Shown: piece by piece, positions 1-64,000 of the stretch | How the letters are laid out: every line of letters begins with the position of its first letter | Numbering within the stretch: the first letter of the stretch is position 1 | Assembly (NCBI GenBank): GCA_029212745.1 | Contig: JARGOL010000001.1 | Span: forward strand, 1 to 64,000 | Source of the DNA: Alcanivoracaceae bacterium | GTDB lineage: Bacteria; Pseudomonadota; Gammaproteobacteria; Pseudomonadales; Alcanivoracaceae | Length of the DNA stretch: 64,000 bases | Direction: 5' to 3' | Notes under the pieces: generated by a model | Database searches by the model: none | What the model was told of the DNA's origin: nothing | Seen by the model: only the letters and a program-made list of their open reading frames with translations | Translations under genes and position numbers: made by a program

Positions 1-44
1 CCACGAACGTGGCCCTGTCTGGTATTGGAGGGGCTGGAGGTCAT
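1..44 (-). CDS. Possible 5' end of a leftward gene cut by the window edge
   Basis: An ATG at 44-42 on the minus strand opens a frame reading MTSSPSNTRQGHVR before the window ends. It is preceded by GGAGGG (plus-strand CCCTCC at 52-57) seven bases upstream, an ideal Shine-Dalgarno distance. Only 14 codons are visible, so no function can be given. It would be divergent from the epimerase gene. The frame is open to the edge, but so short a piece proves little. The 263 bases from here to the next gene hold nothing else I can support. Confidence 0.4.
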   Translation of the reverse strand, partial: MTSSPSNTRQGHVR

Positions 45-307
45 GGATCAACCCTCCGTTCGACCCCCGAAGCACCGCTTTGGGGGGACATTGGGTCGCA
101 CAGCGACACAACGGTCCTGCGCCGCATGCGACGAAGGATGCCGAAGGCACATTCCCTTACCAACAGACACCATCACGCCCTTGCCCTCCCCCGGGCTGCT
201 GAACCTCATACCGCACAAACTGTCTACCACCTCAGGCACAGGCGGGCGCCGGTCACTGTATTTCCGGGCCCGGCGCGCTATGCTGGCAGCACATCACAGG
301 AGTTTGC

Positions 308-1300
308 ATGGCCAAAACGGCATTTGTAACAGGCGGTACAGGGTTCCTCGGCGGGCACATCATCCGGCTGCTGCGAGAGGACCGCTGGGAGGTGGTTGCC
401 CTGCACCGCCCGTCATCAGACCCGGCGCCCCTTGCGGCCATGGGCGCCACACCGGTAGCCGGCGTCATGCACGATGCCGACAGCGTCACCGCTGCCATGC
501 CCGAACATCCCGATGCCGTTTTCCACGTGGCCGGCAACACCAGCATGTGGAAACGCATGAACCGGGAACAGACACGGGACAACGTGGAAGGCACCCGTGC
601 CCTGGTCAGCGCCGCACTGGCGCGCCAGGCCAGCCGCTTCATCCACACCTCGTCGATCTCCGCCTGGGGCATCCAGAAAGATCCGATCAACGAGGAAACA
701 CCGTCCAACGCTGCCAATGACTGGATCAACTACAACCGCACCAAGTACCTGGCGGAGCAGGAAGTGCGCGCCGGTATCAAGCGCGGACTGGACGCTGTGA
801 TACTCAACCCGTGCGGCATCATCGGCCCTGGCGACCGACATAACTGGGCGCAGATGATCATGCTTATCGACCAGGGAAAACTCCCCGGCGTGCCCCCCGG
901 CAGCGGCAACTTCTGCCATGTCATGGAAGTGGCGAAGGCGCACCTGTCAGCGCTGGAGAACGGCCGTACCGGCGCCAACTACATCCTTGCCGGTGTCGAG
1001 GCAAGCTTCCTTGAGCTGGCCCGTACCATTGGTTTCCTGCTTGGCCGCAAGGCACCCCGTCGTGCCATTCCCAAGCCTGTTCTGCTGGCGGCGGGACGTA
1101 TCTATCCATTGCTGGCGCTGTTTTCCGGCAAGGAACCCGACCTGACCCCGGAGAAAGTGGCGCTGGTGACCAACCGGGTCGCCGCTGACGGCACCCGCGC
1201 CGTGGCAGAGCTGAGCTTCAATGCAGCGGTACCCCTGCAGCAGATGCTGTCCGAATGCATCGACTGGATGCGACAGGAAGGCATGCTCAGCGACAAATAG
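308..1300 (+). CDS. NAD(P)-dependent epimerase/dehydratase (extended SDR family)
   Basis: A 330-residue cytoplasmic oxidoreductase. The N-terminus carries the Rossmann dinucleotide-binding motif TGGTGFLGG (GxxGxxG, about residues 8-16). The catalytic YNRTK (YxxxK) lies near residue 140, after a serine-rich HTSSIS stretch that supplies the SDR serine. Length and motif order fit the dihydroflavonol-4-reductase/3-beta-HSD-like extended SDRs, which reduce or epimerise carbonyl or sugar substrates. The substrate cannot be read from sequence. The ATG is set by AGGAG five to six bases upstream. It stands alone, with 65 bases before the next gene on the same strand. Confidence 0.85.
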   Translation: MAKTAFVTGGTGFLGGHIIRLLREDRWEVVALHRPSSDPAPLAAMGATPVAGVMHDADSVTAAMPEHPDAVFHVAGNTSMWKRMNREQTRDNVEGTRALVSAALARQASRFIHTSSISAWGIQKDPINEETPSNAANDWINYNRTKYLAEQEVRAGIKRGLDAVILNPCGIIGPGDRHNWAQMIMLIDQGKLPGVPPGSGNFCHVMEVAKAHLSALENGRTGANYILAGVEASFLELARTIGFLLGRKAPRRAIPKPVLLAAGRIYPLLALFSGKEPDLTPEKVALVTNRVAADGTRAVAELSFNAAVPLQQMLSECIDWMRQEGMLSDK

Positions 1301-1365
1301 CATTGCACTGCGTCCGTGATTCCCTAAGATGAGCGCCCCTCCACCGCCTGCCCCGGGGCTTGACC

Positions 1366-2544
1366 ATGCACAGCGCTGTCGACTTCGATGACCTTGACCG
1401 CCTGCTCGCGGCACATCGTCACTGGTGGCAACCGGCGCCGTTCCGCCACGCCGAGATCCCCTGGCTGCAAAACCACGGCCGGGCCGGCCAGGCCCTGCTC
1501 GCCCTGTCAGATGATGACTACCAGTCCCTGCGCACCGATGACAGCGCTGCCCGGCGCTTTCTTTGCGCGCTGTTTCCGGACCTGCGCGAACTGGATCGTT
1601 TCCCCGAACCTGACGCCCCGGAGCTTCCCGCCGGCTTTACCGAACCCACACACATGGCCGGCCGCAAGGCCGCACAGGTGGCCTGCTTCTGTAATGCGCT
1701 GGATTCACCCACGGGGCACCTGGTGGAATGGTGTGCGGGCCAGGGCTGGCTGCTGGAACAGGCCCTGAAACAGTTCCCTGCGCACACCGGCATAGGCCTG
1801 GAGCGTACCCTGCGCCTGTGCCAGCAAGGCAATGCCCGCATGCGCAAGCGCGGCCTGTCCGGACTGCTGCTTGAAGCGGATGTCATGGACGAAAGCACGC
1901 TGCCTGCCCTGGATGGCAACGACACCGTGCTGGCCCTGCATGCCTGCGGACACCTGCACCAGCAACTGGTGCAATGGGCCCCCCACCAACAGGCCGGGCA
2001 CATTCTGTTGTCACCGTGTTGTTATCACCTCGGCGAAAGAAGGGCCCTGTCACGCACGGCAGCGCGGGGCAGACTGGCCGCTGACAGCATCGACCCACAC
2101 CTGGCGGTACAGGACCTGACCACCGGCCACAGCAATCGCAGCAAGCGCCAGGAGAAAGCGGTTGCCTGGCGCCTCGGCTATGACAGCCTGCGCCAGCATC
2201 TGTGCGCAGACACGCTCTACCGGCCATTGCGATCCATGCCCGGCAGTGTCTGGCAGGGAGACTTCGCCGACTTCTGCCAGCTGGCAGCTGCCCATCACGG
2301 CATCAGCCTGCCGCAGGAGACAGACTGGCCATACTGGCTGTCACGGGGAGAAAAACGGCGCGGCGAGGTGCGCCGGCTCGAGCTGTTGCGGCGCCAGTAC
2401 CGGCGCCTGCTGGAATGGTGGCTGGTGCTGGATGCCGGCTATGCGCTGGCGGAACAGGGCTACCAGGTGAGCGTGGCACCATTCTGTGATCCACAGTACA
2501 CGCCCCGTAACCTGCTCGTCAGTGCCAGGCGCGATAGACCCTGA
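1366..2544 (+). CDS. SAM-dependent methyltransferase, Methyltransf_32 (METTL25/GSTCD-like) family
   Basis: About 392 residues. The middle holds EWCAGQGWLLEQ (SAM-binding glycine loop, near residue 125), then ALHACGHLH (near 190) and LSPCCYHLG (near 214). The HACG and PCCYH pair is the signature of the Methyltransf_32 family, whose eukaryotic members include METTL25. The substrate is unknown; an RNA or protein target would fit the neighbouring rRNA methyltransferase gene. I chose the ATG at 1366, although an in-frame TTG lies two codons upstream. Its 3' end overlaps the 3' end of convergent rsmC by 26 bases. Family confidence is good; function is open. Confidence 0.75.
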   Translation: MHSAVDFDDLDRLLAAHRHWWQPAPFRHAEIPWLQNHGRAGQALLALSDDDYQSLRTDDSAARRFLCALFPDLRELDRFPEPDAPELPAGFTEPTHMAGRKAAQVACFCNALDSPTGHLVEWCAGQGWLLEQALKQFPAHTGIGLERTLRLCQQGNARMRKRGLSGLLLEADVMDESTLPALDGNDTVLALHACGHLHQQLVQWAPHQQAGHILLSPCCYHLGERRALSRTAARGRLAADSIDPHLAVQDLTTGHSNRSKRQEKAVAWRLGYDSLRQHLCADTLYRPLRSMPGSVWQGDFADFCQLAAAHHGISLPQETDWPYWLSRGEKRRGEVRRLELLRRQYRRLLEWWLVLDAGYALAEQGYQVSVAPFCDPQYTPRNLLVSARRDRP

Positions 2545-3499
2545 AACGTCGGTTTTCTGCCGCCACAATGACGCGTGCAAACGCCTTTTCCAGCCAGTCG
2601 TGATACGCCAGGCCCTGGTTGGCCACCAGCCAGAGCTGGCCGCCCGGCAACAGCAACTGCGGCGCTGACTCGATCAGCCGACGGGTAATCCCGAGCGTGC
2701 GTTCGCTGCCGTCATGGAACGGCGGGTTGGTGACCAGCCAGTTGAACTGTGCCCCCGGCGCGACGGCATCATACAAATCACTTTGCAACACAGTGCCCGC
2801 CAGCTGATTGGCTGCCAGTGTCGCCTGCGTGGCGGCCACTGCCGTGGCACTGACATCCAGCGCCGTCACCCCTGAACCCGCTGCAGCCATCACCGCCGAG
2901 ATCACACCGGCACCACAGCCGACGTCGAGTACCGTTTGCGGAGCCGCGACATCCGCCATGGCGTCCAGCAACAAGGCGGTTCCCTCATCCAGCGTGCCGT
3001 GATTGAACACACCCGGGTAACTGGTCACTTCCAGCGCCGGCTGTGCACCGCGCCGGGCGGAAAACGTGCGCGTCCATGCCGACAGGCTGAATGGCTGCGG
3101 CGACAGCATGGCCGACACCAGTTTGCAGTGACGGGCGCTGTCGAGACTGCGCACCTGACCGGCATACCGGGACAGACGGGTCATGCCGCCTTTGATGCCA
3201 CCACGAGTGGGGCCCACCAGCCAGAGTTCGCAGGCCTGGTCCAGTTGCCCGGCCAGCGCGGCGAGGAGGAACTCCAGATGCTCCAGGGACTTGGGCAGTA
3301 ACAGCACAACCAGGTCGACGCCATGCGGCAGTGTGGGCAACATGGCGACATCCACACCAGCGGCCACAGGCCGGTCAGCATGACTGTAAACACAGCCGGA
3401 CATCGACGGTGCCGCGGCATCATTGGCATTGACCAGGGCCCACTTTCTGTCAGCGAGCTCGTCACACTGGCGTTCAAGCAGACGGGTTGTGTTTTCCAT
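2519..3499 (-). CDS. rsmC: 16S rRNA (guanine(1207)-N(2))-methyltransferase RsmC
   Basis: About 326 residues. The C-terminal half is a class I methyltransferase domain: VLDVGCGAGVISAVMA is the SAM loop and TNPPFHDG (near residue 255) is the NPPF catalytic motif typical of N2-guanine methyltransferases. The N-terminal half is the degenerate methyltransferase-like domain that folds and supports RsmC. It methylates G1207 of 16S rRNA on the 30S subunit. The frame is open for 23 codons upstream, but the ATG starting MENTTRLLERQ matches family N-termini. It is convergent with the preceding methyltransferase gene and divergent from the acyltransferase gene, whose start lies about 45 bases away. Confidence 0.88.
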   Translation of the reverse strand: MENTTRLLERQCDELADRKWALVNANDAAAPSMSGCVYSHADRPVAAGVDVAMLPTLPHGVDLVVLLLPKSLEHLEFLLAALAGQLDQACELWLVGPTRGGIKGGMTRLSRYAGQVRSLDSARHCKLVSAMLSPQPFSLSAWTRTFSARRGAQPALEVTSYPGVFNHGTLDEGTALLLDAMADVAAPQTVLDVGCGAGVISAVMAAAGSGVTALDVSATAVAATQATLAANQLAGTVLQSDLYDAVAPGAQFNWLVTNPPFHDGSERTLGITRRLIESAPQLLLPGGQLWLVANQGLAYHDWLEKAFARVIVAAENRRFRVYRAWH

Positions 3500-3544
3500 G
3501 GCGGTCGCGCATAAACGGGGAAGGCCGATCAGAGAGTGCGAAGT

Positions 3545-4261
3545 ATGAACAAAGCCGTGCGCCAGCACCAGCCGCGTCCCCTGGGCAGGCTGCGCACCCT
3601 CCTGGCGCTTACCCTGCCGGCCCTGGTCGGTCTGCTGGTCATGGCGTTTGTGGTCCCGTTCAACCAGCGACGCGGCCGCAACCTGGCCATCCGGACGGTG
3701 TCATTTTTGGCATTGCGTATCAGCCGGGTGCAGCTGACGATCCACGACCCTGACAACCTGCTCAGCCGGCGTCCGGCGATATTCACCATCAACCACGAAA
3801 GTGCCCTTGATCCATTGCTGGTGGCCGCGCTACTGCAACGTGACGTGGTGCCGGTGGTGAAATCCGAACTGCGGCACCAGTTCCCTGTTGGCTGGCTCCT
3901 GGCATGTGCAGGCGCGGTGTTTGTGGCCCGGGATGGCACCGGCAAAAAGGCCCTGGGCGGCGCTGCCACCGCCCTTTCCCACGGACAGGCGATTGCCCTG
4001 GCACCACAGGGCACACGACAAGCGCACGTCAGAGCAGGCAGTTTCCGCCCCGGCGTGGTCCACCTTGCCCGTGACACCGGCACGTCGCTGGTAATGATTT
4101 TCCTGCGCAATGCCGGCGCCCGTATGCCGGCACGCCAGTGGCGCCTGTTCCCGGGCACTGTGCAGGTTGAGGTGCTCGGCGAGATGCGCGCCGGCGATGC
4201 CACGCTTGAGGGCCTTGAGCGGCATTACCTCCAGGCTGAAGCGGAGGCACAGGCGCCATGA
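3545..4261 (+). CDS. 1-acyl-sn-glycerol-3-phosphate acyltransferase family protein (PlsC-like)
   Basis: About 238 residues with an N-terminal membrane segment (LLALTLPALVGLLVMAFVVPF). NHESALD supplies the HX4D catalytic motif near residue 84, and APQGTRQ near residue 153 replaces the usual EGTR block. These place it in the PlsC/LPLAT superfamily, which transfers acyl groups to lysophosphatidate or related acceptors at the inner membrane. The acceptor is not certain. A GTG lies three codons upstream of the chosen ATG. Its stop overlaps the next start as ATGA, indicating coupled translation with the START-domain gene. Confidence 0.8.
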   Translation: MNKAVRQHQPRPLGRLRTLLALTLPALVGLLVMAFVVPFNQRRGRNLAIRTVSFLALRISRVQLTIHDPDNLLSRRPAIFTINHESALDPLLVAALLQRDVVPVVKSELRHQFPVGWLLACAGAVFVARDGTGKKALGGAATALSHGQAIALAPQGTRQAHVRAGSFRPGVVHLARDTGTSLVMIFLRNAGARMPARQWRLFPGTVQVEVLGEMRAGDATLEGLERHYLQAEAEAQAP

Positions 4262-4851
4262 AAACCCGGTACGGCATGATAATACTGGTGCTGGTACCTT
4301 TGCTGGTTCGGGCAGAGCCTGCCTGGCACAGCGCAGAGGTGACCATTCCGGCAAGTATGGAGCGCGTCGTAAAGGCACTGGAAAAGCCCTGTGAGGTGCT
4401 GCAATGGATGCCAGACCTGGACACTATTCGCGTGCTTGAAAAGGACGGCGCCGGGCGCTCCCTGGTGTATATGCGCAGTCATGCACCCTGGCCATTCGCG
4501 CCACGCGACGCCGTGCTGGCCTTCCGCCGTGAGAACACACCCGGGCAGGTCCTGATCACCATGCGGGCCGAACCGACAGCCATGCCGGAACAACCGGGCT
4601 ATGTCCGCATTCCGGCAAGCGATGCTGAATGGTCGCTGCGACAGCGCAATGGCACTACACTGGTCAACTACCGTTCACGCGTGGCGCCCGGTGGCCAGGT
4701 GCCGCAGTGGTTATCTGACCGTTTTGCCCGACGCGCCGTGGCGCGCGCCGTGACCGCCTTGAGAGAGCATGTCATTGACAAGGACAGTGGGAAAAAAACT
4801 GCTGACTGTGCTGCTGCTGACCAGCGCCGCGACAGCAGCCGCCGTCAGTGA
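4258..4851 (+). CDS. Exported START-domain (lipid-binding fold) protein
   Basis: A 197-residue protein with an N-terminal signal peptide (short KTR, then a hydrophobic run ending near LLVRAEPAW), so probably periplasmic. The body from AEVTIPASMERVVKALEKPCEVLQWMPD onward, with YMRSHAPWPFAPRDAVL and LVNYRSRVAPGG, resembles bacterial START/SRPBCC proteins, which hold a hydrophobic ligand in a helix-grip fold. The last 25 or so residues are hydrophilic and low complexity, where the gene overlaps the next one by 83 bases in another frame. It is translationally coupled to the PlsC-like gene, which suggests a role with membrane lipids. The ligand is unknown. Confidence 0.7.
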   Translation: MKTRYGMIILVLVPLLVRAEPAWHSAEVTIPASMERVVKALEKPCEVLQWMPDLDTIRVLEKDGAGRSLVYMRSHAPWPFAPRDAVLAFRRENTPGQVLITMRAEPTAMPEQPGYVRIPASDAEWSLRQRNGTTLVNYRSRVAPGGQVPQWLSDRFARRAVARAVTALREHVIDKDSGKKTADCAAADQRRDSSRRQ

Positions 4852-6142
4852 CGGTGATTGTCGCGGTTGGCTCGAAGACCAGCACCAGCGCCTTCAGTCT
4901 CTGGGCATAACCGATCCGGGCACCACCGCCATACCGGGTTATCCGCACCTGCGCACCAACCGGTGGCTGGCCATGCTTCAGTCCGAGGTGGTCAGTGACG
5001 GCGATGCGTCCCAGTGGCTTGCCATGGCGGGCCAGGTGGCACTGGACAGCTGGCGCGTACGACTGCGACGTGCCGATGGTGACCAGGCTGAGCAGGAACG
5101 GCTGGAGACCTGCATCAACCGGCAGGTAGCCCTGAGCGCTTTCCCCGGCGTGCCACAGGTCACGGTGGACGACAACTACGCCACGTCCCTGCGCGTGCTC
5201 GGTCTTTACCCGCTGACTCGGCTGCTGGCGATGCCCTCCATCAACGGTTACCGGCGCGAGATGGCCGCCCGCTTCCTGGCGGCACGCCCGAAAGCACACC
5301 ATCATTACCTGCCGCCGGCGTTTCCCGGCGCACCGCCGCCGCCCACGGAACTGTCCGTCAATTACCTGGAGGTGCCGCTGCCCGGAAAGGCTGCCCGCAA
5401 CGCCCTGCTTGCCCAGTATGCGCCAGTCATCACCAGCGGCAGCGACAACCCCTGGGACCAGCCGGGCCGCGTGTTGATGGAAACGGATGGCCCCCGTGTG
5501 GACCCCGGCCAGCCCACGGCCTACCAGTGGATTGGCTGGACCCGTTTTCGCGGTCACAACCTGCTACAGCTCAACTACCAGTTCTGGTTTACCCGGCGAC
5601 CGGCTCAGGGGCGCATGGATCTGTATGCCGGACATCTCGACAGCCTGATCTGGCGGGTCACCCTGAAACCGGATGGCAACGTACTGTTTTATGATTCCAT
5701 CCATGGCTGCGGCTGTTATCACAAGGTATATCCGGTGGCCAAAGGGCTGAAGGCGGCGGACCTGCCGGATGCACCGATTTTTTATCCGCGCCTGGCCGCC
5801 AATGCCCGTGACACCCGTGTCGCCTTGCACCTGGACCCTGACACCCATTACGTCGTCGGCATCAGCCGTTTCGAACCAGACCGGAACACCCCCACGACGA
5901 CTTACCGGACGACGTCCGCAGACAGCTTGCTGGCCCTGCCCACCCCCCGGGGCTACCAGAGCCTGTATGACGAGCGCGGCCTGGTGCCTTCGTCCCGCCG
6001 GCGCGAGCGCTTACTGCTCTGGCCCTTGGGCGTGCCCTCTGCCGGCGCCATGCGCCAGCCCGGCACCCATGCCACGGCTTTCATTGGCCGCCGCCATTTC
6101 GACGACCCGGCATTACCGGCGCAGATATTCCAGCAGCCGTGA
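4769..6142 (+). CDS. Exported protein of unknown function
   Basis: I do not recognise this 457-residue protein. It starts with a convincing signal peptide (MSLTRTVGKKLLTVLLLTS, then AATAAA), which fixes the ATG at 4769 inside the preceding gene, with GAGAGAG just upstream. The body is rich in Trp, Arg and Pro. It contains a cysteine cluster HGCGCYHKVY near residue 315 and a proline-rich PPAFPGAPPPP near residue 190. No membrane anchor follows the leader. It completes an overlapping trio with a PlsC-like acyltransferase and an exported START protein, so an envelope or lipid role is a fair guess. No catalytic motif is obvious. Confidence 0.65.
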   Translation: MSLTRTVGKKLLTVLLLTSAATAAAVSDGDCRGWLEDQHQRLQSLGITDPGTTAIPGYPHLRTNRWLAMLQSEVVSDGDASQWLAMAGQVALDSWRVRLRRADGDQAEQERLETCINRQVALSAFPGVPQVTVDDNYATSLRVLGLYPLTRLLAMPSINGYRREMAARFLAARPKAHHHYLPPAFPGAPPPPTELSVNYLEVPLPGKAARNALLAQYAPVITSGSDNPWDQPGRVLMETDGPRVDPGQPTAYQWIGWTRFRGHNLLQLNYQFWFTRRPAQGRMDLYAGHLDSLIWRVTLKPDGNVLFYDSIHGCGCYHKVYPVAKGLKAADLPDAPIFYPRLAANARDTRVALHLDPDTHYVVGISRFEPDRNTPTTTYRTTSADSLLALPTPRGYQSLYDERGLVPSSRRRERLLLWPLGVPSAGAMRQPGTHATAFIGRRHFDDPALPAQIFQQP

Positions 6143-6183
6143 CACACCTTTTAACGACCTGGGTCTCACATCCGCCAACAAAG

Positions 6184-6205
6184 CCATGCTAAAGTCCTAG
6201 CATGG
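6184..6205 (+). promoter_or_regulatory. Inverted repeat spanning the slt start codon, with an extended -10-like box
   Basis: CCATGCTA (6184-6191) and TAGCATGG (6198-6205) form a perfect 8-bp stem with a 6-base loop that includes the slt ATG at 6202. The sequence TGCTAAAGT at 6187-6195 resembles an extended -10 element, which would start transcription at or beside the ATG. No ribosome binding site precedes the gene. Either start-codon occlusion or leaderless translation would fit. Both are inference. Confidence 0.35.
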
Positions 6206-8175
6206 ACAATCGTCGTTTCCTGAAACACGCACGGCCGTTCCGCCTTGCCGCCATCCTGCTGCTTCTGCTGGCACAGCCCGGCCATGCCATGGGCACCGCC
6301 GACATGGGCACCGCCGATGACTTCCGCCAGGCGCTGGCGTCAGGTCGCGACGGTGACCGCGATGCCCTGCTGCGATGGCAGGCCACCCTGGGCGAGGACC
6401 ACCCGCTGGCCGCCTACCTCGACTTCCACCGGGTACGCCTGGACCTGGATACCGCCGCGCCCGGCAGTGTGATGGATTACCTGCGCCGCTACGCCGATTC
6501 ACCATTGGCTGCCGACATGCGCGCGCTGGCCATGAATCACTTCGGCGAACAACAGGACTGGTCCGCACTGCGCGCCATCAGCCAGGGCGTACCGGGCAAC
6601 CTGCGCCTGCGCTGTTTCTATTTCCGCGCCATGCTTGCCGATGAGCGCCAGCGGGCACTGGATGAGGCGCGCAAACTGTGGCTGGCTGGCCGTTCGCGAC
6701 CGGACAGCTGCGACCCCCTTTTCGACACCCTTGAAGAGGCCGGCATTCTCGATGACCAACTTGTCTGGCAACGCATGTTGCTGGCGTTTGCTGAAGACAG
6801 CCCGGGCCTGATGCGCTACCTGCGCTCGAAGCTCACGGATGCGGACCTGGTTGCCGCCGGCGACCGCCTGCTGAGCCTGTACCGCCAGCCCCGCGAGGCG
6901 CGCCTGCTGCAGGACACTGCGCACGCGCGGGAGATGATTGTTCCGGCCCTGCAGCGACTGGCCTACAAGGATCCTGTCTACACCCGCAAATTGCTGCCGA
7001 TCATGCGCAAGCGGTTTTCCCTGGACGAGGCGGCAGTGGACCGCATCGCCGGCACGGTGGCCTGGTACAGCGTGATTCGTGATGAGCCGGACAACCAGGC
7101 ATGGATGGACAGCTGGCTGGCCAGCAACGGCTCCCTGAGACTGCTGGAGCAACGTATCCGCAGTGCCATCCGCCAGCAGGACTGGGCCGCCGTGGACCAC
7201 TGGATCAAGCGCCTGCCGGCCAATGAACGCGACAGCGCGCGTTGGCATTACTGGATGGCTCGTTCACTGGAAGCACGCCAACAGGACGAACAGGCCCGCG
7301 CGCACTTCATCAAGGCGGCAAGCCAGAGAAGCTTCTGGGGTTTCCTGGCCGCCGAGCGCATGGCACAGCCGCTGCCGTTCAACCAGGAGCCGGTACCGGC
7401 CAGCCTGGCCGAGCTCTCCCCTGAAGGCCTGCAAGTGGCGGAGCGCGTCGACCTGCTGCAACAGGCGGGTGAGCCCGGTCTGGCCCGGGATGAGTGGCTC
7501 TGGTTGCTGCGTCGCAGTGACGAAGCACAACTGGATGCCCTCGCCCAGCTGGCACTGGAGCGGGAATGGCCGCATCTGGCGGTGGAAACCGCCCTGTATG
7601 CCGGTCGCCGCAATGTCCTGGACTGGCGGTTTCCGGCCGCGTTTGCCCAGGCATTCCAGCAGGCTGCACAGCAACAGGACCTGGACCCGTGGCTGCTGAT
7701 GGCACTGTCACGACGGGAAAGTGCGTTCAATCCCGGCGCCCGTTCTTCCGCCGGCGCACGCGGCCTGATGCAACTGATGCCGGGCACTGCGCGGCTGGTC
7801 GCCCGTGACCTTGGCATGGCCGCACCGTCCACTGATGACCTTTACCAGCCGTCCCTGAATATTCGCCTGGGCAGCACCTACCTGGCGGAGTTGCTGGAGC
7901 GGTACCAGGGCAATCGCATTCTGGCGCTGGCGGCCTACAACGCGGGCCCCCACCGCGTGGACCGCTGGCTGGCGGATACCCCGGTGGCCCATGACGTGTT
8001 CATCGAATCCATTCCGTTCCATGAAACCCGGGAATACGTGCAGGCCGTGCTTGCCTACCGGGTGCTGCTTGCCCGGCATGCGGGCAACGACGTCCAGGTG
8101 GCCACCCTGAGCAGCATCGAGCGCGGCAAGACCGCATACAGCCGCCTGATGCTGGCCGAAAACAGCGAGCGCTGA
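6202..8175 (+). CDS. slt: Soluble lytic murein transglycosylase Slt
   Basis: A 657-residue periplasmic enzyme that cleaves the MurNAc-GlcNAc bond of peptidoglycan to form 1,6-anhydromuropeptides. It has a signal peptide ending near PGHA, a long alpha-helical superhelical (U and L) region, and a C-terminal SLT domain from about residue 490. Catalytic Glu lies in SRRESAFNPG near residue 506, followed by GLMQLMPGTA and LALAAYNAGPHRV, all hallmarks of family 1A Slt70. Length is typical. No Shine-Dalgarno is visible, and the ATG lies in an inverted repeat. Its stop abuts the stop of the convergent peroxidase gene. Confidence 0.92.
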   Translation: MDNRRFLKHARPFRLAAILLLLLAQPGHAMGTADMGTADDFRQALASGRDGDRDALLRWQATLGEDHPLAAYLDFHRVRLDLDTAAPGSVMDYLRRYADSPLAADMRALAMNHFGEQQDWSALRAISQGVPGNLRLRCFYFRAMLADERQRALDEARKLWLAGRSRPDSCDPLFDTLEEAGILDDQLVWQRMLLAFAEDSPGLMRYLRSKLTDADLVAAGDRLLSLYRQPREARLLQDTAHAREMIVPALQRLAYKDPVYTRKLLPIMRKRFSLDEAAVDRIAGTVAWYSVIRDEPDNQAWMDSWLASNGSLRLLEQRIRSAIRQQDWAAVDHWIKRLPANERDSARWHYWMARSLEARQQDEQARAHFIKAASQRSFWGFLAAERMAQPLPFNQEPVPASLAELSPEGLQVAERVDLLQQAGEPGLARDEWLWLLRRSDEAQLDALAQLALEREWPHLAVETALYAGRRNVLDWRFPAAFAQAFQQAAQQQDLDPWLLMALSRRESAFNPGARSSAGARGLMQLMPGTARLVARDLGMAAPSTDDLYQPSLNIRLGSTYLAELLERYQGNRILALAAYNAGPHRVDRWLADTPVAHDVFIESIPFHETREYVQAVLAYRVLLARHAGNDVQVATLSSIERGKTAYSRLMLAENSER

Positions 8176-9051
8176 TCAGCCTTCCCGCAACGCCGACAGC
8201 CACTCCTGCGTCGGCGCGTACCACCAGCTGCCTGATACCGGTCGGGTGTAATCCAGCAAGCGGTCGGTGATGCCGTCCCCGGTCATGCCATACATGCGCC
8301 GCATCAGGTAATCGAAACGCGACAGGTCGCAGCTGAAGGCGAGAAAATACAGGCCATGCTCACTGGTGCTGCCGTAGGGCACACTGCGCCGCCAGATTTT
8401 CTGTGGCACACCATCGTGATCAACGTCAGTGCGCCCCACATGGGCATCGGCAGGCATGTCATCGGCACTGAATTCCACTGCGTCCTTCTTGGTCCTGCCA
8501 ATCACCCGCTCCTGCTCCGTTTCTGCCAGGGCATTGAAGGCATCCAGCTGGTGCACCCACTTCTGCGACAACACAAAGCTGCCTCCCGCGCCGGGCTGTG
8601 ACGGCGGCACCAGGGCTGCCTGGTGCGCCTTTTCGCCCTGCGGATTGCCAATGCCATCGACAAAACCGGTCAGGTCACGCATGTCGTGATAGACAAACCC
8701 GTTCACTTCCAGCTGCAACGAAAACGCGGCACCCAGGCTGCCAGCCACAGCGCGACTGGCATCAAACAGATTGCCCCGGTCACTGTCCTGCAACCACACA
8801 AACAGGTCACCCTGGGTGGATGGCGCCTTGTCGTCGAGGGAAAACGGCGGAAACGAAAAGGCATCATCGAGTTCTCGCCACAGCGTCGGCCCGAGCGCAG
8901 TTACACGAACGGTGGTACCCAACGCCAGATCGGCCAGCCTGGCCAGTGCAGCGCGAGCGTCCGACTCGACGGCCGATTCGTTGCGCGTGAATTCGAGAAA
9001 GACATGGTGCTGGTGAGAACGGTCAAAAATACCCTGCTGGAAATGCGACAC
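8176..9051 (-). CDS. Dyp-type peroxidase (YfeX-like)
   Basis: A 291-residue heme peroxidase of the DyP family. The GxxDG signature is present as TGFVDGIGNP near residue 135, giving the distal aspartate. DAHVGRTD near residue 200 supplies the likely proximal heme histidine, and the C-terminus GLYFLAFSCDLSRFDYLMRRM is typical. No Tat or Sec leader is seen, so it is probably cytoplasmic, like YfeX. It oxidises dyes or porphyrins with peroxide; the physiological substrate is unknown. The start is a GTG with GGGGGT upstream. The stop directly abuts the slt stop (TGATCA). No encapsulin gene is nearby. Confidence 0.88.
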   Translation of the reverse strand: MSHFQQGIFDRSHQHHVFLEFTRNESAVESDARAALARLADLALGTTVRVTALGPTLWRELDDAFSFPPFSLDDKAPSTQGDLFVWLQDSDRGNLFDASRAVAGSLGAAFSLQLEVNGFVYHDMRDLTGFVDGIGNPQGEKAHQAALVPPSQPGAGGSFVLSQKWVHQLDAFNALAETEQERVIGRTKKDAVEFSADDMPADAHVGRTDVDHDGVPQKIWRRSVPYGSTSEHGLYFLAFSCDLSRFDYLMRRMYGMTGDGITDRLLDYTRPVSGSWWYAPTQEWLSALREG

Positions 9052-9139
9052 TGGTTACCCCCGTAAGTGGTCGGCGCAAAATTACCATCCCACCAGGGCG
9101 TACGCCAGAATCAACGCGAGAGGTCGGCAACAGACGCCG

Positions 9140-10156
9140 TCAGCTATCGCCGAGCTTCAGGCAGATCTTGCCGAAGTGAGCACCGGACTGCATCAACGCC
9201 AATGCCTCAGCCACATCCGCCATCGGCAACACATGGGACACGGGCACCGACAGGTCCCGTCCATCAAGGGCGCGGTACATGGCACGCTGATGATCTGCAT
9301 GCCCCACGGTAATGCCCTTGACCGTGGCATTGAGCGCCATGATGCGTGCGGTCGGCACGGTACTGGCGATGCCGGTGAGCACGCCAATCATGGATACATG
9401 CCCGCCAATGGCCAGGGCATTGAGCGACTCTGCCAGGGTGCCGGCACCACCCACCTCAACCACCATGTCCACGCCCTCACCCCCTGTGGCCCTGCGTACG
9501 GCGCGCCCCCACTCTGGCTGGGTGCGGTAATTGAACAACTCGTCTGCGCCCAGGGCCGCCAGCTGTTCCAGTTTTTCATCACTGGAGGAGGTGACGTAGG
9601 TGCGCGCGCCCAGCAGGCGGGCAAACACCAGGGCCCAGTGACTGACGCCGCCGGACCCCTGGATCAGGACACGCTGGCCCGGCTGCACCTTGCCTTCCAC
9701 CACCAGCGCACGCCAGGCCGTCAACGCCGCACACGGCAGTGTCGATGCCTGCTGGATGCTCATGCCCTCCGGCGCCCGCAAAAGCGCATCCGCTGTCACG
9801 ACCTGCTGCTGGCGTAACACGCCGGAACAGGTTTCGCCGGTGACACGCTGCAACCTTTCCAGCGTTGGCCGGCCAGCCTGCCAGTCAGGAAAAAAGCGGC
9901 TGGTGACCACGTCGCCAGGGGTCAGGCCGGTGACGTCCGCAGCCACCGCCTCCACCACGCCAGCACCGTCAGACAGGGGCACTTGCGGTAAAGGCATGCG
10001 CGGATTGGCCATGCCCATGACAGCGGCGAGATCGTGGTAGTTCAGGGAGGCCGCCTGCCAGCGCACCCGCACTTCTCCGGGGCCCGGCTCGACCACGGCA
10101 TCGTCAACAACGCGCAGACCGTCGAGCCCGAACGATTCCAGTATCACTTTCTTCAT
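9140..10156 (-). CDS. Zinc-independent medium-chain alcohol dehydrogenase/quinone oxidoreductase-like protein
   Basis: About 338 residues of the MDR superfamily. The N-terminal GroES-like domain has SLNYHDLAAVMG where zinc ADHs place the catalytic cysteine, and the four-cysteine structural zinc lobe is absent, so it is probably zinc-free. The Rossmann part contains VLIQGSGGVSHWAL near residue 160 and an NADPH-type fold. Such enzymes act on enones, quinones or aldehydes; the substrate cannot be told. GGGAGGG just upstream of the ATG at 10156 fixes the start, although the frame is open nine codons further. It is divergent from plsB. Confidence 0.8.
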   Translation of the reverse strand: MKKVILESFGLDGLRVVDDAVVEPGPGEVRVRWQAASLNYHDLAAVMGMANPRMPLPQVPLSDGAGVVEAVAADVTGLTPGDVVTSRFFPDWQAGRPTLERLQRVTGETCSGVLRQQQVVTADALLRAPEGMSIQQASTLPCAALTAWRALVVEGKVQPGQRVLIQGSGGVSHWALVFARLLGARTYVTSSSDEKLEQLAALGADELFNYRTQPEWGRAVRRATGGEGVDMVVEVGGAGTLAESLNALAIGGHVSMIGVLTGIASTVPTARIMALNATVKGITVGHADHQRAMYRALDGRDLSVPVSHVLPMADVAEALALMQSGAHFGKICLKLGDS

Positions 10157-10259
10157 AAACCCTCCCGACTGGTGGAAGACCATACTGTCCGACCGCGGAC
10201 AACGGAACCGTGCGGGCCGGATCCAGCCGTTCTGTTTACATCCTGTAATAACCCGTTCT

Positions 10260-10287
10260 ATGACAGATGGCGCCCATTGTTTACAAT
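10260..10287 (+). promoter_or_regulatory. Predicted sigma-70 promoter of plsB
   Basis: ATGACA at 10260-10265 (five of six to the -35 consensus) is followed by a 16-base spacer and TACAAT at 10282-10287 (five of six to the -10). Transcription would begin about 32 bases before the plsB ATG, leaving room for its CTGGAGG ribosome binding site. Confidence 0.55.
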
Positions 10288-10325
10288 TTCACTGGAATTC
10301 GACGCTGTTTTACCCTGGAGGCTTC

Positions 10326-12851
10326 ATGAGTCCGTGGCTTGGACTGGACCGCTTGTTCTACTTTCTGGCCCGTTGGGTGCTGCGCAGCCTGACCAAGGCC
10401 AACTGCCTGCCGGAGAGCCTGGAAGAACTGGGCGTGGACACCGACAAGCCGGTGGTTTTCGTGTTCCGGGACGCGTCCGTGGCCAACCTGCTGGTCACCG
10501 AGAAAGAGAGCCTTCGCCTCGGCCTGGGCTCCCCCCTTGCCGCCCTGTCGCTGGGCGACAACCAGCTTCGCCACGCCTCCTTTCACCTCTATCGCCGCCG
10601 GGCACTGGTGGGCCGGGAGCGACTGAGTACCAATCCGGCCCGGCTGCTGAAACTGGTTGAAGCGCTGGAAAACGATCCTGCCATGGATGTCCAGCTGCTG
10701 CCGGTATCGGTGTTCTGGGGCCGCTCGCCGGACAAGGAAAACTCCCTCTGGCGCATCATGTTCTCCGACAACTGGTCGCCCCCCGGTTTCATCAAGAAAT
10801 TCTTCATGATCCTGACCCAGGGCCGACAGCTGTTCATCCAGTTCAGCTCCCCCATGTCCCTGCGCCAGCTGGTGGATGACACCGCCGACCGCGAGCGGGT
10901 GGCACGCAAGGCCCAGCGCATCCTGCGCGTTCACTTCCGGCGCCAGCACGAAGCGGCTATTGGCCCCGACCTTTCTCACCGGCGCATTCTCTCCAATGCC
11001 ATCGTTGACAGCGTGTCGGTGCGCGAAGCCATCCAGGAAACTGCACGTGAGGAAAACACCACCGACGAAAAGATGGCCGCCCGCGCCCGCCGCTATGCGC
11101 TGGAGATTGCCGCCGATTACTCGCACACGGTGATCCGCTTTCTGGAAGTGGTGCTGAACTGGGTCTGGAACCGGCTGTATGACGGCATCCGGCTGTACAA
11201 CATGGACAAGCTGCGCCAGGTCGCCCATGACCACGAAGTGATCTATGTGCCCTGTCACCGCAGCCATATCGATTACCTGCTGCTGTCATTCGTGGTCTAC
11301 CGGAACAACCTGGTACCGCCGCATATCGCTGCCGGGATCAACCTGAACCTGCCCGTCGTCGGCACCATACTGCGCCGCGGCGGTGCCTTTTTCATGCGCC
11401 GCTCCTTCAAGGGCAACCGCCTTTATGCGTCGGTATTCAATGAGTACATGCACACCATCCTGTCGCGCGGCTTTTCCATCGAGTATTTCGTCGAGGGCGG
11501 CCGCAGTCGCTCGGGCCGCATGCTGTCACCCAAGACCGGCATGCTCGCCATGACACTGCGAAGCTACCTGCGTGACGCCCGCAAGCCCCTGGCATTCGTG
11601 CCAGTCTACGTGGGCTATGAAAAAGTCCTTGAGGGGCGTTCCTACATCGGCGAGATGCACGGCAAGGAAAAGAGCAAGGAAAGTGTATTCGGACTGATTC
11701 GCTCATCTTTCTCCTTCCTGCGCAGCAACTTCGGCGAAGTGCATGTCAACTTCGGCGACCCGATCCTGCTGTCGGATTTCCTCGACGCGCGTGCCGGAGA
11801 CTGGCGCAAGGACAGTGAGCGCAACGCCGACGAACTGCCCTGGTTCAAGGACTCGGTCAACGAACTGGGCCAGGAAATCGTCACCCGCATCAACGCCGCT
11901 GCTGTGGTCAACCCGGTAAACCTGCTCAGCCTGGCGGTGCTGGCCACCCCCAAACACGCCATGGATGAGGAACAGCTGCGCCAGCAGCTGGACCTGTATG
12001 CGGCGTTGCTCGAGACGGCGCCCTACAGCAAGGCCATGGACGTGGCAGAAACCCGTCCCGACGCCATTATCAATTACGGACTGGAGAACGATTTCATCCG
12101 GCGGGTGCCGCACAGCCTCGGCGACCTGATCAGCACCGATCCGGTGACTGCGCTGCAGATGGCCTATGTGCGCAACAACACGCTGCACCTGTTCATACTG
12201 CCGGGCCTGATCAGCGCCCTGTTCCGGCATGGACGCAGCATGGAGCGTCCACAGCTCAACAAGCTGGTGTCATTGCTGTACCCGTTCTTCCGCACGGAAT
12301 ACTTCCTTCACTGGCGCGATGACGAGGCCCTCCAGCAGGCCATTGATCCGATTCTTGATGTGCTGATCGCCCGTGGCCTGCTGACACGCGACGGAGACCA
12401 GCTGATGGCGCCGCCCGTGCACAGCATGGCCGCCGACCTGCTCGACCACCTGGGCCAGACCGTACTGCAGGCGCTGGAGCGGTTCTCTCTCACCATCCGT
12501 ATCCTCGCCCAGCATGGCCAGCAACGGCTCACGGTTGCCGAACTTGAGGAGCTGGCCCACCAGACGGCCCAGCGCCTGTCCCTGCTGTACGAATTCAATT
12601 CACCGGAATTCTTCGACCGCAACGTGCTGAAGAACTTCATCACCCAGCTGCGTCACTTCGAGCTGGTCTGGAGCGCCGACAATGACACCCTCGCCTTTGA
12701 TGAGCGCTTGATGTCGCTGGACGACGAAGCCTGCCGCATCCTCAACCCGGAGGTCAGCCAGGCCATCGGCCGACTCACGCGTGTGGCGGTCACGGAAACA
12801 GAAACGGAGACGGAGGCGGGCGCCGCGGAGAAACAGGAAAGCGGCCACTGA
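10326..12851 (+). CDS. plsB: Glycerol-3-phosphate 1-O-acyltransferase PlsB
   Basis: About 841 residues, the normal length for PlsB. It acylates sn-glycerol-3-phosphate at position 1 using acyl-CoA or acyl-ACP, the first step of phospholipid synthesis at the inner membrane. Seen in order: VPCHRSHIDYLLLS with the HX4D catalytic block near residue 311, GGAFFMRRSF near 355, FVEGGRSRSGRML near 390, and a conserved PVYVGYEKVLEG block. The start at 10326 is set by CTGGAGG seven bases upstream; a longer open frame exists but lacks such a site. The acidic tail (TETETETEAG) is low complexity. It is convergent with rsmJ, eight bases away. Confidence 0.95.
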   Translation: MSPWLGLDRLFYFLARWVLRSLTKANCLPESLEELGVDTDKPVVFVFRDASVANLLVTEKESLRLGLGSPLAALSLGDNQLRHASFHLYRRRALVGRERLSTNPARLLKLVEALENDPAMDVQLLPVSVFWGRSPDKENSLWRIMFSDNWSPPGFIKKFFMILTQGRQLFIQFSSPMSLRQLVDDTADRERVARKAQRILRVHFRRQHEAAIGPDLSHRRILSNAIVDSVSVREAIQETAREENTTDEKMAARARRYALEIAADYSHTVIRFLEVVLNWVWNRLYDGIRLYNMDKLRQVAHDHEVIYVPCHRSHIDYLLLSFVVYRNNLVPPHIAAGINLNLPVVGTILRRGGAFFMRRSFKGNRLYASVFNEYMHTILSRGFSIEYFVEGGRSRSGRMLSPKTGMLAMTLRSYLRDARKPLAFVPVYVGYEKVLEGRSYIGEMHGKEKSKESVFGLIRSSFSFLRSNFGEVHVNFGDPILLSDFLDARAGDWRKDSERNADELPWFKDSVNELGQEIVTRINAAAVVNPVNLLSLAVLATPKHAMDEEQLRQQLDLYAALLETAPYSKAMDVAETRPDAIINYGLENDFIRRVPHSLGDLISTDPVTALQMAYVRNNTLHLFILPGLISALFRHGRSMERPQLNKLVSLLYPFFRTEYFLHWRDDEALQQAIDPILDVLIARGLLTRDGDQLMAPPVHSMAADLLDHLGQTVLQALERFSLTIRILAQHGQQRLTVAELEELAHQTAQRLSLLYEFNSPEFFDRNVLKNFITQLRHFELVWSADNDTLAFDERLMSLDDEACRILNPEVSQAIGRLTRVAVTETETETEAGAAEKQESGH

Positions 12852-12859
12852 CGTCCGTT

Positions 12860-13597
12860 TCAGGGCAGGTAAACGTCGAACCGGACAGCCTTGCCGGCGA
12901 CACTGTGGTTGGGGGCCTGCCCTGCCAATGCCGGCGCTTTCGCCGGTCGCTTGACCACTACCCGCTTGCGCGCACGGGCGCGGGCCGCATCCAGCAGCGC
13001 CAACTCGTCGCTCTCGGGTTCGTGTGCCAGCAGCAACTGCAACAGCTGCAGGTCCTTCTTCACGGCTGCCGCCTTGCTGCGGCCGGGGAACATGGGGTCC
13101 AGGTAGACAACCGCGGCGCTGTCACCCGCATCCAGCAAGGCCAGCGCATCACCTTCGACCAGGGACAGCCGGGCCGCCAGCTCCGGTTGCTGCACGCCGA
13201 GACGCGCCAGGGCATCGCGCAACAGGGCCGCCAATACCGGGGAACGCTCCACCATCTGCACCCGATAGCCGGCACGGGCCATCACCAGCGCATCGCGGCC
13301 CAGCCCGGCGGTGGCATCCAGCACAGTGGCACCGGACGTGGGCATGCCCCCGAGCGCTTTCACCAGACGTTCATGACGCACCCGTTCATGTGCCAGGCGC
13401 CAACCCAGTGCGCCAGCATCAAACGTCAGGGACAGGGGCAACCAGTCACTGTCCAGGTTGCGCAGGGACAGGGCGCCGTCCACCCGACATAACAGCAACG
13501 TGCAGCCAGCCCGCCGCGCGGCGGCCTCGTCTGCCACCGCCAGTGCCCCACTGACGCCGCAGCCGGGCAAGGCCGCTACGCGGACAGGGTCAGCCAC
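12860..13597 (-). CDS. rsmJ: 16S rRNA (guanine(1516)-N(2))-methyltransferase RsmJ
   Basis: About 245 residues if it starts at the GTG at 13597, close to the E. coli length. VLDATAGLGRDALVMARAGY is the RsmJ SAM loop, VVYLDPMFPGRSK is the DPMFP catalytic motif, and RVVVKRPAKAP lies near the end. It methylates G1516 of 16S rRNA. No ATG is available in the frame; the GTG lies 22 bases inside the 3' end of uppP, so the two are probably co-transcribed. The exact start is the uncertain part. Confidence 0.88.
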   Translation of the reverse strand: MADPVRVAALPGCGVSGALAVADEAAARRAGCTLLLCRVDGALSLRNLDSDWLPLSLTFDAGALGWRLAHERVRHERLVKALGGMPTSGATVLDATAGLGRDALVMARAGYRVQMVERSPVLAALLRDALARLGVQQPELAARLSLVEGDALALLDAGDSAAVVYLDPMFPGRSKAAAVKKDLQLLQLLLAHEPESDELALLDAARARARKRVVVKRPAKAPALAGQAPNHSVAGKAVRFDVYLP

Positions 13598-14379
13598 AGC
13601 AGCACAGCACCGAGCATCAGGCGGTAGGCAACCCAGGGCCACATGCCCAGGCGCTCCAGCACGCGCAGGAACACCACAATGGTCAGGTAAGCGGTGAGCG
13701 CCGCAGTGACAAACCCGACGGCCAGTTGTGACCACGGCACCGGCTCGGCCTGCGCCACCAGGTCCGACAGCTTGAGCGTCGCCGCCCCGAGGATCACCGG
13801 GATCGATAACAGGAAGGAAAAACGGGCTGCGGCTTCACGCTGATAGCCCATCAGCAACGCCGCCGTCATGGTGATGCCGCTGCGGGAGGTGCCCGGAATC
13901 AACGCCAGGGCCTGGGCAAAACCGACCACCAGGGCATCACGCAGCCCCAGCTGCGCCAGCGGCAACCGACGTTTTCCAGCCACATCAGCCACGCCCAGCA
14001 GCACGCCAAATACCAGCGTGGTGACGACAATGACCATGGTGCTGCGCAGCTGCGTTTCGATGCTGTCCTTGAACAGGAACCCGGCCAATACTGCGGGGAT
14101 GGTTGCCAACACCACCAGCACGGCCAGGCCAGCCTGCTCGTTGAGGCGGCGCTGGAGTAGTGCACGGACGGAACCGGACGCCATGGCACCGACATCACGC
14201 CGGTAATAGGCAACCACCGCACTGAGCGTGCCCAGGTGCACGGCCACGTCAAAGGCCAGGCCCTGGTCCGGCCAGCCCAGTACCTGCGACGGCAGGATCA
14301 GGTGTGCGGAACTGGAGATGGGCAGGAACTCGGTGATCCCCTGCACCAGCGCCAGCCAGAATGCCTGCACACTATCCAT
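13576..14379 (-). CDS. uppP: Undecaprenyl-diphosphatase UppP (BacA)
   Basis: A 267-residue integral membrane protein with about eight hydrophobic segments. It dephosphorylates undecaprenyl diphosphate to recycle the carrier for peptidoglycan and other envelope polymers, and its excess gives bacitracin resistance. The two family motifs are clear: GITEFLPISSSAHL near residue 18 and IPGTSRSGITMTAA near residue 170. The ATG at 14379 shares bases with the stop of the upstream thioesterase gene (TGATG), a coupled start; a GTG lies two codons further up. Confidence 0.93.
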   Translation of the reverse strand: MDSVQAFWLALVQGITEFLPISSSAHLILPSQVLGWPDQGLAFDVAVHLGTLSAVVAYYRRDVGAMASGSVRALLQRRLNEQAGLAVLVVLATIPAVLAGFLFKDSIETQLRSTMVIVVTTLVFGVLLGVADVAGKRRLPLAQLGLRDALVVGFAQALALIPGTSRSGITMTAALLMGYQREAAARFSFLLSIPVILGAATLKLSDLVAQAEPVPWSQLAVGFVTAALTAYLTIVVFLRVLERLGMWPWVAYRLMLGAVLLWLTLSA

Positions 14380-14819
14380 CAGCACGCCTCATCGGCGGTG
14401 ACGGCGTAGCCGCTGACAAATTCAGGCGGCATGCGCTTGGGGCGGCCGCTGTCCAGCGCCACGCAGACCCAGCGCGTGCGGCCGCGCAGCAGCGTCGCCT
14501 GGTCGCTGACACGGACGATCTGGTAGCGCCGGACAATACTCAGGCGCTGGTCGTTTTCCACGATCCAGGTGCCAATCTGCAACTCATCACCGGCAAAGGC
14601 CGCGGCCAGGTATTCCAGTTCGGTGTGACGGGCCACCATGCCCCGGTTAAGCGTCTGGTAAACGTCCCACCCCAGGCCCAGTGCCTCTGTGTGCGCCCAG
14701 GCAATACGCTCCAGCCAGCGCAGGTATTCGCAGTTGTTGGCATGCCCCATGACATCAATGGCCTCGTCCGGCACGGTCATGGTCAGCACATATGGCTCGG
14801 GCAAGTCCCAGGCTGTCAT
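14379..14819 (-). CDS. Acyl-CoA thioesterase, hotdog fold (4-hydroxybenzoyl-CoA thioesterase type)
   Basis: A 146-residue hotdog-fold protein. VPDEAIDVMGHANNCEYLRWLERIAW contains the conserved D-x-x-GH-x-NN-x-x-Y-x-x-(W/F)-E pattern of YbgC/FadM-like thioesterases, with the Asp as catalytic residue. These cytoplasmic enzymes hydrolyse acyl-CoA esters; the chain specificity is not readable. It overlaps tsaB upstream by four bases and uppP downstream by one, forming part of a compact yoaA-tsaB-thioesterase-uppP-rsmJ transcript. Confidence 0.82.
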   Translation of the reverse strand: MTAWDLPEPYVLTMTVPDEAIDVMGHANNCEYLRWLERIAWAHTEALGLGWDVYQTLNRGMVARHTELEYLAAAFAGDELQIGTWIVENDQRLSIVRRYQIVRVSDQATLLRGRTRWVCVALDSGRPKRMPPEFVSGYAVTADEAC

Positions 14820-15481
14820 CGCACGGCTCCCTGAATCACCTTGTCTCTGAGATACACCGGTTGGGCATCGCGAGCGGCCATTGTTTCACCGCTGAGCCAC
14901 TTGTGCCGCGCCAGGCGCGCCACAGTACCTGCACGGGGCGCCACCCCCGCAATCCAGCGATCGGCCGGCAGGCGGCCACTCAGGGCCTCGTAATGCTGCC
15001 CGTCCCCGGCGGCCATGACGCCCTCGGGCACGCCAACCTCGCCCGGGTCGTACAGGCCGTCCGCGGACAGGCAGGTCAGCTGGTCGTCGGCGGCAACCCG
15101 GTAGACCGCGCTGTAAACCTGCTGCATGCGTGCATCCAGCGCCACCAGCCAGTCACCCTCACCGGCGCTGTCTGCGGCGGCCAGGGCCACACTGGCCAGC
15201 GTCGATACACCCACCACCGGCAGCGACGCAGAAAACGCCAACCCCTGTACCACCGAAGCGGCAATGCGTACCCCGGTGAACGCCCCCGGCCCCTGCCCGA
15301 AAGCCAGCGCATCCAGTTGCGTCAATGACAGGCCGGCGTTGGCGAGCAGTTCATCCACCATGGGTAACACACGCGCTGTCTGCTCGCGTGGGCGGTGCTC
15401 GAAACGCTCAACCAGTTCGCCGTCCTGCAACACGGCCACCGAGCAATACTCGGTGGCCGTTTCCAGGGCCAGAATTTTCAT
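14816..15481 (-). CDS. tsaB: tRNA threonylcarbamoyladenosine biosynthesis protein TsaB
   Basis: A 221-residue ASKHA-fold protein starting MKILALETATEYCSVAV, the usual TsaB opening. FGQGPGAFTGVRIAASVVQGLAF near residue 65 is the second family block. TsaB is the non-catalytic partner of TsaD and TsaE in making t6A37 on ANN-decoding tRNAs. It starts four bases inside the helicase gene. The pairing of yoaA and tsaB is also found in E. coli, which supports both calls. Confidence 0.93.
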   Translation of the reverse strand: MKILALETATEYCSVAVLQDGELVERFEHRPREQTARVLPMVDELLANAGLSLTQLDALAFGQGPGAFTGVRIAASVVQGLAFSASLPVVGVSTLASVALAAADSAGEGDWLVALDARMQQVYSAVYRVAADDQLTCLSADGLYDPGEVGVPEGVMAAGDGQHYEALSGRLPADRWIAGVAPRAGTVARLARHKWLSGETMAARDAQPVYLRDKVIQGAVR

Positions 15482-17433
15482 GCGCTTGCTCCCCCGGCAA
15501 TCGGTTTCAGTTCCCCGGATGCCAGCAGGCGGTAGAACCGCTCCACCACGTCCAGCTGCCGGGTACGGGTCATGCCCGGCAAGCTGCGCAGGAACGTCTT
15601 GCCGTAACTTTTCTCCACCAGCCGCGGATCGGCCAGCACCAGCACACCATAATCGTTGATGTCACGGACCAGGCGGCCAGCGCCCTGACGCAATGCCAGC
15701 ACGGCCTGCGGCAACTGGAAATCCCGGAACGGATTGCCCCCCTGCTCGCGGATATGATCAATGCGCGCCGACGCCACCGGATCCCCCGGCGAGGCAAACG
15801 GCAGCTTGTCGATTATGACACAGCTGAGCGCTTCACCCCGGACGTCTATGCCCTCCCAGAAACTGGACGTGCCGAGCAGGACACCGTTGCCACTGTCACG
15901 AAAATCTTCCAGCAGCTGCCGGCGGCCTGCCTCACCCTGCACGAACAATGGGAAATCAAGCCGGTCACGCAGCAGTTGTGCGGCTTCTCGCAGGGCACGG
16001 TGGCTGGTGAACAGGAAGAAAGTGCGCCCGCCCGCAGCGCGAATCACCGGCACCATGGCGTCGACAAGCTGCGCGGTGTAACCGGGGCTGCCCGGCACGG
16101 GCAGGTTCTCGGGCACATACAGCACCGCCTGGCGACGAAAATCGAACGGACTGTGCAACAGCTCGGTGCGTGCTTCCTGCAGACCGAGCCGGTCCAGGAA
16201 GTGACTGAAATCCCCGCCCACGGACAGCGTTGCCGAGGTGAACACCCAGCTGCACTTGTGACGCGCGCGGTGCTGGCCAAAGGCCTCGGCCACGGACAGC
16301 GGCGTCCCATGCAGCACAAACGCCCGGCGAAATGTTTCAAACCAGTACACCAGATTGTCGTCGGCGAGGGCCTGGAAATCCGCCAGCACCAGTGATTGCT
16401 CACGGGCGCGGCGGGCACAGGCATCCATACCGCGACTGGCATTGGCGTGCGGTTCCAGGGACTGCTCCAGATCCGCCAGTACATCGGCGAGCGCCTCCAC
16501 GGCATCGCGCACAGCCGGCGTACTCATGGGCTCGCGCCAGCCCTCCTTGCGTCCTTCCTCGCCCAGTGCGATGCGCAGGTCGGCCACCGCACGATCAAGC
16601 CGGGTGGTGAGGTCCGACAGGTGACTGACATCGGCGGCCACCTGGGCACTTTCCGACAGCACATCACGCCCCAGTTCAGACAACTGCCGTGAGCTCAGGG
16701 TGCGACCGAAGAACGTGGCAGCCACATCGGGCAGCTGATGCGCCTCATCAAAGATCACCGCGTTGGCGGACGGCAGCAGGTCGCTGACGCCCTCTCCCTT
16801 GAGGGCGGCGTCGGCAAAAAACAGGTGGTGATTCACCACCACCAGGTCAGCCTCCTGGGCGGACTGGCGCGCGCGCATCACCGGGCATTCGGAATAGGAC
16901 GGGCAGTCCTGCCCCAGGCAATTGTCTGCCGTGCTGGTCACCCAGGGCCAGACCGGCGCATCCTCCGGCAGTTCGCGCAGCTCGGCAATATCCCCGGTGT
17001 GCGTGCGCTGCGCCCAGTGCCGTACCACCTGCATCTGTCCGGCCGTCTCCCGTGTCAGGAAACGCGCCTCTTCCAGGTGCAACTGCAGCCGGTAGGGGCA
17101 CAGGTAATTGGCACGCCCCTTGAGCAGGGCCACGCGTCGCTGGATACCAAGCGCCTTCAGGGCCATGGGCAGGTCACGGAAGAACAGCTGTTCCTGCAGG
17201 CTCTTGGTACCGGTGGATACCAGGGTAACGCCATGGGCGAGCAATGCCGGCACCAGATACGCCAGGGTCTTGCCTGTGCCGGTCTCTGCTTCCACCACCA
17301 GCGCTTCACCGTCGGCTATGGCCTGCGACACCGCATTCGCCATGGTGAGCTGCGGCGCTCGAGGCATGAAGCCGTCAATATGGCGGGCAAACGGGCCGCT
17401 ATCCCCTAGAATGGTTGCTATGTCATCCAACAA
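15478..17433 (-). CDS. yoaA: ATP-dependent DNA helicase, YoaA/DinG family (XPD-like)
   Basis: About 651 residues, a superfamily 2 5'-3' helicase. EAETGTGKTLAYLVP is Walker A near residue 40, and VIFDEAHQLPDVA is the DEAH box near 235. Cysteines in YLCPYRL and NCLGQDCPSYSECP fit the Fe-S cluster of XPD-like helicases. C-terminal motifs TSSFWEGIDVRGE and RQGAGRLVRD complete the core. YoaA assists replication repair. No ATG precedes the conserved N-terminus, so a TTG at 17433 (or the next codon) with AGGAGAG upstream is the likely start. It is divergent from mobA. Confidence 0.88.
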   Translation of the reverse strand: MLDDIATILGDSGPFARHIDGFMPRAPQLTMANAVSQAIADGEALVVEAETGTGKTLAYLVPALLAHGVTLVSTGTKSLQEQLFFRDLPMALKALGIQRRVALLKGRANYLCPYRLQLHLEEARFLTRETAGQMQVVRHWAQRTHTGDIAELRELPEDAPVWPWVTSTADNCLGQDCPSYSECPVMRARQSAQEADLVVVNHHLFFADAALKGEGVSDLLPSANAVIFDEAHQLPDVAATFFGRTLSSRQLSELGRDVLSESAQVAADVSHLSDLTTRLDRAVADLRIALGEEGRKEGWREPMSTPAVRDAVEALADVLADLEQSLEPHANASRGMDACARRAREQSLVLADFQALADDNLVYWFETFRRAFVLHGTPLSVAEAFGQHRARHKCSWVFTSATLSVGGDFSHFLDRLGLQEARTELLHSPFDFRRQAVLYVPENLPVPGSPGYTAQLVDAMVPVIRAAGGRTFFLFTSHRALREAAQLLRDRLDFPLFVQGEAGRRQLLEDFRDSGNGVLLGTSSFWEGIDVRGEALSCVIIDKLPFASPGDPVASARIDHIREQGGNPFRDFQLPQAVLALRQGAGRLVRDINDYGVLVLADPRLVEKSYGKTFLRSLPGMTRTRQLDVVERFYRLLASGELKPIAGGASA

Positions 17434-17465
17434 GGCTCTCCTGTCCAACGCGCAGAGGATACCCA

Positions 17466-18089
17466 ATGGCTGAACAGGCCCCAACCGGAAAGTTGCCCAT
17501 CGAGGGCGAAGCCCATGACCTCATCGTGCTGGCCGGTGGGGCGGGTTCGCGTATGGATAATGCCGACAAGGGCCTGGTAACCGTGCAAGGTTCTCCCCTC
17601 GTCGGCCGAATACTGGAGCGGCTTGCCGGATCTGCCGGACACATCATTATCTCGGCCAACCGCAACCAGCAGGCATATGCCGCCTTTGGCGACACCGTGG
17701 TCAGTGACCGCCGCGACGGGTTCTGCGGCCCGCTGGCAGGGATTGAGGCCGCCCTCGCCGTCACCCGCAGCGCTGCCTGTGTGGTGATGCCCTGCGACAT
17801 GCCAGCCCTGCCGGCAGACCTCCCGGCGGCGCTTCTGGCCGGGCTTGGCGCCGACCGAACTGCCGCTTACCTGCATGACGGGCAGCGCGCCCAGCCCTTG
17901 TGCCTGGCCTTGCGCTGCCAGGCCGCCGCCGCATCCCTGGCGGCGTGGCTGGATGCCGGCGAGCGCAGTGTTATCCGCTGGCTCGAGCAGATCGGGGCCG
18001 CTCGGGTGGATGGCAGTCACTGGCCGGCTGATTGCTGGCTCAATATCAATGACGCCGACGCCCTTGAAAAGGTGAATGCCGGGCCATGA
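17466..18089 (+). CDS. mobA: Molybdenum cofactor guanylyltransferase MobA
   Basis: About 207 residues. LIVLAGGAGSRMDNADKGL near residue 20 is the nucleotidyltransferase signature, and VVMPCDMPALPADL near 105 carries the metal-binding aspartate. MobA joins GMP to Mo-molybdopterin to form the bis-MGD cofactor of DMSO-reductase-type enzymes. The ATG at 17466 follows AGAGGA, and the frame open upstream lacks a ribosome site. No other molybdenum cofactor genes lie in this window. A strong terminator follows. Confidence 0.88.
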   Translation: MAEQAPTGKLPIEGEAHDLIVLAGGAGSRMDNADKGLVTVQGSPLVGRILERLAGSAGHIIISANRNQQAYAAFGDTVVSDRRDGFCGPLAGIEAALAVTRSAACVVMPCDMPALPADLPAALLAGLGADRTAAYLHDGQRAQPLCLALRCQAAAASLAAWLDAGERSVIRWLEQIGAARVDGSHWPADCWLNINDADALEKVNAGP

Positions 18090-18100
18090 CACGGGCATAA

Positions 18101-18127
18101 AAAAACCCCGCCGAAGCGGGGTTTTCG
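18101..18127. terminator. Bidirectional rho-independent terminator between mobA and the histone-like gene
   Basis: AAAACCCCGC (18102-18111), loop CGAA, and GCGGGGTTTT (18116-18125) form a 10-bp hairpin with A/T runs on both sides. It lies a few bases after mobA and 14 bases after the stop of the convergent histone H1-like gene, so it can serve both. Confidence 0.85.
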
Positions 18128-18140
18128 CTACCTTCGCCGT

Positions 18141-18935
18141 TTACCGGCGTCGAGCAGCCTTCTTGCGCGCAGCTTTCTTGCGCGGCGCGGCCTTGCGGGC
18201 CGTGGTCTTGCGCTTGGCGGCCTTCTTCTTGGCTGCCTTCTTCTTCGGTGCGGCCTTGCGGGCCGTGGTCTTGCGCTTGGCTGCCGGCTTGCGCTTGGCG
18301 GCTTTACGCTTGGTAGCCTTCTTCTTGGCTACTTTTTTCTTGGTAGCTTTCTTTTTGGTCGCTTTTTTCTTGGTCGCCTTCTTCTTGGACTTCTTGGCGG
18401 CGGCCTTTTTGGCGCGGGCCTCTTCCTTCTTCTTGCGCATTGCTTCGCGCTTGGCTGCCTTCTTGGCAGCTGCCTTGGCCTTCTTCTCGGCTGCGCGCGC
18501 CTTCTTCTTGGCGGCTGCAGCAGCCTTGCGCTCTACTTCACGCAGCTTCTTGGCCAGAGCAGATTCGGCCTTGCGAACCTTCTGGGCTACCTTGCGGGCA
18601 GCGTCCTTGGCAGACTTCAGCTCTGCACGCAGGCCCTTGGTCTGGTCACGCAGACCCTTGAGCTTGTCACGTGCATTGGCAAGGCTGGTGCGCTGTGCTG
18701 CGGTAACCTTCTTGCCCTTGAGCTTGTTGCGTCGGGTGGTGAGTTTGGCGTTGTCACCAGCAATGCGAGCCAGGTGCTTGTCCAGCTTGGCTTGCGCCCG
18801 CTCTACTTGCTTGGTTGCCTTGTCGTGGTCTTTCTGAACGGTTTTGACTTTCTTCTCCGCGTTCACAACCGCTTTGGGTACGGCTGATTTGGCGGCTGCC
18901 TTTTTACGTGCGGCCTTCTTTTTTGCTCGAGCCAT
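18141..18935 (-). CDS. Histone H1-like Lys/Ala-rich DNA-binding protein (AlgP type)
   Basis: A 264-residue, extremely basic protein. Residues 1 to about 130 are a helical, coiled-coil-like segment (KAVVNAEKKVKTVQKDHDK and onward). The rest is a Lys/Ala tail built from KKATKKK- and KAAPKKK-like units, as in histone H1 and Pseudomonas AlgP (AlgR3). Such proteins bind DNA non-specifically, and AlgP affects alginate gene expression. TTAGGAG before the ATG at 18935 sets the start. The tail is encoded by DNA repeats that could change number by slippage. Strong repetition makes exact homology uncertain, so I give no symbol. Confidence 0.8.
   Translation of the reverse strand: MARAKKKAARKKAAAKSAVPKAVVNAEKKVKTVQKDHDKATKQVERAQAKLDKHLARIAGDNAKLTTRRNKLKGKKVTAAQRTSLANARDKLKGLRDQTKGLRAELKSAKDAARKVAQKVRKAESALAKKLREVERKAAAAAKKKARAAEKKAKAAAKKAAKREAMRKKKEEARAKKAAAKKSKKKATKKKATKKKATKKKVAKKKATKRKAAKRKPAAKRKTTARKAAPKKKAAKKKAAKRKTTARKAAPRKKAARKKAARRR
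18187..18280 (-). repeat. 31-bp perfect direct repeat, 63-bp period, inside the histone-like gene
   Basis: The same 31 bases occur at 18187-18217 and 18250-18280. The 63-bp spacing is 21 codons, so gain or loss of a unit keeps the frame. The repeats encode the KRKTTARKAAP segments of the basic tail. Shorter related units continue to about 18400. Repeat-driven variation of algP is known in Pseudomonas. Confidence 0.85.
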
Positions 18936-19466
18936 TTTGCGATCTCCTAAGCTATAGCGTGGTTTTTACTGCGACCGATTGAAAAATAGCACAAAAAAAA
19001 ATCAGTTGGTACATTAATTCGCCAACTTTTTTGCGCGCTGTTTTTCATTTTTTCTCCGCACTTTTTCTTTTTCAAACCCGCATCAATCGATGGAATACCG
19101 GTGCGCTGTTTTTTGAATGGCCGAGAAAAAACGAAAGCAGCAATGCGATGCGCTTGAAACCGGGTTAAAACACGCCTTTTCTTTGCGCAAGCTGGAATGG
19201 TTAAACGCTAAAAAAATGACACGCACCGGCGCTGTTTTTTGCGCAAGACAAATGCTTCGAACAAGCACCAGCCCGGCAATCCTGTGCAGCGCACACTGAA
19301 AACGCCGGGCGTACATGACCCAGGGCTAGTGCGGGCGCTGGCGCATTGCCGGGAATTCTTTACAACTTTGTGTGTACTGAGGTAACACGCCATAACGGTC
19401 GCATGCAGCGGGAAGTGACCATTTTTGTCATCCCCTGCGGCGCTGCTAATGCGAATCTTACAGGCA
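18936..19466. other. AT-rich intergenic region without a supported gene
   Basis: This stretch between the histone-like gene and the adk terminator is visibly richer in A/T runs than its surroundings. It holds three copies of GCGCTGTTTTT (19035, 19103 and 19229) and two of TTGCGCAAG. Two short open frames exist (19083-19316 minus, 19117-19299 plus) but neither has a ribosome site or recognisable product. It must contain the promoter of the histone-like gene near 18960-19020. An undetected small RNA is possible; nothing proves one. Confidence 0.5.
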
Positions 19467-19467
19467 T

Positions 19468-19490
19468 AAAAAAAGGGGCCAGTTGGCCCC
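19468..19490 (-). terminator. Rho-independent terminator of adk
   Basis: On the minus strand GGGGCC, loop AACT, GGCCCC is followed by seven T residues (plus-strand A run at 19468-19474). It lies about 30 bases after the adk stop. Confidence 0.88.
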
Positions 19491-19519
19491 TTCATGATGT
19501 GTTTCCGGGATGCGCCGGT

Positions 19520-20236
<717 letters not shown>

Positions 20237-20288
20237 CTACCCCGAAAAAGGGGCAACTCTACCGCCTGCGCACCCGCGCGACAAGCGC

Positions 20289-21329
20289 TCAGGGCGCCCC
20301 TGTACCGGCTGCAGGCAGCGTCAGGCGGGCTTTGGGGGTTCCGTCATCACGGCCCACCGGCACCAGTGGCGAGCGAACCCCGGCGGCCACGTCTGCCCCC
20401 GGTGTATCGCTGTAGCGGGCCCCGGCCACCAGGGTGGCATCAGCGGCCGGTACGGCCTGCAGCCAGTCACCCGCCTCGATGGTGACCGTCACCGGGAAGC
20501 TGCCGGCAATAACCCGGCGCGCCGCCAGCGGCTGGCCGCCGGTCTGGCCCTCGGGGCGCAGGAACACGAAAAGGGTACCGCCTGCCCTGACGTCATCGGG
20601 CGCCTCCACCGTAACCTGCAGGTCATGCCAGAAACCCAGACGGGCCTGTTTCTGACGCAGGTCGGCAAGGGCCTGGTCCAGCGTCTGCCCTGCCTCATCG
20701 TCGCCATGGCGCGCGCGCAGACGCTCCCATGCAACGATGGCGGCGTCATAATCGCCATCCCGGGCAGCCGCCATGCCGGTGAGCATGAGCACGCCTTCAT
20801 GGTCAGGATAGTCACCGCGCAGATCCGCCAGCAGTGAGCGTGCCTCGGTCAGGGCGGCGCCGTTGCCGCTGTCCACCAGCACCCGCGCCAGCAACACCCG
20901 TGGCGGCAAAGCGTCAGGCTGCAGGGATACCGCCCGGCGAGCGGCAATGACCGCCTGCTCGGAGCCCTGCATTTGCTCATACATCAACGCCAGCGCGTAC
21001 CAGCCCTCGACAGTCGGCGTGACCACCAGCTGTCGCTGCAGGGAGCGCGCCAGGTCGCCCAGCGGCACGTCCGCCGCCGCTTCGAAATCCGGCTCCCCGG
21101 CAATGATGCTGGCCACCAGTTCGCCGTGTGCTCCCTCGGCGCTGAGCCACTCGTCCACGCCCGCATGACGCCCCAGCGACCACCAGCCAGCAAGACTGGC
21201 TGCAAACACCGCCAGCGCCACGGCCAGCAGAGGCACCGGGCCAAGGCTGGCACCGGCCTGTCGCTTCCAGACCAGCAGCAACAACATTACCGCCGCTGCC
21301 AGCACAAACAGAGCAAGCATCAAGGTCAT
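20289..21329 (-). CDS. ccmI: Cytochrome c maturation protein CcmI (TPR protein)
   Basis: A 346-residue protein with two N-terminal membrane segments (LMLALFVLAAAVMLLLLVW and the segment around residue 40), a soluble TPR region at about 110-240, and a C-terminal periplasmic domain ending in SPLVPVGRDDGTPKARLTLPAAG. CcmI chaperones apocytochrome c to the CcmF-CcmH heme ligation complex. It is last in the ccmF-G-H-I cluster; its ATG overlaps the ccmH stop by one base. E. coli carries this domain fused to CcmH, whereas here it is separate, as in Pseudomonas. Confidence 0.85.
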   Translation of the reverse strand: MTLMLALFVLAAAVMLLLLVWKRQAGASLGPVPLLAVALAVFAASLAGWWSLGRHAGVDEWLSAEGAHGELVASIIAGEPDFEAAADVPLGDLARSLQRQLVVTPTVEGWYALALMYEQMQGSEQAVIAARRAVSLQPDALPPRVLLARVLVDSGNGAALTEARSLLADLRGDYPDHEGVLMLTGMAAARDGDYDAAIVAWERLRARHGDDEAGQTLDQALADLRQKQARLGFWHDLQVTVEAPDDVRAGGTLFVFLRPEGQTGGQPLAARRVIAGSFPVTVTIEAGDWLQAVPAADATLVAGARYSDTPGADVAAGVRSPLVPVGRDDGTPKARLTLPAAGTGAP

Positions 21330-21748
21330 CAGGAAGACTCCCCGCTACCATCGTCACCCAGGTTGCGGCGCGCGCGGATGACCTGGAAAGCAATGACAAC
21401 GCCGCCGAGGAACAGCAGGAAGGCCGGCGCCGCCCACAGCACCAGCGTCTCGGCGCGTACAGGCGGGTCATAGTTGACGAAATCACCGTAGCGACTGGTG
21501 AAAAAAGTAATGATCTGCTCGTTGCTGCGCCCGTCGCGGATCATCCCGGCGACGCGCTTGCGCATTTCAACGGAGATCTCCGCATCCGAATCGGAAATGC
21601 TCTGGTTCTGGCATTTCGGGCAGCGCAATTGCTCGGTCAGCTGGCGAAAGCGCTGCTCCTGCTCCAGCGTGTCGAACTCGTACACATCAATGGCCGCGAC
21701 GGCCGCCAACGGCAGCAGCAAAAGCAGTACAAGAAAGCCGTTTCTCAT
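21329..21748 (-). CDS. ccmH: Cytochrome c maturation protein CcmH (CcmL type)
   Basis: A 139-residue membrane-anchored thiol oxidoreductase with a signal peptide (LVLLLLLPLAAVAA), the conserved LRCPKCQNQSISDSDAE block carrying the redox CxxC, and a C-terminal membrane segment (LVLWAAPAFLLFLGGVVIAF). The usual family motif is LRCxxCQNQ, so both cysteines are present. It reduces the apocytochrome CXXCH thiols with CcmG. It overlaps ccmG upstream by four bases. Confidence 0.92.
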   Translation of the reverse strand: MRNGFLVLLLLLPLAAVAAIDVYEFDTLEQEQRFRQLTEQLRCPKCQNQSISDSDAEISVEMRKRVAGMIRDGRSNEQIITFFTSRYGDFVNYDPPVRAETLVLWAAPAFLLFLGGVVIAFQVIRARRNLGDDGSGESS

Positions 21749-22296
21749 GGCGTTTGCTCCCCGGTATCTGCCTGCGTGCCGCCCCAGACCGGTGCGATCT
21801 TCTGTGCCCAGACCCGCGGACTCAGGTCGCCAGCATGACGCAGCACCACCTCGCCCCGGGGATTGATGACAAATGTCTCCGGCGCGCCGTAGACGCCCAG
21901 CTCGAGGCCGTAATCGCCGCTCTTGTCCACTGCCACGTCCACGTAGGGATTGCCGAGACGCGCCAGGTAATCAAGGGCGGCCTGGTCCTCGTCGCGGCTG
22001 TTGAGGCCCACAATGGGCACACCCGCACGCGCCAGTTCCAACAGGTAGGGATGCTCCACATAACAGGTCGGGCACCAGGTCGCCCACACATTGAGTAGCG
22101 TCCAGCGTCCCTTGAAGATGTTCTCATCCACCGTCTCCCCCTGGCGTACCAGTGACGGCAGCGCCATCTCGGGCACCGGCTTGCCAGCCAGCGCCGACGG
22201 CAACTCTTCACTGTTGCGGCCCAGTCCGAACCAGAGCAGAACAACCAGGGCCACGAACACCAGCAGCGGCAGCACGCGCCAGAACCTAGCCGACAT
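21745..22296 (-). CDS. ccmG: Thiol:disulfide interchange protein CcmG/DsbE
   Basis: About 183 residues: one N-terminal membrane anchor (VLPLLVFVALVVLLWFGLG) and a periplasmic thioredoxin domain with ATWCPTCYVEHP, the reducing WCPTC active site, near residue 80. GVYGAPETFVINPRGEV is a typical CcmG block. It supplies electrons to CcmH or apocytochrome. The ATG at 22296 lies 11 bases inside ccmF; the frame is open 21 codons further, but those codons are not leader-like. Confidence 0.92.
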   Translation of the reverse strand: MSARFWRVLPLLVFVALVVLLWFGLGRNSEELPSALAGKPVPEMALPSLVRQGETVDENIFKGRWTLLNVWATWCPTCYVEHPYLLELARAGVPIVGLNSRDEDQAALDYLARLGNPYVDVAVDKSGDYGLELGVYGAPETFVINPRGEVVLRHAGDLSPRVWAQKIAPVWGGTQADTGEQTP

Positions 22297-24247
22297 TGGC
22301 GTCCTCCTGTGCCCGGCGGCCACTGCGGTAGCGGCGATCAAGCAGCGCCAGTGAGCCACCCAGCGCCATCACCAGGGCACCGAGCCATATCCAGCGCACC
22401 CCCGGCTTGTAGTAGATACGCACGGCCCAGGCATCATCATCCAGTGGTTCGCCCAGTGCCACGTACAGGTCGCGCATCAGCCCGGCGTCGATGGCCGCTT
22501 CTGTCATCACCTGGCCGCTGGCGTTGTAGGTCCGCTTTTCCGGCGTCATGCCGGGGTGTACCGCCTCTCCGTCACGGGTGACCGGAAAGATCGCCATTTT
22601 GCTGGTGTAGTTGGGGCCGCGTACGTCTTTGAGCGCCGTGAAGCTGAACTGGTAGCCCCCCACTTCAGCACGGTCACCCGGCGCCATGCGGATGTCGCGC
22701 TCCTGTTCCTGGAAACTGACCAAGGTTATGCCGGCCACCAGGATGGCAAGACCCACATGGGCACTGACCATGCCGTAGTAACTCTGGCGCAGGCGACCCA
22801 GGCCACGCAGGACACCCTGGCGGAACGCCCGCGCGCGACTGATCGCATCCGCAACGTGGGCAAGCAGCACATACACCACCATCATGATGGCAACATGGCC
22901 CACCAGTGGCAGCTCACCCGCCAGGCGCGCCAGCAGGCCACCAAGTACCACCGACGCCGGCGCCAGCCAGGCCAGCCGGCGCAGCAACACACGACCGTCC
23001 TGGCGCTTCCAGTTGCTCTGCATGCCCGGCACCAGGATGCCCATGAGCACCAGTGTCAGCGGCACGAAGAAAGCATTGAAGTAAGGGCTGCGCACGGAAA
23101 TTTTCAGGTCCATGGCCTCGCCGATCAGCGGGAACAGGGTACCGAGCAACACCACAAAGGTAGCTACCAGCAACAGCAGGTTGTTGCCGAGCAGGAATGT
23201 CTCCCGGGACAGCCAGGTGAACCCGGTCTTCTGGCGCAGCACCGGGGCCCGCAGCGCAAACAGCACCAGCGAGCCACCGAACACCACGCACAGCAACGCC
23301 AGAATGAACGCGCCCCGGGATGGATCATTGGCAAACGCATGCACGGACGTGAGCACCCCGGAACGGACCAGGAAGGTACCCAGCAGACTGAGGGAGAAGG
23401 CCAGGATGGCAAGGAACACCGTCCAGGCCCGGAACAGTCCCCGCTTTTCGGTGACCGCCAGCGAGTGGATCAGTGCCGTGCCACACAACCAGGGCATGAA
23501 GGAGGCATTCTCCACCGGGTCCCAGAACCACCAGCCGCCCCAGCCCAGCTCGTAGTAGGCCCACCAGGAGCCCAGGGCAATACCGACAGTGAGGAAACAC
23601 CACGCCGCGGTGGTCCACGGACGTGCCCAGCGCGCCCATTGCGGATCCAGTCGCCCGGCCAGCAGCCCGGCCACGGCAAACGCAAAGGCCACGGAGAAAC
23701 CGACATAACCCATGTACAGCATGGGCGGGTGGATGATCAGCCCGGGATCCTGCAACAACGGATTGAGGTCGGCACCGTCCAGGGGGAACCAGGGCAGCTG
23801 GCGCTCAAACGGATTCGACGTGAACAGCATGAAGGACAGGAAACCGCTGCTGATCAGGCCCATGACCGCGAGCACGCGGTCATTGATATGCACCGGCACG
23901 GCACCGCGCAGGACCGACACCAGCAAGGTCCACAGACTGAGCATCCAGGCCCAGAGCAACAGCGAGCCTTCATGGCCGCCCCAGATCGCAGAAAGGCGGT
24001 AGCCCAGCGGCAGTTCGGAATTGGAGTGCTGGGCCACGTAACGCAGGGTGAAATCATGGCTGTAGAAGGCATAACCCAGACCGAGCAGGGCCAGGGTCAG
24101 CGCCAGCCACTGCAGCCAGGCGGCTGGCCGGGCGAAGGCAGCCAGGTCGTCACGTCCGGCAGCAACTCCCCAAAGCGGGATAATCGCCTGAAGCACTGAC
24201 ACGGCAAAGGCGAACCAGAGCAGGATGTGGCCCGTTTCTGCAAGCAA
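22286..24247 (-). CDS. ccmF: Heme lyase CcmF
   Basis: A 653-residue polytopic membrane protein that ligates heme to apocytochrome c. GGWWFWDPVENASFMPWL near residue 225 is the tryptophan-rich WWD heme-handling motif of the HHP family, and many hydrophobic helices fit the 15-helix fold. The frame begins at a TTG (24247) with GGAG eight bases upstream, and the following LAETGHILLWFAFAV matches CcmF N-termini. It heads a ccmF-G-H-I cluster, but ccmABCDE is not upstream; a divergent fabA is there instead. Confidence 0.95.
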   Translation of the reverse strand: MLAETGHILLWFAFAVSVLQAIIPLWGVAAGRDDLAAFARPAAWLQWLALTLALLGLGYAFYSHDFTLRYVAQHSNSELPLGYRLSAIWGGHEGSLLLWAWMLSLWTLLVSVLRGAVPVHINDRVLAVMGLISSGFLSFMLFTSNPFERQLPWFPLDGADLNPLLQDPGLIIHPPMLYMGYVGFSVAFAFAVAGLLAGRLDPQWARWARPWTTAAWCFLTVGIALGSWWAYYELGWGGWWFWDPVENASFMPWLCGTALIHSLAVTEKRGLFRAWTVFLAILAFSLSLLGTFLVRSGVLTSVHAFANDPSRGAFILALLCVVFGGSLVLFALRAPVLRQKTGFTWLSRETFLLGNNLLLLVATFVVLLGTLFPLIGEAMDLKISVRSPYFNAFFVPLTLVLMGILVPGMQSNWKRQDGRVLLRRLAWLAPASVVLGGLLARLAGELPLVGHVAIMMVVYVLLAHVADAISRARAFRQGVLRGLGRLRQSYYGMVSAHVGLAILVAGITLVSFQEQERDIRMAPGDRAEVGGYQFSFTALKDVRGPNYTSKMAIFPVTRDGEAVHPGMTPEKRTYNASGQVMTEAAIDAGLMRDLYVALGEPLDDDAWAVRIYYKPGVRWIWLGALVMALGGSLALLDRRYRSGRRAQEDANVG

Positions 24248-24449
24248 GGCGATACTCCGGAAAGTCAGGGGCGCATAGCATTGCCAAGGGTCGGGCCGGA
24301 TGCAACCCTCAAACCGTGGGGAAATAGCAAAAAAGCACCTGTGACCGACGCGTCGCGCGGGAAATTCACTGGAAATTGACCCCGGTCATCAAACCGTTAC
24401 CTGACACAATTAGAAATGGCTTGGTCGCTACAGCCGTGCCGCCGTTTGC

Positions 24450-24455
24450 TATCAT
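24450..24455 (+). promoter_or_regulatory. Predicted extended -10 promoter element of fabA
   Basis: TATCAT at 24450-24455 is preceded by TGC, giving an extended -10 box, about 48 bases of leader before fabA. The -35 region is weak (GCTACA with an 18-base spacer). The divergent 262-base gap also has to hold the ccmF promoter, which I cannot place with confidence. Confidence 0.4.
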
Positions 24456-24509
24456 GGCGGTCACGGTCATGCGATAGTGGCCGCCTGATCAAGAAGCGAG
24501 AGAGCAGTA

Positions 24510-25034
24510 GTGAATCCAGACGCCCGAAAGAACAGCTACACCCGCGAAGAACTGCTGGCCTGTGGCCACGGCGAGTTGTTCGGTGAAAACAACGCCCGGC
24601 TGCCATTGCCGAACATGCTGATGATGGACCGCATCACCAGCATCACGACGGAAGGCGGCAGCTACGGCAAGGGAGAAATCGTTGCAGAGCTGGATATCCA
24701 CCCTGACCTCTGGTTTTTCGGCTGCCATTTCGAGTCCGACCCGGTCATGCCCGGCTGCCTGGGCCTGGATGCCATGTGGCAGCTGGTGGGCTTCCACCTC
24801 GGCTGGCTTGGCCACCCGGGCCGCGGGCGCGCCCTGGGCGTGGGCCAGGTAAAGTTTTCCGGCCAGGTGCTGCCATCGGCAAAGGTGGTGCGCTACCGGC
24901 TGAATATCAAGCGTGTCGTGGCCCGTTCACTGGTTCTCGGCATCGCCGATGGCAGCATGGAAGTCGACGGGCGTGAGATCTACGTGGCCAGCGACTTGCG
25001 AGTTGGCCTTTTCACATCCACTGACGGCTTTTAG
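24510..25034 (+). CDS. fabA: 3-hydroxydecanoyl-[ACP] dehydratase/isomerase FabA
   Basis: A 174-residue hotdog-fold enzyme that dehydrates 3-hydroxydecanoyl-ACP and isomerises trans-2 to cis-3-decenoyl-ACP, the branch point to unsaturated fatty acids. LMMDRITSI, then [23 protein letters not shown] contains the catalytic His near residue 72 and the Asp near residue 86. Start is a GTG with GAGAGAG upstream. It is co-transcribed with fabB, 14 bases downstream, the conserved fabAB arrangement of gammaproteobacteria. Confidence 0.97.
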
Positions 25035-25048
25035 GCAAGGGTTCAGAT

Positions 25049-26263
25049 ATGCGCAGAGTAGTGATCACCGGATATGGCATTGTTTCCTGCCTCGGTAACG
25101 ACCGGGACACGGTCACGGAGTCCCTGCGCCTGGGCCGGTCCGGCATCCGCTTCTGCGACGACTATGCAGAACTGGGCATGCGCAGCCATGTCGCCGGCCG
25201 CCCGAGCATTGATCTCGCTGAGCACATAGACCGCAAACCCCGCCGGTTCATGGGTGATGCGGCCGCGTTTGCCTACGTCGCCATGCAACAGGCCATTGCC
25301 GACGCCGGCCTGACAGAAGAACAGGTCAGCAACGAACGCACCGGCCTTATTGCCGGCTCAGGCGGCGCCTCCTCCTTCAACCAGGTGGAAGCAGCAGACA
25401 TCGCCCGCTCGCGGGGCGTCAAGAAAGTCGGGCCATATATGGTCCCACGGGTCATGTCGAGCACGGTGTCAGCGTGCCTGGCCACCCCTTTTCATATCAA
25501 GGGCATCAACTACTCCATCGGCTCTGCCTGCGCCACCAGCGCCCACTGCATTGGTAATGCCATGGAGCAGATACAGCTGGGCAAACAGGACATCGTCTTT
25601 GCCGGTGGCGGTGAAGAGGAACACTGGACACTGAGCATCCTGTTTGATGCCATGGGCGCCCTGTCGAGCAAATACAATGACACCCCCGAAAAAGCCTCGC
25701 GCGCCTACGACGCCAATCGCGACGGTTTCGTCATTGCCGGCGGTGGCGGCATGCTGGTGCTCGAGGAGCTGGAGCATGCCAGGGCACGCGGCGCCCACAT
25801 CTACGCCGAGGTGACCGGCTACGGTGCCACCTCCGACGGACATGACATGGTTGCACCCAGTGGCGAAGGGGCGGCCCGCTGCATGCGCCAGGCGCTGGCC
25901 ACGGTGGAGGGCCCGGTGGATTACATCAACACCCACGGCACCAGCACGCCGGTGGGTGACATTGCCGAATTGAAAGCCATCCGTGAAGTCTTCCCGGAAG
26001 ACTGCCCGGCCATCAGCTCCACCAAGTCACTGTCGGGCCATTCACTGGGAGCAGCCGGTGTCCATGAAGCGATTTATTCGCTTCTGATGATGGAGCATGG
26101 CTTTGTCGCCGGCTCCGTCAACGTGGAAACCCTCGACGAAGCGGCACAGGGTCTGCCTGTAATCACCGCCACCGAAGACCGCCCCATCTCCCGGGTACTG
26201 TCCAACAGCTTCGGGTTTGGCGGCACCAACGCCAGCCTGGTACTGGAGAAGTGGCAGGCCTGA
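25049..26263 (+). CDS. fabB: 3-oxoacyl-[ACP] synthase I FabB
   Basis: A 404-residue condensing enzyme that elongates cis-3-decenoyl-ACP made by FabA. Active-site Cys lies in [18 protein letters not shown] near residue 162; the two catalytic histidines are in [11 protein letters not shown] near 297 and SGHSLGAAG near 333. Length is normal. It is the second gene of the fabAB operon and is followed by a strong terminator. Confidence 0.97.
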
Positions 26264-26284
26264 CACACGCGCCAGCGCCAAATA

Positions 26285-26313
26285 AAAAGGCCCGGTGATA
26301 CCGGGCCTTTTTT
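26285..26313. terminator. Bidirectional rho-independent terminator between fabB and the first porin gene
   Basis: AAGGCCCGGT (26287-26296), loop GAT, ACCGGGCCTT (26300-26309), followed by a T run on the plus strand and flanked by an A run that gives T residues on the minus strand. It lies between two convergent genes. Confidence 0.9.
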
Positions 26314-26329
26314 ATGCGTCGCTGCGACC

Positions 26330-27427
26330 TCAGAACTTGTGTTCAAGACCGACCGAGGCAATATCCAGCTCTGCCGTGGGCTGGAAGCGGCTGGCTGGTT
26401 CAATCTCCACCATGCCGTAGTAGCCATACAGTTTGGACATCTTGCCCAGGGCGAAATCAACGCCCACAGACGTGGACAGTGCCTTGGCATCCGCCGGGCT
26501 GTCCCCGTGCGTACGCTGATGTTGCGCCTTGAACGTGAAGCGCTCCACCGTCAATGCACCGCTGACCAGGGCAGTGTCCTCTTCACCGGCAAAACCGGTA
26601 ACCGGATCACGGTCGTTTTCCTCGGCCCGCTGGTACAACGCGCCCAGCTGCACATCACCGACCTTCAATCCAAGCGCCACGCGGGCAATATCAATGGTGT
26701 CGGTTTTGCCGGCCGGGTTGTCCGCATCGCCCAGCACCAGGTCGTCCAGCTGGTTGCGGCTGATGGCGGCGGCGGCATACAACCCGCCCTTGTCATAGAC
26801 CACAGACGCGGAAACGGTGTCTGCCAGGGTGTTCTCGTTCTGCTGGTCTCCTGGCACGTCAAAATCATCCTGGTTCTCGTTGGCGATGCCCGCCACATTC
26901 ACCACCAGAGCGTCGGCTATCTCTGGCGTGCTGTACTGGATGATGTTGCTGAACCGGTCCTGGCCCACCATCAATTCACCCATGTCAGTGGCATAATCAT
27001 TGAACTGGTCCACCGGGCCTTCGGATTTCTTGAACGGACTGTTGAAACGGCCCGCCTTGAGCTCACCAAAGCTGCCACGCAGACCGGCGTAAATATCGCG
27101 CTGGGAAAACTCACGGCCATTACTGTTGGCCCCGTCATCCACAGCAATCTGGTACTCAGCCTTGTAGAAGCCCTGCAAGCCACCCACCTCAAGATCCAGG
27201 TCGCCTTTTACCCCGAGCCGGGATGCATAGGATGTAAGCGCCCAGGTAGCTGTCCGGTCAGCCAGTAGCGGTGGAACGTTGAACAACGGCACGCCGTTTT
27301 CGTCTTGGGCCGAAACATGCTCGGCCGCCACGTTGACCTTGCCGTAAAGCTTGACGCCCTGCGCCTGAACCATGGCCGGCACGGCCATGGCAGCCAGTGT
27401 CACGCCAAAGAGTGCTGCCTTCTTCAT
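26330..27427 (-). CDS. Gram-negative general porin (Porin_4 type), first paralogue
   Basis: A 365-residue outer membrane beta-barrel with a signal peptide ending AMVQAQG. The mature start GVKLYGKVNVAAEH, the SRLGVKGDLDLEVGGLQGFYKAEYQ block, the loop-3-like GRFNSPFKKSEGPVDQFNDY, and the terminal strand ending HKF with C-terminal Phe are all typical of trimeric porins. Alternating polar and hydrophobic strands continue throughout. It forms a diffusion pore for small solutes. It shares architecture and motifs with the next porin gene, so the two are tandem paralogues. A Pho-box-like repeat lies upstream, which suggests phosphate-starvation control. Confidence 0.88.
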   Translation of the reverse strand: MKKAALFGVTLAAMAVPAMVQAQGVKLYGKVNVAAEHVSAQDENGVPLFNVPPLLADRTATWALTSYASRLGVKGDLDLEVGGLQGFYKAEYQIAVDDGANSNGREFSQRDIYAGLRGSFGELKAGRFNSPFKKSEGPVDQFNDYATDMGELMVGQDRFSNIIQYSTPEIADALVVNVAGIANENQDDFDVPGDQQNENTLADTVSASVVYDKGGLYAAAAISRNQLDDLVLGDADNPAGKTDTIDIARVALGLKVGDVQLGALYQRAEENDRDPVTGFAGEEDTALVSGALTVERFTFKAQHQRTHGDSPADAKALSTSVGVDFALGKMSKLYGYYGMVEIEPASRFQPTAELDIASVGLEHKF

Positions 27428-27468
27428 ATCCCCGATCCTCTCGTCCTTCCCATTAAACGCAACTGACA

Positions 27469-27492
27469 GCAGTCACCTCTGGGGGTGACTGC
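27469..27492. promoter_or_regulatory. Inverted repeat upstream of the first porin gene
   Basis: GCAGTCACC (27469-27477) and GGTGACTGC (27484-27492) are perfect 9-bp arms around a 6-base loop. It lies about 42 bases before the porin ATG and just downstream of the Pho-box-like repeat. There is no T run, so it is more likely an mRNA leader hairpin or an operator than a terminator. Confidence 0.5.
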
Positions 27493-27504
27493 GGACACCA
27501 ATAT

Positions 27505-27522
27505 ATGACAGTAGGATGACAA
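27505..27522 (-). promoter_or_regulatory. Pho-box-like direct repeat before the first porin gene
   Basis: On the minus strand the sequence reads TTGTCAT-CCTA-CTGTCAT: two 7-mers separated by four bases, matching the PhoB consensus CTGTCAT-N4-CTGTCAT at 13 of 14 repeat positions. It lies 78-95 bases before the porin start, on the coding strand. No convincing -10 box is placed 10-11 bases downstream, so the exact promoter is unsettled. Confidence 0.55.
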
Positions 27523-27542
27523 TTTGCAGCCCTTTGGGCAGA

Positions 27543-27568
27543 CAAAAAAAGCCCACCGGAGGTGGGCT
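27543..27568 (-). terminator. Rho-independent terminator of the second porin gene
   Basis: On the minus strand AGCCCACC, loop TCC, GGTGGGCT is followed by seven T residues (plus-strand A run at 27544-27550). It lies about 80 bases after the stop of the upstream porin gene. Confidence 0.85.
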
Positions 27569-27650
27569 GACAAGCTGTCACTTGCGTCGAGGAAAAGTCG
27601 GGGGCACGGCGTCCTGCCGGAACCCCCTTGTCGGACGGGTTTGCCGTGGT

Positions 27651-28814
27651 TCAGAACTTGTGCTCGAAACCAAAGCCGAGGGTCGTGTCAGACAGAGTCT
27701 TCTTCGCCGTCAGCGGGTTGATGGCATTGATGCCGTCCTGTGTCAGGCCGGTGTCGGCTTCCACTTCGGCGTAGTAGGCGTAAACCTTGGAGGCCTTGGC
27801 CATCTTGTAGTCCACACCGAACGCGGTCAGCGTCAGGGAAGGATCGTCAGACAGCTCGCGCGGGTTGTTGTTCAGCGCGTCTTCTTTCAGCAGCTGGCTG
27901 GATTCGGTCATGCCGTACTGGGCCTTGAACTTCCAGCGATCCATCTTGAAGGCACCGCTGAGGACGGTGGAGGTTTCTTCACCCGCTTTCACGATGGTCG
28001 GGAAGCCGCTCTTGTCGTCATCGGTCTCTTCTGCAGTCTGGTGCAGCAGGCCGAGCTCAAAAGCGTCGGTCTTGTAGGCAAGAACCAGGCGCAGGATGTC
28101 CACCGGCGCACCGGCGGTATCATCGATGATAAGGGTCTTGTCATCGTTGTTCTTGTCCATGGCCAGTGCAGCATACAAACCGCCCTGCTCGAACACGGCA
28201 GAGATGGAGGTCTTGTCGGCCAGGCCGTTGTCGTTCTTGGCCTTGTTGTCCAGCCCGCCATTCAGGTCATCGTTTTCTGCCGGCATGATGGCGATGTTCA
28301 GGGTAACCATATCAGCCAGTTTGGGCGTGCTGTACTGGATGATGTTGCTGGCACGGGTCTCACCACGCAGGATCGTCTTGATATCACCGTCGATATCGTT
28401 GAACTGGTCGATCTTGCCCTGGGAGGTCTTCAGCGGGGTGTCGAAGTTACCCGCCATGATGGTACCGAAACCACCCTTGAAACCACCGAAGATGTTGCGC
28501 TGCTTGAACACAGCGTTGCCGTCATCAACAGCAATCTCGTACTCGAGCTTGTAGATGGCGGTCAGGTTGGCCACGTCCAGGTCGAAGTCACCCTTGACGC
28601 CGAGGCGGGAGGCGTTTGAATCAAGCTGCCAGCGGTCCTGGCTGGCTTCCTTGAGCGCATCAACAGCGAGCGTGTCATCGTACTCGGACAGCTCCGGCTC
28701 ATACTGCTCCAGAGACACGTTTACCTTACCGTAGACCTTCGGGCCGTCAGCCAGCGCGGCACCAGGAAAAGCGATTGCGGCCCCCACAGCCATAGCAAGC
28801 AGTTTCTTGTTCAT
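27651..28814 (-). CDS. Gram-negative general porin (Porin_4 type), second paralogue
   Basis: A 387-residue outer membrane porin. The signal peptide ends GAALADG, and the mature protein begins PKVYGKVNVSLEQY. SRLGVKGDFDLDVANLTAIYKLEYE and GNFDTPLKTSQGKIDQFND align with the same blocks of the neighbouring porin, and it likewise ends in HKF. It is strongly acidic (many Asp/Glu). GAGGAG nine bases before the second ATG decides the start at MNKKLL; the first ATG at 28823 lies directly on the ribosome site. Three Pho-box-like 7-mers precede it. Confidence 0.88.
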   Translation of the reverse strand: MNKKLLAMAVGAAIAFPGAALADGPKVYGKVNVSLEQYEPELSEYDDTLAVDALKEASQDRWQLDSNASRLGVKGDFDLDVANLTAIYKLEYEIAVDDGNAVFKQRNIFGGFKGGFGTIMAGNFDTPLKTSQGKIDQFNDIDGDIKTILRGETRASNIIQYSTPKLADMVTLNIAIMPAENDDLNGGLDNKAKNDNGLADKTSISAVFEQGGLYAALAMDKNNDDKTLIIDDTAGAPVDILRLVLAYKTDAFELGLLHQTAEETDDDKSGFPTIVKAGEETSTVLSGAFKMDRWKFKAQYGMTESSQLLKEDALNNNPRELSDDPSLTLTAFGVDYKMAKASKVYAYYAEVEADTGLTQDGINAINPLTAKKTLSDTTLGFGFEHKF

Positions 28815-28849
28815 GTCGAACATCTCCTCAATTAAGCAACGATTTGCGA

Positions 28850-28878
28850 GTAACAGCTTTATGACGCGCTTGTGACAG
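28850..28878 (-). promoter_or_regulatory. Triple Pho-box-like repeat before the second porin gene
   Basis: On the minus strand CTGTCAC, GCGTCAT and CTGTTAC follow each other with 4-base spacers, an exact 11-bp period, as in multi-unit PhoB sites. Matches to CTGTCAT are 6, 5 and 5 of 7. A CTTAAT box about 13 bases downstream could be the -10. A further perfect CTGTCAT with a poor partner lies at 28938-28955. Confidence 0.5.
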
Positions 28879-28970
28879 CGCCGCCGATCTGTTGAGGGGA
28901 GTATGTTCGGGAGGGGTTACCGAAAAGTTGCGCCAGTGTGAAGTTTATATGACAGGCCCGAATGCCGGAC

Positions 28971-29768
28971 TCAGCGCCGTTCCTGCGCTTTCGCCGCACG
29001 CCACAGGGCCTCCAGCTGGTCCGCATCAAGCGTGTCCAGGGCGGTGTCATCAGCGCGCGCCAGGGCTTCCATGTGCCCGAAACGCTGGCGGAACTTGGCA
29101 CTGGCCCGGCGCAGGGCCAGCTCCGGATCCACTTTCAGGTGGCGGGACAGGTTGACCACGGTGAACAGCACATCGCCCAGCTCATCCTCCACGGCGGCCC
29201 GATCCTGTGCCGCCATGGCCTGCGCCAGCTCATCCACCTCGCTGCGCACCTGGTCGAGCACGGGCGCCGTCTCTGGCCAGTCAAAGCCGACCCGCGCCGC
29301 TTTCTTCTGCAGCTTGGCAGCCCGTTGCAGGGCCGGCATGCCGGCCGGCACACCGTCCAGCGCCGAGTCATACGCCCTGCCCTTGTGTACGCGCTCCTCG
29401 GCCTTTATCCGTTCCCAGGTCTGTTTGATGGCACCGATATCGGCACCCTGCTGGTCACCGAAGACATGGGGGTGACGCCGCACCATCTTGTCGTTCAGGG
29501 TGCGCACCACATCAGAAAAATCGAACAGGCCCTGCTCGCTGGCCATCTGGCTGTGGAAGATCACCTGCAACAGCAGATCGCCGAGCTCCTCGCGCAGCTC
29601 AGGATAGTCACGCTCGGCAATGGCCTGCGCTACCTCGAAGGCCTCTTCCACGGTATAGGGCGCCACAGTGTCAAACGTCTGCTGCAGATCCCACTGGCAG
29701 CCGCCATCCGGATCACGCAAGCGCGCCATGATCTCGATGAGGGCATGAATCGGGTGATCGTCAGACAC
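28971..29768 (-). CDS. mazG: Nucleoside triphosphate pyrophosphohydrolase MazG
   Basis: About 265 residues with two MazG (all-alpha NTP pyrophosphatase) repeats. The first has MARLRDPDGGCQWDLQQTFDTVAPYTVEEAFEV and ELREELGDLLLQVIFHSQMA; the second has AVEDELGDVLFTVVNLSRHL, with the metal-binding ExxED-type helices. It hydrolyses NTPs to NMP plus pyrophosphate and lowers ppGpp in E. coli. The start is taken as the GTG at 29768 because GGAGG sits six bases before it, inside the longer open frame. It follows relA by a short gap, the usual relA-mazG order. Confidence 0.93.
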   Translation of the reverse strand: MSDDHPIHALIEIMARLRDPDGGCQWDLQQTFDTVAPYTVEEAFEVAQAIAERDYPELREELGDLLLQVIFHSQMASEQGLFDFSDVVRTLNDKMVRRHPHVFGDQQGADIGAIKQTWERIKAEERVHKGRAYDSALDGVPAGMPALQRAAKLQKKAARVGFDWPETAPVLDQVRSEVDELAQAMAAQDRAAVEDELGDVLFTVVNLSRHLKVDPELALRRASAKFRQRFGHMEALARADDTALDTLDADQLEALWRAAKAQERR

Positions 29769-29803
29769 GGCAACCTCCACTCAGGCCCGGCCTTGCAGCC
29801 GGC

Positions 29804-32053
29804 CTATTTCTTGTAACGACGCACTTCCAGCACACCCGGTAACTGATCCATACGCGCCAGCAGCTTGCCCAGGTTGCCGAGCGAGGATATTTCCGCCGTC
29901 ACCAGCATGGTGGCGGTATTGTCGTCGGGGTGGGATTCGGTATGCACCGCAGTGACATTGACGCGCTCGTTGGCCAGTACCGAGAGCAGGTCACGCAGCA
30001 GGCCGGGCCGGTCCCAGGCACGCATGAAAATGTCCACCGGGTAGGTAATCCGGTGGGCGTGCCCCCAGCTGACCTCGATAACCCGCTCCGGATCGTCCGC
30101 CTGCATGGCCAGCAGGTTGGTACAGTTGGCGCGGTGTACCGTCACGCCCCGCCCGACGGTGATATAGCCCATGATCTGGTCACCGGGAATGGGCTGGCAA
30201 CAGGCCGCAATATGGGTCATCAGGTTGCCGACACCCTCAATGGTGATGTCAGCATCGGTCTGGGCACCATGGCGACCGGTGGACGGCGCACTCAGGGCAA
30301 GCTCATGCTGGCTCTGGCTCGGACTGAACAGCTCCTGCGCCTGGTTCATGACCTGGCCGATACGAAGATCACCGGCACCCAGCGCCGCCAGCACATCCTC
30401 ACCGGCATGCAGGTTGAACCGGGGTGCGAGGGCATCCAGGTCCACCCGGTCCAGCGCCAGCCGTGACATTTCCCGGTCCAGCATCTGCCGGCCCTGGATC
30501 ACGTGTGCATCCCTGTCCTGGCGCTTGAACCATTGCTGGATGCGCGCCCGCGCCGAGGACGTCTTGACGTAACCCAGGCTGGGCGTGAGCCAGTCCCGCG
30601 ACGGCCCCCCTTCACGGGTGGTCAGGATTTCTACCTGCTCGCCGGTCTTGAGCACATAGTTGAGCGGCACAATATGGCCATTCACCTTGGCGCCGCGGCA
30701 GCGGTGTCCCACTTCGGTGTGGATATGGTAGGCAAAATCCACCGGCGTCGAGCCGGATTCCAGGTCGACGATGTGGCCTTCCGGGGTGAATACGTAAATC
30801 CGCTCGCCCCGCTCCGGGCTGCGGAAGTCTTCCACCATGTTGTCGAGCCCGGCTTCGCCAAGCTCGTCATGCCATTCCAGCACCTGGCGCAGCCAGGCAA
30901 TCTTCTGTTCGTAATCCTCACCACGTTTGCCGCGTTTGCCGCCTTCCTTGTAGCGCCAGTGGGCGCAGACACCCAGCTCGGCATCATCGTGCATGTCGAA
31001 CGTGCGGATCTGCACCTCGAGCATCTTGCGGCCCGGCCCGACCACAGCAGTGTGCAGGCTGCGGTAGCCGTTTTCCTTGGGCGAGGCAATGTAATCGTCA
31101 AATTCCTTCGGCACGTGCTGCCACAGGGAATGCACGATGCCCAGGGCGGCATAACAGTCACGCACCTCGGGCACCAGCACACGCACAGCGCGCACGTCGT
31201 ACACTTCGTAGAAATCCAGGTGCTTGCGCTGCATCTTTCGCCAGATGCTGTAGATGTGCTTGGCCCGGCCATGGACGTCAGCACCATGAATGCCATGCCG
31301 TTCGAGCAGTGCCTTCAGCTCGCCAATGACTTCCTCGATCCAGCCCTCCCGGTCGAGGCGTTTCTCGTCCAGCAGCCCGGCGATCTTCTTGTAGGCGCCC
31401 GGTTGCAGGTAGCGGAAGGACAGGTCCTCCAGCTCCCACTTGAGCTGGCCAACGCCGAGACGATGCGCCAGCGGTGCATAGATATCAAAGACTTCGCGTG
31501 CCACTTTCTCGCGGCGTGCTTCGTCATCATCTTTCACCGCCCGGATGATGACGGTACGTTCCGCCAGTTTGACCAGTGCCACCCGGACGTCATCCACCAT
31601 GGCCACCAGCATGCGCCGGACGTTATCGAGCTGGCCTTCCTGCTGGCCGAACAGGGCCTTGCGGGTCGGGTTGAGTACCGTAGAGATGGCCGCCATGCGC
31701 AGCACGCCTTCCACCAGCTGCGCCGTGGTGGCGTCAAAGGAGGCCACCACCTCCTCCAGGGGCAGATGCCCTTCCCTCACTGCCCGGTACAGCATGGCAG
31801 CGGGCAGCGCCTCGCCATCCACGCGCAGCTCGGCAAGGATGTCCACCATCTGCCGGCCAATCTGGAAACAGCCAAGGCCATAGGGCCAGCGCCGTCCGGC
31901 GTCATGGGATTCCTGCTCACAGCCCTTGGCCACCTGGCAGGCAAGACGCAACTGGTCCGGGTCGGCATGGCAGCGATCGGACACAGCCTGGACCCAGGCG
32001 TCGAGATCGTCACCCAGCTGTTCTTCTGTCTGTTGCCTTCTGACTGTAACCAT
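29804..32053 (-). CDS. relA: GTP pyrophosphokinase RelA
   Basis: A 749-residue (p)ppGpp synthetase of the stringent response. The N-terminal hydrolase-like domain lacks the HD-x-x-ED residues (LYRAVREGHLPLEEV), as in true RelA. The synthetase domain contains EFDDYIASPKENGYRSLHT with the RelA-type ExDD motif. Then come TGS (IYVFTPEGHIVDLESGSTPVDFAY in outline, near 405-465), a Cys-containing RIS/zinc region (CCQPIPGDQIMGY) and a C-terminal ACT domain. It senses uncharged tRNA on ribosomes. Its ATG overlaps the rlmD stop by one base (TGATG). Confidence 0.96.
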   Translation of the reverse strand: MVTVRRQQTEEQLGDDLDAWVQAVSDRCHADPDQLRLACQVAKGCEQESHDAGRRWPYGLGCFQIGRQMVDILAELRVDGEALPAAMLYRAVREGHLPLEEVVASFDATTAQLVEGVLRMAAISTVLNPTRKALFGQQEGQLDNVRRMLVAMVDDVRVALVKLAERTVIIRAVKDDDEARREKVAREVFDIYAPLAHRLGVGQLKWELEDLSFRYLQPGAYKKIAGLLDEKRLDREGWIEEVIGELKALLERHGIHGADVHGRAKHIYSIWRKMQRKHLDFYEVYDVRAVRVLVPEVRDCYAALGIVHSLWQHVPKEFDDYIASPKENGYRSLHTAVVGPGRKMLEVQIRTFDMHDDAELGVCAHWRYKEGGKRGKRGEDYEQKIAWLRQVLEWHDELGEAGLDNMVEDFRSPERGERIYVFTPEGHIVDLESGSTPVDFAYHIHTEVGHRCRGAKVNGHIVPLNYVLKTGEQVEILTTREGGPSRDWLTPSLGYVKTSSARARIQQWFKRQDRDAHVIQGRQMLDREMSRLALDRVDLDALAPRFNLHAGEDVLAALGAGDLRIGQVMNQAQELFSPSQSQHELALSAPSTGRHGAQTDADITIEGVGNLMTHIAACCQPIPGDQIMGYITVGRGVTVHRANCTNLLAMQADDPERVIEVSWGHAHRITYPVDIFMRAWDRPGLLRDLLSVLANERVNVTAVHTESHPDDNTATMLVTAEISSLGNLGKLLARMDQLPGVLEVRRYKK

Positions 32054-33378
32054 CAGCGCTCAAACAATGCGATTGATTCCACGTGGGTCGTATGCGGAAA
32101 CATGTCCATGACCCCCGCCTTTACCAGCCGGTATCCCTGCTTTACCAGCTCACCGGCATCGCGCGCCAGTGTCGCCGGGTTGCAGGACACATAGACCACC
32201 TTCTGCGGTGCCAGTTCGCCGATCAGCGGCATGATTTCCAGCGCGCCGGTACGCGGCGGGTCAATCAGCACCCGGTCCCACTGCTCCCTGCCCCAGGGCT
32301 GGGCACTGGCGTCACTGGTCAGGTCCCAGGCATGGAAATCGACATTGTCGAGGCCGTTACGCGCGGCATTCTCGTAACCGCGACGCACCATGGCCGCACT
32401 GCCCTCGACACCCACCACACGCGCAGCGCGCCGGGCCGCCGGCAGGGTGAAATTGCCCAGTCCGCAGAACAGGTCCAGAACCCGATGATGGGGCTCGATA
32501 TCGAGCATATCCAGTGCCAGGGGCACCATGTCGCGATTGATCCGGCCATTGACCTGGGTGAAATCCATGGGATGGAAGGCCAGCGTCAGGTCGTCGCCCG
32601 CGTGGCTGTACGTCAGGCGCTCCTCGCCCGTCTGCGGCCAGATCCGGTGCACGGTGTCATCACCACCAGGCTGCAGGTAGCAATGCCAGCCCTGGGCCTG
32701 GCAGAAACCGGAAACGGTCTCCAGGTCCCCCGGCGGCAGCGGATCGAGGTGACGGAATACCAGGGCGATGTCGTCATCGCCGGCGGCAACTTCGATCTGC
32801 GGGATGCGCCGTTTGCTCTCCAGGCCATCAATCATGTCAGCGATGGCAGACAGTTTGTGTCCGACTTCCGGGATCAGGACCTCGCAGCGCTGCAGCAGCG
32901 CCAGGAACCCGCTGCGCTTTTCGCGAAAGCCCACCAGCGTCATGCCCTTGGCTTCCACATACTTGACCCCCAGCCGCGCCTTGGCCCGGTAGCCGGTGAC
33001 GGGCCCGGTCAGCGCTGGCAGCCACTGTTCGGGTGTGAGGGCGCCGAAATGGGCCAGCTGCTCCTCCAGCACCGCCTGCTTGCGGCGTATCTGCGCCTCC
33101 GGGTGCATGTGCTGCAGGCTGCAGCCACCACAGATGCCGGCATGGGCGCACGGCGGCGTGGTGCGCTCGGGGGACGCGCTGACGATTTCCTCTGCCCGGC
33201 CCTCGTCAAACTTGCGTCGCGTCCAGGTGTAGCGAAACCGCACCTGTTCGCCGGCAAGGGCGTTGTCGATGAAGGTGGTCTTGCCATCCAGTCGGGCGAC
33301 ACCGCGGCCATCGTGGCTCAGGGCTTCGATGGTGGCATCAAACAGGCCTTCCGGCAGGCGTTTCTTGCGCCGGCTCAC
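32053..33378 (-). CDS. rlmD: 23S rRNA (uracil(1939)-C(5))-methyltransferase RlmD
   Basis: A 441-residue enzyme with an N-terminal TRAM RNA-binding domain, then the 4Fe-4S cysteines in CAHAGICGGCSLQHM plus a later Cys (QRCEVL). The methyltransferase domain has VLDLFCGLGNFTLPAAR, DPPRTGAL, and VSCNPATLARD with the nucleophilic Cys. It makes m5U1939 in 23S rRNA. It overlaps the exonuclease gene by four bases upstream and relA by one downstream, in the Pseudomonas-like order cysM-rlmD-relA-mazG. Confidence 0.95.
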   Translation of the reverse strand: MSRRKKRLPEGLFDATIEALSHDGRGVARLDGKTTFIDNALAGEQVRFRYTWTRRKFDEGRAEEIVSASPERTTPPCAHAGICGGCSLQHMHPEAQIRRKQAVLEEQLAHFGALTPEQWLPALTGPVTGYRAKARLGVKYVEAKGMTLVGFREKRSGFLALLQRCEVLIPEVGHKLSAIADMIDGLESKRRIPQIEVAAGDDDIALVFRHLDPLPPGDLETVSGFCQAQGWHCYLQPGGDDTVHRIWPQTGEERLTYSHAGDDLTLAFHPMDFTQVNGRINRDMVPLALDMLDIEPHHRVLDLFCGLGNFTLPAARRAARVVGVEGSAAMVRRGYENAARNGLDNVDFHAWDLTSDASAQPWGREQWDRVLIDPPRTGALEIMPLIGELAPQKVVYVSCNPATLARDAGELVKQGYRLVKAGVMDMFPHTTHVESIALFER

Positions 33379-34148
33379 GCAGGCTTCCAGGCAGCGAGGA
33401 ATTCATCGAAATGGGTGCGCTTCTCCGCCGCCAGGTAGTCGCGCAGCAGCTGCACCTCCTCGTCATAGCGCACCGCATCCAGGTGCCCGCGCATGAGCTG
33501 GAAGCGCAGGTACACCAGCCAGGTATTGAGCACGTCGGTTTCACAGTAATCGCGGATGCCCGCCAGGTTGCCGGCCTGGTATTCGTCAAACACCTTGCCG
33601 CCGCTCATGCCCATCTTGCCGGGAAAGCCCAGCAGGGTGGCAATCTGGTCCAGCGGTGCATAGGCCCGGTTGTTGTACATGGCCAGCATGTCCATCAGGT
33701 CCAGGTGGCGCTGGTGGTAACGACTGAGGTAATTGTTCCAGCGGAAGCTCTGGTCTTCCTCGCCGGTTTCCCAGTAGCGCGGCGCACTGATGCCATGCAG
33801 CAGCGCCCGGTAGTGCAGCACCGGCAAATCAAAACCGCCACCGTTCCAGCTCACCAGCTGTGGCGTAAACCGGTCGATGCCGTCATAGAACCGTTCGATC
33901 AGTTCTTTTTCCGTGCTGTCATGCTCACCCAGTGACCAGACCTTGACGCCCTGGGCCGAGCGCAGCACCACGGAGATGGCCACCACCCGGTGCAGGTGCA
34001 GGCGCAGGAACTCATTGCCGGTTTCCTGGCGCCGGATATTGAGCAGCGCGTTGGCACAGTCCTTGTCGTCCAGACCCTGCAGGTCGTAGATACGCCGGCC
34101 GCCGTCCAGGTCGGGAATGGTTTCGATATCAAACACCAGTACGTTCAT
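33375..34148 (-). CDS. Predicted 3'-5' exonuclease related to the DNA polymerase B exonuclease domain
   Basis: A 257-residue DEDD-type nuclease. NVLVFDIETIPDLDGGRRIY at the N-terminus contains exonuclease motif I (D-x-E). LVSWNGGGFDLPVLHYRAL near residue 105 carries motif II, and GIRDYCETDVLNTWLVYLR near 205 carries motif III with the final Asp. This matches the DNA_pol_B_exo2 family, which lacks a polymerase domain. A role in DNA repair is inferred, not shown. It overlaps cysM and rlmD by four bases each. Confidence 0.82.
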   Translation of the reverse strand: MNVLVFDIETIPDLDGGRRIYDLQGLDDKDCANALLNIRRQETGNEFLRLHLHRVVAISVVLRSAQGVKVWSLGEHDSTEKELIERFYDGIDRFTPQLVSWNGGGFDLPVLHYRALLHGISAPRYWETGEEDQSFRWNNYLSRYHQRHLDLMDMLAMYNNRAYAPLDQIATLLGFPGKMGMSGGKVFDEYQAGNLAGIRDYCETDVLNTWLVYLRFQLMRGHLDAVRYDEEVQLLRDYLAAEKRTHFDEFLAAWKPA

Positions 34149-35032
34149 TGGAACACTCCCGTGGACAGGTAACGATCACCGCGGTCACAGATGATGGCAA
34201 CGATCACCGCGTTCTCCAGTTCGGCAGACAGGCGCAAGGCCCCCGCCACAGCCCCCCCGGAGGAGACACCGCAGAAGATACCTTCTTCCCGCGCCAGCGC
34301 ACGCATGGTGTCCTCGGCCGTGGCCTGGTCCATGTCGATCACCCGGTCAACGCGGGAGTCATCGTAGATGGCAGGCAGGTAAGCCTGTGGCCAGCGCCGG
34401 ATACCGGGTATCTGTGAGCCCTCGGTGGGCTGCAGGCCGATGATCTGGATAGCCGGGTTCTTCTCCTTGAGGAACATGGAGGTCCCCATGATGGTGCCGG
34501 TGGTGCCCATGGAGCTGACAAAATGGGTGACCGCGCCGTCGGTGTCGCGCCAGATCTCCGGCCCGGTACCGTGATAGTGCGCCATGGGGTTGTCCGGGTT
34601 GGCAAACTGGTCCAGCACATGGCCCTCGCCGCGGGCCTGCATGGCCTGGGCCAGGTCACGGGCGCCCTCCATGCCCTCCTCGCGCGTCACCTCGATCAGC
34701 TCGGCGCCGTAGGCTCGCATGGCGTCCTTGCGTTCCTGGCTCTGGTTGGCCGGCATGATCAGCTTCATGCGATAGCCACGCATGGCCGCCGCCATCGCCA
34801 GGGCAATACCGGTGTTGCCACTGGTGGCCTCGATCAGCACATCCCCGGGCCGGATCTCGCCGCGGGATTCGGCGCCGCGAATCATGTTCAGCGCCGGACG
34901 GTCCTTCACCGAACCTGCCGGATTGTTGCCCTCCAGCTTCACCAGCACGGTATTGGAGGTCTCCCCCGGCAGGCGCTTGAGGCGCACCAGGGGAGTGTTG
35001 CCGACAGTGTTCTCGATGGTTGCATAGGTCAT
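34145..35032 (-). CDS. cysM: Cysteine synthase B (O-acetylserine sulfhydrylase B)
   Basis: About 295 residues, PLP-dependent. ENTVGNTPLVRLKRLPG at the N-terminus and LEGNNPAGSVKDRPA with the PLP lysine near residue 45 are diagnostic; ATSGNTGIALAMAAAMRGY binds substrate and CGVSSGGAVAGAL binds PLP phosphate. It makes cysteine from O-acetylserine and sulfide, or S-sulfocysteine with thiosulfate. The ATG at 35032 matches family N-termini but has no ribosome site; a TACAAT box lies only eight bases before it, so the message may be leaderless. It is divergent from the hybrid kinase gene. Confidence 0.93.
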   Translation of the reverse strand: MTYATIENTVGNTPLVRLKRLPGETSNTVLVKLEGNNPAGSVKDRPALNMIRGAESRGEIRPGDVLIEATSGNTGIALAMAAAMRGYRMKLIMPANQSQERKDAMRAYGAELIEVTREEGMEGARDLAQAMQARGEGHVLDQFANPDNPMAHYHGTGPEIWRDTDGAVTHFVSSMGTTGTIMGTSMFLKEKNPAIQIIGLQPTEGSQIPGIRRWPQAYLPAIYDDSRVDRVIDMDQATAEDTMRALAREEGIFCGVSSGGAVAGALRLSAELENAVIVAIICDRGDRYLSTGVFQ

Positions 35033-35194
35033 GGCGGCGCATTGTACCCAAAGCCGGTCCCGGGGGGCAGCCACCCGGGCGCTTGTGCGGCATAATGGAC
35101 CTGCCGGCGGTCAAGCCGGCGTGACGCATGGACGCGCAATGACGTGGCCCGGCGCGGACTGACCGCGCCAGCCACGGAACACAGGGGGAATTGT

Positions 35195-37906
35195 ATGCAG
35201 CAAAGCCTGCGCAACCGCATTCTGTGGATGGCCGCCCTGCCGGCGCTGATCGGCATGGTGCTTCTGGGTGGCTACCTGCTGGTCAGCCGGGTCCAGGACA
35301 TCCGCGACCATGGTGAACACCTGCAACGCCTGGTGATGGACAGCTACGGCTCCCGCCTGCAGGGCTACCCTGACACCCTGGACCGTGACCAGCTGACACT
35401 GCTTGCCCGGGAGCTGCTGGAAGAACCCGGCGTGCGCGCCGCGCATATCAGGGTGCCGGCAGAAAACTGGGACACCCATGCCGGCCCGCGCATGCGCCCC
35501 CTGCCGGCCAACGTTGCCGGCACCCTGAACCAGCCGGTGGACACCTCGGAAAGCTGGCGCTGGCGCACCCAGGTGGCACCGGCGGTGCTGGAGGTGGAAT
35601 TCAGCCGTGACGCCCAGCGCATCGAAATCCTGCAGACGCTGCTGGTGCTGCTCAGCGGCGGCATCCTGATCACCGTCACGGCGTTCTACCTGGCCCTGCG
35701 ACTGAGCCGTTCCGTCACCGGGCCGATGGAGTCATTGGTGGCAGGCATCCACCGGATACGCGACGGCGCCCTGGATACCCAGGTGGCACTGGATGCCCCG
35801 GGCGAACTGGCGGCCCTGCGAGACGCCCTCAACGAGATGGCCCGGGCCCTGCAGGATGCCCAGTCCGATCTGCAGCAGAATGTCGACCAGGCCACCGAGG
35901 ACCTGCGCGAAACCCTGGAAACCATTGAGATCCAGAACATCGAACTGGACATGGCGCGCAAGGAGGCGCTCAAGGCCAGTCACGTGAAGTCGGAATTCCT
36001 GGCCAACATGAGCCACGAAATCCGCACCCCGTTGAACGGCATCATCGGTTTCACGCGCCTGCTGCTGCGCTCGGAACTGAGCCCCCGCCAGCGCGATTAC
36101 CTGGGCACGATCCGCAAGTCGTCGGAGTCCCTGCTGGCGATCATCAACGACATCCTCGACTTCTCCAAGATCGAGGCCGGCAAGCTCAGCCTGGACCAGG
36201 TGCCATTGTCGCTGCATGACGTCATTGAAGATGTACAGACCATGCTTGCGCCACTGGCCCAGGAAAAGGGACTGGAGCAGGCGGCCATCATATACAGCGA
36301 TGTGCCCCAGCAGGTGCTGGGCGACCCCCTGCGCATTCGCCAGGTACTGACCAACCTGCTCAACAACGCCATCAAGTTCACCGACAAGGGCTCGGTGGTG
36401 GTGCGCACCATGCTCGAGGAAACCCGTGATCACGTGGCCACCCTGAAGGTGGCGGTGACCGACACCGGCGCCGGCCTCACGGAAGACATGCAACGGGATC
36501 TGTTCAGCGCCTTCACCCAGGTGGACCAGTCCGCCACCCGGCGCGTAGGCGGCACCGGACTTGGCCTTGCCATCTGCAAGCGGCTGGTGGAGGAAATGGG
36601 TGGCGAAATCGGCGTCGACAGTGACTGGGGTGAGGGCTCCACCTTCTGGTTCACCCTGAAAGTGGAAATCGATGACCAGGACGGTGTCGGCAACGATGCC
36701 TTCCAGGCTTTCCAGAAAACCGCGGTGACCCTGCTGGAGCCTGACGAACACGCGCGTCTGGGGCTTTACCACATGCTCAGCGGCTGGCAATGCGACGTCA
36801 GTGAGATCGCCAGTCTCGACCGGCTTACCGCACAACTGAACGAGACCGATGCCGGCCTTTGTGTGCTGGGTCTGCCGGCGGACGGCAGCCAGGATGAGGC
36901 GTTCCTGCAGGCGGTGGGCAGCTGCAGCGCTGACGCCAGCGCCCGCCTGGTGGTACTGGCCAACAATCCCGACCGGCTCGCCGCGCGCCTGGAAAACCTG
37001 GCAGTGCCCTGCCGGGTGCTGGGCAAGCCCGCCACCCGGCTGCGTCTGTACGATGCCATGCTGGAGGTTAGTGGCGACACCCGCCCCGGCCCGACACGTC
37101 CCGGTGACGGCCTGAGCGCGGCAGGCATGCGCATCATGGTGGTGGACGACCACCCCGGCAACCTGCGTCTGGCCGGTGTGTTCCTGGAAGAGCTCGGCGC
37201 CGAGGTGGTGCCCTGCAACGGCGGTGAAGCCGCCATTGAGGCGTTCAGCCGACAGGTCTTCCACGCCGTGTTCATGGATATCCAGATGCCCGGCATGGAT
37301 GGCCTGGAAACCACGCGGCGGCTGCGTGAAATGGAGGGAGAGGGCCGCCGCACACCGATCATTGCCCTGACCGCCCACGCCCTCGCCAACGAGCGCCAGC
37401 ACCTGCTCAACTCGGGCATGGACGACTACCTGACCAAACCGGTGGACGAAAAGCACCTGGACCACATGCTGTCCAAGTGGACGCGGGAACGCCGGGACAA
37501 CATGCCGGAACAGCCCGCGGTCACGGAAGACACCATGACGGTACCCGGGCAACTGGCGGTGTTTGATCCGGACATGGCGCTGAAACGCTGTGCCAGCAAG
37601 CAGGACCTGGTGGTGGACATGCATCGCATGCTGCTCGACCAGCTCAACAACGACCTGCGCCTGATCCAGCAGGCCGGGGACGAGCAAAAACGCGAACAGC
37701 TACTGGAACAGGTCCATCGCCTGCATGGCGCCACACGCTATTGTGGTACGCCGCGCCTGGAGCAGGCAGCACGGGAGCTGGAGGTGGCACTGAAACAGAA
37801 AGCGCGGGACGAGATCGTTGCCACCGGGCTGCGCAACCTGATGGAAGAGGCGCAAAAACTGCAGGAAGATCAGTCGCTCTCGAGGATGATGAACGCGACC
37901 ACGTAA
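35195..37906 (+). CDS. gacS: Hybrid sensor histidine kinase, GacS/BarA type
   Basis: A 903-residue tripartite inner membrane kinase. Two membrane segments (about 9-30 and 155-175) flank a periplasmic domain. HAMP and coiled coil follow, then HisKA with [10 protein letters not shown] (phospho-His about 274), an HATPase with N, G1 and G2 boxes ([14 protein letters not shown]), a diverged receiver-like stretch, a receiver with [10 protein letters not shown] (Asp about 695), and a C-terminal HPt with [12 protein letters not shown] (His about 841). This order matches GacS/BarA, which signals to GacA/UvrY and the CsrA/RsmA small RNAs. No gacA is in the window. It is divergent from cysM, as in Pseudomonas, and its last 37 bases overlap convergent acpS. 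Confidence 0.9.
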
Positions 37907-38256
37907 TCCTTTTCATCGCTGATGGACACGTGACAGCGACTGGCGCCCAGCGACGCCAGGCGCTGGCGCGCGGCACCGTCGAGCTGCAGTCGCGGCCGTC
38001 CCGACGGGTCATTGTCCACCTGCACGTCATGCCAGCGTATGCCCTGGCTCAGGCCTGTGCCCAGCGCCTTCAGTGCCGCTTCCTTGGCAGCGAAGCGGCG
38101 CGCCAGGAATGCCGCTGCCGCCTCATCTGCGAGACTGGCAAAACGGGGGTACTCCAGCGGCCCGAGCAGGCGCCGGGCGAACCGGTCACCGTGGCGCTGC
38201 AGCACCCGGGCCACCCGCGATACCGCGACAATATCCGTGCCCAGACCGCAGATCAT
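37870..38256 (-). CDS. acpS: Holo-[acyl-carrier-protein] synthase
   Basis: A 128-residue AcpS-type phosphopantetheinyl transferase that converts apo-ACP to holo-ACP using Co[13 protein letters not shown] at the N-terminus (metal-binding Asp) and [16 protein letters not shown] near residue 55 (Glu/Lys) are the family signatures. It overlaps pdxJ by four bases and ends inside the 3' end of the convergent kinase gene. It is the last gene of the lepA-to-acpS run. Confidence 0.95.
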
Positions 38257-38993
38257 CCGGCCCTGCCCGCCGCCTGGTCAATCAGCGCCCGCATGCTGCG
38301 CACCGCTTCGTCCAGACCGGTCATCACTGCCCGGGCAATGATGCCATGGCCGATATTCAGCTCGTTGATACCATCGATGGCGGCGATGGCCTGGGTGTTG
38401 TGGTAATGCAGGCCGTGACCGGCATTGACCACCAGCCCGGTGCTGACCCCGTGGGCCACGGCTTTTTCAACACGGGCCAGCTCGTGTGCCTGGCTGGCGG
38501 CATCCTGCGCGTCTGCATACTGGCCGGTGTGCAGCTCGATCACGGGCGCACCGCAGGCGCGGGCGGCATCAATCTGCGCCGGCTCCGGATCGATGAACAG
38601 GGAGACCTCGATGCCTGCCGCCGCCAGGCGTTCACAGGCACTGGCCACGGCATCACGGTTGCCGGCCACATCCAGCCCACCCTCGGTGGTGAGCTCCTCG
38701 CGCCGCTCGGGCACCAGGCAACAATGCGGCGGCTTGAGCCGACAGGCGATGGCCACCATTTCTTCAGTGACGGCCATTTCCAGGTTCATGCGCGTCTGCA
38801 GGGTCGCCATCAGCAGCTCCACATCGCGGTCCTGGATGTGACGCCGGTCCTCACGCAGGTGCACGGTGATCCCGTCTGCCCCCGCCTGCTCTGCCACCAG
38901 GGCAGCCTGGACCGGCTCGGGGTAACGGGTCCCGCGCGCCTGACGCAGCGTCGCCACATGGTCAATGTTCACACCCAGTAACACCCGGCTCAT
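38253..38993 (-). CDS. pdxJ: Pyridoxine 5'-phosphate synthase
   Basis: A 246-residue TIM-barrel enzyme that condenses 1-deoxyxylulose-5-phosphate with 3-amino-2-oxopropyl phosphate in vitamin B6 synthesis. [21 protein letters not shown] is the conserved opening, [20 protein letters not shown] the next block, and [11 protein letters not shown] near residue 195 a phosphate-binding loop. It overlaps recO and acpS by four bases each, the pdxJ-acpS pairing of E. coli. Confidence 0.96.
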
Positions 38994-39697
38994 GACTCGT
39001 CTCCTGCCTGTTTGTGAGCGGCACCCTGCCTGAACAGCTGCCGGCTGATCAATGGCCTGTCACCCAGATGCGGCGCCAGGGCCTCGCGCATCAGATCGCG
39101 CGCCAGCCGACGGATGTCGGCTTGCTGCCAGTCTCCCGCGGCCAGCGCCAGCAGGTCGCGGCCAGCGTAACGGCCGTTGGCGGCGGCCACCAGTCCTTCA
39201 TCGGGCACCAGCCGGTAATCCTGCCCGGGCTGCAACGGCTGGCCGTGCACATCATGTTCCAGGGACAGGCCGTAGCCGAGCATCTGCAGCAGCGACTGCT
39301 CGAACTGGCGCAACACCAGGTCCCGGGGCCAATCGTCATCGGCCAGCCGCTGCAGGGCCTCCTCATAGCATCCGGCCAGGCCCGGCTGGGGGTCGTCCCG
39401 GTGCAGCATGCGCACCAACAGTTCATTCAGGTACAGGCCGCAATACAGTGCCTCGCCGCGCAACGGGATGGCCGCTCCCTCGGGCTCGGCATTCTTCAGC
39501 GAACGCAGCTCGGCGCGGCCGGATACAAACACCGTCAGCGGCCGGAAGGGCTGCAGGTGGGGCTGTCGCCGGCCGGAGCGCGCCACCGCTGCCAGGCGCC
39601 CGCCGGACGCGGTCAGGAATTCAACAATCAGGCTGGTGTTGCGGTAGGGCCGTCGGTGCAGGACCCAGGCCCTGTCGCCCTGCCGGGCATCAGACAT
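38990..39697 (-). CDS. recO: DNA repair protein RecO
   Basis: About 235 residues. The N-terminal OB fold starts [24 protein letters not shown], which is typical of RecO, and [21 protein letters not shown] near residue 90 is the start of the helical core. The zinc cysteines found in many RecO proteins are absent, as in E. coli. It loads RecA with RecF and RecR. I chose the ATG at 39697, which lies a few bases inside era; earlier ATGs at 39703 and 39730 are possible. Confidence 0.92.
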
Positions 39698-40598
39698 CCC
39701 CATAGCCCAGCGACCGCAACGCCCGGTCATCGTCAGACCAGCCGCTCTTCACCTTGACCCATAATTCCAGCATCACCCGGCTGCCCACCAGTTCCTCGAT
39801 ATCGTGGCGCGCAGCCGTGCCGATCTTCTTGATCCTGTCACCGCCCTTGCCAATCAGGATGCGTTTCTGGCCGTCGCGTTCCACCAGGATCTTGGCCGCG
39901 ATATCAACAATATCGCCGCGGTCCTTCCACAGCTCGATTTCCACTGCCACCTGGTGAGGGACTTCCTGGCCCAGCTGGCGCACCACCTTTTCGCGGATGA
40001 TTTCCGCCACCATGAAACGCAGGCTGCGATCCGTGAGCTGGTCCTCGTCGTACCAGAAATCGGACTCGGGCAAGCGTGCCACCAGCGCCTTCTCCAGCAC
40101 GTCAAGGTTCTGCTCGCGCAGGGCGGACACCGGAATCACTTCGGCAAAATCAAACCGTGCCGCCAGCGCATCAATGTGCGGCAGCAGTGCATCACGGTCT
40201 GCAACGCTGTCCACCTTGTTGATCAGCAACAGCACCGGCGTGCCGTCTGTGGGCAAGCGGCTGAGCACATGCTCGTCTGCCTCAGTCCACTTCAGGGCGT
40301 CGACCATGAAACAGACCACATCAACGCCGGACAGGGCACTGCCTGCGGCCTGGTTCATGTAGCGGTTGATGGCCTTGTCCTGGCCAGCGTGGATCCCGGG
40401 CGTGTCGGCGAAAATGATCTGGTGGTTGTCGCGCGACAGGATGCCGTGGATACGGTGGCGCGTGGTCTGCGGCTTGCGCGAGGTGATGCTGATCTTCTGC
40501 CCCACCAGGTGGTTCATCAGTGTCGACTTGCCCACATTGGGGCGGCCGACAATGGCGACCATGCCGCAGCGCCGGGGTGTTTCTGCGTCACCGCTCAT
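39690..40598 (-). CDS. era: GTPase Era
   Basis: A 302-residue ribosome-assembly GTPase. VAIVGRPNVGKSTLMNHLV is G1, FADTPGIH is G3, LLINKVDSV is G4, and the C-terminal KH domain includes RILIGKGGDRIKKIG. It binds the 3' end of 16S rRNA and helps mature the 30S subunit. It overlaps rnc by four bases (ATGA), the universal rnc-era coupling. Confidence 0.97.
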   Translation of the reverse strand: MSGDAETPRRCGMVAIVGRPNVGKSTLMNHLVGQKISITSRKPQTTRHRIHGILSRDNHQIIFADTPGIHAGQDKAINRYMNQAAGSALSGVDVVCFMVDALKWTEADEHVLSRLPTDGTPVLLLINKVDSVADRDALLPHIDALAARFDFAEVIPVSALREQNLDVLEKALVARLPESDFWYDEDQLTDRSLRFMVAEIIREKVVRQLGQEVPHQVAVEIELWKDRGDIVDIAAKILVERDGQKRILIGKGGDRIKKIGTAARHDIEELVGSRVMLELWVKVKSGWSDDDRALRSLGYGDV

Positions 40599-41268
40599 GC
40601 ATTGTCCTCCAGCCAGCGCAGCGCCTGCTGGGCGGCTTTCTGCTCAGCGCGGCGACGACTGCTGCCCTCGGCCCGGAATACCTGGTCATCCGCCTCCAGG
40701 CGGCAATGCACCTGGAAGACCTCATGGGGGGACTGACCGGTAATGCCGTCGACACCGTAGCTGGGCAGGGCCTGCTGGCGTGCCTGCAGGACCTCCTGCA
40801 GGCGGGTCTTGGCATCCTTGCTGACGGCATCCGGCGACACCGATGCCAGGCGCTGCTCGAACCAGCGCAGCACCACACCCTCACAGGCATCACGGTCACT
40901 GTCCAGGGCAATGGCACCGATCACCGCTTCCAGGGCATCGGCCAGGATCGAGGCACGACGGTGCCCGCCACTTTTCAGGTCACCCATGCCCATGATCAGG
41001 AAATCGCTGAACCCCAGGTCCCTGGCGATGGCTGCCAGGGTGTCTTCGCGCACCAGAGACGCACGCATGCGCGTCAGCTGTCCCTCGCTGGCCTGGGGAA
41101 AGTTGGCGTACAGCCACCAGGCCACCACCTGGCCGAGCACGGCATCACCAAGGAATTCCAGTCGTTCATTGTTGCGCTGGCGGGCAACGCTTCGGCGGGT
41201 CAGGGCCGGCCCTTGTCTGAGAACTGGTAGCCGATCAGTCGGCAGAAATGGTCAAGGTCTGGCGTCAC
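40595..41268 (-). pseudogene. rnc: Ribonuclease III gene with an apparent frameshift near the 5' end
   Basis: From 41203 down to 40595 the frame encodes ALTRRSVARQRNNERLEFLG and the rest of RNase III, with the catalytic ERLEFLGDAV box and a complete double-stranded RNA-binding domain. The expected N-terminus lies in another frame: GTG at 41268, overlapping the DUF4845 stop as TAGTG, reads VTPDLDHFCRLIGYQFSDK and hits TGA at 41202. By comparison with Pseudomonas RNase III, five codons are expected between FSDK and ALT, but only five bases remain, so about 10 bases are missing. A GTG at 41140 could restart translation but would lose the catalytic box. Sequencing error or true inactivation are both possible. 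Confidence 0.8.
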
Positions 41269-41654
41269 TAGCGAATATTCTGGCTGTAGGTACGATCGAA
41301 ACTGACAACAAAGTCCACGTTCTTGAAAAAGTTGGTGCGCACTTCAAAATCCGCCAACACCTCAACCTTGCCGCCATCCTTGGTAATGACCAGGTCGCGG
41401 TAGGAGATCATATCGACGTTGTTGATGGAAAAGCGCTTATCGATGTCAGCGGATATCTCGTTGACACTCTTCAGGCCCACCTTCGGGTCCATCAGCACGC
41501 TCTGTACCGCCGTGGAAATGGTGTTGAACTCGAGGTAAATCGGAACCAGCTTCGCGCCCATGGTAACGAACACCACGGCCGTGATAATCATCAGGATCCA
41601 TCCGGTAACAGACAGTCCTCGCTGACGAGACGGTGCACTTTTCATTGTTTTCAT
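41268..41654 (-). CDS. DUF4845 domain-containing membrane protein
   Basis: A 128-residue protein with one N-terminal membrane helix (GLSVTGWILMIITAVVFVTMG) and a small soluble domain. It matches the DUF4845 family, which is regularly found between lepB and rnc in gammaproteobacteria and is PilT-like only in name. Its function is unknown. It overlaps lepB by four bases and hands over to the rnc GTG through TAGTG. Confidence 0.85.
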   Translation of the reverse strand: MKTMKSAPSRQRGLSVTGWILMIITAVVFVTMGAKLVPIYLEFNTISTAVQSVLMDPKVGLKSVNEISADIDKRFSINNVDMISYRDLVITKDGGKVEVLADFEVRTNFFKNVDFVVSFDRTYSQNIR

Positions 41655-42523
41655 TGCATGCTCTCCGCTTTATCGATGGCGCCGTTACGGCTGAATGACG
41701 GCAGTGAGCTGAAGCCCTCCCAGTGCATCCAGATCGCCGTCGCCTTCCCTACTATATTCTGTTCCGGCACAAATCCCCAAAACCGGCTGTCCTTGCTGTT
41801 TTCCCGGTTGTCACCCATGACAAAGTAGGCATCTTCCGGCACTGTCCACTGGCGGTTGTCGCGGTTGACGGTTCGCCGGTTGGTGAGCGGATCCATGCGG
41901 ATCTCATGCTGCATCAGGTGCTCGCTGTCGCCCAGCATTTCAGCATAGGTGCGTCGCTCCACCAGCAGGCCACCGCGGTCATCCTGCAGCACCCTGGTAT
42001 CCAGCAGGCGGGACTCCACCTTTTCGCCATTGATGTAGACCGACTCGTTGATCAGGCGCACCTCATCCCCGGGAATACCCACCACGCGCTTGATGTAGTT
42101 CTCTGACGGGTCTTCCGGGTAACGAAACACCATGATGTCACCGCGCTCGGGATCACCCACGGGGATCATCTCGGTGCGCCAGACCGGCAGGCGCACGCCG
42201 TAGGCGTACTTGTTCACGAGCACGAAGTCGTGGACCTGCAGTGTTGGCAGCATGGAGCCAGACGGGATGGTAAACGGCTCGAACAGGAAAGACCGTACCA
42301 CCAGCACCACCAGCAGCACCGGCAGGAGGCCGTTGGAAAACTCCACCACCGACGCCACCGGGGCTGGCACCGGGTCTTTCTGCACGGGTGCCTGCTCGGC
42401 ATCGGGTACGGCGGCCGCCACCATGCGGCGCGCGGCGACGGCGCGCCAGATGCGATCCGCCGCCCAGATCACCAGCATCACCAGGGTGACGCGTACCAGC
42501 CACAACTCAATGTCAAAGTTCAT
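41651..42523 (-). CDS. lepB: Signal peptidase I
   Basis: A 290-residue inner membrane serine protease that removes signal peptides. There are two N-terminal membrane segments (about 8-26 and 70-88). IPSGSMLPTLQVHDFVLVNKY carries the catalytic Ser near residue 95, and YIKRVVGIPGDEV carries the general-base Lys near 150. The box GDNRENSKDSRFWGFVP near 240 completes the family set. It overlaps lepA by one base (TGATG), the standard lepA-lepB operon. Confidence 0.96.
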   Translation of the reverse strand: MNFDIELWLVRVTLVMLVIWAADRIWRAVAARRMVAAAVPDAEQAPVQKDPVPAPVASVVEFSNGLLPVLLVVLVVRSFLFEPFTIPSGSMLPTLQVHDFVLVNKYAYGVRLPVWRTEMIPVGDPERGDIMVFRYPEDPSENYIKRVVGIPGDEVRLINESVYINGEKVESRLLDTRVLQDDRGGLLVERRTYAEMLGDSEHLMQHEIRMDPLTNRRTVNRDNRQWTVPEDAYFVMGDNRENSKDSRFWGFVPEQNIVGKATAIWMHWEGFSSLPSFSRNGAIDKAESMQ

Positions 42524-44325
42524 CAGTCACCATCCACCTTCAGCACCGCCAGGAACGCAGACTGGGGTATCTCCACGTTACCCACCTGCTTCATCCGCTT
42601 CTTGCCTTCTTTCTGTTTCTGCAACAGTTTCTTCTTGCGCGACACATCACCGCCGTAGCACTTGGCCGTCACGTTCTTGCGCAACGCCTTGACGGTCTGG
42701 CGGGCGATGATCTTCGTGCCAATGGCTGCCTGGATGGCGACATCGAACATCTGCCGCGGTACCAGCTCCTTCATGCGTTCAGTCAGTGCCCGGCCCCGGT
42801 ACATGGCCTGGTCCACATGGCAGATGATCGCCAGGGCGTCCACCCGGTCGCCATTGATGAGCACGTCCACGCGCACCAGTCGGCTGGTCTCGAAACGCTC
42901 GAAGGCATAGTCCATGGATGCATAACCACGGCTCACCGACTTGATGCGATCGAAGAAGTCCATCACCACTTCGGCCATGGGAATGTCATAGGTCAATTGC
43001 ACCTGCTTGCCCATGTACTGCATGTTCTTCTGCTCACCGCGGCGCTCGACGCACAGGGTGATGACATTGCCGACGAACTCCTGCGGCACGAGGATGTTGA
43101 CCCGGGCAATGGGCTCACGGAATTCCTCGATCCTGCCGCCGTCCGGCAGCTTTGACGGGTTATCCACGTACAGGGTGGAGCCGTCACTGAGCACCAGCTC
43201 ATAGACCACCGTCGGCGCCGTGGTGATCAGGTCCAGGTCATATTCGCGCTCCAGGCGCTCCTGGATGATCTCCATGTGCAGCATGCCCAGGAAACCGACA
43301 CGGAAACCGAAACCCAGAGCGTCGGACGTTTCCGGCTCGAAAAACAAAGAGGCATCGTTGAGGCTGAGCTTGGACAGGGCATCCCGGAAGTCCTCGTAGT
43401 CGTCGGCACTGATCGGGAACATGCCGGCGTAGACCTGCGGCTTGACCTTCTGGAAGCCCGGCAGGGAAGCCACGTCCGGGGTCTTGGCATGGGTCAGGGT
43501 ATCGCCCACCGGGGCGCCATGGATATCCTTGATGCTGGCCGTGACCCAGCCCACTTCCCCGGCCCTGAGAATGCCGGTGGGTGTCCGTTTCGGCGTAAAG
43601 ATGCCGGTGCCGTCGACAACATGCGTCTGGCCGGTGGACTTGACCAGCACCTTGTCGCCCTTCTTCAGCTCGCCGTGCATGACCCGCACCAGCGAGACCA
43701 CGCCGAGGTAGTTATCGAACCAGGAATCGATGATCAACGCCTGCAACTGGTCGTCGCGGCTGCCCTCTGGCGCCGGGATACGCTCCACCAGCTGCTCAAG
43801 CACATCCTCGATGCCGATGCCGGTCTTGGCACTGACATGGCAGGCATCATGGGCATCCAGGCCGATGATTTCCTCGATCTCGTCAATCACCCGTTCCGGC
43901 TCGGCCTGCGGCAGGTCGATCTTGTTCAGCACCGGAATCACTTCCAGGTCCTGCTCAATGGCGGTGTAACAGTTGGCCACCGACTGGGCCTCTACGCCCT
44001 GTGCTGCATCCACCACCAGCAACGCCCCCTCACAGGCCGCCAGCGAGCGTGATACCTCGTAAGAGAAGTCCACATGCCCGGGGGTGTCGATGAAGTTGAG
44101 CTGGTAGGTCTCACCATTGCGGGCCTTGTACATCAGGGTCACGCTCTGCGCCTTGATGGTAATGCCCCGCTCACGCTCGATATCCATGGAATCCAGCACC
44201 TGCTCCGCCATCTCGCGGTTGGTGAGGCCGCCGCAGACCTGGATAAAACGGTCCGCCAGCGTGGATTTGCCGTGGTCGATGTGCGCAATGATGGAAAAAT
44301 TGCGGATATGGCTAATGTCAGTCAC
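42523..44325 (-). CDS. lepA: Elongation factor 4 (LepA), ribosomal back-translocase GTPase
   Basis: A 600-residue translational GTPase. [20 protein letters not shown] is the P-loop, [14 protein letters not shown] the G3 box, and [15 protein letters not shown] the G4 box. The LepA-specific C-terminal domain, [25 protein letters not shown], is complete. It acts on stalled or mistranslocated ribosomes and in 30S assembly. It heads the lepA-lepB-DUF4845-rnc-era-recO-pdxJ-acpS transcript. A 106-base gap with two hairpins separates it from mucD. Confidence 0.97.
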
Positions 44326-44348
44326 AGGTATGAACAGCCCCTAAATAC

Positions 44349-44382
44349 AACGGGCGGCGATTCTATCAGTTTGCCGCCCGTT
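44349..44382. terminator. Hairpin between mucD and lepA (terminator or leader structure)
   Basis: AACGGGCGGC (44349-44358) and GCCGCCCGTT (44373-44382) form a perfect 10-bp stem around a 14-base loop. The loop contains a minus-strand TAGAAT that could be the lepA -10 box. There is no clear T run, so termination is uncertain. Confidence 0.4.
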
Positions 44383-44397
44383 CTGCCTCGTTCATCA

Positions 44398-44417
44398 GCA
44401 GGCGGGGCCCCGCCTGC
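44398..44417. repeat. Perfect 20-bp GC palindrome after mucD
   Basis: The 10-base arm GCAGGCGGGG is followed at once by its exact reverse complement. It lies 15 bases after the mucD stop. A loopless palindrome cannot form a tight hairpin at its centre, but the outer six to eight pairs can. It may be part of a terminator or stabilise the mucD mRNA end. Confidence 0.5.
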
Positions 44418-44431
44418 CGCCCGGCAGCTGG

Positions 44432-45838
44432 CTAATCGCCAGCGCCGAGTTTGAGGGCCAGGAAGCGGGCATTGCCGTCACGGTTCACCAGCACCGGCAC
44501 CGAGCCCTGGGCCGGCAGGCTGGCCACCACCTGGGCATAGACCTCCGGCGAGTCCACCGGGCGGCCATTCAGGGTCACCAGGACGTCACCAGCCCGGATA
44601 CCGGCCTCTTCAGCCGGCCCCTGATCCACCTTGATCACGCGCACCCCCTGGGTCAGGCCGAGCTGGTTCAGCTCTTCGGCCGACAACGAGCCCACCTCCA
44701 GGCCCAGGGGCTGTGACCGCGGCACACCGGTGGAGAAGCGCGCTTCGGCGTCATCCGGGAGCTCACCGATGGTGACATCCAGGCTGATCTCCTCACCTTC
44801 GCGAATCAGCACCATCTCGGCGTCACTGCCGGGCGCCAGGATCCCCACCACCTGTGGCAGCTGGCTGGATTCATTGATGGCTTCGCCGGCGAAACGGATG
44901 ATCACGTCACCGGCCTCGACCCCGGCCGCTTCCGCCGGCGAGTCCTTGAGCACCTGGGACACCAGCGCGCCGGTGGGCCGTTGCAGGCCGAACGACTGCG
45001 CCAGCTCGCGATCCACCGACTGGATCATGACACCCAGCCAGCCACGACTGACCTTGCCGTTGTCGCGCAGCTGCTGCACCACGCCCATGGCCATGTCGAT
45101 GGGAATGGCAAATGACAGGCCCATGTAGCCGCCGCTGCGGCTGACGATCTGCGAGTTGATACCCACCACCTCACCGGCCAGGTTGAACAGCGGCCCGCCG
45201 CTGTTGCCGGGGTTGATGGCGACATCCGTCTGGATGAAGGGCACGTAGTTCTCGCTGGGCAGGGACCGTCCCTTGGCACTGACAATGCCGGCGGTGACCG
45301 AGCTGTCGAAGCCGAACGGCGCGCCAATGGCCAGCACCCACTCACCCACGCGCAGTGCCTCGGAGGAGCCAATGGACACCGTGGGCAGGTCCTCGGCCTC
45401 CACCTTCAGCAACACCAGGTCGCTGCGCTCGTCCTTGCCGACGATCTCGGCAGCCAGTTCGCGACGGTCCTGCAGGCGCACGATGATACGGTCGGCATTC
45501 GCCACCACATGGTAGTTCGACAGGATGAAGCCGTCGTCGGAAATGATGAACCCGGAGCCCAGCGACTGTCCCTGCGGCGGTGGCGCCCGGAACAGGTCTT
45601 CCATGCCTTCGAACAGCTCGCGGAACATTTCCGGTAACTGTTCGCGCATTTCCTCACGACTGGCATCCGGATCCTGCTCGGTGCTGATATTGACCACCGC
45701 TGGCGCGTTCTCTTCCACCAGTGACACAAAATCCGGCAGTCCCACCGCGTTGGCCACAGGCCGGGGGTCAGGCGATGCAGACTGGTCACAGCCACTGAGC
45801 ATGGCCAGCAGGGCAACCACGAGGACGGGCAAGCGCAT
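44432..45838 (-). CDS. mucD: Do-family periplasmic serine protease MucD (DegP-like), probable lipoprotein
   Basis: About 468 residues. The trypsin-like domain has the catalytic triad as NYHVVANA (His), ERSDLVLLKV (Asp) and INPGNSGGPLFNL (Ser near residue 215), followed by two PDZ domains (about 265-350 and 375-460). It degrades misfolded envelope proteins and dampens the sigma-E response. The leader VVALLAMLSGC-D contains a lipobox, so the protein is probably acylated at Cys, with Asp at +2, instead of being freely periplasmic. AAGGAG before the ATG at 45838 sets the start. Confidence 0.9.
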   Translation of the reverse strand: MRLPVLVVALLAMLSGCDQSASPDPRPVANAVGLPDFVSLVEENAPAVVNISTEQDPDASREEMREQLPEMFRELFEGMEDLFRAPPPQGQSLGSGFIISDDGFILSNYHVVANADRIIVRLQDRRELAAEIVGKDERSDLVLLKVEAEDLPTVSIGSSEALRVGEWVLAIGAPFGFDSSVTAGIVSAKGRSLPSENYVPFIQTDVAINPGNSGGPLFNLAGEVVGINSQIVSRSGGYMGLSFAIPIDMAMGVVQQLRDNGKVSRGWLGVMIQSVDRELAQSFGLQRPTGALVSQVLKDSPAEAAGVEAGDVIIRFAGEAINESSQLPQVVGILAPGSDAEMVLIREGEEISLDVTIGELPDDAEARFSTGVPRSQPLGLEVGSLSAEELNQLGLTQGVRVIKVDQGPAEEAGIRAGDVLVTLNGRPVDSPEVYAQVVASLPAQGSVPVLVNRDGNARFLALKLGAGD

Positions 45839-45934
45839 CAAGGCACTCCTTGTTGTTTTTCAGGTAACGGTCGCCGGAGTCTGGCAAGTGGTGCATCAAC
45901 GCGCCGGGAAGGCAGGCTGATGGCAACCGGTCAA

Positions 45935-46381
45935 TCAGCCGCTGATACAGACACGCAGCAGCTGCGGCTGGATCGCCGGATTCCGGGCATTGTTGACACT
46001 GTACCAGCGGTTGACGAGGAATCCGACCAGCAACCCGGCCAGACCACCGGCCAGGCTCAGGTCGACACCCGCCAGATCATGGCCGGCACCGGCCAGCGCG
46101 CCCACGAACAGGGCAACAAGGGGGAACAGGTAGACCATCAGCGCGCCACGCATCAGGGCCCCTTCGGGGATGCCGATAACCACGTGATCACCCAGTTCCG
46201 GCGTCACGCGACCATCCAGCAGCACTTCGATTCGGGCGCGGGCACCGGCCTGTTGCCGGTCCATCACCGCATGGCCACAGCCCTTGTTGGCACTGCAGCT
46301 ATCACAGGCCGTGCTGCGCACGGTTTCGACCCAGATGCTGCCGGCATCCACCGCCACCACCCGGCCCTGCTCTTCAATCAT
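45935..46381 (-). CDS. rseC: Sigma-E regulatory protein RseC/MucC
   Basis: A 148-residue inner membrane protein. The N-terminal cytoplasmic part begins IEEQGRVVAVDAGSIWVE and has clustered cysteines in CDSCSANKGCG, which may bind a metal or Fe-S centre. Two membrane helices follow (MRGALMVYLFPLVALFVGAL and the LAGGLAGLLVGFLV stretch). This matches the RseC/MucC family, a mild modulator of sigma-E and of SoxR reduction. The ATG at 46381 lies eight bases inside mucB; the longer open frame upstream is only mucB shadow. Confidence 0.9.
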   Translation of the reverse strand: MIEEQGRVVAVDAGSIWVETVRSTACDSCSANKGCGHAVMDRQQAGARARIEVLLDGRVTPELGDHVVIGIPEGALMRGALMVYLFPLVALFVGALAGAGHDLAGVDLSLAGGLAGLLVGFLVNRWYSVNNARNPAIQPQLLRVCISG

Positions 46382-47342
46382 CACTGCCCCCGGCAAGGGA
46401 CAGCTGCAAGCCGGCAAACACCTGTTCAGCAGTGGCCGGCGGCACCTCACCCACCAGCGACACGGCGAAACGGTCGCCGCCCAGCTCCACCACCCGGGTG
46501 ACCAGCAGGGTCGGCCCGCGGCGCCCGACACTGTCGCGCATGGTGCGCTCGGCCAGCGGCTCGGCAAACAGGGTGAATGACGCCAGGCCATCGGAATAGG
46601 ACCGCGCCGTCACCGGGTAGCCCTGTTCCAGGCGCGTGTCAGCACCCGCCTCGCGGAAACCGGCCGGCAACCAGCGCGGCTCCAGCCGCACCGGGCGCTC
46701 GCTGACCACCGCCTGCTCCACCATCGGCAGACTCTGCTCGGCAGCATTGGCAGGCGCGGCGAAATCACTCACCGCCAGTACCGGGCTGATTTCCAGACTG
46801 ACGTATTCCAGTCGCTCCAGGGCCATACCGTTATGGTCCAGGGTCTCTGATTTCAGCAACAGACTGGAGGACTGGTCCAGCCACAGCCGGTAGCCAAAAC
46901 GCCAGTTATCGGCTGGCACCACATCCAGCTGCCAGGCACTGCGTCCGGCCACGCGGTCGTCGCCGGCGCGCTTGACGCGGTACTGCTCGGGAATCTGTCG
47001 GGCAAGCCTGGCCTGCAGGGCCAGGGGATTGGCCTCGCCCGGGCGGGCGAAACGGGTAATGGTCTTGTCAGGGTGAACACAGATGACCTGGTCACCGTGG
47101 CGGATCAGCTCGGCCAGCTGGCCGTCCAGGTGGGTCAGGCGTTCATATTCAATGCCATCGATGGTGGCGTGGGCGATTTCCAGCGTGCTGCTCTCGGCAC
47201 CGTGCTGGTAGACGAAGCGGCCGCGGTAACTGGTGTTTTCCATGGCCTCGCCCATGCGGGCGAGCAGGCTGACAGGCTCATCCGCCACTGCCGGCCCGGA
47301 CAGGGCCGTCAGCAGGAACAGACTGGCCAGCCCGGCACGCAT
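46374..47342 (-). CDS. mucB: Sigma-E factor regulatory protein RseB/MucB
   Basis: About 322 residues with a signal peptide (LASLFLLTALSGPAVA-D) and the periplasmic MucB/RseB fold, a lipoprotein-localisation-like N-terminal domain plus a C-terminal domain. YRGRFVYQHGAESSTLEIAH and ERLTHLDG near the start are conserved. It binds and shields the anti-sigma factor from proteolysis until lipid or outer membrane protein stress. The ATG at 47342 overlaps the mucA stop as TGATG. Confidence 0.93.
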   Translation of the reverse strand: MRAGLASLFLLTALSGPAVADEPVSLLARMGEAMENTSYRGRFVYQHGAESSTLEIAHATIDGIEYERLTHLDGQLAELIRHGDQVICVHPDKTITRFARPGEANPLALQARLARQIPEQYRVKRAGDDRVAGRSAWQLDVVPADNWRFGYRLWLDQSSSLLLKSETLDHNGMALERLEYVSLEISPVLAVSDFAAPANAAEQSLPMVEQAVVSERPVRLEPRWLPAGFREAGADTRLEQGYPVTARSYSDGLASFTLFAEPLAERTMRDSVGRRGPTLLVTRVVELGGDRFAVSLVGEVPPATAEQVFAGLQLSLAGGSDD

Positions 47343-47920
47343 CACTTGGCGTCCTTGTTGGCGTCCATACTGATGTAGCGCACGAAAGGCACCGGCCCCT
47401 GGCCACCCTGGCGGGCGGCGAAATCACTGTGCCGCACCATCAGGTGCTCGATGCGCGGCTCCACTGCCTGCGCCGGAGCCGCAACCCCGGAGGCGGGACG
47501 CGCCGCTGTGCTGAAATCAGCGCCCACCAGCTCGGTGCCGGTGAACAGCCGCGACATGCGCGCGTCACCCTGTACCACCTGCGGTGTCGCGCCACTATCG
47601 CCCTGGCCCATGTACTGCCAGCCCAGCACCATGGCCATGGCCACCGATGCCGCAATACCTACCCGGGACAGGTTGGCCAGCCAGCTGGCCTGTTGACGCT
47701 CGCGCTGTTCGCCGTCCAGCCCGGCACACAGGCGGCTGGCGAAATCCGCCGGCGCCGGCGTCACGTCATGGCCCTGCATGACGTCACGGGCCAGGTGCCA
47801 GCGTGACCAGCGACCGGCATCGTCGCCATCGGCATCACGCAACAGTCGACGGCTGTCCAGTTCACTGGCTTCGCCGTCCATCAGGGCGGAAAGGTTTTCG
47901 CGGTGCATATCCTGGCTCAT
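47342..47920 (-). CDS. mucA: Anti-sigma-E factor MucA/RseA
   Basis: A 192-residue single-pass membrane protein. The cytoplasmic N-terminal domain, ENLSALMDGEASELDSRRLL and WSRWHLARDVMQG, binds AlgU; a membrane helix lies near residue 90-107 (VGIAASVAMAMVLGWQYM), and the rest is periplasmic. Stepwise cleavage releases AlgU under envelope stress. It sits between algU and mucB with an 18-base gap and a 1-base overlap. No frameshift of the kind found in mucoid Pseudomonas is seen. Confidence 0.92.
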   Translation of the reverse strand: MSQDMHRENLSALMDGEASELDSRRLLRDADGDDAGRWSRWHLARDVMQGHDVTPAPADFASRLCAGLDGEQRERQQASWLANLSRVGIAASVAMAMVLGWQYMGQGDSGATPQVVQGDARMSRLFTGTELVGADFSTAARPASGVAAPAQAVEPRIEHLMVRHSDFAARQGGQGPVPFVRYISMDANKDAK

Positions 47921-47938
47921 TGGCTCACCTGGGTCGGG

Positions 47939-48508
47939 TCAGTGGTTTTCCAGTAACGGGCGCATGGCCACGTCAATCGCTTCCCGGGCCCGGAATATCC
48001 GGGACCGTACCGTGCCAACCGGACAATCCATCACGGCGGCAATGTCTTCGTAGCTGAGACCCTCGAACTCACGCAGTGTCACTGCGGTCTTCAGCTCCTG
48101 CGGCAACGCGTCTATGGCCTTGTGAATCGTTGCCTTCAATTCATCTGACATCAACTTGGACTCCGGGGTTCCAATATCCTGCAACCCGTCTGCCCCAATA
48201 AACTGTTCTGCCTCACTGGCGTCAATATCTGACCCTGGTGGCCGGCGGCCCTGCGCCACCAGATGGTTCTTGGCCGTGTTCACGGCAATGCGGTACAGCC
48301 AGGTATAGAACGCACTGTCACCGCGAAACCGCGGCAACGCCTTCCATGCCTTGATGAACGCTTCCTGGGCCACGTCCTGCACCTCATCCTGATCACGCAC
48401 GTAACGGCTGATCAGGGCAAAGATCCGGTGCTGGTACTTGTTGACCAGGAATTCAAAGGCGCGCTGGTCGCCCTGACCGGCGCGTTTGACCAGTTCTTTT
48501 TCGGTCAC
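47939..48508 (-). CDS. algU: RNA polymerase sigma factor AlgU/RpoE (sigma-E)
   Basis: About 189 residues, an ECF sigma factor. Region 2 is AFEFLVNKYQHRIFALISRYV and DVAQEAFIKAWKALPRFRGDSAFYTWLYRIAVNTAKNHL in outline (about 20-85); region 4 is LREFEGLSYEDIAAVMDCPVGTVRSRIFRAREAI in outline (about 140-180). It directs envelope-stress genes and, in Pseudomonas, alginate synthesis. The GTG at 48508 matches AlgU length, with GGGGGA upstream; the 14 upstream codons are not family-like. A sigma-E-type promoter precedes it, so it is probably autoregulated. Confidence 0.95.
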   Translation of the reverse strand: MTEKELVKRAGQGDQRAFEFLVNKYQHRIFALISRYVRDQDEVQDVAQEAFIKAWKALPRFRGDSAFYTWLYRIAVNTAKNHLVAQGRRPPGSDIDASEAEQFIGADGLQDIGTPESKLMSDELKATIHKAIDALPQELKTAVTLREFEGLSYEDIAAVMDCPVGTVRSRIFRAREAIDVAMRPLLENH

Positions 48509-48550
48509 CCATGTCCCCCGACTGGCCCGAATCCGGGCTGAATTACACAA

Positions 48551-48578
48551 TTGGACGGGCGCTGGCCGAAAAGGTTCC
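48551..48578 (-). promoter_or_regulatory. Predicted AlgU/sigma-E autoregulatory promoter
   Basis: On the minus strand GGAACCT (48578-48572), a spacer of exactly 16 bases, and TCCAA (48555-48551) match the sigma-E consensus GGAACTT-N16-TCTGA-like with one change in the -35. The start point would be about 36 bases before the algU GTG. Autoregulation of algU/rpoE is established in Pseudomonas and E. coli. Confidence 0.65.
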
Positions 48579-48707
48579 CGGCGCGCGCCCGCCGGACAAA
48601 TTGTAGCAGACCGTGCCGGGCCAGGCGCCCGCCATTGTCGCTGCGCTGGCGTGCGGCCCTGTTATACTCGCCGCTCGCCCGAAGACGATAAGGATGACGA
48701 GCAGTCC

Positions 48708-50336
48708 ATGGCGGTCTATCACCACGACGTACTGATCATCGGCAGCGGCGCCGCCGGCCTGACGGTGGCACTGAACCTGCCCAGCGACACCCGTGTCGCG
48801 GTCATTTCCAAGGGCGAGCTGACCCACGCCAGCACCTGGTATGCCCAGGGCGGCGTGGCCGCCGTGCTGGATGAAACCGATTCGCTGGAATCCCACATTG
48901 CCGACACCCATGTCGCCGGCGCCCACCTGTGCCATGACGACGCCGTGCGCAAGACCGTGGAAAACGGCCCCGACGCCATCCGCTGGCTGATCGACCTGGG
49001 GGTGGACTTCACCCGGCTGGACCGCGGTGACGGCGGTGAATTCGGCTACCACCTCACCCGCGAGGGCGGCCACAGCCATAGGCGCATCATCCACGCCGCC
49101 GATGCCACCGGCATCGCCATCTCGCGGGCACTGATCGACCAGACCCTCAAGCGCGACAATATCGAGTTGTTCGAAAACCGGGTGGCGGTGGACCTGCTGC
49201 TCGGCAATGAGGGCGGCGATACCCATTGCCTGGGTGCCTACATCCACGACCAGGAACAGGACCGCACCGATGTGTTCCTGGCCCGCTCCGTGGTCCTGGC
49301 CACCGGTGGTGCCAGCAAGGTGTACCTGTATACGTCGAACCCGGACGTGGCCACCGGCGATGGCATCGCCATGGCCTGGCGCGCCGGCTGCCGGGTCGCG
49401 AACATGGAATTCATGCAGTTCCACCCGACCTGCCTGTATCACCCCAAGGCCAAGTCATTCCTGGTCACGGAAGCCATCCGTGGCGAGGGCGGCCGCCTGT
49501 TCCTGCCCAACGGGCACCGTTTTATGCCCGAGCACGACCAGCGCGCCGAACTGGCGCCGCGCGATGTCGTCGCCCGCGCCATCGACTACGAGATGAAACG
49601 TTTCGGTGTCGATTGCGTGTACCTGGACATCAGCCACCGCCCGGCGGATTTCATCATCAACCACTTCCCCACCGTGTACGCCAAATGCCTGCAGCTGGGC
49701 ATCGACATCACCCGCGACCCGATGCCGGTGGTGCCCGCCGCCCACTACACCTGCGGTGGCGTGATCACCGACATGAACGGCCAGACCGACCTGCCCGGCC
49801 TGTATGCCATCGGCGAAACGGCATTCACCGGCCTGCACGGCGCCAACCGCATGGCCAGCAATTCGCTGCTGGAATGTTTCGTCTTCGGCAAGGCCGCCAG
49901 CGAACACATCGCGCGCCACCGCGCCGACGTGCCGCTGCCTCAGACCGCCCCGGAGTGGGACGAATCACTGGTGACGGAAGCCGACGAGGACGTGGTCATC
50001 AGTCATAACTGGGATGAATTGCGGCGCTTCATGTGGGATTACGTCGGCATCGTGCGCACGGTGAAACGCCTGCAACGCGCCAAGCACCGGGCGGACCTGC
50101 TGCAGAGCGAGATCGACGAGTACTATTCCAACTACCGCATCAGCCCCGACCTGCTGGAACTGCGTAACCTGGTAGTGATTGCCGACCTGATCATCCGCTC
50201 GGCACTGGCACGCAAGGAAAGCCGGGGCCTGCACAACATGCTGGATTTCCCCGACAGTGTGGACGCGCCAGTGGACACCGTGCTGGTGCCGGACAATGCC
50301 CGCGTGCGCAGTGACGACCCGCGCTTTCATGGCTAG
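48708..50336 (+). CDS. nadB: L-aspartate oxidase
   Basis: A 542-residue FAD enzyme that oxidises L-aspartate to iminoaspartate, the first step of de novo NAD synthesis. DVLIIGSGAAGLTVALNLP is the FAD Rossmann motif, HASTWYAQGGVAAVL and TREGGHSHRRIIHA are substrate-side blocks, and GLYAIGETAFTGLHGANRMASNSLLECFVFG closes the FAD site. The ATG at 48708 is chosen because it directly precedes the FAD fold. A TATACT box at 48663-48668 is a candidate -10. Divergent placement beside algU is conserved in Pseudomonas. No nadA or nadC is nearby. Confidence 0.95.
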   Translation: MAVYHHDVLIIGSGAAGLTVALNLPSDTRVAVISKGELTHASTWYAQGGVAAVLDETDSLESHIADTHVAGAHLCHDDAVRKTVENGPDAIRWLIDLGVDFTRLDRGDGGEFGYHLTREGGHSHRRIIHAADATGIAISRALIDQTLKRDNIELFENRVAVDLLLGNEGGDTHCLGAYIHDQEQDRTDVFLARSVVLATGGASKVYLYTSNPDVATGDGIAMAWRAGCRVANMEFMQFHPTCLYHPKAKSFLVTEAIRGEGGRLFLPNGHRFMPEHDQRAELAPRDVVARAIDYEMKRFGVDCVYLDISHRPADFIINHFPTVYAKCLQLGIDITRDPMPVVPAAHYTCGGVITDMNGQTDLPGLYAIGETAFTGLHGANRMASNSLLECFVFGKAASEHIARHRADVPLPQTAPEWDESLVTEADEDVVISHNWDELRRFMWDYVGIVRTVKRLQRAKHRADLLQSEIDEYYSNYRISPDLLELRNLVVIADLIIRSALARKESRGLHNMLDFPDSVDAPVDTVLVPDNARVRSDDPRFHG

Positions 50337-50737
50337 CCGTCTGCAGCGATGCCCTGGCCGGCCATGCGATTGAGCCGTGCGAACGGTGCCGCCGGCAGTT
50401 CGTCGACATAGACCGTCAGCCAGCGCACCGTGCCGGCACTGCCACACCGCAGCGCCAGGCACAGCGGACACTGGAAACGGTGCAGCGGCAGTAGAGGCTC
50501 CCAGACACGGCCATCGCGGGTGACAAGCGCGAGCGTATCACCGGCAAACAGCACCGAGACCGGCACGTGCTGACGACGCCATTCCGCCAGGCACAGCAAC
50601 ACCAGCAACGGCACCAGGGCGACTTTCCACGGCATCATCAGTGGCCCGGTGAGCAACGCCGCCAGCACCACCGGCACAGGCCAGAGGAAAAGCCACAGCC
50701 GCCAGCGGCCGGGCGTCAGGTCATACCGGTTTGCCAA
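50333..50737 (-). CDS. cptA: YgfX/CptA family membrane protein
   Basis: About 134 residues. Two adjacent membrane helices near the start (LWLFLWPVPVVLAALLTGPLMM and VALVPLLVLLCLAEW) are followed by a short soluble domain with LWV-like tryptophans, the layout of YgfX/CptA. The family was described as the toxin partner of YgfY/CptB (SdhE) in E. coli, though SdhE is now known as an SDH flavinylation factor. No ATG is available; a TTG at 50737, 17 bases inside sdhE, is the likely start. Similarity is low, so the call rests mainly on layout and position. Confidence 0.6.
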   Translation of the reverse strand: MANRYDLTPGRWRLWLFLWPVPVVLAALLTGPLMMPWKVALVPLLVLLCLAEWRRQHVPVSVLFAGDTLALVTRDGRVWEPLLPLHRFQCPLCLALRCGSAGTVRWLTVYVDELPAAPFARLNRMAGQGIAADG

Positions 50738-50978
50738 GATCGCGCAGCATGCGGTCAATGAACGTGGCCACGGTCTCATCCCCGGGCCGGGAACGTTCGG
50801 TGAACCACTCGAACAGGTCCGCGTCCTGTTCTTCCAGCAGGCTGGCAAACAGCGCCTGGTCATCAGCCGAGGCGTTGTCGAAATGGCCGTCGAGCCAGCC
50901 ATTCACCACCAGGTCCACCTCTTTCAGTCCGCGACGGCACTGCCATGCCAGGCGGCGCTTGTGCTCTGCTGCTTCCAT
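50721..50978 (-). CDS. sdhE: FAD assembly factor SdhE (YgfY/CptB)
   Basis: An 85-residue helical protein. HKRRLAWQCRRGLKEVDLVV contains the conserved RRG motif, and FASLLEEQDADLFEW is the second family block. It inserts FAD covalently into the flavoprotein subunit of succinate dehydrogenase. It is followed by the overlapping YgfX-like gene and is divergent from ygfZ, the same neighbourhood seen in E. coli. Confidence 0.93.
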   Translation of the reverse strand: MEAAEHKRRLAWQCRRGLKEVDLVVNGWLDGHFDNASADDQALFASLLEEQDADLFEWFTERSRPGDETVATFIDRMLRDLGKPV

Positions 50979-51073
50979 CTCGTGCCCTCGTGTTGACGTG
51001 CCAGGGGTGTATTATGCGGCTCTGGCAACACGCCTGCACCCTGCAACCAGATAACGGGAGCGTTACGCAGATC

Positions 51074-51910
51074 ATGGCCATGACTCATCCGCCCAGTGTT
51101 TGCGACCACCTCGGCATCATTACCGTCACTGGAGAAGACGCGGAAAGTTTTCTTCAGGGGCAACTGACAAGCACCATCACCGGTCTCGCACCTGGCGACA
51201 ACCGGCTTGCCATGCACCTGAGCCTGAAGGGCCGTGCCATGGCCAGTTTTCGCGTCATTCGTACCGCCACCGGTTTTGACCTGGTGACCCCGCGCGGCAA
51301 TCTGGAGGCTGCACTGAAAGGCCTGGCCAAGTATGCGCTGTTCTCGAAAGCGGAACTTGCCGAGGACACCACGCGACAGGTCATCGGCATTGGCGATGAG
51401 ACACTGGCGCGGGACAGCGACGCCATCCGGCTGAGCGGGCCGGGCGAACCCCGCTGGCTGCTGCTGGGTGAGGCACCCGCAGACAGTACGGACGGCAGCG
51501 CCTGGCGACAGCAGGAAATCCTCGCCGGCGAAGCCCAGATCTATCCCGGCGGCGAAGACCTGTGGCTGCCGCAGGTGCTCAACTACGACCTGCTTGAGGG
51601 CGTTCACTTCAACAAGGGCTGCTACCTGGGCCAGGAAGTGGTGGCGCGCATGCATTTCAAGGGCAGCCTGAAACAGCGCATGCGCCGCTGGCAGTGGCCG
51701 GGCAATTCAGCCCCGGCCACCGGCACCGTGGTGCGCAACAGCGATGGCAAGGCACTCGGGGAAGTGGTTCAGGCCGTCACGACAGACGGCCAGGTGGACG
51801 CCCTGGTGGTGGTGCGACTGGACCATGACGGCGAACTGTTCATCGACGACGTCCCCCTGGGTGCCACCGAGCAGGCGCTGCCGTATACCTTGCCGGCAGA
51901 CGGCAAATAG
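51074..51910 (+). CDS. ygfZ: Folate-binding protein YgfZ
   Basis: About 278 residues, GcvT-like. FLQGQLTSTITGL near residue 25 and NKGCYLGQEVVARM near 185 (the K-G-C-Y-x-G-Q-E signature) are diagnostic. YgfZ/IbaG-like proteins use tetrahydrofolate in iron-sulfur cluster repair and affect tRNA modification by MiaB. The ATG at 51074 follows GGGAG at a slightly long distance, and a second ATG lies two codons later. Divergent from sdhE. Its stop is followed within five bases by a hairpin-forming repeat. Confidence 0.9.
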   Translation: MAMTHPPSVCDHLGIITVTGEDAESFLQGQLTSTITGLAPGDNRLAMHLSLKGRAMASFRVIRTATGFDLVTPRGNLEAALKGLAKYALFSKAELAEDTTRQVIGIGDETLARDSDAIRLSGPGEPRWLLLGEAPADSTDGSAWRQQEILAGEAQIYPGGEDLWLPQVLNYDLLEGVHFNKGCYLGQEVVARMHFKGSLKQRMRRWQWPGNSAPATGTVVRNSDGKALGEVVQAVTTDGQVDALVVVRLDHDGELFIDDVPLGATEQALPYTLPADGK

Positions 51911-51914
51911 TCTT

Positions 51915-52089
51915 GCCCTCACCCCAACCCCTCTCCCGGAGGGAGAGGGGCTAGCACAGCGCTGCCCGAACCACCTCCTCCCCCGCCGTGCGCAGCCCAT
52001 GCGCTACGCCACGCGGGCACGCCCTCACCAGTGCAACTCACTGACTGGAGCGTCCCCTCTCCCCCCCGGGAGAGGGACAGGGTGAGGGC
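51915..52089. repeat. Composite hairpin-forming intergenic repeat, copy 1
   Basis: Two halves in opposite orientation flank a central region of about 100 bases. The left half (51915-51951) reads GCCCTCACCCC and then a 10-bp hairpin CCCCTCTCCC/GGGAGAGGGG. The right half (52054-52089) is nearly its reverse complement and ends ACAGGGTGAGGGC. The same design recurs at 63739-63864. It resembles REP/BIME-type elements and occupies the gap between convergent ygfZ and mmsB, where it may also terminate transcription. Confidence 0.8.
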
Positions 52090-52151
52090 CCCACCGGGAG
52101 AGGAAAGGCCTGACCGCAATAACGGGCTGTCAGATCACCCCGAGCCCCCCT

Positions 52152-53039
52152 TCAGTCCAACGTCGCAAACAACCGCTGAATACTGGAGAAATCCAGCCGC
52201 CCGTTGCCCTGGCTGCCATGCATGCCGTACAGACTCTTGGCCAGAGAACCCATGGGCGTGCGCGAGCCTTTCGCCAGTGCCGTTTCCAGTGCCAGGGTCA
52301 GGTCCTTGTTCATCAGGTCGACGGCGAAACCACCGGCGTACTCCTTGGCCGAAGGCACGTTCTCCATCACCCCCGGCCAGGGGTTGTACACCTCCAGCGA
52401 CCAGTTGCGCCCGGAGCTGGCCAGCATGATGTCACTGAGCACCTTGGGATCCAGGCCATTGTCCGCACCCAGCTGCAACGCCTCACACGTGCCCAGCATA
52501 TGAATGGCCAGCAGCATGTTGTTGCAAATCTTGGCCACCTGACCGGCGCCGTGGTCACCGGCATGGAAAACGTTCTTGCCCATGGCCTCGAGTACCGGCC
52601 AGGCCGCCTCCACGGCCGCCGTTGCGCCACCGCAGATAAAGGTCAGCGTGCCCGCGGTGGCACCGCCAACACCACCGGAGACCGGCGCATCAATCACGCG
52701 ATGGCCGCTCTTCGCGGCGGCCGACGCCAGCGCCGCCGTGGTATCGGTATCAATGGTGGAGCAATCAATCACCAGCGCCTCGGTGCTGATATGCGCCAAC
52801 GCCCCCTGCTCCCCCAGATACAACCCGGCCACCGCCTTGCCCGACGGCAGCATGGAGATCACCACCTCCGCCCCTTCCACGGTATGCGCCACATCGCGCC
52901 CGGCGTCGCACCCTGCCTGCTGCGCCTGGGCCACCAGCTCGGCGGACAGATCAAAAGCACGAACCTCGTGACCAGCTTTCACCAGATTGGCGGCCATCGG
53001 CCCACCCATGTTGCCTACACCAAAAAATCCGATTTTCAT
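52152..53039 (-). CDS. mmsB: 3-hydroxyisobutyrate dehydrogenase
   Basis: About 295 residues. KIGFFGVGNMGGPMAANLVKAGH is the NAD Rossmann motif and signature of beta-hydroxyacid dehydrogenases; SGGVGGATAGTLTFICGG near residue 122 is the substrate loop, and the catalytic Lys lies in HAGDHGAGQVAKICNNML near 170. It oxidises 3-hydroxyisobutyrate to methylmalonate semialdehyde in valine breakdown. The ATG at 53039 overlaps the upstream hydrolase stop by four bases. It is the last gene of the operon. Confidence 0.95.
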   Translation of the reverse strand: MKIGFFGVGNMGGPMAANLVKAGHEVRAFDLSAELVAQAQQAGCDAGRDVAHTVEGAEVVISMLPSGKAVAGLYLGEQGALAHISTEALVIDCSTIDTDTTAALASAAAKSGHRVIDAPVSGGVGGATAGTLTFICGGATAAVEAAWPVLEAMGKNVFHAGDHGAGQVAKICNNMLLAIHMLGTCEALQLGADNGLDPKVLSDIMLASSGRNWSLEVYNPWPGVMENVPSAKEYAGGFAVDLMNKDLTLALETALAKGSRTPMGSLAKSLYGMHGSQGNGRLDFSSIQRLFATLD

Positions 53040-54145
53040 AAATCCTCCAGCGGGTGCGTATCGGTGGGGCAATCAAAGAAACCGGCGACGTACTCGGCCG
53101 GCAACTGGCCCGGGTCTTCAAAGCGGAAATCCGGCGCGCCGTCCTTGTCGATCAGCAGGGCGCGCACGCCCTCGCGGAAGTCCGCGTGCATGGCACACTG
53201 CACGGCGACAATCCATTCCATCTGGAACACTTCGCGCACGGACTTTTGCCGGGCGCGGCGCTGGCACTCCCACACCAGCCAGGCCGTCTGCGCACATCCC
53301 TTCTTCAGGGTGGCCACGGCCTTGCCCAGCCATTTGTCGTCACTGTCCAGCGCGGTGATGCGATCAACCAGCAGCGGCAAGCTGTCGGCATCACACAGGG
53401 TGTTGATCAAATCAAAGTGCTCGCGCACCGGGCTGTACGGCAGGGCATCGGCCGGTAACTGGTGCTGGCGCAGGATGGCCGACACCGCGCCGTAGTCATC
53501 GGCGCCGCCGGACCATTCCGTGCCGCTGAGGGCATCAAGCACCGACGCCTTGGTGTCATGGGGCAGCACGCGGTCAGCCAGGCCGACAAACACTGCGTCA
53601 TGGGCATTGATATTGGCCCCGGTAAGCCCGAGGAACAGCCCGGTGCGGCCGGGCATGCGTGACAGGAACCAGCTGCCGCCGACATCAGGAAACAGGCCAA
53701 TGGTGATTTCCGGCATGGCAATACGGCTCTGCTCGGTAACCACCCGGTGGGAACAGCCGGACAGCAGGCCCAGGCCGCCACCCATGACAATACCGTGGCC
53801 CCAGCACAACAGCGGCTTGCCAAAACTGTGCAGCAGGTAATCAAGCCGGTACTCACGCCCGAAAAACTGCTCGGCGTAGTCCACCCGCTCGCCCACCGGC
53901 GTCTCGGCCATGGCGTGGTAGAGCTTGACGATATCACCGCCGGCGCAGAAGGCTTTCTCGCCTTCGGCGTCGAGCACCACGGCGGCGATGTTGTCATCGG
54001 ACTGCCAGATGCGCAGCTGCTCATCGAGCAAGTCGATCATCTCCAGTGACAGGGAGTTCAGCGCCTTGGGGGCATTCAGGGTGGCAATGCCCACCTGTTT
54101 GCCGCCGCCACTGTCACGTGTCTGGAAAACTACCGGTGACGTCAT
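53036..54145 (-). CDS. 3-hydroxyisobutyryl-CoA hydrolase (enoyl-CoA hydratase/isomerase family)
   Basis: A 369-residue crotonase-fold enzyme. LNAPKALNSLSLEMID, AFCAGGDIVKLY (oxyanion hole) and the longer C-terminal region with FDLINTLCDADSLP and FREGVRALLIDKDGAPDF mark the HIBCH branch, which is longer than ordinary hydratases. It releases free 3-hydroxyisobutyrate from its CoA ester, the substrate of MmsB. The catalytic Glu is in LSGCSHRVVTEQSRIAMPEITIG. Co-transcribed with its valine-pathway neighbours. Confidence 0.9.
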   Translation of the reverse strand: MTSPVVFQTRDSGGGKQVGIATLNAPKALNSLSLEMIDLLDEQLRIWQSDDNIAAVVLDAEGEKAFCAGGDIVKLYHAMAETPVGERVDYAEQFFGREYRLDYLLHSFGKPLLCWGHGIVMGGGLGLLSGCSHRVVTEQSRIAMPEITIGLFPDVGGSWFLSRMPGRTGLFLGLTGANINAHDAVFVGLADRVLPHDTKASVLDALSGTEWSGGADDYGAVSAILRQHQLPADALPYSPVREHFDLINTLCDADSLPLLVDRITALDSDDKWLGKAVATLKKGCAQTAWLVWECQRRARQKSVREVFQMEWIVAVQCAMHADFREGVRALLIDKDGAPDFRFEDPGQLPAEYVAGFFDCPTDTHPLEDL

Positions 54146-54181
54146 TACTTGTTCCTTCTGACAATATTCGCGGGCAGGAAA

Positions 54182-55333
54182 TCACACCAGCGGCGTACCG
54201 TTCAGCAAACGCCGGGCCACGATAACACGCATGATTTCGTTGGTACCTTCGAGAATCTGGTGCACGCGGGCATCGCGCATGTAGCGCTCCAGCGGGTACT
54301 CGCGGATATAGCCATAGCCGCCATGCAACTGGATGCCTTCGTTACAGATATCGAAGCACAGGTCCGTGGCCAGGCGCTTGCCCATGGCACAGAACGCACT
54401 CCTGTCGGCATCGTTGTTGTCCAGCTTCCAGGCCGCCAGCCGCACCATCTGTTGTGACGCCACCAGCTGCGTGGCCATGTCCGCCAGCTTGAACTGCACC
54501 GACTGGAAATCGGCAATGGCACGACCAAACTGCTGACGCTCCTGCACGTAGGCCAGCGACTGGTCCAGCGCGGCATGGGCAGCACCCAGGGAGCAGCTGG
54601 CGATGTTGATACGCCCGCCGTCCAGCCCCTTCATGGCAATGGCAAAGCCATCGCCCTCGTCGCCGAGGCGATAACGCGCCGGCACCCGCACATCGTCCAG
54701 CACCACCTGGCGAGTGGGCTGGGATTTCCAGCCCATCTTGTCCTCGTTGCGGCCAAAACTGATGCCCGGGGTGTCTGACGGAATCAGGAAGCAGGAAATA
54801 CCCTTTGGCCCGGCCTCGCCGGTGCGCGCCATCAGCACGAGCACATCGGTACTGCCGGCACCGGAGATGAATGCCTTGGCGCCATTGAGCACATAGTCAT
54901 CGCCATCGCGCCTGGCCGACGTCGTCAGTGACGCCGCGTCGGAGCCGGCATTGGGTTCGGTCAGGCAGTAGGAGGCCAGCTTCTCACCACTGGCCAGTAC
55001 CGGCACCCATTCGTCACGCACGGACTCATTGGCAAAGCTGGCAATCATCCAGGTGGCCATATTGTGGATGGTGATAAAGGCGGTGGTGGAGACACAGCCT
55101 TTTGACAGCTCCTCGAACACCAGCGAGCTGTCCAGCCGCGACAGGCCCATGCCGCCGGCCGCTTCCGGTGTGTACAGGCCACAGAAACCCAGCGCGCCGG
55201 ACGCCTTGATCACATCCACCGGGAAGTGGCTGTTGGCATCCCACTCAGCCGCCTTAGGCGCCAGTTCCTTTTCCATGAACTGGCGTGCGGTATCGACAAA
55301 CGCCTGCTGCTCTTCGCTCAGTGCAAAATCCAT
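54182..55333 (-). CDS. Acyl-CoA dehydrogenase, probable isobutyryl-CoA dehydrogenase
   Basis: A 383-residue FAD flavoprotein. SYCLTEPNAGSDAASL near residue 125 and GRAIADFQSVQFKLADM near 270 are acyl-CoA dehydrogenase signatures. The base Glu lies in ILEGTNEIMRVIVAR near 365. It forms methacrylyl-CoA from isobutyryl-CoA; the substrate is inferred from its place between mmsA and the hydrolase. It resembles mammalian ACAD8. Neighbouring gaps are 36 and 53 bases. Confidence 0.9.
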   Translation of the reverse strand: MDFALSEEQQAFVDTARQFMEKELAPKAAEWDANSHFPVDVIKASGALGFCGLYTPEAAGGMGLSRLDSSLVFEELSKGCVSTTAFITIHNMATWMIASFANESVRDEWVPVLASGEKLASYCLTEPNAGSDAASLTTSARRDGDDYVLNGAKAFISGAGSTDVLVLMARTGEAGPKGISCFLIPSDTPGISFGRNEDKMGWKSQPTRQVVLDDVRVPARYRLGDEGDGFAIAMKGLDGGRINIASCSLGAAHAALDQSLAYVQERQQFGRAIADFQSVQFKLADMATQLVASQQMVRLAAWKLDNNDADRSAFCAMGKRLATDLCFDICNEGIQLHGGYGYIREYPLERYMRDARVHQILEGTNEIMRVIVARRLLNGTPLV

Positions 55334-55386
55334 GGTCTTTCCTCAACCGGTCGGGCTCACGGCATGCAGACCGCGAACCCTGGCCC

Positions 55387-56880
55387 CTATTTCAGCGTAA
55401 TGGTCATGTTCGCCTCGGCCACCAGATCTTCTTCCGGCCAGCGTGAGGTCACCGTCTTGGTCTCGGTATAGAAACGCACCGCCTGCTTGCCATAGGCGTG
55501 CAGGTCACCGTAGAAGGAGCCCTTCCAGCCGGTGAACGAGAAGAACGGCAGCGGCACCGGAATGGGAATATTGATGCCCACCTGCCCCACTTCCACTTCA
55601 TGCTGGTACTTGCGCGCGGCCGCGCCACTGTTGGTAAAGATCGACGTGCCATTACCGTAGGGGTTGTTGTTGACCAGCTCGATGGCATCCGCCAGCGTCT
55701 CCACCTCGGCACAGCACAACACCGGACCAAAGATTTCTTCCTTGTAGATGCTCATTTCCGGCGTCACGCCACGGAACAGGGTGGGCCCGACCCAGTTGCC
55801 GTCCGGGTAATCCGCCACGCTGCAGTCACTGCCATCCAGCAGGCACTCGGCGCCCTCTTTCTTGCCGGCCTCGATGAACTTGAGCACACGCTGCTTTGCC
55901 TGCGGGCTGATCTGCGGGCCGTAGGCGGCATCCGTGTTGCTGTAGTGGCCAGGGTTTACCGCTGCGAGCGCCTTGTGCAAATCCGGGATCATGTCCTTCG
56001 CGCTGCCGACAAATACGGCCACAGAGATGGCCATGCAGCGCTGCCCGGCTGCGCCGACACTGGCACCCACCAGCTGATTGACCACTGACTTCGGGTTGGC
56101 ATCGGGCATGATCACCATGTGGTTCTTGGCACCGGCAAAACATTGCGCCCGCTTCATGTTGTCCGTGGCGGTACGGTAGATATGCTGGCCCACCGGTACC
56201 GAGCCGACGAAAGACACCGCTTTCACATCCGGGTGCGTAATCAGCTGGTCCACCTGTTCCTTGCGGCCATGAATCACCTGCAGCAGGTTCTTCGGTGCAC
56301 CCGCCTCAATGAACAGCTCCGCCAGGCGCACCGGCGTCATCGGGTCCTGCTCGCTGGGCTTGAGTACAAAGGCATTACCGCAGGCGATGGCCATGGGATA
56401 CATCCACAGCGGGATCATCGCCGGGAAGTTGAACGGGGTGATGCCGGCACAGACCCCCAGCGGCTGGATCCAGGAGTGTGTGTCCACACCGCGGGCAACG
56501 TTTTCCACCGTCTCGCCCATCATCAGGGCAGACACATTGGCCGCCTGCTCCACCACCTCGATGCCGCGCCAGACGTCACCCTTGGCATCCGCCACCGTCT
56601 TGCCGGTCTCCTGCGACACCAGCTCACCGAGCTCGTCATGGTGTTCCTTGAGCAAATGCTGGTAGCGCAACATCAAACGCGCCCGCTCCGGGGTGGGCAC
56701 CTCACGCCATTCCTCAAAGGCCGCCTTCGCCGCCGCCACGGCGCGGTTCACCTCGTCTTCGGTGGCTGCAGGCGCCTGCCAGATCACTTGCTGGCTGGTG
56801 GGGTCGGTGACGTCGATCCAGTCCTGGGTGGCGCTTTGCCGAAATTCGCCTTCCAGCAACAGGGGCACTTTGCGGGTCAT
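55387..56880 (-). CDS. mmsA: CoA-acylating methylmalonate-semialdehyde dehydrogenase
   Basis: A 497-residue ALDH-superfamily enzyme that converts methylmalonate semialdehyde to propionyl-CoA. [29 protein letters not shown] lies near residue 150, [17 protein letters not shown] near 225 is the NAD block, and the catalytic Cys is in [15 protein letters not shown] near 285. AGGAGAG before the ATG sets the start. First gene of the mmsA-acyl-CoA dehydrogenase-hydrolase-mmsB operon, divergent from the AraC regulator gene. Confidence 0.96.
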
Positions 56881-57066
56881 GTCTCTCTCCTGGTCCGTTC
56901 AGCTTTCCTTTGTAGCACAGCACAGCCAGCGATAAGATGGGGACAATTGCATACTGATGGACTTTATTGCGTGCCAGACACATCGCCCTCCACGTTCCAG
57001 CCCTCGCCCTGGCCGTTGCCTGCCGGTGGCCGCCGGGTCCTGATCCCAACGGAACAGGTGCGCCGT

Positions 57067-57870
57067 ATGGCGGAGGATATGCGCACGAAAGCCCTGCACC
57101 CTCATGGATTCGGCTTCTATCCCCAGGCCAGGGGCCATCACATGACGAGACAGCGGCATGATGACGATCTGGTCATATATTGCGTTGAAGGAGACGGCCA
57201 GTGCGAACTGTGTGGCACGCGCTATCCGGTCGGCGCGGGCGACCTGCTGGTTCTACCGGCGGGGCTGGCACACCGCTACCAGGCCCACCAGCGCCACCCA
57301 TGGAGCATCTTCTGGATGCACCTGGGTGGCACCGCGGTGCCCGACTGGCTGGCACCCTTCCAGAAGCCGGGGCCGGTCACACATGTTGGGCTGCAGGAGA
57401 GAATGGTCCGGGACTTTCGCGCCCTGCTGGAAAGCACAGGAGGCGGCTACCGGGCTGACAATCTGCTTCTGGCGGCGAGCCTGTGCCAGCAATTGTTGGC
57501 CAGCGCGCTGCTTCAGGCCGGCAGCGTATCCAGGGCGCACACCAATCAGCTTGGGCGACTCCATGCATTCATGGATGCCCATCTGGGAGAGCGCCTGACG
57601 CTTGATGACCTGGCCCAAGCTGGCCACGCAACGTCGCGATTCCAGTTCATCCGTGATTACAAACGTCACACGGGCCAGACACCCATGCAGGCTTTCCTGC
57701 ACCGGAAAATGGCCCATGCCTGTTATCTGCTGGAGGTCAGCGACCAGTCTGTGGCAGAAGTGGGTCGGCAGCTGGGCTTTGACGATCCGTATTATTTTTC
57801 CCGCGCCTTCTCGCGGGTCGTGGGCACCTCGCCGGCACACTACAGGCAGCGCGGAGGACGCCAGCCATAG
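57067..57870 (+). CDS. mmsR: AraC-family transcriptional regulator, probable MmsR
   Basis: About 267 residues. The N-terminal sensor has the cupin-like layout DLVIYCVEGDGQCELCG and VGAGDLLVLPAGLAHRYQ. The C-terminal third is the double helix-turn-helix: LTLDDLAQAGHATSRFQFIRDYKRHTG, then VGRQLGFDDPYYFSRAFSRVVGTSPAHYRQR in outline. It lies divergent from mmsA, as mmsR does in P. aeruginosa, where it activates the operon in response to valine. The start is uncertain: the frame is open far upstream, and a GTG at 57058 is also possible. Confidence 0.82.
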   Translation: MAEDMRTKALHPHGFGFYPQARGHHMTRQRHDDDLVIYCVEGDGQCELCGTRYPVGAGDLLVLPAGLAHRYQAHQRHPWSIFWMHLGGTAVPDWLAPFQKPGPVTHVGLQERMVRDFRALLESTGGGYRADNLLLAASLCQQLLASALLQAGSVSRAHTNQLGRLHAFMDAHLGERLTLDDLAQAGHATSRFQFIRDYKRHTGQTPMQAFLHRKMAHACYLLEVSDQSVAEVGRQLGFDDPYYFSRAFSRVVGTSPAHYRQRGGRQP

Positions 57871-57888
57871 CGAGCCGGGGAAAGGGCA

Positions 57889-58902
57889 TCAGCGCGGCGC
57901 CACCCAGGGACTGTCGAGGTTGAACGTGCTGGCAGTCTTGCGTTGCAGCGCTCGCGCGTCCTCAAGGGAGGCCAGGCCACTGACAGTCACGCGGAACCAT
58001 TGCGTGCCTGCCACCGTCGCGGCGACTACGCGCGCTGCCAGTCCGTCAGTGGAAAGATCGCTGGCGACGCGGTCTGCCGCCGCCTGCTCACGGTATGACG
58101 CCAGATGAATCACGTATGGGCCTGCAGGCTTCATCACGCCGGTGCCGAAGTCCAGCTCGGTCTGCGGCGCCAGCGCTTGCACCTTGTCCATGCTCACGGT
58201 GGTCAAAGCCGTGGCCTGGGACTGGAACAGCTGCAACGGCGTATCCAGGCGCACGGTATCGCCGCTCTCAGTGCCCTGTACGTCGATCACGCCTTCCAGC
58301 AGCACCACGAAGGCGTCGCTGACGTTCACGGCACCCCACAGGTCTGTACCGCGAATGCCAATGGTGGCGACACTCGCCATACTGATTTCTATGTTCCGGT
58401 TCCACCCACCGACTGTGTTGTCGGAGGTGTAACGGAATGCGCCCTTGAGAACGGACAAGGCACCTTCAAGTGTGCTCGCTTGCTGGTCCTTACCGACAGT
58501 ATCTGGGGAACGGGCTGCGCCTGCCGTTGCTGGGGCTTTGTTGCTGGAGGCTGGGCCATCCGTCGTGGCAACAGACAAACGCTTGAGCGCGAAATCGGCC
58601 TCTTCACCAAGCTTCACCAGCGCCTCGTCTTCCATCTGCAACCACACCTTGCCACCTTTGCCGGTGACCACATGGTCGCCCGGCACGACTGTGTCGCCGG
58701 CCGCCAGGGCGACTCGCGTGTCGCCATCCACTTTCCAGGCAGGGTACTGCACGCCTGCCGCAGTCATGGCAGCCAGGGCAGTAACCGGAACGCTACAGGC
58801 AACGGCAAGGAGAAGGCTGGCACAGAGGTAAAGGAGGAACGGCTGGGGCTTGGCAAAGGGGTAACCGGCATCAATCCGGGGCGCAATCGAAGCGCTTTTC
58901 AT
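57889..58902 (-). CDS. Exported FecR-domain protein with a C-terminal SPOR domain
   Basis: A 337-residue envelope protein. A hydrophobic leader lies at about residues 22-45 (LLYLCASLLLAVACSVPVTALA), preceded by an unusually long polar start. Residues 50-210 resemble FecR: VALAAGDTVVPGDHVVTGKGGKVWLQMEDEALVKL and SVATIGIRGTDLWG in outline. A SPOR-like domain at about 262-333 starts YVIHLASYREQAAADRVAS. SPOR domains bind denuded septal peptidoglycan. This suggests a cell-wall-linked sensor or structural protein; no TonB receptor or sigma gene is beside it. AGGAG seven bases before the ATG supports the start. Confidence 0.75.
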   Translation of the reverse strand: MKSASIAPRIDAGYPFAKPQPFLLYLCASLLLAVACSVPVTALAAMTAAGVQYPAWKVDGDTRVALAAGDTVVPGDHVVTGKGGKVWLQMEDEALVKLGEEADFALKRLSVATTDGPASSNKAPATAGAARSPDTVGKDQQASTLEGALSVLKGAFRYTSDNTVGGWNRNIEISMASVATIGIRGTDLWGAVNVSDAFVVLLEGVIDVQGTESGDTVRLDTPLQLFQSQATALTTVSMDKVQALAPQTELDFGTGVMKPAGPYVIHLASYREQAAADRVASDLSTDGLAARVVAATVAGTQWFRVTVSGLASLEDARALQRKTASTFNLDSPWVAPR

Positions 58903-59000
58903 TCAATACTCCTGAAGCTTCAGAAGTGCCTACATTACACCTGTAACAATGAGATCGCTGTGATGACGAAGACCGCGACGCCACAAAGTGACCGGCGGCA

Positions 59001-59690
59001 TCAATCCACCGACCAGTCGATGGGGGCCAACCCATGGCTTTCGAGATACCGATTGGCCTCGGAGAAGTGCCCGCAGCCGATAAAACCACGATGGGCAGAC
59101 AGCGGTGACGGATGCGGCGCGGTGAGCACGCAATGGCGTGAGCGGTCGATAATGGCGCCTTTCTTCTGCGCGTAACTGCCCCAGAGCATGAACACCAGGC
59201 CATCGCGTTCATCATTGAGCTGGCGAATGGCAGCGTCGGTGAACTGCTCCCAGCCCTTGCGCTGGTGGGAACCGGCGTTGGCCTGCTCCACGGTCAGGGT
59301 GGCATTGAGCAGCAGCACGCCCTGCCCGGCCCACTTCTCAAGGTTGCCATGGGCCGGTATGGCAAGGCCCAGGTCGCGCTCGATTTCCTTGTAGATGTTC
59401 ACCAGTGACGGCGGCACACGCACGCCCTTGCGCACCGAGAAACACAGGCCATGGGCCTGGCCCGGGCCGTGATAGGGGTCCTGGCCAAGGATCACCACCT
59501 TGACCTGGTCAAACGGGGTTTTGTCGAAGGCGTGGAAGATTTCCGGGCCGGGCGGAAAGATGGTCTTGCCGGCCTGCTTTTCCTGCACCAGGAACTGGCG
59601 CAGGCGCTGCATGTAATCCTGTTCGAATTCACCGGCGAGCGCCGCTTTCCAGCCGGGCTCCAGCTGAATGCGGTCAGCGTCCGTGGTCAT
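59001..59690 (-). CDS. ung: Uracil-DNA glycosylase
   Basis: A 229-residue family 1 UDG that removes uracil from [25 protein letters not shown] near residue 70 holds the catalytic Asp, [10 protein letters not shown] the Asn block, and [21 protein letters not shown] near 195 the catalytic His and the minor-groove loop. Length is typical. Its start overlaps the stop of the TetR gene by four bases, an unusual partner. Confidence 0.96.
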
Positions 59691-60358
59691 TGGCCGTGAC
59701 CGACCACCATGTCGAGGGCGTGGCGAACCGGCGGCGAGACCCGTGCCGGGTCGGGTGCCTCACCGGAGACCAGCAATTCGTATTCCACCCGGTAGAACGC
59801 CGCCATGACCAGCTCGGCGTCCAGCGCCGGTGCTTTGGAGCCGAACTTCTCGCAGGCGGCGGTGAGCACTTCCAGCTGGCTGTTGCGGTAGGTGTTGGCC
59901 AGCTCGCGCAGGCGCTCATCCAGCACGGCTTCATGCAGGAACGCCTGCTCCGCCACCAGGTGGTCACGCTTGTCCGTCACTTCACTGACGATGAATGCAG
60001 TGGTCATCTCGGTGAGCAGGTCGATCATGCGATCGCGCTGGGCGTCATCGCTGAAGGAGCTGGCATTGAACGAATCCAGCAAGGCAAAGGCCTGGTCGCG
60101 GAACGGCCCGATGACCTCGGTCATGGCCTGCTCGGCAAACAGGGTAAAGGCATCCGCGATCAGGTCGGAGATGTCCTTGAAGTAATAGGTAGTGGCCGAC
60201 AGGGGCACATCCGCTTCCTTGGCCACGGCACGGTGGCGCACAGCGCGAATGCCCTCACGGACAATGATGCGCAGGGCCGCTTCGAGAATGGCGCGGCGGC
60301 GCTGTTCACTGCCCTGTCGACGGGCCTGACGGCCCTGGTACTGAATTGCGGAAGCCAT
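59687..60358 (-). CDS. TetR-family transcriptional regulator
   Basis: About 223 residues. The N-terminal helix-turn-helix is [54 protein letters not shown] in outline (about 20-70), then an all-helical ligand domain. Ligand and targets are unknown. It lies directly after lysS, as the TetR gene does in P. aeruginosa. AAGGA precedes the ATG at 60358, although ATGs at 60376 and above are in frame. An 8-bp palindrome TTACGTAA at 60430-60437 lies upstream and may be its operator. Confidence 0.85.
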
Positions 60359-60459
60359 AACATCCTTTTCCGGCATGGTGATGTTCACGCGCACACAGGC
60401 ACGGACGTCCACCAAACATAGCAAAAAGCTTACGTAACGCTAACCCTGATGTGCCCGAA

Positions 60460-61956
60460 TTATTTCTGAGGCCGCATATGCGGGAACAGGATCACATCAC
60501 GGATGGACGGCGAGTCAGTAAAAAGCATTACCAAACGGTCAATGCCGATCCCCTCACCCGCCGTCGGCGGCAGGCCGTGTTCCAGCGCGACGATGTAGTC
60601 CTCGTCGAAGAACATGGCCTCATCGTCGCCGGCCTCTTTCTCTTCCACCTGCTTGCGAAAGCGCTCGGCCTGGTCCTCGGCGTCATTGAGCTCGGAGAAG
60701 CCATTGGCAATCTCGCGCCCGCCGACAAAGAACTCGAAGCGGTCGGTGACAAACGGGTCGTCATCACTGGGCCGTGCCAGCGGTGACACCTCGGTCGGGT
60801 ATTGGGTGATGAAGGTCGGGTCCATCAACCGGTGCTCGACAGTCTTCTCGAAGATCTCGATCTGCACCTTGCCCAGGCCATAGGACTCTTTCAGCGGAAT
60901 ACCCAGGCCTTCGGCGATCTTGCGGGCACCCTGCTCGTCGGCCAGTTCATCGGCGTTGATATCGGGATTGAACTGCAGGATGGAATCAAACACCGACAGG
61001 CGCGCAAATGGTTTGCCGAAATCATAGGTGTCGCCCTGATAGAGCACCTCGGTGGTTCCCAGCACATCCTGTGCCAGCGTGCGCAGCATATCCTCGGTGA
61101 GGTTCATCAGGTCGTTGTAATCGGCATAGGCCTGGTAGAACTCGATCATGGTGAACTCGGGGTTGTGCCGTGTGCTCAACCCTTCGTTACGGAAATTGCG
61201 GTTGATCTCGAACACCTTCTCGAAGCCGCCCACCACCAGTCGCTTCAGGTACAGTTCCGGCGCAATGCGCAGGTACATGTCCAGTTCCAGGCTGTTATGG
61301 AAGGTCACAAACGGACGCGCCGTGGCGCCGCCGGGAATCACCTGCAGCATGGGCGTTTCCGCCTCGATGAAATCACGGTCCACCAGGTAGCGGCGCATGC
61401 CCTCGATGATCTTCGAGCGCACCCGGAAGGTGTTGCGTGTGTCCTCGTTGACGATCAGGTCGACGTAACGCTGGCGGTAGCGCGACTCGGTATCGGTCAG
61501 GCCCTTGTGCTTCTCCGGCAGTGGCCGCAGCGACTTGGTCAGCAGCTGGTATTCGTCCATGGCCACGTACAGGTCACCCTTGCCCGACTTGCACAGGGTG
61601 CCGCGCACGCCAACGATGTCGCCCAGGTCCCAGTGTTTGGTGTCTTTCTGCACATCCTTGGCGGCATAAATCTGGATCCGCCCGGACATGTCCTGCAGCA
61701 CCTTGAATGCCTTGCGATCCAGCATCAGGCGGCCGGCGATGGCCACCTGCAGGCCCATCTGTTCCAGTTCTTCCTTGCTCTTGTCGCCGTAGCGGGCCTG
61801 CAGCTCGGCGGCCAGGGCATCACGGCGGAAGGCGTTGGGGAAGGCCTGGCCGTCCTCGCGCAGGGCCGCCAGCTTCTGGCGACGCTCGGCGATCAGGCGG
61901 TTTTCTTCCTGTGCCTGATCCTGGTCCTGCGTGTTCGGGTTCTGTTCGTCGGTCAT
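60460..61956 (-). CDS. lysS: Lysyl-tRNA synthetase (class II)
   Basis: A 498-residue class IIb synthetase. An N-terminal OB anticodon-binding domain ([22 protein letters not shown] region, about 60-150) is followed by the catalytic core with motif 1 ([17 protein letters not shown]), motif 2 ([23 protein letters not shown]) and motif 3 ([24 protein letters not shown]). It charges tRNA-Lys. It follows prfB by 20 bases, the conserved prfB-lysS operon. Confidence 0.97.
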
Positions 61957-61976
61957 CGTCTACCCTGCGGGTTCGG

Positions 61977-63096
61977 TTACAGGCCGGCCTTCAGCGAGGC
62001 CTCGATAAACTGGTCCAGGCTGCCATCCAGCACCGCCTGGGTGTTGCGCGTTTCCACATTGGTGCGCAGGTCCTTGATGCGGGCATCGTCCAGCACGTAG
62101 GAACGGATCTGGCTGCCCCAGCCGATGTCGGCCTTGGAATTTTCCAGGCGCTGCTTCTCGGCGTTGCGCTTCTGCACCTCCAGCTCATAAAGACGCGACT
62201 GCATCATCTTCATGGCGAAGTCCTTGTTCTGGTGCTGCGAGCGCTGCGACTGGCACTGGGTCACCACGGTGTGTTCCTCACCGTTGTCCGGGTCCTTGAA
62301 CACGTAGGTCAGGCGCACTGCCGAGTCCGTCCGGTTAACGTGCTGGCCACCAGCGCCGGAGGCGCGGTAGGTATCCACCCGCAACTTGCCCGGATCGATC
62401 TCGATGTCGATGGCGTCATCCACTTCCGGTGACACGAACACCGACGAGAACGATGTGTGCCGGCGACCGCCGGAATCAAACGGCGACTTGCGCACCAGGC
62501 GGTGCACACCGGTTTCGGTGCGTAACCAGCCGTAGGCGTAATCGCCGGTGACATGAATGGTGGCGGACTTGATGCCGGCCACATCGCCGGCGGACGCTTC
62601 CACCAGCTCGGCCTTGAAGCCGTGGGCTTCACACCAGCGCAGGTACATGCGCAGCAGCATCTCGGCCCAGTCCTGCGCTTCGGTCCCGCCGGAGCCCGAC
62701 TGGATATCCACGTAGGCGTTGCAGCTGTCCATCTTGCCGGAAAACATGCGCCGGAATTCCAGCCCGCTGGCCAGCTTCTCCAGCCCGTCGAGCTCCGACT
62801 GCACGTCGGCCAGGCTGTCCTCGTCGTTTTCCTCGACGGTCAGCTCCAGCAGCGCCTCGGCGTCTTCCAGCCCGGCGGACAGGTCATCGATGGATTTGAC
62901 GATGGCTTCCAGGGTGGCCCGTTCCTTGCCCAGGTTCTGGGCTTTCTCCGGGTCATTCCAGACATTCGGGTCTTCCAGCTCGCGTTCGACTTCGGTGAGA
63001 CGTTCCCGTTTTACCGGGTAGTCAAAGGTACCCCCTAAGCGCTTCGCAGCGCTCCGAGAGGTCAGCGATCTGGTTACGTAGCGGATTGATTTCCAT
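61977..63096 (-). CDS. prfB: Peptide chain release factor 2, made by programmed +1 frameshift
   Basis: RF2 reads UAA and UGA stop codons. The first 24 codons run from the ATG at 63096 to CTT at 63025; TGA at 63024-63022 then blocks the frame. A +1 shift at CTT-TGA-C continues as DYPVKRERL through to 61977, giving about 372 residues. An internal Shine-Dalgarno-like AGGGGG stands just before, exactly as in E. coli, so the shift is the known autoregulatory one and not an error. [15 protein letters not shown] carries the SPF codon-reading tripeptide, and [16 protein letters not shown] the GGQ catalytic motif. Confidence 0.96.
63022..63035 (-). promoter_or_regulatory. Programmed frameshift site of prfB
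   Basis: The minus strand reads AGG GGG TAC CTT TGA C. The AGGGGG pairs with 16S rRNA, CTT is the slippery codon and TGA the recoded stop. Low RF2 favours the shift, so RF2 controls its own synthesis. Confidence 0.92.
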
Positions 63097-63128
63097 GGAA
63101 AAACGTCCTGCCGTCGGCGAAGGCGCGC

Positions 63129-63157
63129 ATTCTAGCGAAGATTGGCCGGGTTTTCAC
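63129..63157 (-). promoter_or_regulatory. Predicted sigma-70 promoter of prfB
   Basis: On the minus strand GTGAAA (63157-63152), a 17-base spacer and TAGAAT (63134-63129) match the consensus at four and five of six positions. It would start transcription about 25 bases before the prfB ATG, which has AGGA nearby. So prfB-lysS need not depend on recJ. Confidence 0.55.
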
Positions 63158-63201
63158 GGACTGTCAGGGGCGCGTGGCGATGGCCGGCGCCCCGCCCGCT
63201 C

Positions 63202-63486
63202 TCAGTCCAGCAACTCGTAGACGTGATAGGCCTCGGGCTTGAGGTGGTTCACGGTGGAGCCCACGTACAGGGCATTCTTGGGAATGCCGTCGCCGGTATT
63301 GAACACCTTGAACTGGCGCGTCTCTTTCGGCGTCTCGATCAGGGTATCGGCTTCCACTTCCACCCAGATATAGATGCAGCGGTCCTGCAGGATGTAATCC
63401 ACACGCAGGCACTTGCCGTCCTCGGGAATCTTCACCTCCTGGATCTCGTTGCTTACGTCCAGGCGATGCTTGTGGATGGTTTTCAT
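63202..63486 (-). CDS. Small DUF7352-like protein, frequent in phages
   Basis: A 94-residue protein beginning MKTIHKHRLDVSNEIQEVKI. The order MKTIHK, KIPEDGKCLRVDYI, IYIWVEVEADT, RQFKVFNTGDGIP, YVGSTV, HVYELL is the pattern I know from the DUF7352 family, small beta-rich proteins found in phages and bacteria, with no known function. The call is from memory of the family pattern. The ATG at 63486 has GGAGGG shortly upstream, and an alternative start lies eight codons earlier. It is inserted between recJ and prfB, which are often neighbours. Confidence 0.7.
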   Translation of the reverse strand: MKTIHKHRLDVSNEIQEVKIPEDGKCLRVDYILQDRCIYIWVEVEADTLIETPKETRQFKVFNTGDGIPKNALYVGSTVNHLKPEAYHVYELLD

Positions 63487-63870
63487 GCGTCCCTCCGTCG
63501 GGATGAGCAACGGGACAACGGGATAGGAGCCGTCATCCCCGTGATGGGCGCGCAGGTCTTGTGGACCGTCAGGGCGCGCCGCCGAATCTGGCCCGTATCC
63601 GGGCCGCGAAAAACGGATGCTACCAAAGCTTGGCCGTCCCCGGCAGGGGCCAGGTCAATGAAAGCGGTGTTTGCCTGGCGAGAAGCGGCCGGGAAGGCGC
63701 CGGCATTTTGGGGTGGCAGGTTGTTCCCAAGGGGTGTTGCCCTCACCCCAACCCCTCTCCCAGGGGGAGAGGGGCTACAAGCCGCCCTGGAAGGTCCCCT
63801 CTCCCTCCGGGAGAGGGACAGGGTAAGGGCTGTCCTTCCCCCCGGGAGAGGGACAGGGTGAGGCCCCCCC
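63487..63870. other. Non-coding gap between recJ and the DUF7352-like gene
   Basis: This 384-base stretch holds no convincing gene. Its right third is the second copy of the hairpin-forming repeat. The left part contains a minus-strand TGGTAGCAT, an extended -10-like box at about 63618-63626, which could serve the DUF7352-like gene. Nothing else is seen. Confidence 0.5.
63739..63864. repeat. Composite hairpin-forming intergenic repeat, copy 2
   Basis: The left half (63739-63775) and the oppositely oriented right half (63796-63830) match those of the copy at 51915-52089, here with only a 20-base centre. A third, right-type half follows at 63834-63864 in the same orientation as the second. The stems are CCCCTCTCCC-type with GGGAGAGGG arms. 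It ends seven bases from the recJ stop. Confidence 0.8.
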
Positions 63871-64000
63871 TCAATCCGCCGGCACCAGGTGCTGGAAGAT
63901 CAACTGGGCACTGCGCCGGCCCCTGAACTCATTCACCGACAACTGGTACACCCCGCGCACCCGCCCGGGCTTGCCGGGCCACTTGTCCACTGGCGCATTG
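63871..64000 (-). CDS. recJ: Single-stranded-DNA-specific exonuclease RecJ, C-terminal fragment
   Basis: The last 42 codons of a leftward gene run in from the right edge and end at TGA 63873-63871. The tail VRGVYQLSVNEFRGRRSAQL followed by IFQHL matches the RecJ C-terminal domain, where the Y-L-x-x-N-x-(Y/F)-R-G-R-x-x-x-Q-L pattern is conserved. RecJ degrades single-stranded DNA 5'-3' in recombination and mismatch repair. Position beside prfB-lysS, as in E. coli, supports the call. The rest lies outside the window. Confidence 0.88.
   Translation of the reverse strand, partial: NAPVDKWPGKPGRVRGVYQLSVNEFRGRRSAQLIFQHLVPAD

Follow-up and report, generated by a model that had tools for sequence, protein, structure and literature searches.

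The tandem porin locus examined here raises the question of whether two neighboring outer membrane proteins are both wired to phosphate starvation. The stretch studied, hereafter the window, comprises the first 64 kb of one contig; the genome totals 3.3 Mb on 25 contigs, and of the 46 family genomes that we searched no other belongs to the same genus. The initial annotation had proposed that two tandem porin paralogues are each preceded by Pho-box-like repeats and, under Pho control, would form a phosphate-starvation pair. The gene arrangement was indeed as described. On the minus strand the order is relA, mazG (28971-29780), por2 (27651-28814), a terminator-like hairpin and por1 (26330-27427), followed by a convergent, plus-strand fabB-like ketoacyl synthase gene (25049-26263) that is found in many related loci. 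The two adjoining porin genes encode proteins of 365 (por1) and 387 (por2) residues that are 39% identical and match the Porin_4 profile (PF13609) with 113.1 and 103.5 bits against a gathering score of 27 (E 3.1e-32 for por1); the start of por2 was read from the sequence and placed at 28814, where GAGGAG precedes an ATG. An AlphaFold2 model of por1 (mean pLDDT 85) found its best PDB match in Omp32 (2fgq, E 2.6e-20). Both barrels are acidic overall, with net charges of -23 and -24, which gives no sign of an anion pore and does not decide selectivity.

For comparison among relatives we termed por2 and its orthologues class A, and the second porin, which lies between porA and fabB in many genomes and elsewhere in 10 genomes of one genus (g2), class B. 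The gene mazG adjoins the class-A porin in 28 of 29 loci, genome G035 being the exception. A consensus scan placed the hairpin, together with its T run, at 27550-27568 (minus), 3′ of por2, and its presence points to por1 being transcribed from a separate promoter. A hairpin in the 5′ leader of por1 was not clearly beyond shuffled sequences (z -1.66; 12 of 200 as good).

The candidate PhoB operator of por1

The genome encodes both PhoB (355 bits, NCBIfam cut-off 296.2) and PhoR (416.6 bits, cut-off 334.2), and pstSCAB-phoU, with phoB and phoR nearby, can be read in its translations. A search of the 46 family genomes for the consensus CTGTCAT-N4-CTGTCAT with at most one mismatch returned 136 matches, as compared to 13 for the reversed pattern, and among 30 of these places taken as loci, 10 precede phoB (five), pstS (two) or the polyphosphate kinase gene ppk (three). 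Similarly, a box of at most three mismatches lies within 300 nt of pstS in 26 of 30 loci. Promoters of phoB in the family read TTGTCAT-ACAC-ATGTCAC-10 bp-TCTAAT and the like; in the source genome the phoB promoter reads ATGTCAT-AAGC-TTGTCAC-10 bp-TCAAAT and that of pstS ATGTAAT-GCGA-CTGTCAC-10 bp-TAGGAT, and the ppk box is weak (full score 16.4). From such promoters we trained a PhoB matrix. Rows were obtained from 36 of 46 phoB, 30 of 42 pstS and 31 of 44 ppk places; these 97 rows, minus three from the source genome itself and two that were misplaced (phoB L208 and ppk L259), left 92 promoters of relatives (effective number 15.3), with porins and the source genome excluded.

A PhoB matrix scan had been suggested in the initial annotation as a check, and over both strands of the window our matrix ranked the site before por1 first, with a score of 21.9 (training median 21.5). 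This box, TTGTCAT-CCTA-CTGTCAT (27505-27522, minus), matches the consensus at 13 of 14 positions with the 11-bp period that had been claimed for it. Its two CTGTCAT-like units, separated by the 4-bp spacing of a Pho promoter, emerged from pattern search and promoter alignment: U2, TTGTCAT (27516-27522, 6 of 7 matches), lies 10 bp upstream of a putative -10 element, and U3, CTGTCAT (27505-27511, 7 of 7), overlaps that element by one base. The putative -10, TATATT (27500-27505), was placed by alignment with the TATAGT or TATATT of class-B-type promoters. In pattern searches with mismatches, on which the genome-wide ranking rests, the por1 box was the one site of at most one mismatch in the window and one of two in the whole 3.3-Mb genome, the other overlapping the pstS stop codon at the junction with pstC.

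The por1 operator recurs at the corresponding promoters of relatives. The pattern GTCAY-N6-GTCATATANT, allowed no mismatch, occurs 23 times in the 46 family genomes, once in each of 23 genomes, and never among controls. All 23 matches precede porins, namely 19 class-B Porin_4 genes (one of which, in G018, has an in-frame stop), three Porin_7 genes and por1. We further examined 30 second-porin promoters, made up of 26 class-B rows, por1 and three promoters added by hand (L068, L074 and L077, left outside the class-B rows by a misplaced start or, in G018/L068, by the in-frame stop); 36 porin places had been fetched, three of which (L166, L167 and L170) have no full porin ORF. A GTCATATA-type signature is present in 28 of the 30 and absent from the two promoters of G045, and 26 of those 28 also carry a good upstream unit, U2 being weak in the two others. 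Allowing at most one mismatch to the consensus, we found no box before the porins of other family genomes, all of which have at least two; por1 alone reaches one. Of the 27 boxes of class B and por1, 21 score above the 99th percentile for random stretches of 200 nt; the class-B median score is 13.5 versus medians of 21.4-22.9 for pstS, phoB and ppk boxes. When the -10 is included in the score, all porin sites fall below the training set (maximum 16.5 versus a training minimum of 29.7). Beyond the family the pattern is at control level: a search across the order covered 293 genomes, 12 within the family and 281 outside it, and these 281 gave nine matches versus nine control matches. Four of these nine precede two PstS-type genes (PBP_like_2, one of them a 110-residue piece slightly below the gathering score), one Porin_4 gene and one Porin_O_P (phosphate-selective) porin gene.

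Could such repeats be functionless products of chance? Sites of at most three mismatches are near chance frequency in the window, which fits the repeats reported before por2 (see below). For por1 we consider chance highly improbable, given that 100 dinucleotide shuffles of the window yielded no site at one mismatch or fewer and that the element stands in register at class-B-type promoters. A different regulator of the OmpR/PhoB family is a more serious but still unlikely user of the second-porin operator. Several such regulators are encoded in the genome, and the class-B sites are unlike pstS boxes in score and geometry. Against this, the operator is built from the same CTGTCAT units as pstS, phoB and ppk, the por1 box scores like the boxes of those genes, two of the nine out-of-family matches stand before PstS-type genes, and none of eight scanned OmpR-type regulators exceeds the CreB cut-off (best 211.5 versus 273). 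Judged from its sequence and distribution, the por1 box is a real, conserved PhoB-type site. PhoB control of por1 is well supported, since the genome encodes PhoB and PhoR, pstS, phoB and ppk reveal the motif used in the family, and second-porin promoters conserve the por1-type site.

The conserved array upstream of por2

The proposal that por2 shares this control fared differently. Three units, CTGTCAC/GCGTCAT/CTGTTAC, do exist on the minus strand at 28850-28878 as initially described, and 28861-28878 ranks second in the window by matrix (score 17.0). By consensus count, however, they are at chance level: the window holds seven sites of at most three mismatches versus 4.76 expected, and 18 of 100 shuffles reach seven. 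The triplet probably lies in the 5′ leader, because it is downstream of a conserved -10, CATACT (28900-28905, minus), which 34 of 36 loci keep. Several class-A leaders share a stretch with which the third unit of the triplet, CTGTTAC, overlaps; as a box the triplet is not conserved, since the final 110 nt before 29 class-A orthologues hold no box of at most three mismatches, and four of these orthologues carry one at -180.

What is conserved lies farther upstream. On the minus strand at 28916-28955, four units with an 11-bp period, CTGTCAT (28949-28955), ACTTCAC (28938-28944), GCGCAAC (28927-28933) and CGGTAAC (28916-28922), end 10 bp before the -10. Ungapped alignment of 36 class-A and class-A-like loci, por2 included (effective number 6.9), gave a single template for this array: an nnnnCAY-like unit, an ACTTCAC-like unit, nnGMAAC, nnGTCAY (GTAAC in por2), 10 bp and CATACT. 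A better-placed por2 pair is CTGTCAT-4-ACTTCAC (28938-28955), which ranks fourth in the window with a score of 13.9; the pairs ACTTCAC/GCGCAAC and GCGCAAC/CGGTAAC score -4.2 and -3.2, far from the medians of known targets, and the array as a whole does not score as a PhoB target.

We give even chances to the array being a target of OmpR, and hence of osmotic control, as in ompF/ompC-type porins. An OmpR equivalog is encoded in the genome (420.5 bits, cut-off 331), the low scores of the two proximal pairs speak against PhoB, and the units ending in AC resemble OmpR half-sites. On the other hand, PhoB promoters show just this period (11 bp) and this spacing from the -10 (10 bp), and the most distal unit, which belongs to the best-scoring pair, is a perfect CTGTCAT. 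A CreB reading of the array (the CreB site is TTCAC-N6-TTCAC) was rejected, as none of the eight scanned OmpR-type regulators passes the CreB cut-off. Taken together, the promoter sequences make it rather probable that por1 carries a PhoB operator, to which PhoB~P would bind, and that por2 is under a separate conserved response-regulator array. Of the Pho-induced pair that had been postulated, Pho control is retained for por1; induction of the two porins together is unsupported, since the repeats reported before por2 are unconserved leader sequence and the array that is conserved there has no PhoB-like score.

Promoters that appear to outlast their barrels

Promoters of both types seem to predate some of the barrels that now follow them. 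The class-A array core has 41 occurrences in 39 of the 46 family genomes, 34 of which precede Porin_4 porins (25 read directly and nine by position). Three others, in G003, G004 and G016, precede a Porin_O_P gene (the family was tested by profile for G003 and G004), and these three genomes gave no por1-like match. The remaining cores comprise one in G037 before a gene without family assignment and three elsewhere, two of which were read. For example, the promoters of G003 and G012 are 94% identical over 84 nt, with mazG upstream in both, and the barrels differ. Similarly, at the second-porin position, class B is replaced or accompanied by Porin_7-type genes in five genomes, G033, G034, G035, G038 and G041 (family tested for G033, G035 and G041). 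In three relatives a Porin_7 gene stands behind the por1-type operator, and in G034 and G038 the operator departs from the exact GTCAY-N6-GTCATATANT pattern.

Although its operator is of class-B type, por1 probably does not encode an orthologue of the class-B barrels. An approximately unbiased (AU) test gave p 0.00096 for por1 within the class-B core, a value weakened by a choice of groups made with the first tree already in view, versus p 0.46 with class A and p 0.22 with a third group. In the larger first tree por1 formed a long branch, weakly on the class-B side (86/55). We also considered por1 as a copy of por2; its placement with class A is the one that gave p 0.46 and is not rejected.

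Direction of control and known phosphate-controlled porins

To compare geometries we measured the offset from the box to the best TATAAT-like hexamer. Because the promoter frames had initially been chosen by a score that includes the -10, the 10-bp distance in them is partly built in, and the offsets were remeasured without that assumption. The best hexamer then lay 10 bp past the box in 30 of 35 phoB promoters. In pstS the +10 offset was highest on average, yet best in 13 of 30 promoters, with 12 of 30 at -3, and ppk was ambiguous (+10 best in 2 of 31). In class B the best -10 overlaps the end of the box (offset -1) in 19 of the 20 promoters scored out of 26, and por1 behaves likewise: its best pair ends at the -10 instead of about 10 bp upstream, so that, relative to phoB and most pstS promoters, the box is shifted by one 11-bp unit toward the gene. 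Numbering the three 11-bp positions U1 to U3, we obtained mean matches (of 7) of 5.7/6.6/1.9 for pstS, 6.3/6.0/3.5 for phoB, 6.8/6.0/5.9 for ppk and 2.6/5.6/5.7 for class B with por1. A TTG occurs 17 bp before the -10, at the -35 position, in 17 of 25 class-B-type promoters; the por1 promoter has neither U1 nor this TTG.

These geometries bear on the sign of control. PhoB~P at U2, and weakly further upstream, may activate por1 in starvation as in PhoE-type porins, with U3 an extra unit as in ppk; this reading, which for por1 alone is that of the initial annotation, is a serious contender that we nevertheless hold somewhat doubtful. U2 of por1 occupies the position of the activating proximal unit, with exactly the 10-bp distance to the -10 that phoB and pstS show. 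Both ppk and the phoB promoter of the source genome likewise bear a third unit on the -10, and at the four out-of-family sites that precede PstS-type, Porin_4 and Porin_O_P genes, U1 matches at 4-6 of 7 positions. Moreover, a PhoB-activated porin, KpnO, is described in PMC3405095, and production of VCA1008 under phosphate limitation in PMC13157583. Activation is harder to reconcile with the poor U1 of the 25 class-B-type promoters, as compared to 5.7-6.8 matches in pstS, phoB and ppk, and with their frequent TTG, which is expected of an activator-independent promoter. According to PMC12351708 a Pho box is 22 bp long and consists of two 11-bp repeats, and direct repression by PhoB is known for esrL. 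A box of 22 bp on U2-U3 would cover most of the por1 -10 and should hinder RNA polymerase. The position of U3 does not by itself imply repression, because ppk promoters carry all three units. Since the por1 box runs into the -10 rather than standing 10 bp upstream, repression seems at least as likely as induction. We consider RNA polymerase blocked by PhoB slightly likelier than activation from U2, because the sole strong pair takes up the spacer and reaches the -10, and because in place of the missing U1 most relatives show a TTG at -35.

In the explanation that we favor, por1 fills the second-porin slot of a locus ordered relA-mazG-porA-[second porin]-fabB, and its promoter probably carries a PhoB operator of two 11-bp-spaced GTCA units, U2 and U3, the latter overlapping the -10. 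In phosphate starvation PhoB~P would bind this operator and, if repression is correct, would block RNA polymerase and switch por1 off. A bolder reading, which we hold less likely than not, is a phosphate-starvation OFF switch for a porin of general type that arose when the PhoB operator shifted by one helical unit onto the -10, at a locus where two fixed promoters serve as sockets for repeatedly exchanged, unrelated barrels (Porin_4, Porin_7 and Porin_O_P). Porins determine what enters a Gram-negative cell, and under this proposal the Pho response of these relatives, which from their taxon we presume to be oil degraders, would remove an acidic pore rather than add an anion pore. Were barrels exchanged behind promoters that stay in place, the conserved unit would be the regulatory slot and not the protein.

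Phosphate-controlled porins are already known from VCA1008, KpnO and PhoE, and the kind of system is therefore known; titles and the beginnings of abstracts disclosed no Pho-controlled porin in Alcanivorax. PhoE of E. coli is a phosphate-controlled porin, and like it, VCA1008 of Vibrio cholerae and KpnO of Klebsiella, por1 encodes a general porin and has a PhoB-type site close to its promoter. It differs from these in that the box overlaps the -10 and has no upstream unit, and the por1 and por2 barrels are both acidic overall. OprP and OprO are tandem porins of Pseudomonas aeruginosa and share with our locus two adjoining genes for which phosphate control is in question; por1 and por2 are Porin_4 rather than Porin_O_P, although Porin_O_P occupies the place of por2 in three relatives. 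The general porins of ompF/ompC type are OmpR-controlled, and por2-type promoters resemble theirs in having tandem response-regulator-like half-sites, in a genome that encodes OmpR, but the por2 array follows PhoB promoters in its 11-bp period and in the 10-bp gap between its proximal unit and the -10. The unusual features of the present locus are an operator placed on the -10 and the apparent exchange of barrels behind fixed promoters.

Outer-membrane barrels behind the porin promoters

Porin promoters of both types were also associated with other barrel families. In three relatives, a Porin_O_P-type porin was found under a por2-type promoter immediately after mazG (fetched loci L294, L295 and L306; the gene spans 1632-2774 in both L294 and L295), and its signal peptide is similar to that of class A, which comprises por2 and its orthologues (porA). 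Similarly, Porin_7 genes adjoin porA in L196, L197/L067 and L169/L199, with the same operator as for the second, class-B porins.

Variants of the second-porin promoter

Outside the family, one site each with the exact class-B-type operator signature, GTCAY-N6-GTCATATANT, was identified in nine loci from other families of the order (L283-L291). Among these, L289 carries three good PhoB-type units, and its downstream gene lies past the locus end. Class-B-like promoters in L149 (4.0-5.1 kb) and L150 (3.9-5.1 kb) retain the third unit, U3, and the -10 with a weak U2 (TACAAAT). In addition, one class-B porin (genome G018, C17:52776-53594) contains an in-frame TAA, yet its operator is intact. At the likely por1 transcript start lies a GC-rich hairpin (window 27464-27497, minus strand), which does not stand out clearly against shuffled sequences (z -1.66).

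PhoB-type boxes elsewhere in the source genome

In the source genome, a near-perfect PhoB box, CTGTAAT-4-CTGTCAT (G000, C12:285118-285135, minus strand; L001 1501-1518), overlaps the pstS stop codon, with pstC next, and is a possible promoter inside the pst operon. In L038, phoU is separated from the phoBR pair by ORFs (9941-12387) whose translations suggest ArsH, an ACR3-type arsenite permease and a low-molecular-weight phosphatase/ArsC; these apparent arsenic genes would adjoin the phosphate operon. Two-mismatch PhoB-type boxes also occur in the source genome just upstream of a lipoprotein-like ORF (L046, about 2786) and of an ORF similar to the box-linked ORFs of L104 and L106 (L029, about 1501), both judged by translation; these ORFs are perhaps additional Pho regulon members.
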